This document shows, piece after piece, positions 1 through 12,244 of a stretch of DNA of 12,244 nucleotides. The stretch is from positions 1 through 12,244 of the forward strand of contig CAKTCY010000060.1 of the NCBI GenBank assembly GCA_934540955.1, read 5' to 3'. Source of the DNA: an uncultured Faecalibacterium sp. GTDB taxonomy: Bacteria > Bacillota > Clostridia > Oscillospirales > Ruminococcaceae. The stretch's first letter is position 1. Each line of letters opens with the position of its first letter. The position numbers and the translations under genes were made by a program. The notes under the pieces are model-generated. The model worked only from the letters and a program-made list of their open reading frames with translations, did no database searches and was not told the origin of the DNA.

Positions 1-438
1 TACACCCTGAACATCACCGGCCACGAGCTGGACGAGATCCTGAACAAGAAGTCCGGCCTGCTGGGCATCTCCGGTGTTTCCAGCGACAAGCGTGACGTGG
101 AAGAGGCTGCCGAGGCCGGCAACAAGCGCGCACAGCTGGCTTCCGATATGCTGAACTACCAGATCAAAAAGACCATCGGCAGCTACATTGCAGCCATGGG
201 CGGCGTGGATGCCATCGTCTTTACCGGCGGCATCGGCGAGCACGATGCCATTGCCCGTGCAAAGATCTGCCACCACATGGATTGGCTGGGCATCCGCATC
301 GACACCGAGAAGAACAAGCACCCCGTTGGCGATGTGTGCGAGATCACCGCTTGGGGCGCAAAGGTGCGCACGCTGGTCATTGCTACCGACGAGGAGCTGA
401 TGATCGCCCGCGACACCAAGGAAGTCATCGAGAAGTAA
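1..438 (+). CDS. ackA: Acetate kinase, C-terminal part (5' end outside window)
   Basis: The reading frame is open from base 1 and ends at TAA 436-438, giving the last 145 residues of a protein that is normally about 400 long; the start lies left of the window. Acetate kinase interconverts acetate + ATP and acetyl phosphate + ADP in the cytoplasm. It is the ATP-yielding end of the phosphotransacetylase-acetate kinase pathway, or the entry route for acetate. Seen directly: the segment VSSDKRDVEEA and, further on, IVFTGGIGEHDAIAR, which match the conserved nucleotide-binding segments of the acetate/butyrate kinase (ASKHA) family. Butyrate kinase is the nearest alternative, but the GGIGE context and the C-terminal layout favour acetate kinase. 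A strong terminator follows 22 bases after the stop, so it is the last gene of its transcript; whether pta lies upstream cannot be seen. Confidence 0.93.
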   Translation, partial: YTLNITGHELDEILNKKSGLLGISGVSSDKRDVEEAAEAGNKRAQLASDMLNYQIKKTIGSYIAAMGGVDAIVFTGGIGEHDAIARAKICHHMDWLGIRIDTEKNKHPVGDVCEITAWGAKVRTLVIATDEELMIARDTKEVIEK

Positions 439-460
439 GCTTTTCCCAAAGGGCTTTGCA

Positions 461-496
461 GGGGCTGCCGCACATTCTGTGCGGCAGTCCCTTTTT
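461..496 (+). terminator. Rho-independent terminator of ackA
   Basis: The left arm (461-473) and right arm (479-491) form a 13-bp stem with one G-T wobble around the loop ATTCT, followed by TTTTT at 492-496 and more T-rich sequence to 506. It begins 22 bases after the ackA stop codon. Confidence 0.92.
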
Positions 497-574
497 GCCC
501 CTTTTTGCGTGAAACGATCTGAATGGCCTCCGCTGTGCTCTGGCCATTTTCAGCGGAAAGATTATTTAAGATTT

Positions 575-615
575 GTGGTTCAGAAACACCTGCGGGTGTT
601 TCTGAACCACTTTTT
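575..615. terminator. Perfect 16-bp stem-loop with T run, terminator-like
   Basis: Bases 575-590 and 595-610 are perfectly complementary (16 bp) around the tetraloop TGCG, followed by TTTTT at 611-615. This is the shape of a strong intrinsic terminator on the plus strand. It comes after the ackA terminator and lies inside the 515-790 repeat element, so it may be a backup terminator or simply the core of that element. On the minus strand it is followed only by a weak T run. Confidence 0.65.
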
Positions 616-694
616 CACGAGAAAGGACCAAACCGGAAACGACTTCTCCACCGGAAAATTTCCCGTTTTCCTTTACGACCCCTTCTGTGAAAAT

Positions 695-728
695 GCGTTT
701 GGAGCGGCCCGCAGGCCGCGACAAACGC
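695..728. repeat. Hairpin with tandem GA/GA internal mismatch
   Basis: GCGTTTG (695-701) pairs with CAAACGC (722-728), and GCGGCC (704-709) pairs with GGCCGC (714-719) around the loop CGCA. The two stems are separated by a symmetric GA/GA internal loop (702-703 and 720-721). Tandem G-A mismatches usually form stable sheared pairs in RNA, so this could be a continuous 15-layer helix. No T run follows, so a terminator role is unlikely. It lies inside the 515-790 element. Confidence 0.55.
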
Positions 729-790
729 GAAATATAAATAAATTTTCCTCTATTTATGGCCAGAGCGTAAGCGGAGGCCATTTCCAATCG

Positions 791-927
791 TCTGTGTCCA
801 AAAGCAGCCGCTGCGCCAAATCTGTGCGGCGCGCCGCTTTTCCATCTTAAGGCGGTGATTTTACCCAAATATATGCTGTCGGTTTGTGCCATGTGTACAA
901 ATAAAAGGGCGAACGGTTGTTTTTTGG
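791..927. other. Non-coding stretch between repeat element and promoter
   Basis: No gene is supported here. The only structure I see is an imperfect hairpin at 800-841: AAAAGC pairs with GCTTTT at the outside, and GCGCC 813-817 pairs with GGCGC 828-832 inside. The sequence turns AT-rich from about 850 toward the promoter that follows. Confidence 0.4.
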
Positions 928-956
928 TTGACAAATCTCAAAAATAACGGTACAAT
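928..956 (+). promoter_or_regulatory. Consensus sigma-A promoter for the zinc-ribbon gene
   Basis: A perfect -35 box TTGACA (928-933) and a near-perfect -10 box TACAAT (951-956) are separated by exactly 17 bases, with T-rich sequence directly upstream. The expected transcription start is near 963, which leaves a leader of about 130 nt before the ATG at 1093. This is the strongest promoter visible in the window. Confidence 0.88.
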
Positions 957-962
957 AGGAAA

Positions 963-1092
963 GTCCTCAATCCGAGGGCGTTTATCTATTCAAGCCCCTG
1001 GTAAGCTTACTGATCAGCGCGATGGTCCCAAAACCAAAGGTATGGTTACAATCCTTCCGTGGGCAAGAACTAACTAAAGAGGAGATACTACT
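963..1092 (+). promoter_or_regulatory. Long 5' leader of the zinc-ribbon gene
   Basis: The leader is about 130 nt, unusually long for a 95-residue protein. It contains two touching palindromes, GTAAGCTTAC (1001-1010) and CTGATCAG (1010-1017), and possible short helices such as GGGC 976-979 with GCCC 994-997. It ends in a strong ribosome site, GAGGAG at 1079-1084, eight bases before the ATG. I do not recognise a known riboswitch or T-box, and there is no terminator hairpin with a T run. Regulation at the level of translation or mRNA stability is possible but not shown. Confidence 0.45.
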
Positions 1093-1380
1093 ATGTTTGA
1101 AGACAAGACTCTGGTCTGCAAGGACTGCGGTAAGGAATTTGTTTGGACTGCCGGCGAGCAGGAGTTCTACGCTTCTCGCGGCTTCGAGAACCAGCCCCAG
1201 CGCTGCAAGCCCTGCCGTGACGCCCGCAAGAACGGCGGCGCACGCAGCAACAGCGGTGAGCGTCAGATGTTCGATGCTGTCTGCGCAGCTTGCGGCAAGG
1301 CTTGCAAGGTTCCCTTCCAGCCCCGTGAGGACCGTCCGGTCTACTGCTCTGACTGCTTCGCTCGCATGAAGCAGAACTAA
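1093..1380 (+). CDS. Small double zinc-ribbon protein (zf-trcl / CxxC-x17-CxxC type)
   Basis: This 95-residue protein has four CxxC pairs in two modules. The first is C9/C12 with C38/C41, within the pattern TLVCKDCGKEF...FYASRGF...RCKPCR typical of the 'probable zinc-ribbon domain' zf-trcl. The second is C64/C67 with C85/C88, spaced exactly 17 residues apart, as in the CxxC-x17-CxxC family, and ends RPVYCSDCF. Each module should bind one zinc ion. The cellular role of these families is not established; nucleic-acid or protein binding is the usual guess. The linker 42-60 is polar and probably flexible. The start is fixed by GAGGAG at 1079-1084. The gene is monocistronic: its own consensus promoter lies upstream and a strong terminator begins 30 bases after the stop. 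Basic residues surround the first ribbon, which would suit RNA binding. Confidence 0.93.
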   Translation: MFEDKTLVCKDCGKEFVWTAGEQEFYASRGFENQPQRCKPCRDARKNGGARSNSGERQMFDAVCAACGKACKVPFQPREDRPVYCSDCFARMKQN

Positions 1381-1407
1381 GCGCTGATTTTTATTTAAAT
1401 CGGTAAC

Positions 1408-1445
1408 AAAGTCCCCCGCTGCCAGCTGGCAGCGGGGGACTTTTT
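1408..1445. terminator. Bidirectional terminator, perfect 30-bp palindrome
   Basis: Bases 1411-1440 are a perfect palindrome: a 13-bp GC-rich stem with an AGCT centre. It is preceded by AAA (1408-1410) and followed by TTTTT (1441-1445). It sits between the converging zinc-ribbon gene (stop at 1380) and the last gene of the minus-strand operon (stop at 1468). It can terminate the plus-strand transcript well and the minus-strand transcript with a shorter T run. Confidence 0.92.
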
Positions 1446-1467
1446 GCGTATCCTGTCTTTTTCGCGG

Positions 1468-2646
1468 TCACAGGCCGCAGATGGCCTCGTAGGTGCGGGC
1501 GCAGTTCTGGGTATCCCGCAGCGGGAAAAAGGCTGCCACCCGGGCTTTGTATTCCGGCGGCATCTGCATCCCATTCTGCAAGGCGGTTTCCAGCGCCTGC
1601 AAAAGCGCGTCCTCGGTGGTGCACACCGGGCCAAAGCCATCCCGTGCAAAATCAAAATACCCTTTTTGGTAGTGATACCGCTGATAATCTTCTTCGTCGA
1701 ACTGGTAGTACACTTCCGGCTTTTCCAGATAGGCCACATCAAAAAAGACACTGGAATGATCTGTGATGAGCAGCGCGCAATCCAGCAGCAGCTGCTGCAC
1801 ATCGTACATGGAGCTATCGGCCAGCACCACCCGCTCCGACCGTGCATGGAACCGGCTCAGGTGCTTTTGCATCTCAATATGCGGGTAAAAGACCAGCGTA
1901 TAGCCGTACCGCTCCAGCAGCGCATCAAGGCGGGCGCTGTTCAGCAGGCTTTCAAAGGCCTTGTAGTACGGCGTATCCAGAAAAGCTTCGCCCTCCGGGT
2001 AGTGAGAGCCCCGCCATGTGGGCATGAGCAGGATCATCTTTTGGCAGGGGGCCTGCCCGGCCTGCAAAAGATGATCCCAGCGTGCCAGCCCCAGATAGCG
2101 CGTCACCTCCGGCGCAAAGCCGTAGGTATCCCGGATGTACTCATATTCCGGCTTTGCGCCGCAGGCAAAGAGATCCAGATACAGATTTTCCCGGTGCATC
2201 CACTGCATCTCGCTCATAATGACACCGTGCTGCAAAAACACCTGTTTGCCCCGGGCGCGGATGCCCTTCGCGGCAAGGTGATAATGCACCATCAGGTCCG
2301 GTGCACAGGGCTGCACATGGGTGCCTACCAGATAATCGGCGCAGTAGTACAGCAGATAATGCCGGAAGCTGCCCCGCTGCACCGCACCGCCCAGTGCGGC
2401 GATCTTTGCAGCGTCCGGGCTGTCGGCGGTGATGACATAATAGGCGCGCAACTCCGGGTGCTGCGTGCGCAGATACCGGTAGAACCAGTAGCCGTTGTCC
2501 CGGGCATCGGTGCCGCGCTCGCCCACCAGCCAGATACCCCGGTACGCCGGGCTGAGGGCACGGCACACCACCCCCAGCAGCTTGCACAGCAGCATGGCCA
2601 GCAGTTCCTTCAGGTAGCACAGCGCCCGCAGAAGCTTATGTTTCAT
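1468..2646 (-). CDS. CDP-glycerol glycerophosphotransferase family protein (TagB/TagF-like)
   Basis: This 392-residue protein belongs to the family that transfers phosphoglycerol (or phosphoribitol) from a CDP-activated donor to a lipid-linked sugar or growing polymer at the inner face of the membrane. Seen directly: FLQHGV at 137-142 and YPH at 254-256, which carry the two histidines known to matter in TagF; MPTWRG at 208-213; and TDHSSVFFDVAYLEKP at 295-310, the donor-binding signature. Residues 1-30 are basic and hydrophobic, consistent with membrane association. The length matches the single-domain TagB type rather than the much longer TagF polymerase, so a single transfer or side-chain decoration is more likely than long poly(glycerol phosphate) synthesis. 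It is the last gene of the minus-strand operon, 16 bases after the preceding GT2 gene, with AAAGGAG upstream of the ATG. The exact donor and acceptor cannot be read from sequence. Confidence 0.9.
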   Translation of the reverse strand: MKHKLLRALCYLKELLAMLLCKLLGVVCRALSPAYRGIWLVGERGTDARDNGYWFYRYLRTQHPELRAYYVITADSPDAAKIAALGGAVQRGSFRHYLLYYCADYLVGTHVQPCAPDLMVHYHLAAKGIRARGKQVFLQHGVIMSEMQWMHRENLYLDLFACGAKPEYEYIRDTYGFAPEVTRYLGLARWDHLLQAGQAPCQKMILLMPTWRGSHYPEGEAFLDTPYYKAFESLLNSARLDALLERYGYTLVFYPHIEMQKHLSRFHARSERVVLADSSMYDVQQLLLDCALLITDHSSVFFDVAYLEKPEVYYQFDEEDYQRYHYQKGYFDFARDGFGPVCTTEDALLQALETALQNGMQMPPEYKARVAAFFPLRDTQNCARTYEAICGL

Positions 2647-2662
2647 CCGTGTTTTTCTCCTT

Positions 2663-3676
2663 TCAGTTTTTGCGATTTGCGCCCGAGAGCAGCAGCACCG
2701 CGCGGCATAGCCGCAGCTTGAGCAGCAGCAGCTTTACCCGGTCGTTCCGGCTGTGCATAGTGCACAGCCGGGTGCTGCGCACCGCTGTGCGCACCCGGGG
2801 CTTTTGCAGGGTGCTGCGCAGCCATGCGCTCTGCTCGGCGAGGGAAAGCGGGCTGCTGCCAAGGTTCTTGATTCCCATCATCAGGTCGCGGATCGTGCAG
2901 TAGCTCGCCTTTGCGCGGTGCATGGGGCTGTTCTGCAAGCCCCATGCGGCAACGGTGTCCCACACTGCATCACTGAGATAAAAGTTATCCTCCAGCCGCT
3001 CCGGGTGGTAGCGGTTGGACAGGCTGCCCCGCCGGGCAGCGGTATAGTGATACAGCGGCTTTTCCAGCACCACCAGACAGCCGGGGTCCTGCCGGTAGAA
3101 CGCCACATAGAACAGCCCGTCCTCCCCCAGCTGATGGCAGGGAAAGCGCAGATGATGCTGCTCCAGAAACGCCCGGCGGAACAGCTTGTTGATGACCAGA
3201 TACGAGGACGCCGTCTCGTCGAAATGCTCCTTAAAGGGCTCGCCCCGGTACACACCGGAGAGGGTGCTGCCGCTGGTCTGTGTGTGCAGCAGCCGGTCAT
3301 TTTCATCGTAGCTGTCCAGATACAGCCCGAACTGCACGCAGTCTGCGTCCGCATCCCGGGCGGCACGGTACAGCACTTCTGCCGCATCTGGCTCTACCCA
3401 GTCGTCCGGATCCAGAAAGAAGATATACTCGCCCCGGGCGGCATCCAGACCCGCATTGCGGGCAGCAGCTACCCCGCCGTTGGGCTGGTCGATGAAGCGA
3501 AACCGCGCGTCCTCGGCAGCAGCCTGCTCACACAGCGCGGCGCTGCCGTCCTTGGAGCCATCGTTGATAAGGATGGCCTCAAAGTCGGTCAGGGTCTGCG
3601 CCCGCAGTGAGCGCAGCGCCCGGGGCAGCAGGCGTTCCACATTATAAATAGGCACTATAAACGAAATGCAGGGCAT
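2663..3676 (-). CDS. Family 2 glycosyltransferase (GT-A fold)
   Basis: The 337-residue protein starts with the canonical GT2 domain: FIVPIYNVE at 6-14, NDGSKDGS at 38-45 for nucleotide binding, the segment GGVAAARNAGLDAARGEYI leading to DPDDW at 89-93, which is the metal-binding DxD motif, and LGEDGLF further on with the likely catalytic acidic pair. It should transfer a sugar from a nucleotide-sugar to a glycolipid intermediate at the cytoplasmic face of the membrane. The last roughly 90 residues are basic and arginine/leucine-rich without a clear transmembrane segment. Donor and linkage are unknown. The start is supported by GGAGAAGGAG eight bases before the ATG. It lies 66 bases downstream of the GT4 gene, the largest gap inside the operon. 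Confidence 0.93.
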   Translation of the reverse strand: MPCISFIVPIYNVERLLPRALRSLRAQTLTDFEAILINDGSKDGSAALCEQAAAEDARFRFIDQPNGGVAAARNAGLDAARGEYIFFLDPDDWVEPDAAEVLYRAARDADADCVQFGLYLDSYDENDRLLHTQTSGSTLSGVYRGEPFKEHFDETASSYLVINKLFRRAFLEQHHLRFPCHQLGEDGLFYVAFYRQDPGCLVVLEKPLYHYTAARRGSLSNRYHPERLEDNFYLSDAVWDTVAAWGLQNSPMHRAKASYCTIRDLMMGIKNLGSSPLSLAEQSAWLRSTLQKPRVRTAVRSTRLCTMHSRNDRVKLLLLKLRLCRAVLLLSGANRKN

Positions 3677-3742
3677 GATCCCAACTCCTTCTCCGTATCG
3701 CGGTCAAAATGGCGCAGCGGCGTTTTGCGTCATTCTGCCGCC

Positions 3743-4852
3743 TTACCTTCCACTCATTTGCAGGTACTGCTGCTGCAGGCGCTCTGCCTCAAGGCCGATG
3801 TCGTAGCCCGCCTGCCGGATCAGTTCTGCCCCGGCAGAGCGGTCACAGGTCTGCTGCAGCATCCGCTGCAAGCCTGCCGCCCAGTCTGCGTTGCTGGCAG
3901 AAAGCGGGATGCGAACGGCATTCGTTGAAAGCAGCACCTCGTCCGTTACGGCGTCCGAGAACACGCACCCCAGCCCGGCGGCCTGCGCCTCGATGCCCAC
4001 CACCGGCAGACCCTCAAAGCGGGAGGGCATGACAAAGAGATCCATCATCTGGTACCAGTCGGCCACATTGCTTTGCAGCCCGGCAAACAGCACATGGTCT
4101 GCAATGCCCAGCTCCTGCGCCTGTGCGCGGACAGCCTGCTCCAGCTCGCCCACCCCGATGAGCACCAGCGCCGCCCGGGGCTCCAGCTGCAAAAAGGCGG
4201 CAAAAATGTGCAGCAGCCGCTCATGGTTCTTTTGCACATTAAAGCGCCCCACATGACCCAGCACCACCCGGTCCTGCAGCCCATAGCGGGCGCGCATTTC
4301 CGCGCGGACGGCGGGGGAAAACCGGAAGGTCTCCGGCTCAATGGCGTTGTGCAGCACCCTGCCCCGGCGCTCCCAGTTTTTTTGTCCGAAAAAATAAATG
4401 CCCGCATCCCGTCCGCAGGCCCACAGGTCAGTGGCGGCACCGGGCAGCAGCTGCTTGCAGAGCATCTTCAGCGGCCACTTGTAGTCCCGGATGATCCGGG
4501 TGTTGTGGGCGTGGGCAATGCGCACGGGCAGTCCGGCCTTCTCGGCGCCCTTCAGGGCATACAGTCCCATGGCCTCGTTGTGGGCGTGCAGGATGCAGAT
4601 GCGGGGATCTGCGGCCACGGTCTGCTGCACAAAGCGCAGGTACGCCGGGTAGTGCAACGGGTCAAGCCCCGGACTTTGGTAGATGTGCCCGCCCATCCGG
4701 CGGATCTCGTCATCGTAGTCGCCGGGCTTTTTCTTGTTGACGATAAAATCGAACTGGACCTTTTCGCGGTCGATATGCCGGTAGTAGTTCATCAGCATGG
4801 TCTCGATGCCGGCGCGGTCCATATTGCTGACCGAATGCAGCACTCGTATCAT
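3743..4852 (-). CDS. Family 4 glycosyltransferase (GT-B fold, EpsF-like)
   Basis: This 369-residue retaining glycosyltransferase has an N-terminal acceptor domain opening with IRVLHSVSNMDRAGIETMLMNYY (residues 2-24; the MxxGGxE-like loop reads MDRAGIE here). The C-terminal nucleotide-sugar domain has GHVGRFNVQKNHE at 199-211, LIGVGE near 231-236 and the E-x7-E motif at E280 and E288 (EGLPVVGIE). ILHAHN at 87-92 is the conserved acceptor-side histidine segment. It resembles the exopolysaccharide transferases annotated as EpsF; the sugar is not predictable. The ribosome site GGGAGGAG at 4859-4866 lies six bases before the ATG, and the gene begins 15 bases after the upstream GT2 gene, so the two are probably co-translated. 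Confidence 0.93.
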   Translation of the reverse strand: MIRVLHSVSNMDRAGIETMLMNYYRHIDREKVQFDFIVNKKKPGDYDDEIRRMGGHIYQSPGLDPLHYPAYLRFVQQTVAADPRICILHAHNEAMGLYALKGAEKAGLPVRIAHAHNTRIIRDYKWPLKMLCKQLLPGAATDLWACGRDAGIYFFGQKNWERRGRVLHNAIEPETFRFSPAVRAEMRARYGLQDRVVLGHVGRFNVQKNHERLLHIFAAFLQLEPRAALVLIGVGELEQAVRAQAQELGIADHVLFAGLQSNVADWYQMMDLFVMPSRFEGLPVVGIEAQAAGLGCVFSDAVTDEVLLSTNAVRIPLSASNADWAAGLQRMLQQTCDRSAGAELIRQAGYDIGLEAERLQQQYLQMSGR

Positions 4853-4867
4853 GGGGTACTCCTCCCA

Positions 4868-6067
4868 TTATAATAGTTGGAAGCTTCTGCCGTAGCGGCA
4901 CCACAGCCCAAAGTCCTGCCGGCGCAGCGCCCGGGCGCCCCAGCGGGCACGGCGGGGCAGTGTGCCCTCCTGCGGCAGAGCGCGGGCATACAGTGCGCAG
5001 CACAGCCGAAAAACGGCCTGCTGCGTCTCCTGCGGCAGGCCGGATATGGTGGCATAGCAAAAGGCCGAAAGCTGCAAGGTCAGGCTGCAGCGGTACAGCG
5101 CATCGTGGGGCAGGCCCAGCGCAGCATCCTGCGCCAGCAGCTGCTCCATGATCCAGTAGCTCTGCACGGCAGCAGGGCGGTGCTGGCTTGAGGCGGTAAG
5201 CCCCTTGGGGTTTTTGCGCCACAGGTAGACCACCCCCGGCACCGAGGCCACTGTCTTGGCCTGACGGAACACCAGAAAATGAATAATGGTATCCTCAAAG
5301 CAGGTGTAGTAAGCCGGAAAGCGTATCCGCTCAAACAGCTCCCGCCGGTACACCTTGCCCCATGGCATCCCGGGCAGCTCGAACCGCTCCGGCGCGGCGG
5401 TGCCGGTATAAGCTGCCGCCGGGTAGCGCTGCACCGGGCCGTAGCTGCCATCGGTGTACAGGTATTGCCAGCCGCCCTGCACCACATCGGCATCAAGGCG
5501 CTGTGCAGCCTCCAGCAGGGTGCGGACGGCACCGGGCAGCAGCAGATCATCGCTGTCCACAAACATCAGCCAGCGTCCCACGGCGCGGCGCAGCCCTTCG
5601 TTGCGGGCGGCGGCGGCGCTGCGGGGTGCGCTGCAATTGCACAGCACCACCCCGGGCAGCGCCCGGTAGCGTTCCAGCACGGCGGCTGTGCCGTCGGTAG
5701 AATCGCTGTCCACCACGATCAGCTGCACGGTGCAGCCGGTCTCCTGCTGCAAAATGCTGTCCAGACAAGGGCCGATGGTGGCCTCGCCGTTATACACCGG
5801 CACGATGACCGAAAGGGTCACCGCCGGGTCCTGCGGCGGCAGCGGCGGGCAGATCTCCTCCGCTGCGGGCTTCGGGCACAGTGCTGCCAGCGCAGCACGG
5901 TCGGCCTGTGTGCTGTCCGGCAGCGGCGCACCGCTCCGGTGCAGCAGACGGTACAGCCCAAGGTCTGCATAGCCGCAGGCGGCAGCGCACACGGCGGCAG
6001 CGCCCGCCAGCAGGCGGCTGCGGGTGCGGCATTGGATCAGTTGATAGGCGCGTCGGTTGCGGATCAT
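4868..6067 (-). CDS. Family 2 glycosyltransferase with N-terminal extension
   Basis: This 399-residue protein has its GT2 domain displaced by about 80 residues. The domain shows LSVIVPVYNGEATIG at 85-99, VDSDSTDGT at 119-127 (DSDS in the place of the more usual NDGS), RNEGLRRAVGRWLMFVDSDD ending at 174 with the DxD motif at 171-174, and CFEDTIIHF further on as the probable catalytic acidic pair. The N-terminal extension is arginine-rich, then has an alanine-rich hydrophobic stretch at 18-31 (too short and cysteine-rich for a confident membrane span), then a proline-rich linker. The start is well supported: its ATG overlaps the TGA of the upstream gene (ATGA, 6064-6067) and AGAGGTGGAG precedes it. 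A later start would leave no good ribosome site, so I keep the extension. Substrate unknown; it presumably adds one sugar of the operon's glycopolymer. Confidence 0.9.
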   Translation of the reverse strand: MIRNRRAYQLIQCRTRSRLLAGAAAVCAAACGYADLGLYRLLHRSGAPLPDSTQADRAALAALCPKPAAEEICPPLPPQDPAVTLSVIVPVYNGEATIGPCLDSILQQETGCTVQLIVVDSDSTDGTAAVLERYRALPGVVLCNCSAPRSAAAARNEGLRRAVGRWLMFVDSDDLLLPGAVRTLLEAAQRLDADVVQGGWQYLYTDGSYGPVQRYPAAAYTGTAAPERFELPGMPWGKVYRRELFERIRFPAYYTCFEDTIIHFLVFRQAKTVASVPGVVYLWRKNPKGLTASSQHRPAAVQSYWIMEQLLAQDAALGLPHDALYRCSLTLQLSAFCYATISGLPQETQQAVFRLCCALYARALPQEGTLPRRARWGARALRRQDFGLWCRYGRSFQLL

Positions 6068-7908
6068 GCTCCACCTCTCTCAGTCCCGGCAGGCGTAAAG
6101 ACGGGAATATTCTCTTCTGCGATCAGAGCCATCTTTTTCTGCGCCGTGCGCACCAGCTCCCGCACATCGTAGATGTCATCCTCCGAGGAGGTCGCCCATG
6201 CGGCGGTAAACAGAATGGGGTACTCCGGGTTCAGCTTGTTGTACTCGTCCACCTGACCTTGCAGGATGCGGATCATGACCTCAGCCTTCCGGCTGCTGCA
6301 TTCGTCAAAGAAGGCAAGGAACTTGCCCACGCCATTGTAGCCCACCATGCCGTCGGTATCACCCATCAGCTGCAGCAGGCCGGAAAAGTCCTTCAGGATG
6401 CCGTCGCCTACATGGTAGCCGAAGCGGCGGCTCATCTCGGACAGGTTATCCAGCTGCAGGGCAAAGCAGGTATAATCCTCCGGCAGGATGCGGCTGACCA
6501 TGCCGGTGATATACACATTGAGCTTTTCGCGGTTGGGCAGGCCGGTCTTTTTATCCACATACAGCAGGTAATCCACGATATCGGAGATGCGGCCCAGCAG
6601 AACGGCACCGCAGCAGCCGATGACGAAGAACAGCACCAGCGCCAGCATCAGATACAGCTTGATGTTGATGGCGGCCGCCACCCGCACCGAGCTGATCATC
6701 TTCAGATAATCTGCGCTGATGTACAGGTTCAGCTCCTTGCTGCTGGTATTGATGATCTCGTAGTATTTTTTCAGCTCTGCCTCGTAGTCGTTGATCAGGC
6801 TTTCCATCTTGGCGTGCTGCTCGTCCGTGCCGCCAAAATCCACATTGCGGAAGCTTTGCAGGATCTCCTCCTGAAACTGCCGGTCGATCTCGCTGGCCGC
6901 GATCGTTCTATCCAGCGAGACCAGCTTCAGCACCAGCCCATCGTAGGTGGTCTGCGCCTTTTCGCCCGCGCCCTCCAGCTCGATGTTATTCAGGATGTAG
7001 TCCGAGGATACCACCTCGCCTCGGTCGGTAAAGTAGTTCTCCAGCAGGTCGGCGTTCTTGTACACATACTGGTCCGTCAGTCCCCACAGGCTGTCCCGCT
7101 GCCCGGCAGTCACCTGCTCGTTCTGCTTTGCAGTCTCGATGCTGTTGGCCAGATACTCCTGCAGCACTGTGCCGTCCCGCACCTGCGGACCGTTGAGCAC
7201 ATAGGCGTACAGCTCCGGGATGGTATATTTTTTAAAGTCCAAATAGATATCGCACAGGTCTGCATAGGTGTAGCCGGTGCGGGAGGAACGGAAGTCCGGG
7301 TAGTGCTCCTGCTTGCTCAGCAGGTAGCCGTGCATCTCAGTGGTATCATTTTCAAGAATACGGATGCACTCGTAGTAGTCGTAGCCGTTTTCCAGCAAGC
7401 CAGAGGAGGGGTTGAGGGAAAGCCTCTGCTCCACATACTTTTCCGTGTAGTAGGTGCAGTAGCTTTGAATGATGGCATCCAGCATATTGCGGGCGTAGCC
7501 CGCGCCCTGCGACCCGTCCACCACAAGGCTCACCTTGTAGGTATCGGGGAAATAGGTCACCTCTTCGCCCTTATCCAGCAATGCGTCATTGATGGTCTGC
7601 TGCTCCTCCGAGATCACCGGGGTCACCGAGATATTGGAGCGGATGGTGCTCAGCCGCCCGGAAGCCCCCAGCGCATCCATGGCCTGCGAGATGACGGTGG
7701 AGGAATAGATCTCGTTGACGTCCAGTTCACTGCCGTCCGGGGTGTAGCCGTTGGTGATGCCATCGTTGGTATAGCGGATGATGACCGATGCGGTGTACTG
7801 CTGCTTGCTGTCCGCATACAGATAGATGGCAGCCGCGCCTGCCAGCGACACCAGAAAGATCAGGATGCTGAAGCGCTTCAGATAGCGCAGGATCTCAAAC
7901 TTTTTCAT
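6064..7908 (-). CDS. Wzz-like polysaccharide co-polymerase fused to a degenerate GGDEF domain
   Basis: I place the start at the ATG at 7908 (614 residues). It overlaps the upstream stop as ATGA, like the next junction, and begins MKKFEILRYLKRF directly before the first membrane segment. An upstream ATG at 7953 would add 15 residues but has a poor ribosome site. Domains: transmembrane helix about 14-32; an extracytoplasmic Wzz-like region about 35-410 with helical, probably coiled-coil stretches; a second transmembrane helix about 415-438; then a cytoplasmic GGDEF-like domain about 450-600. That domain keeps DKKTGLPNR (452-460), LQLDN with D487 at the metal position and GYHVGDGIL, but its signature motif is GVGKF where GGDEF should be, and the RxxD inhibitory site is absent. 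Catalysis of c-di-GMP synthesis is therefore very unlikely. The Wzz part should regulate chain length or export of the polymer; the GGDEF-like part may sense a ligand or dimerise. Confidence 0.86.
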   Translation of the reverse strand: MKKFEILRYLKRFSILIFLVSLAGAAAIYLYADSKQQYTASVIIRYTNDGITNGYTPDGSELDVNEIYSSTVISQAMDALGASGRLSTIRSNISVTPVISEEQQTINDALLDKGEEVTYFPDTYKVSLVVDGSQGAGYARNMLDAIIQSYCTYYTEKYVEQRLSLNPSSGLLENGYDYYECIRILENDTTEMHGYLLSKQEHYPDFRSSRTGYTYADLCDIYLDFKKYTIPELYAYVLNGPQVRDGTVLQEYLANSIETAKQNEQVTAGQRDSLWGLTDQYVYKNADLLENYFTDRGEVVSSDYILNNIELEGAGEKAQTTYDGLVLKLVSLDRTIAASEIDRQFQEEILQSFRNVDFGGTDEQHAKMESLINDYEAELKKYYEIINTSSKELNLYISADYLKMISSVRVAAAINIKLYLMLALVLFFVIGCCGAVLLGRISDIVDYLLYVDKKTGLPNREKLNVYITGMVSRILPEDYTCFALQLDNLSEMSRRFGYHVGDGILKDFSGLLQLMGDTDGMVGYNGVGKFLAFFDECSSRKAEVMIRILQGQVDEYNKLNPEYPILFTAAWATSSEDDIYDVRELVRTAQKKMALIAEENIPVFTPAGTERGGA

Positions 7909-9203
7909 TTGCGGTGCCTTGCCTTTCTGTGTTTGCGCTGATGGAGCAGCCATGCGCCGCCCAGCATGACGGCAACGGACTCCATCAGCGTCTTTTTCAG
8001 GCTCAGGCGCTGCAGGAAGGAGGCTGCACCATAGGTAAAGGTGATATAGTTCTGGGATTTATACTTGATGTACGCCTTGTCCAGTACAAACAGCTCCTCC
8101 GCGATCTCGTTGATGGCGGTCTCCAGCTTGTTCACCATAGCCTGTGCCTCGGCCAAGCGCGGCTGTCCGGCATCCAGCTCCCGGATCTTTTGGATCACAT
8201 AATTGGTGCTCACGATCTCGGACTGGTAGTCGGTGGCATCGGACAGTGAGCTGTCCGCCGCCCGGGCCAGCGCGTCCATGGCGGTCTTGGTGCGGGACAT
8301 ATAATATTCGCTGGCCTCATCCACGGTAGGGATCATCATGATGGAGGTCATGGATTTTTCGTAGAGCGAAATGCCGTTTTTGTCGGCATCGTAATAGGCC
8401 AGCTCCTTGCGCATGGCAATATCGTCGATCTTGTTCTTATATTCCAGAATGCTGGTCAGCATGGACGGGTCGCGGGCAACGCCGCCCTCAATGACAAAGG
8501 CCATGGCGTTGGGCAGGTCGTAAGCCACCAGATTGTTGATCTTTTTGCCCAGCGTCGTAAAGTTATTGGTGGTGATATCGGAGTTTGCATCGTCCGTAAA
8601 GCTTTTGTTTTCCTTCAGGCGGGTGTTCAGGTAACGGTTCAGCCCCTCAGCGCGCACCTCCAGCTCGTTCAGCCGCAGGTAAGGCTCGCAATCGGTAGTC
8701 ACCTCCAGCTTTTCCATGAGGATGCTCTGGTTATCGCAGTAGCTGCTCAGAAAGATCTCCCGGTAGGACTCGCACACGCTCTGCAAAAGATCCATGGGCT
8801 TGCGGTTGCCAAGCTCCAGCTTGCGGGTATTGATGGAGAGATAGTAGTTGGTGCTGATATACTCGCTGCCGTTGGCGCTGCCGGTGCTGTCCGGGGTCAG
8901 ATAGAGGCACTCCGCCAGCTGGGAGGCAGTCAGGCGATCCTGCAGACCCACCCGCCGGATGGCGCGCTCCATCACCTCGTCCGACACGATCTCGTAGGCG
9001 TTGAAGCGGGTCTTGTTGGGGTTCATGCCCAGCGCCGCCTCGGAGTAGTTGAAGGAGATGCTTGCGGTGGCGCTGTCTGCACTTTTGAAATAGTGGAACA
9101 GCCCGAACAGACAGCACAAGGTCAGCAGGCAGAGAAACAGGCGGTATTTATTTGTCCAGATATGGCGCAGCGCCTGTTTGATCTTTTCTTTGATGTCATC
9201 CAT
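7905..9203 (-). CDS. Wzz-like polysaccharide co-polymerase / chain-length regulator
   Basis: This 432-residue membrane protein has the two-helix topology of polysaccharide co-polymerases. A basic cytoplasmic N terminus is followed by a transmembrane helix at 21-39. A long extracytoplasmic region follows that is rich in charged helices with coiled-coil character (for example 290-380, with repeated L/E/K patterns). A weak second membrane segment spans about 404-421, and a strongly basic tail reads HQRKHRKARHRK. The short ISFNYSE segment after the first helix corresponds to the beta strand seen in Wzz proteins after TM1. No Walker motif or tyrosine-rich tail is present, so there is no fused BY-kinase. 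The ribosome site AAAAGGG lies nine bases before the ATG. Its stop overlaps the start of the GGDEF-fused paralogue-like gene (ATGA, 7905-7908), so the two are probably made in fixed ratio and may assemble together. Assignment to Wzz is by topology and partial sequence pattern. Confidence 0.78.
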   Translation of the reverse strand: MDDIKEKIKQALRHIWTNKYRLFLCLLTLCCLFGLFHYFKSADSATASISFNYSEAALGMNPNKTRFNAYEIVSDEVMERAIRRVGLQDRLTASQLAECLYLTPDSTGSANGSEYISTNYYLSINTRKLELGNRKPMDLLQSVCESYREIFLSSYCDNQSILMEKLEVTTDCEPYLRLNELEVRAEGLNRYLNTRLKENKSFTDDANSDITTNNFTTLGKKINNLVAYDLPNAMAFVIEGGVARDPSMLTSILEYKNKIDDIAMRKELAYYDADKNGISLYEKSMTSIMMIPTVDEASEYYMSRTKTAMDALARAADSSLSDATDYQSEIVSTNYVIQKIRELDAGQPRLAEAQAMVNKLETAINEIAEELFVLDKAYIKYKSQNYITFTYGAASFLQRLSLKKTLMESVAVMLGGAWLLHQRKHRKARHRK

Positions 9204-9249
9204 GGCATTCTACCCTTTTGCAGCGGCCTGCACGCTCTGCGCAGGCTGC

Positions 9250-10191
9250 TTAGTCGATATCAATGACCGAAAGCTCCGGCACGTTGTTGATGCGGGGTGC
9301 CCAGCTGGAATCGCCCAGTCCCCGGCTTACGATGAAGGTGGCGTTGTTGGCAAGCGTGTAGCTGCCCCCGGCATAGTCGGGCAGGAAGCCCTCCTCGGCA
9401 CTGTAAAGCGGGCCGAGCTTCGGCAGGCGGACGATGCCGCCGTGGGTGTGCCCGGCCAGCCCCAGCTCAAAGGAATAGTTTTCCAGCTCCTCGGTAAAAT
9501 AGGTGGGGATGTGTGCCAGACAGATGCGCAGATCGTAGTCCGTCTGCTGCTCCGCGCTGTCCATAAAGGCGCTGGCACCGTAATTGTAAAAGTCCTTCGG
9601 CTCGCCCTCCACGCCCAGAATGCTGATGACATTGTCGTGGACGGTATAGCGCGCTTCCTCATTGCGCAGGATGGTCACCCCGGTGGCGGTGAACCTGTCC
9701 ACCAGCTCCCGGTCATTATCCAGAAAATACAGCTCGTCCTCGTGATTGCCCAGCACCCCGCACACCGGCGCGATGTCGCACAGCTGGCGGCACAGGGAAA
9801 GCATATTGTCGTAATTGGAGCCTTCGCCGTAGGTCACAAGGTCGCCGCCCAGCAGGATCAGATCCGGGGCAAGGCCGCGGATATCCTGCACCAGCTCGCA
9901 GTTGTCCTGCCCGTACTCCCGCAGATGCACATCGGTCAGAAAAACGACCCGGCAGCTCTGGGTCAGCTTGCGGGAATGCACCTGATAAAACTCTGCCGTA
10001 TAGTGGGTGCGGTTATAGCAGATGTTCTGCCACAGCACCCCGCCTAGCAGGGCGAGCAGAGCAATAAAGATCAGCAGGGTCAGCAGCATCTGCTTCCAGC
10101 GGGGTGCTGACGTTCGTGCACTGCTGCCGCTCTGCGTGTGCCTGCTGCTGTGCGCAGAGCCTTTTCCGTGCTTTGATTTGATAACGGCCAC
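9250..10191 (-). CDS. Membrane-anchored calcineurin-like metallophosphoesterase (YkuE/YaeI-like)
   Basis: The 313-residue protein carries all motifs of a two-metal phosphoesterase: TDVH at 86-89, GGD at 115-117, GNHED at 148-152, AH at 226-227 and GHTH at 247-250. The first 34 residues are basic and serine-rich, followed by one transmembrane helix at about 35-54. The positive-inside rule places the catalytic domain outside the cell. It could hydrolyse a phosphomonoester or diester in wall polymers or lipid carriers; the substrate is not predictable. It is the first gene of the operon, 46 bases before the first co-polymerase gene. The start is uncertain: the frame begins at a GTG (10191), where an AAAGGA sequence sits almost against the codon, too close for a normal ribosome site. 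ATG codon 35 would remove the basic cytoplasmic tail. Confidence 0.92.
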   Translation of the reverse strand: MAVIKSKHGKGSAHSSRHTQSGSSARTSAPRWKQMLLTLLIFIALLALLGGVLWQNICYNRTHYTAEFYQVHSRKLTQSCRVVFLTDVHLREYGQDNCELVQDIRGLAPDLILLGGDLVTYGEGSNYDNMLSLCRQLCDIAPVCGVLGNHEDELYFLDNDRELVDRFTATGVTILRNEEARYTVHDNVISILGVEGEPKDFYNYGASAFMDSAEQQTDYDLRICLAHIPTYFTEELENYSFELGLAGHTHGGIVRLPKLGPLYSAEEGFLPDYAGGSYTLANNATFIVSRGLGDSSWAPRINNVPELSVIDID

Positions 10192-10281
10192 ATCCTTTCT
10201 GCCGGGAAGCGTTGCAGGGAGAAGGACACGGCGCCAGACCGCAGCCCGTCTTTCCCAAAACAGCTACAAAAATTGATATAT
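10192..10281 (-). promoter_or_regulatory. 5' leader of the glycopolymer operon
   Basis: About 90 nt separate the predicted transcription start (near 10281) from the GTG at 10191. The leader is GC-rich and can form short helices, but I recognise no riboswitch, T-box or terminator-antiterminator pair in it. An out-of-frame ATG overlaps the GTG start codon by one base. Confidence 0.3.
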
Positions 10282-10287
10282 AAGGAA

Positions 10288-10315
10288 ATTATAACATATT
10301 TATAGTAAAAAGCAA
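10288..10315 (-). promoter_or_regulatory. Predicted sigma-A promoter of the glycopolymer operon
   Basis: On the minus strand a perfect -10 box TATAAT occupies 10293-10288. A weak -35 box TTGCTT lies at 10315-10310 with a 16-base spacer, in an AT-rich island of about 60 bases that contrasts with the GC-rich surroundings. It lies just downstream of the lepA terminator, as expected for the promoter of the next operon. The poor -35 box leaves room for an activator, but no operator repeat is obvious. Confidence 0.6.
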
Positions 10316-10364
10316 AGAGTGCATCTCTGTCGTGAGCGGATTTCACATTTGGGCGTTTCCCATC

Positions 10365-10398
10365 AAAAAAGGGATGCCGCGCACACAGCATCCCTTTT
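10365..10398 (-). terminator. Rho-independent terminator of lepA
   Basis: Read on the minus strand, AAAAGGGATGC (10398-10388) pairs with GCATCCCTTTT (10377-10367), an 11-bp stem around a 10-base loop, and the T run continues to 10365. It begins 14 bases after the lepA stop codon and separates lepA from the glycopolymer operon. Confidence 0.88.
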
Positions 10399-10411
10399 GT
10401 ATATTTGCAAA

Positions 10412-12223
10412 TCAATCGTCGTCGCTGTCCAGCTTGAGCACTGCGGTAAAGGCCTCACTGGGCAGGGAAACGCTGCCCAGCTGACGCATCTTCTTTTTGC
10501 CTTCCTTCTGCTTTTCCAGCAGCTTCTTTTTGCGGGAGATATCGCCGCCGTAGCACTTGGCCAGCACGTCCTTGCGCATGGCCTTGACCGTCTCGCGGGC
10601 AATGATCTTGCCGCCGATGGCCGCCTGCACCGGGATCTCGAACAGGTTGCGCGGGATGTTGTCCCGCAGCTTTTCGCAGATGCGGCGTCCCTTGGCGTAG
10701 GCGTTGTCCCGGAACACGATCATGGACAGTGCGTCCACGGGGTCGCCGTTGAGCAGGAAGTCCAGCTTGACCAGATCACTCTCGCGGTACTCCTTGAACT
10801 CGTAGTCGTAGCTGGCGTAGCCCCGGCTGCGGCTCTTGATGGCGTCAAAGAAGTCGTACACGATCTCGCCCAGCGGCAAAGCATAGTGCAGGTCCACCCG
10901 CACATCGTCCAGATACTTCATATCGATCAGCACGCCGCGCTTGCTCTGGCACAGATCCATCAGGCCGCCCACATAGTCGTTGGGGGTGTACAGGTGCACA
11001 TCCACAAAGGGCTCCTCCTGCTTGACGATATTGCTGGGGTCCGGGTAGCTGGAGGGGTTGTCGATCATCTCCACCGTGCCGTCGGTCAAGGTCAGGCGGT
11101 AGCGCACGCTGGGGGTGGTGGTGATGATGTCCAGATCAAACTCCCGCTCCAGGCGCTCGGTGATGATCTCCATGTGCAGCAGACCCAAAAAGCCGCAGCG
11201 GAAGCCGAAGCCCAGCGCGGCGCTGGTCTCCAGCTCAAAGGTCAGGGAGGCATCGTTCAGCTGCAGCTTTTCCAGTGCGTCCTTCAGGTCGGGGTACTTG
11301 GCACCGTCGGCGGGGTAAATACCGCAGAACACCATGGGCTTGACCTGACGGTAGCCGGGCAGCGCCTCTGCGGTGGGGCGCTCTGCCAGCGTGACGGTAT
11401 CGCCCACGCGGGTGTCCTGCACCGTCTTGATGCTGGCGGTCAGGTAGCCTACCTCACCGGCCTGCAGCTGGGCGCAGGGGGTCAGTGCGGTGGCACCCAT
11501 GTGGCCCACCTCCACCAGCGTGAACTCTGCGCCGGTAGCCATCATGCGGATGGTGTCGCCGGGCTTCACCGTGCCCTCGAACACGCGGATGTAGACGATG
11601 ACGCCCTTGTAGCTGTCGTAGATGCTGTCGAAGATCAGCGCCTTGAGGGGTGCGTCCGGATCGCCGGTGGGGGCGGGGATATCGCTGACCACACGCTCCA
11701 GCACCTGATCGATGTTCAGACCGGTCTTGGCGGAGACGCGGGGCGCATCCATGCAGGGCAGACCGATCACGTCCTCCACCTCCTGCGCCACCTCGTCCGG
11801 GTGGGCGCTGGGCAGGTCGATCTTATTCAGGATGGGCACCAGCTCCAGATCATGCTCCAGTGCCATATAGGTGTTGGCCAGCGTCTGCGCCTCTACGCCC
11901 TGCGTGGCGTCCACCACCAGGATCGCACCCTCGCAGGCGGCCAGACTGCGGCTGACCTCGTAGGCAAAGTCCACATGACCCGGGGTGTCGATCAGATTGA
12001 ACTCGTAGGTCTTGCCGTCCTTTGCGGTGTAGTTCATGGTCACGGCACGCGCTTTGATGGTGATGCCGCGCTCGCGCTCGATATCCATGTTGTCCAGGAT
12101 CTGGTCTTCCATGGTGCGCTCGTCCACGCTCTTGGTCAGCTCCAGAATGCGGTCAGACAGGGTGGACTTGCCGTGGTCGATATGTGCAATGATGCAGAAG
12201 TTGCGGATGTTGTCTCTTGCCAT
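10412..12223 (-). CDS. lepA: Elongation factor 4 (LepA), translational GTPase
   Basis: This complete 603-residue protein is close to the usual 600 of bacterial LepA. EF4 binds the ribosome like EF-G and is linked to back-translocation, ribosome assembly and translation under stress. GTPase motifs are all present: AHIDHGKS at 13-20 (G1), RGIT at 52-55 (G2), DTPGH at 79-83 (G3), NKID at 133-136 (G4) and VSAKTG at the expected G5 position. The LepA-specific C-terminal domain is recognisable by [20 protein letters not shown] and the lysine-rich segment around [19 protein letters not shown]. This domain, and the lack of EF-G domain IV, separates it from EF-G, TypA and tetracycline-protection proteins. 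GGAGG lies seven bases before the ATG. The gene has its own terminator, so it is probably not co-transcribed with the following operon; its promoter lies beyond the right edge. Confidence 0.97.
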
Positions 12224-12244
12224 GTAGTTCCTCCGGGCAGCTTT

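What the first reader, a model, noticed from the sequence alone, without database searches (positions are those of the whole stretch)
6064..7908. Polysaccharide co-polymerase fused to a catalytically dead GGDEF-like domain
One polypeptide carries a Wzz-like two-helix module and, after the second helix, a cytoplasmic GGDEF-like domain. The domain keeps DxxTGLPNR and the LD metal position, but the signature is GVGKF instead of GGDEF and there is no RxxD site. Known degenerate GGDEF proteins in exopolysaccharide systems (PelD of the Pel system) bind c-di-GMP through RxxD; this one lacks that too. It could be a sensor for another ligand, or a dimerisation module, wired directly into chain-length control.
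Basis: partly seen in the sequence, partly recalled or inferred. Interest (0 to 1): 0.72.

Follow-up and report, generated by a model that had tools for sequence, protein, structure and literature searches.

The report
Sugar-chain regulator with retired signalling domain
In the gut bacterium Faecalibacterium, a membrane protein that helps build surface sugar chains carries a built-in, enzymatically dead copy of a signalling-enzyme domain; the same arrangement is kept in many related bacteria and may let an internal signal adjust the sugar coat.

Summary
The gene is real, on the minus strand (6064-7908, 614 aa), in Faecalibacterium. It is a polysaccharide co-polymerase (PCP; Wzc/WzzE-like ectodomain between two helices) with a well-predicted GGDEF fold after helix 2, where Wzc carries its kinase. 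RxxD is absent. It is not a decayed copy: all 37 fused relatives examined lack the catalytic Glu, most share their own motif (YNGxGxF), fused members placed on a tree form one clade, and the Faecalibacterium domains are under purifying selection. In 14 other PCPs of the family the slot carries an EAL domain, 13 of them degenerate, mostly in the same kind of Wzy locus. In one clade, 18 of 19 genomes have an EAL gene within 15 kb; in six, the only intact GGDEF gene lies 10-11 kb upstream. Best reading: a non-catalytic domain linking a Wzy-pathway PCP to c-di-GMP signalling by a non-I-site mode. No ligand is shown, and in four Faecalibacterium genomes no EAL gene lies near. New variant of a known kind.

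The parts
6064..7908 (-). PCP-B: polysaccharide co-polymerase with C-terminal GGDEF-like domain, 614 aa
7807..7869 (-). first transmembrane helix, residues 14-34
   Evidence: predicted helix H14-34; membrane topology inferred from PCP fold and hydropathy of relatives
6664..7806 (-). extracytoplasmic PCP domain, residues 35-415
   Evidence: predicted separately; top PDB matches Wzc, KpsMT-KpsE and WzzE entries
6595..6663 (-). second transmembrane helix, residues 416-438, followed by the family-conserved juxtamembrane GRxxD (439-443)
   Evidence: predicted helix H416-448; conservation
6109..6579 (-). GGDEF-like domain, residues 444-600
6529..6555 (-). DKKTGLPNR, residues 452-460 (D, T, N, R conserved)
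6454..6456 (-). Gln485 in place of the metal-binding Asp
6319..6333 (-). GVGKF in place of GG(D/E)EF, residues 526-530, within family motif YNGxGxF
7905..9203 (-). PCP-A: co-polymerase-like protein, 432 aa, overlaps PCP-B by 4 bases; one clear hydrophobic stretch near the N-terminus and a weaker one near the C-terminus
   Evidence: no Pfam match over cut-off; the genes at this place in L001, L002, L003 and L018 hit the PCP profile; hydropathy; conserved upstream partner
9250..10191 (-). calcineurin-like metallophosphoesterase, conserved neighbour of the PCP pair
   Evidence: Pfam Metallophos 4.1e-12
4868..6067 (-). family 2 glycosyltransferase, overlaps PCP-B by 4 bases
3743..4852 (-). glycosyltransferase group 1
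2663..3676 (-). family 2 glycosyltransferase
1468..2646 (-). CDP-glycerol glycerophosphotransferase family protein

Best explanation
PCP-B is a co-polymerase of a Wzy-type surface polysaccharide locus, working with PCP-A. Its ectodomain and two helices handle the growing chain. The cytoplasmic C-terminal domain is a non-catalytic GGDEF-derived regulatory domain in the position where Wzc has its tyrosine kinase. It probably couples chain length or output to the c-di-GMP network, either by binding c-di-GMP in a way that needs neither RxxD nor a working active site, or by docking a diguanylate cyclase or phosphodiesterase. Shown by computation: the two folds, loss of the catalytic residues across the family, constraint on the domain, an EAL domain in the same slot in another clade, clustering with GGDEF/EAL genes in one clade. 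Inferred: any ligand, the direction of control, the locus type in the window's own strain, and that Faecalibacterium uses the domain as its relatives do.
Against: No ligand is shown. RxxD, the c-di-GMP site of the degenerate GGDEF receptors compared here, is absent family-wide. In the window and four close Faecalibacterium relatives even the N335 equivalent is Ser. 0 of 4 Faecalibacterium genomes and 3 of 14 other GGDEF-like genomes have an EAL gene within 15 kb, as do 3 of 14 genomes with no fused domain, so the clustering rests on one clade. 23 of 24 genomes with no fused domain also have GGDEF genes, so the fused domain does not track the signal. The locus is patchy: only 5 of 31 genomes sampled from the genus have a fused GGDEF-like homologue. 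No Wzy gene lies in the window.
Confidence: 0.5

Rival explanations
1. The domain binds another guanine compound (GTP, GMP, ppGpp or a precursor-linked nucleotide) through what is left of the substrate pocket and reports nucleotide status to the co-polymerase.
For: The guanine-contacting Asp (D344) is kept in 36 of 38 and Asn (N335) in 31 of 38, while the catalytic Glu is lost in all, D/E370 in 36 and K332 in 36 (roles recalled). GGDEF proteins are seen in the PDB with GTP or ppGpp (titles).
Against: In the window and four close Faecalibacterium relatives the Asn is Ser; metal Asp and the Lys positions are lost there too. Does not explain EAL domains in the same slot.
Confidence: 0.2
2. The domain is a ligand-free dimerisation or docking module that sets PCP oligomer geometry.
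For: Low dN/dS fits a structural role; residues conserved in this family but not in intact domains sit in the juxtamembrane helix (R440, D443) and the YNG turn. GGDEF domains dimerise (recalled).
Against: The alternative EAL domain and the nearby GGDEF/EAL genes in one clade point to signalling.
Confidence: 0.22
3. A decaying remnant of a once active cyclase.
For: Catalytic Glu and metal Asp lost in the window.
Against: Degenerate in every fused homologue examined, constrained, own conserved motif, and an exchanged but also signature-less domain in eight listed homologues.
Confidence: 0.03

Closest known systems
Wzc (PCP-2a co-polymerase with BY-kinase)
   Same: Ectodomain fold between two helices, regulatory domain on the cytoplasmic side after helix 2 (PCP-2a with intrinsic kinase: PMC12220298, passages seen)
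   Different: GGDEF-like domain instead of the tyrosine kinase; a second PCP gene (PCP-A) beside it
PelD (Pel polysaccharide; B. cereus and P. aeruginosa)
   Same: Degenerate GGDEF domain in a membrane protein of a polysaccharide system (PMC7112168, passages seen)
   Different: PelD binds c-di-GMP by RxxD, also has a GAF domain, and serves a synthase-type system; here no RxxD, and the domain is on a PCP whose relatives lie in Wzy-type loci
PssE (Listeria)
   Same: Degenerate GGDEF (DKDDA) receptor needed for an exopolysaccharide in a Firmicute (PMC4125290, passages seen)
   Different: I-site receptor; nothing in the passages makes it a co-polymerase
LapD / FimX type non-catalytic GGDEF-EAL effectors
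   Same: GGDEF fold matches (3pjw, 6pwk, 3hva); dead GGDEF and EAL domains used as regulators (recalled)
   Different: Not co-polymerases; in LapD and FimX the EAL domain binds the ligand (recalled)

Membership tests
Diguanylate cyclase (active GGDEF) | GGDEF fold | tested here: met
Diguanylate cyclase (active GGDEF) | GG(D/E)EF signature with catalytic Glu | tested here: not met
   GVGKF; 0 of 38 sequences have the Glu
Diguanylate cyclase (active GGDEF) | Metal Asp of DxD | tested here: not met
   Gln485 in the window; Asp in 17 of 38 of the family
I-site GGDEF receptor (PelD/PssE type) | RxxD upstream of the signature | tested here: not met
   Asp and Gly at the two positions in the window; the Asp of RxxD in 0 of 38
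I-site GGDEF receptor (PelD/PssE type) | Binds c-di-GMP | not testable with these tools
   needs a binding assay
Polysaccharide co-polymerase (PCP) | Two transmembrane helices flanking a large ectodomain of the Wzz/Wzc fold | tested here: met
Polysaccharide co-polymerase (PCP) | Pfam Wzz at curated cut-off | tested here: not met
   19.4 against 25.5 bits: divergent by sequence
Polysaccharide co-polymerase (PCP) | Lies in a polysaccharide locus with polymerase (Wzy) | tested here: inconclusive
   Relatives: Wzy in 18 of 18 GGDEF-like loci. In the window four glycan-transferase genes but no Wzy
PCP-2a (Wzc) | C-terminal BY-kinase | tested here: not met
   The slot holds a GGDEF fold
Polysaccharide co-polymerase (PCP) | Controls chain length | not testable with these tools
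   needs a mutant and polymer sizing

The most novel reading that the evidence does not exclude
The cytoplasmic end of Wzy-pathway co-polymerases in Faecalibacterium and its relatives is a signalling slot that c-di-GMP-type domains have entered twice, once as a dead GGDEF and once as an EAL. These co-polymerases would be direct c-di-GMP effectors that use a new, non-I-site mode of sensing, so that a second messenger, not tyrosine phosphorylation, sets surface-polymer length.
Probability: 0.35. Interest if true: 0.82.

Novelty: new variant of a known kind. Interest (0 to 1): 0.64.

Why it matters
c-di-GMP control of polymer synthesis is known for synthase systems (cellulose, Pel). If co-polymerases of Wzy systems carry their own c-di-GMP-type domain in the kinase position, it offers a direct post-translational control of surface glycans in Faecalibacterium, a major gut commensal (recalled), and a way to test how a GGDEF fold without active site and I-site still carries a signal. 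It is not rare: of 391 genomes drawn from the class, 50 have a PCP-B, of which by my count 20 are GGDEF-like, 11 EAL-type, 18 have neither and 1 is cut off.

Tried and rejected
Rejected: decayed single copy; active cyclase; I-site receptor. A correlation of the fused domain with presence of GGDEF genes in the genome was sought and is absent: 69 of 71 genomes have GGDEF matches, 23 of the 24 without a fused domain among them. A BY-kinase gene beside the PCPs was sought with a simple Walker-A pattern: 0 of 43 loci of all types, none in the window; no positive control was run, so this says nothing. A family not listed among the fold matches is not excluded.

Limits. The 15 kb limit and the grouping of genomes were chosen after seeing the positions; the expectation assumes uniform placement and independent genomes, which related genomes are not, and many contigs are short, so a gene on another contig may still be near. 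One search used all 47 genomes and 4 of the 12 (the other 8 are among the 47); the E limits differed (1e-5, 1e-20, 1e-3). The window itself is not on the tree; its close relatives L001, L002, L003 and L018 are. There the row L110 is a cut twin of L024 and was labelled 'none' by the script; I count it as GGDEF-like. The 38 sequences and the 37 tree rows are not the same set: L009 (duplicate of L016) and P0023 were left out of the 38, L125 was not among them (its signature, GSDQF, also lacks the Glu), and L010 is not on the tree. In one search locus types were assigned by me, and the Wzy and metallophosphoesterase queries came from the window and from GGDEF- and EAL-type loci, so absence in loci without a fused domain may be under-detection. 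The motif check of EAL genes was by simple patterns: 21 of 30 loci read, 14 of the 21 with DDFG. Only 120 of 835 homologues were listed.

Full report
Observation. The gene is on the minus strand, 7908 down to 6064, 614 codons. A longer in-frame start exists (629 aa), but all 15 sequences aligned begin at MKKFEI or a close variant. The organism is Faecalibacterium: three named relatives are 90-91% identical over residues 1-599 or more. The gene overlaps its neighbours by four bases on both sides. Upstream lie PCP-A, a metallophosphoesterase and lepA; downstream three glycosyltransferases and a CDP-glycerol glycerophosphotransferase-family gene.

What is lost and what is kept. Against 14 intact domains from the same genomes (PleD numbers and roles recalled), the window has Gln for metal D327, Ser for K332, Ser for N335, Gly for D/E370, Lys for catalytic E371 and Ala for K442; D344 is kept. 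Across 38 sequences (window and 37 relatives) the catalytic Glu is found in 0, D/E370 in 2, D327 in 17, K332 in 2, N335 in 31, D344 in 36, K442 in 1, the Asp of RxxD in 0. Ser at N335 is found in the window, four close Faecalibacterium relatives and L131; L020, from a more distant genome of the genus sample, keeps Asn. The family has residues of its own: Y, N and G at the RxG of the canonical motif in 36, 37 and 35 of 38 (the G is canonical), and among 18 non-redundant members R440, D443 and L475 in 18 of 18 and R583 in 17 of 18. Of the 120 listed close homologues none has GG(D/E)EF, and 119 show YN(G/S)xGKF or SNGAGQI; one (P0014, 533 aa) did not match the pattern.

Not decay. In ten pairwise comparisons of five Faecalibacterium genes dN/dS of the domain is 0.085-0.159, of helices plus ectodomain 0.077-0.143, and of the last 16 residues 0.35-1.9 where defined (9 of 10). 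Eight listed homologues (P0021-P0027, P0029) carry SNGAGQI; in the three checked the first 460 residues are 99.1% identical to a standard form (P0004) but residues 461-600 only 38.3%: an exchange of the cytoplasmic domain for another that also lacks the signature.

A signalling slot. A search with the co-polymerase part alone found the family in 22 of 394 genomes drawn from the order and 50 of 391 from the class. Of 75 members placed on a tree, 37 carry the GGDEF-like domain (one clade, 100/100, with L110 corrected), 14 an EAL domain (one clade, 100/99) and 24 neither; the tree is unrooted, so two fusions or a replacement are both possible. In the genus sample 7 of 31 genomes have a match: five with the GGDEF-like fusion (four close to the window and G212), one EAL-type (G213) and one unrelated GGDEF-histidine kinase match (G211); 24 have none at that limit. 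Of the 14 EAL domains, 13 lack the second Asp of DDFG; L139 keeps it. GGDEF-like and EAL-type loci share surroundings: PCP-A in 17/18 and 13/13, metallophosphoesterase in 18/18 and 12/13, Wzy in 18/18 and 12/13; in loci without a fused domain 5, 2 and 0 of 12 (with the caveat on queries). Pfam scans of genes of representative loci show an initiating sugar transferase, Wzy_C, glycosyltransferases and a pyruvyl transferase.

c-di-GMP genes beside the locus. In one GGDEF-like clade, 19 genomes have exactly two EAL matches each. In 18 of 19 at least one lies within 15 kb of PCP-B, 30 of 38 EALs in all, against 0.58 genomes expected by uniform placement. Of ten of these genomes searched again for GGDEF, nine hold one protein with intact signature and an open frame of about 770-840 aa; the one scanned (L210) also has a dCache-like match, below that family's cut-off. 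In six of the nine it is 10.5-11.4 kb upstream of PCP-B on the same strand; in three it is on another contig beside an EAL gene. The pattern is not general: 3 of 14 other GGDEF-like genomes, 3 of 14 without fused domain and 0 of 4 Faecalibacterium genomes have an EAL gene that near. The four Faecalibacterium genomes still have 11 GGDEF and 2 EAL matches each.

Mechanism. I read PCP-B as a co-polymerase whose dead GGDEF domain receives a signal from the c-di-GMP network and passes it through helix 2 to the ectodomain, in the place where phosphorylation acts in Wzc. The signal could be c-di-GMP itself at a non-standard site, or contact with a cyclase or phosphodiesterase. Binding of another guanine nucleotide, or a purely structural role, remain open; nothing here shows a ligand.

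Known relatives. PelD and PssE are degenerate GGDEF receptors of polysaccharide systems that bind c-di-GMP by RxxD (PMC7112168 and PMC4125290, passages seen); [quoted passage not shown] A 2025 review of capsule chain length describes PCP-2a/b with tyrosine kinase; its mentions of c-di-GMP concern synthase systems and the words GGDEF and EAL domain do not occur in its main text (PMC12220298, passages). The passages seen of PMC7112194 and PMC4443731 name no such fusion; of the latter only 12 of 24 places were shown. Nine searches of the held library listed no paper that I recognised as describing a co-polymerase fused to GGDEF or EAL. I saw passages of five papers only, the rest as listings; most subscription journals and preprints are not held.

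Noticed in passing
window 9250-10191 (-): A calcineurin-like metallophosphoesterase is the constant neighbour of the PCP pair (18 of 18 GGDEF-like and 12 of 13 EAL-type loci). Its role in the polysaccharide pathway is unexplained.
   Followed up: partly
proteins P0021-P0027, P0029: Variants with SNGAGQI; in the three checked a nearly identical co-polymerase part is joined to a very different GGDEF-like domain from about residue 460.
   Followed up: partly
L265:479-2872 (+), L267:1924-4230 (+), L166:17117-18481 (+): In one clade a polysaccharide gene cluster is flanked by a GGDEF protein with intact signature and by EAL genes, which looks like a self-contained c-di-GMP circuit.
   Followed up: yes
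L040:1-2682 (-), L021:1-2667 (-): Open frames of 1,085 and 1,083 aa join a GGDEF domain to a histidine kinase (HisKA, HATPase_c).
   Followed up: no
L125:1489-4140 (+): A PCP with GGDEF-like domain followed by a further tail of nearly 300 residues that looks compositionally biased by eye.
   Followed up: no
P0010 and P0003: Homologues of over 1,000 aa; P0010 has PCP-A and PCP-B in one open frame with an altered C-terminus; true fusion or sequencing error not decided. P0003 was not inspected.
   Followed up: no
window 5881-7941 (+): A 686-codon open frame runs antisense to the PCP-B gene, and a 642-codon frame antisense to lepA; probably by-products of base composition.
   Followed up: no
window 1093-1380 (+): Small protein with two treble-clef zinc fingers (zf_Tbcl, zf_Tbcl_2).
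   Followed up: no
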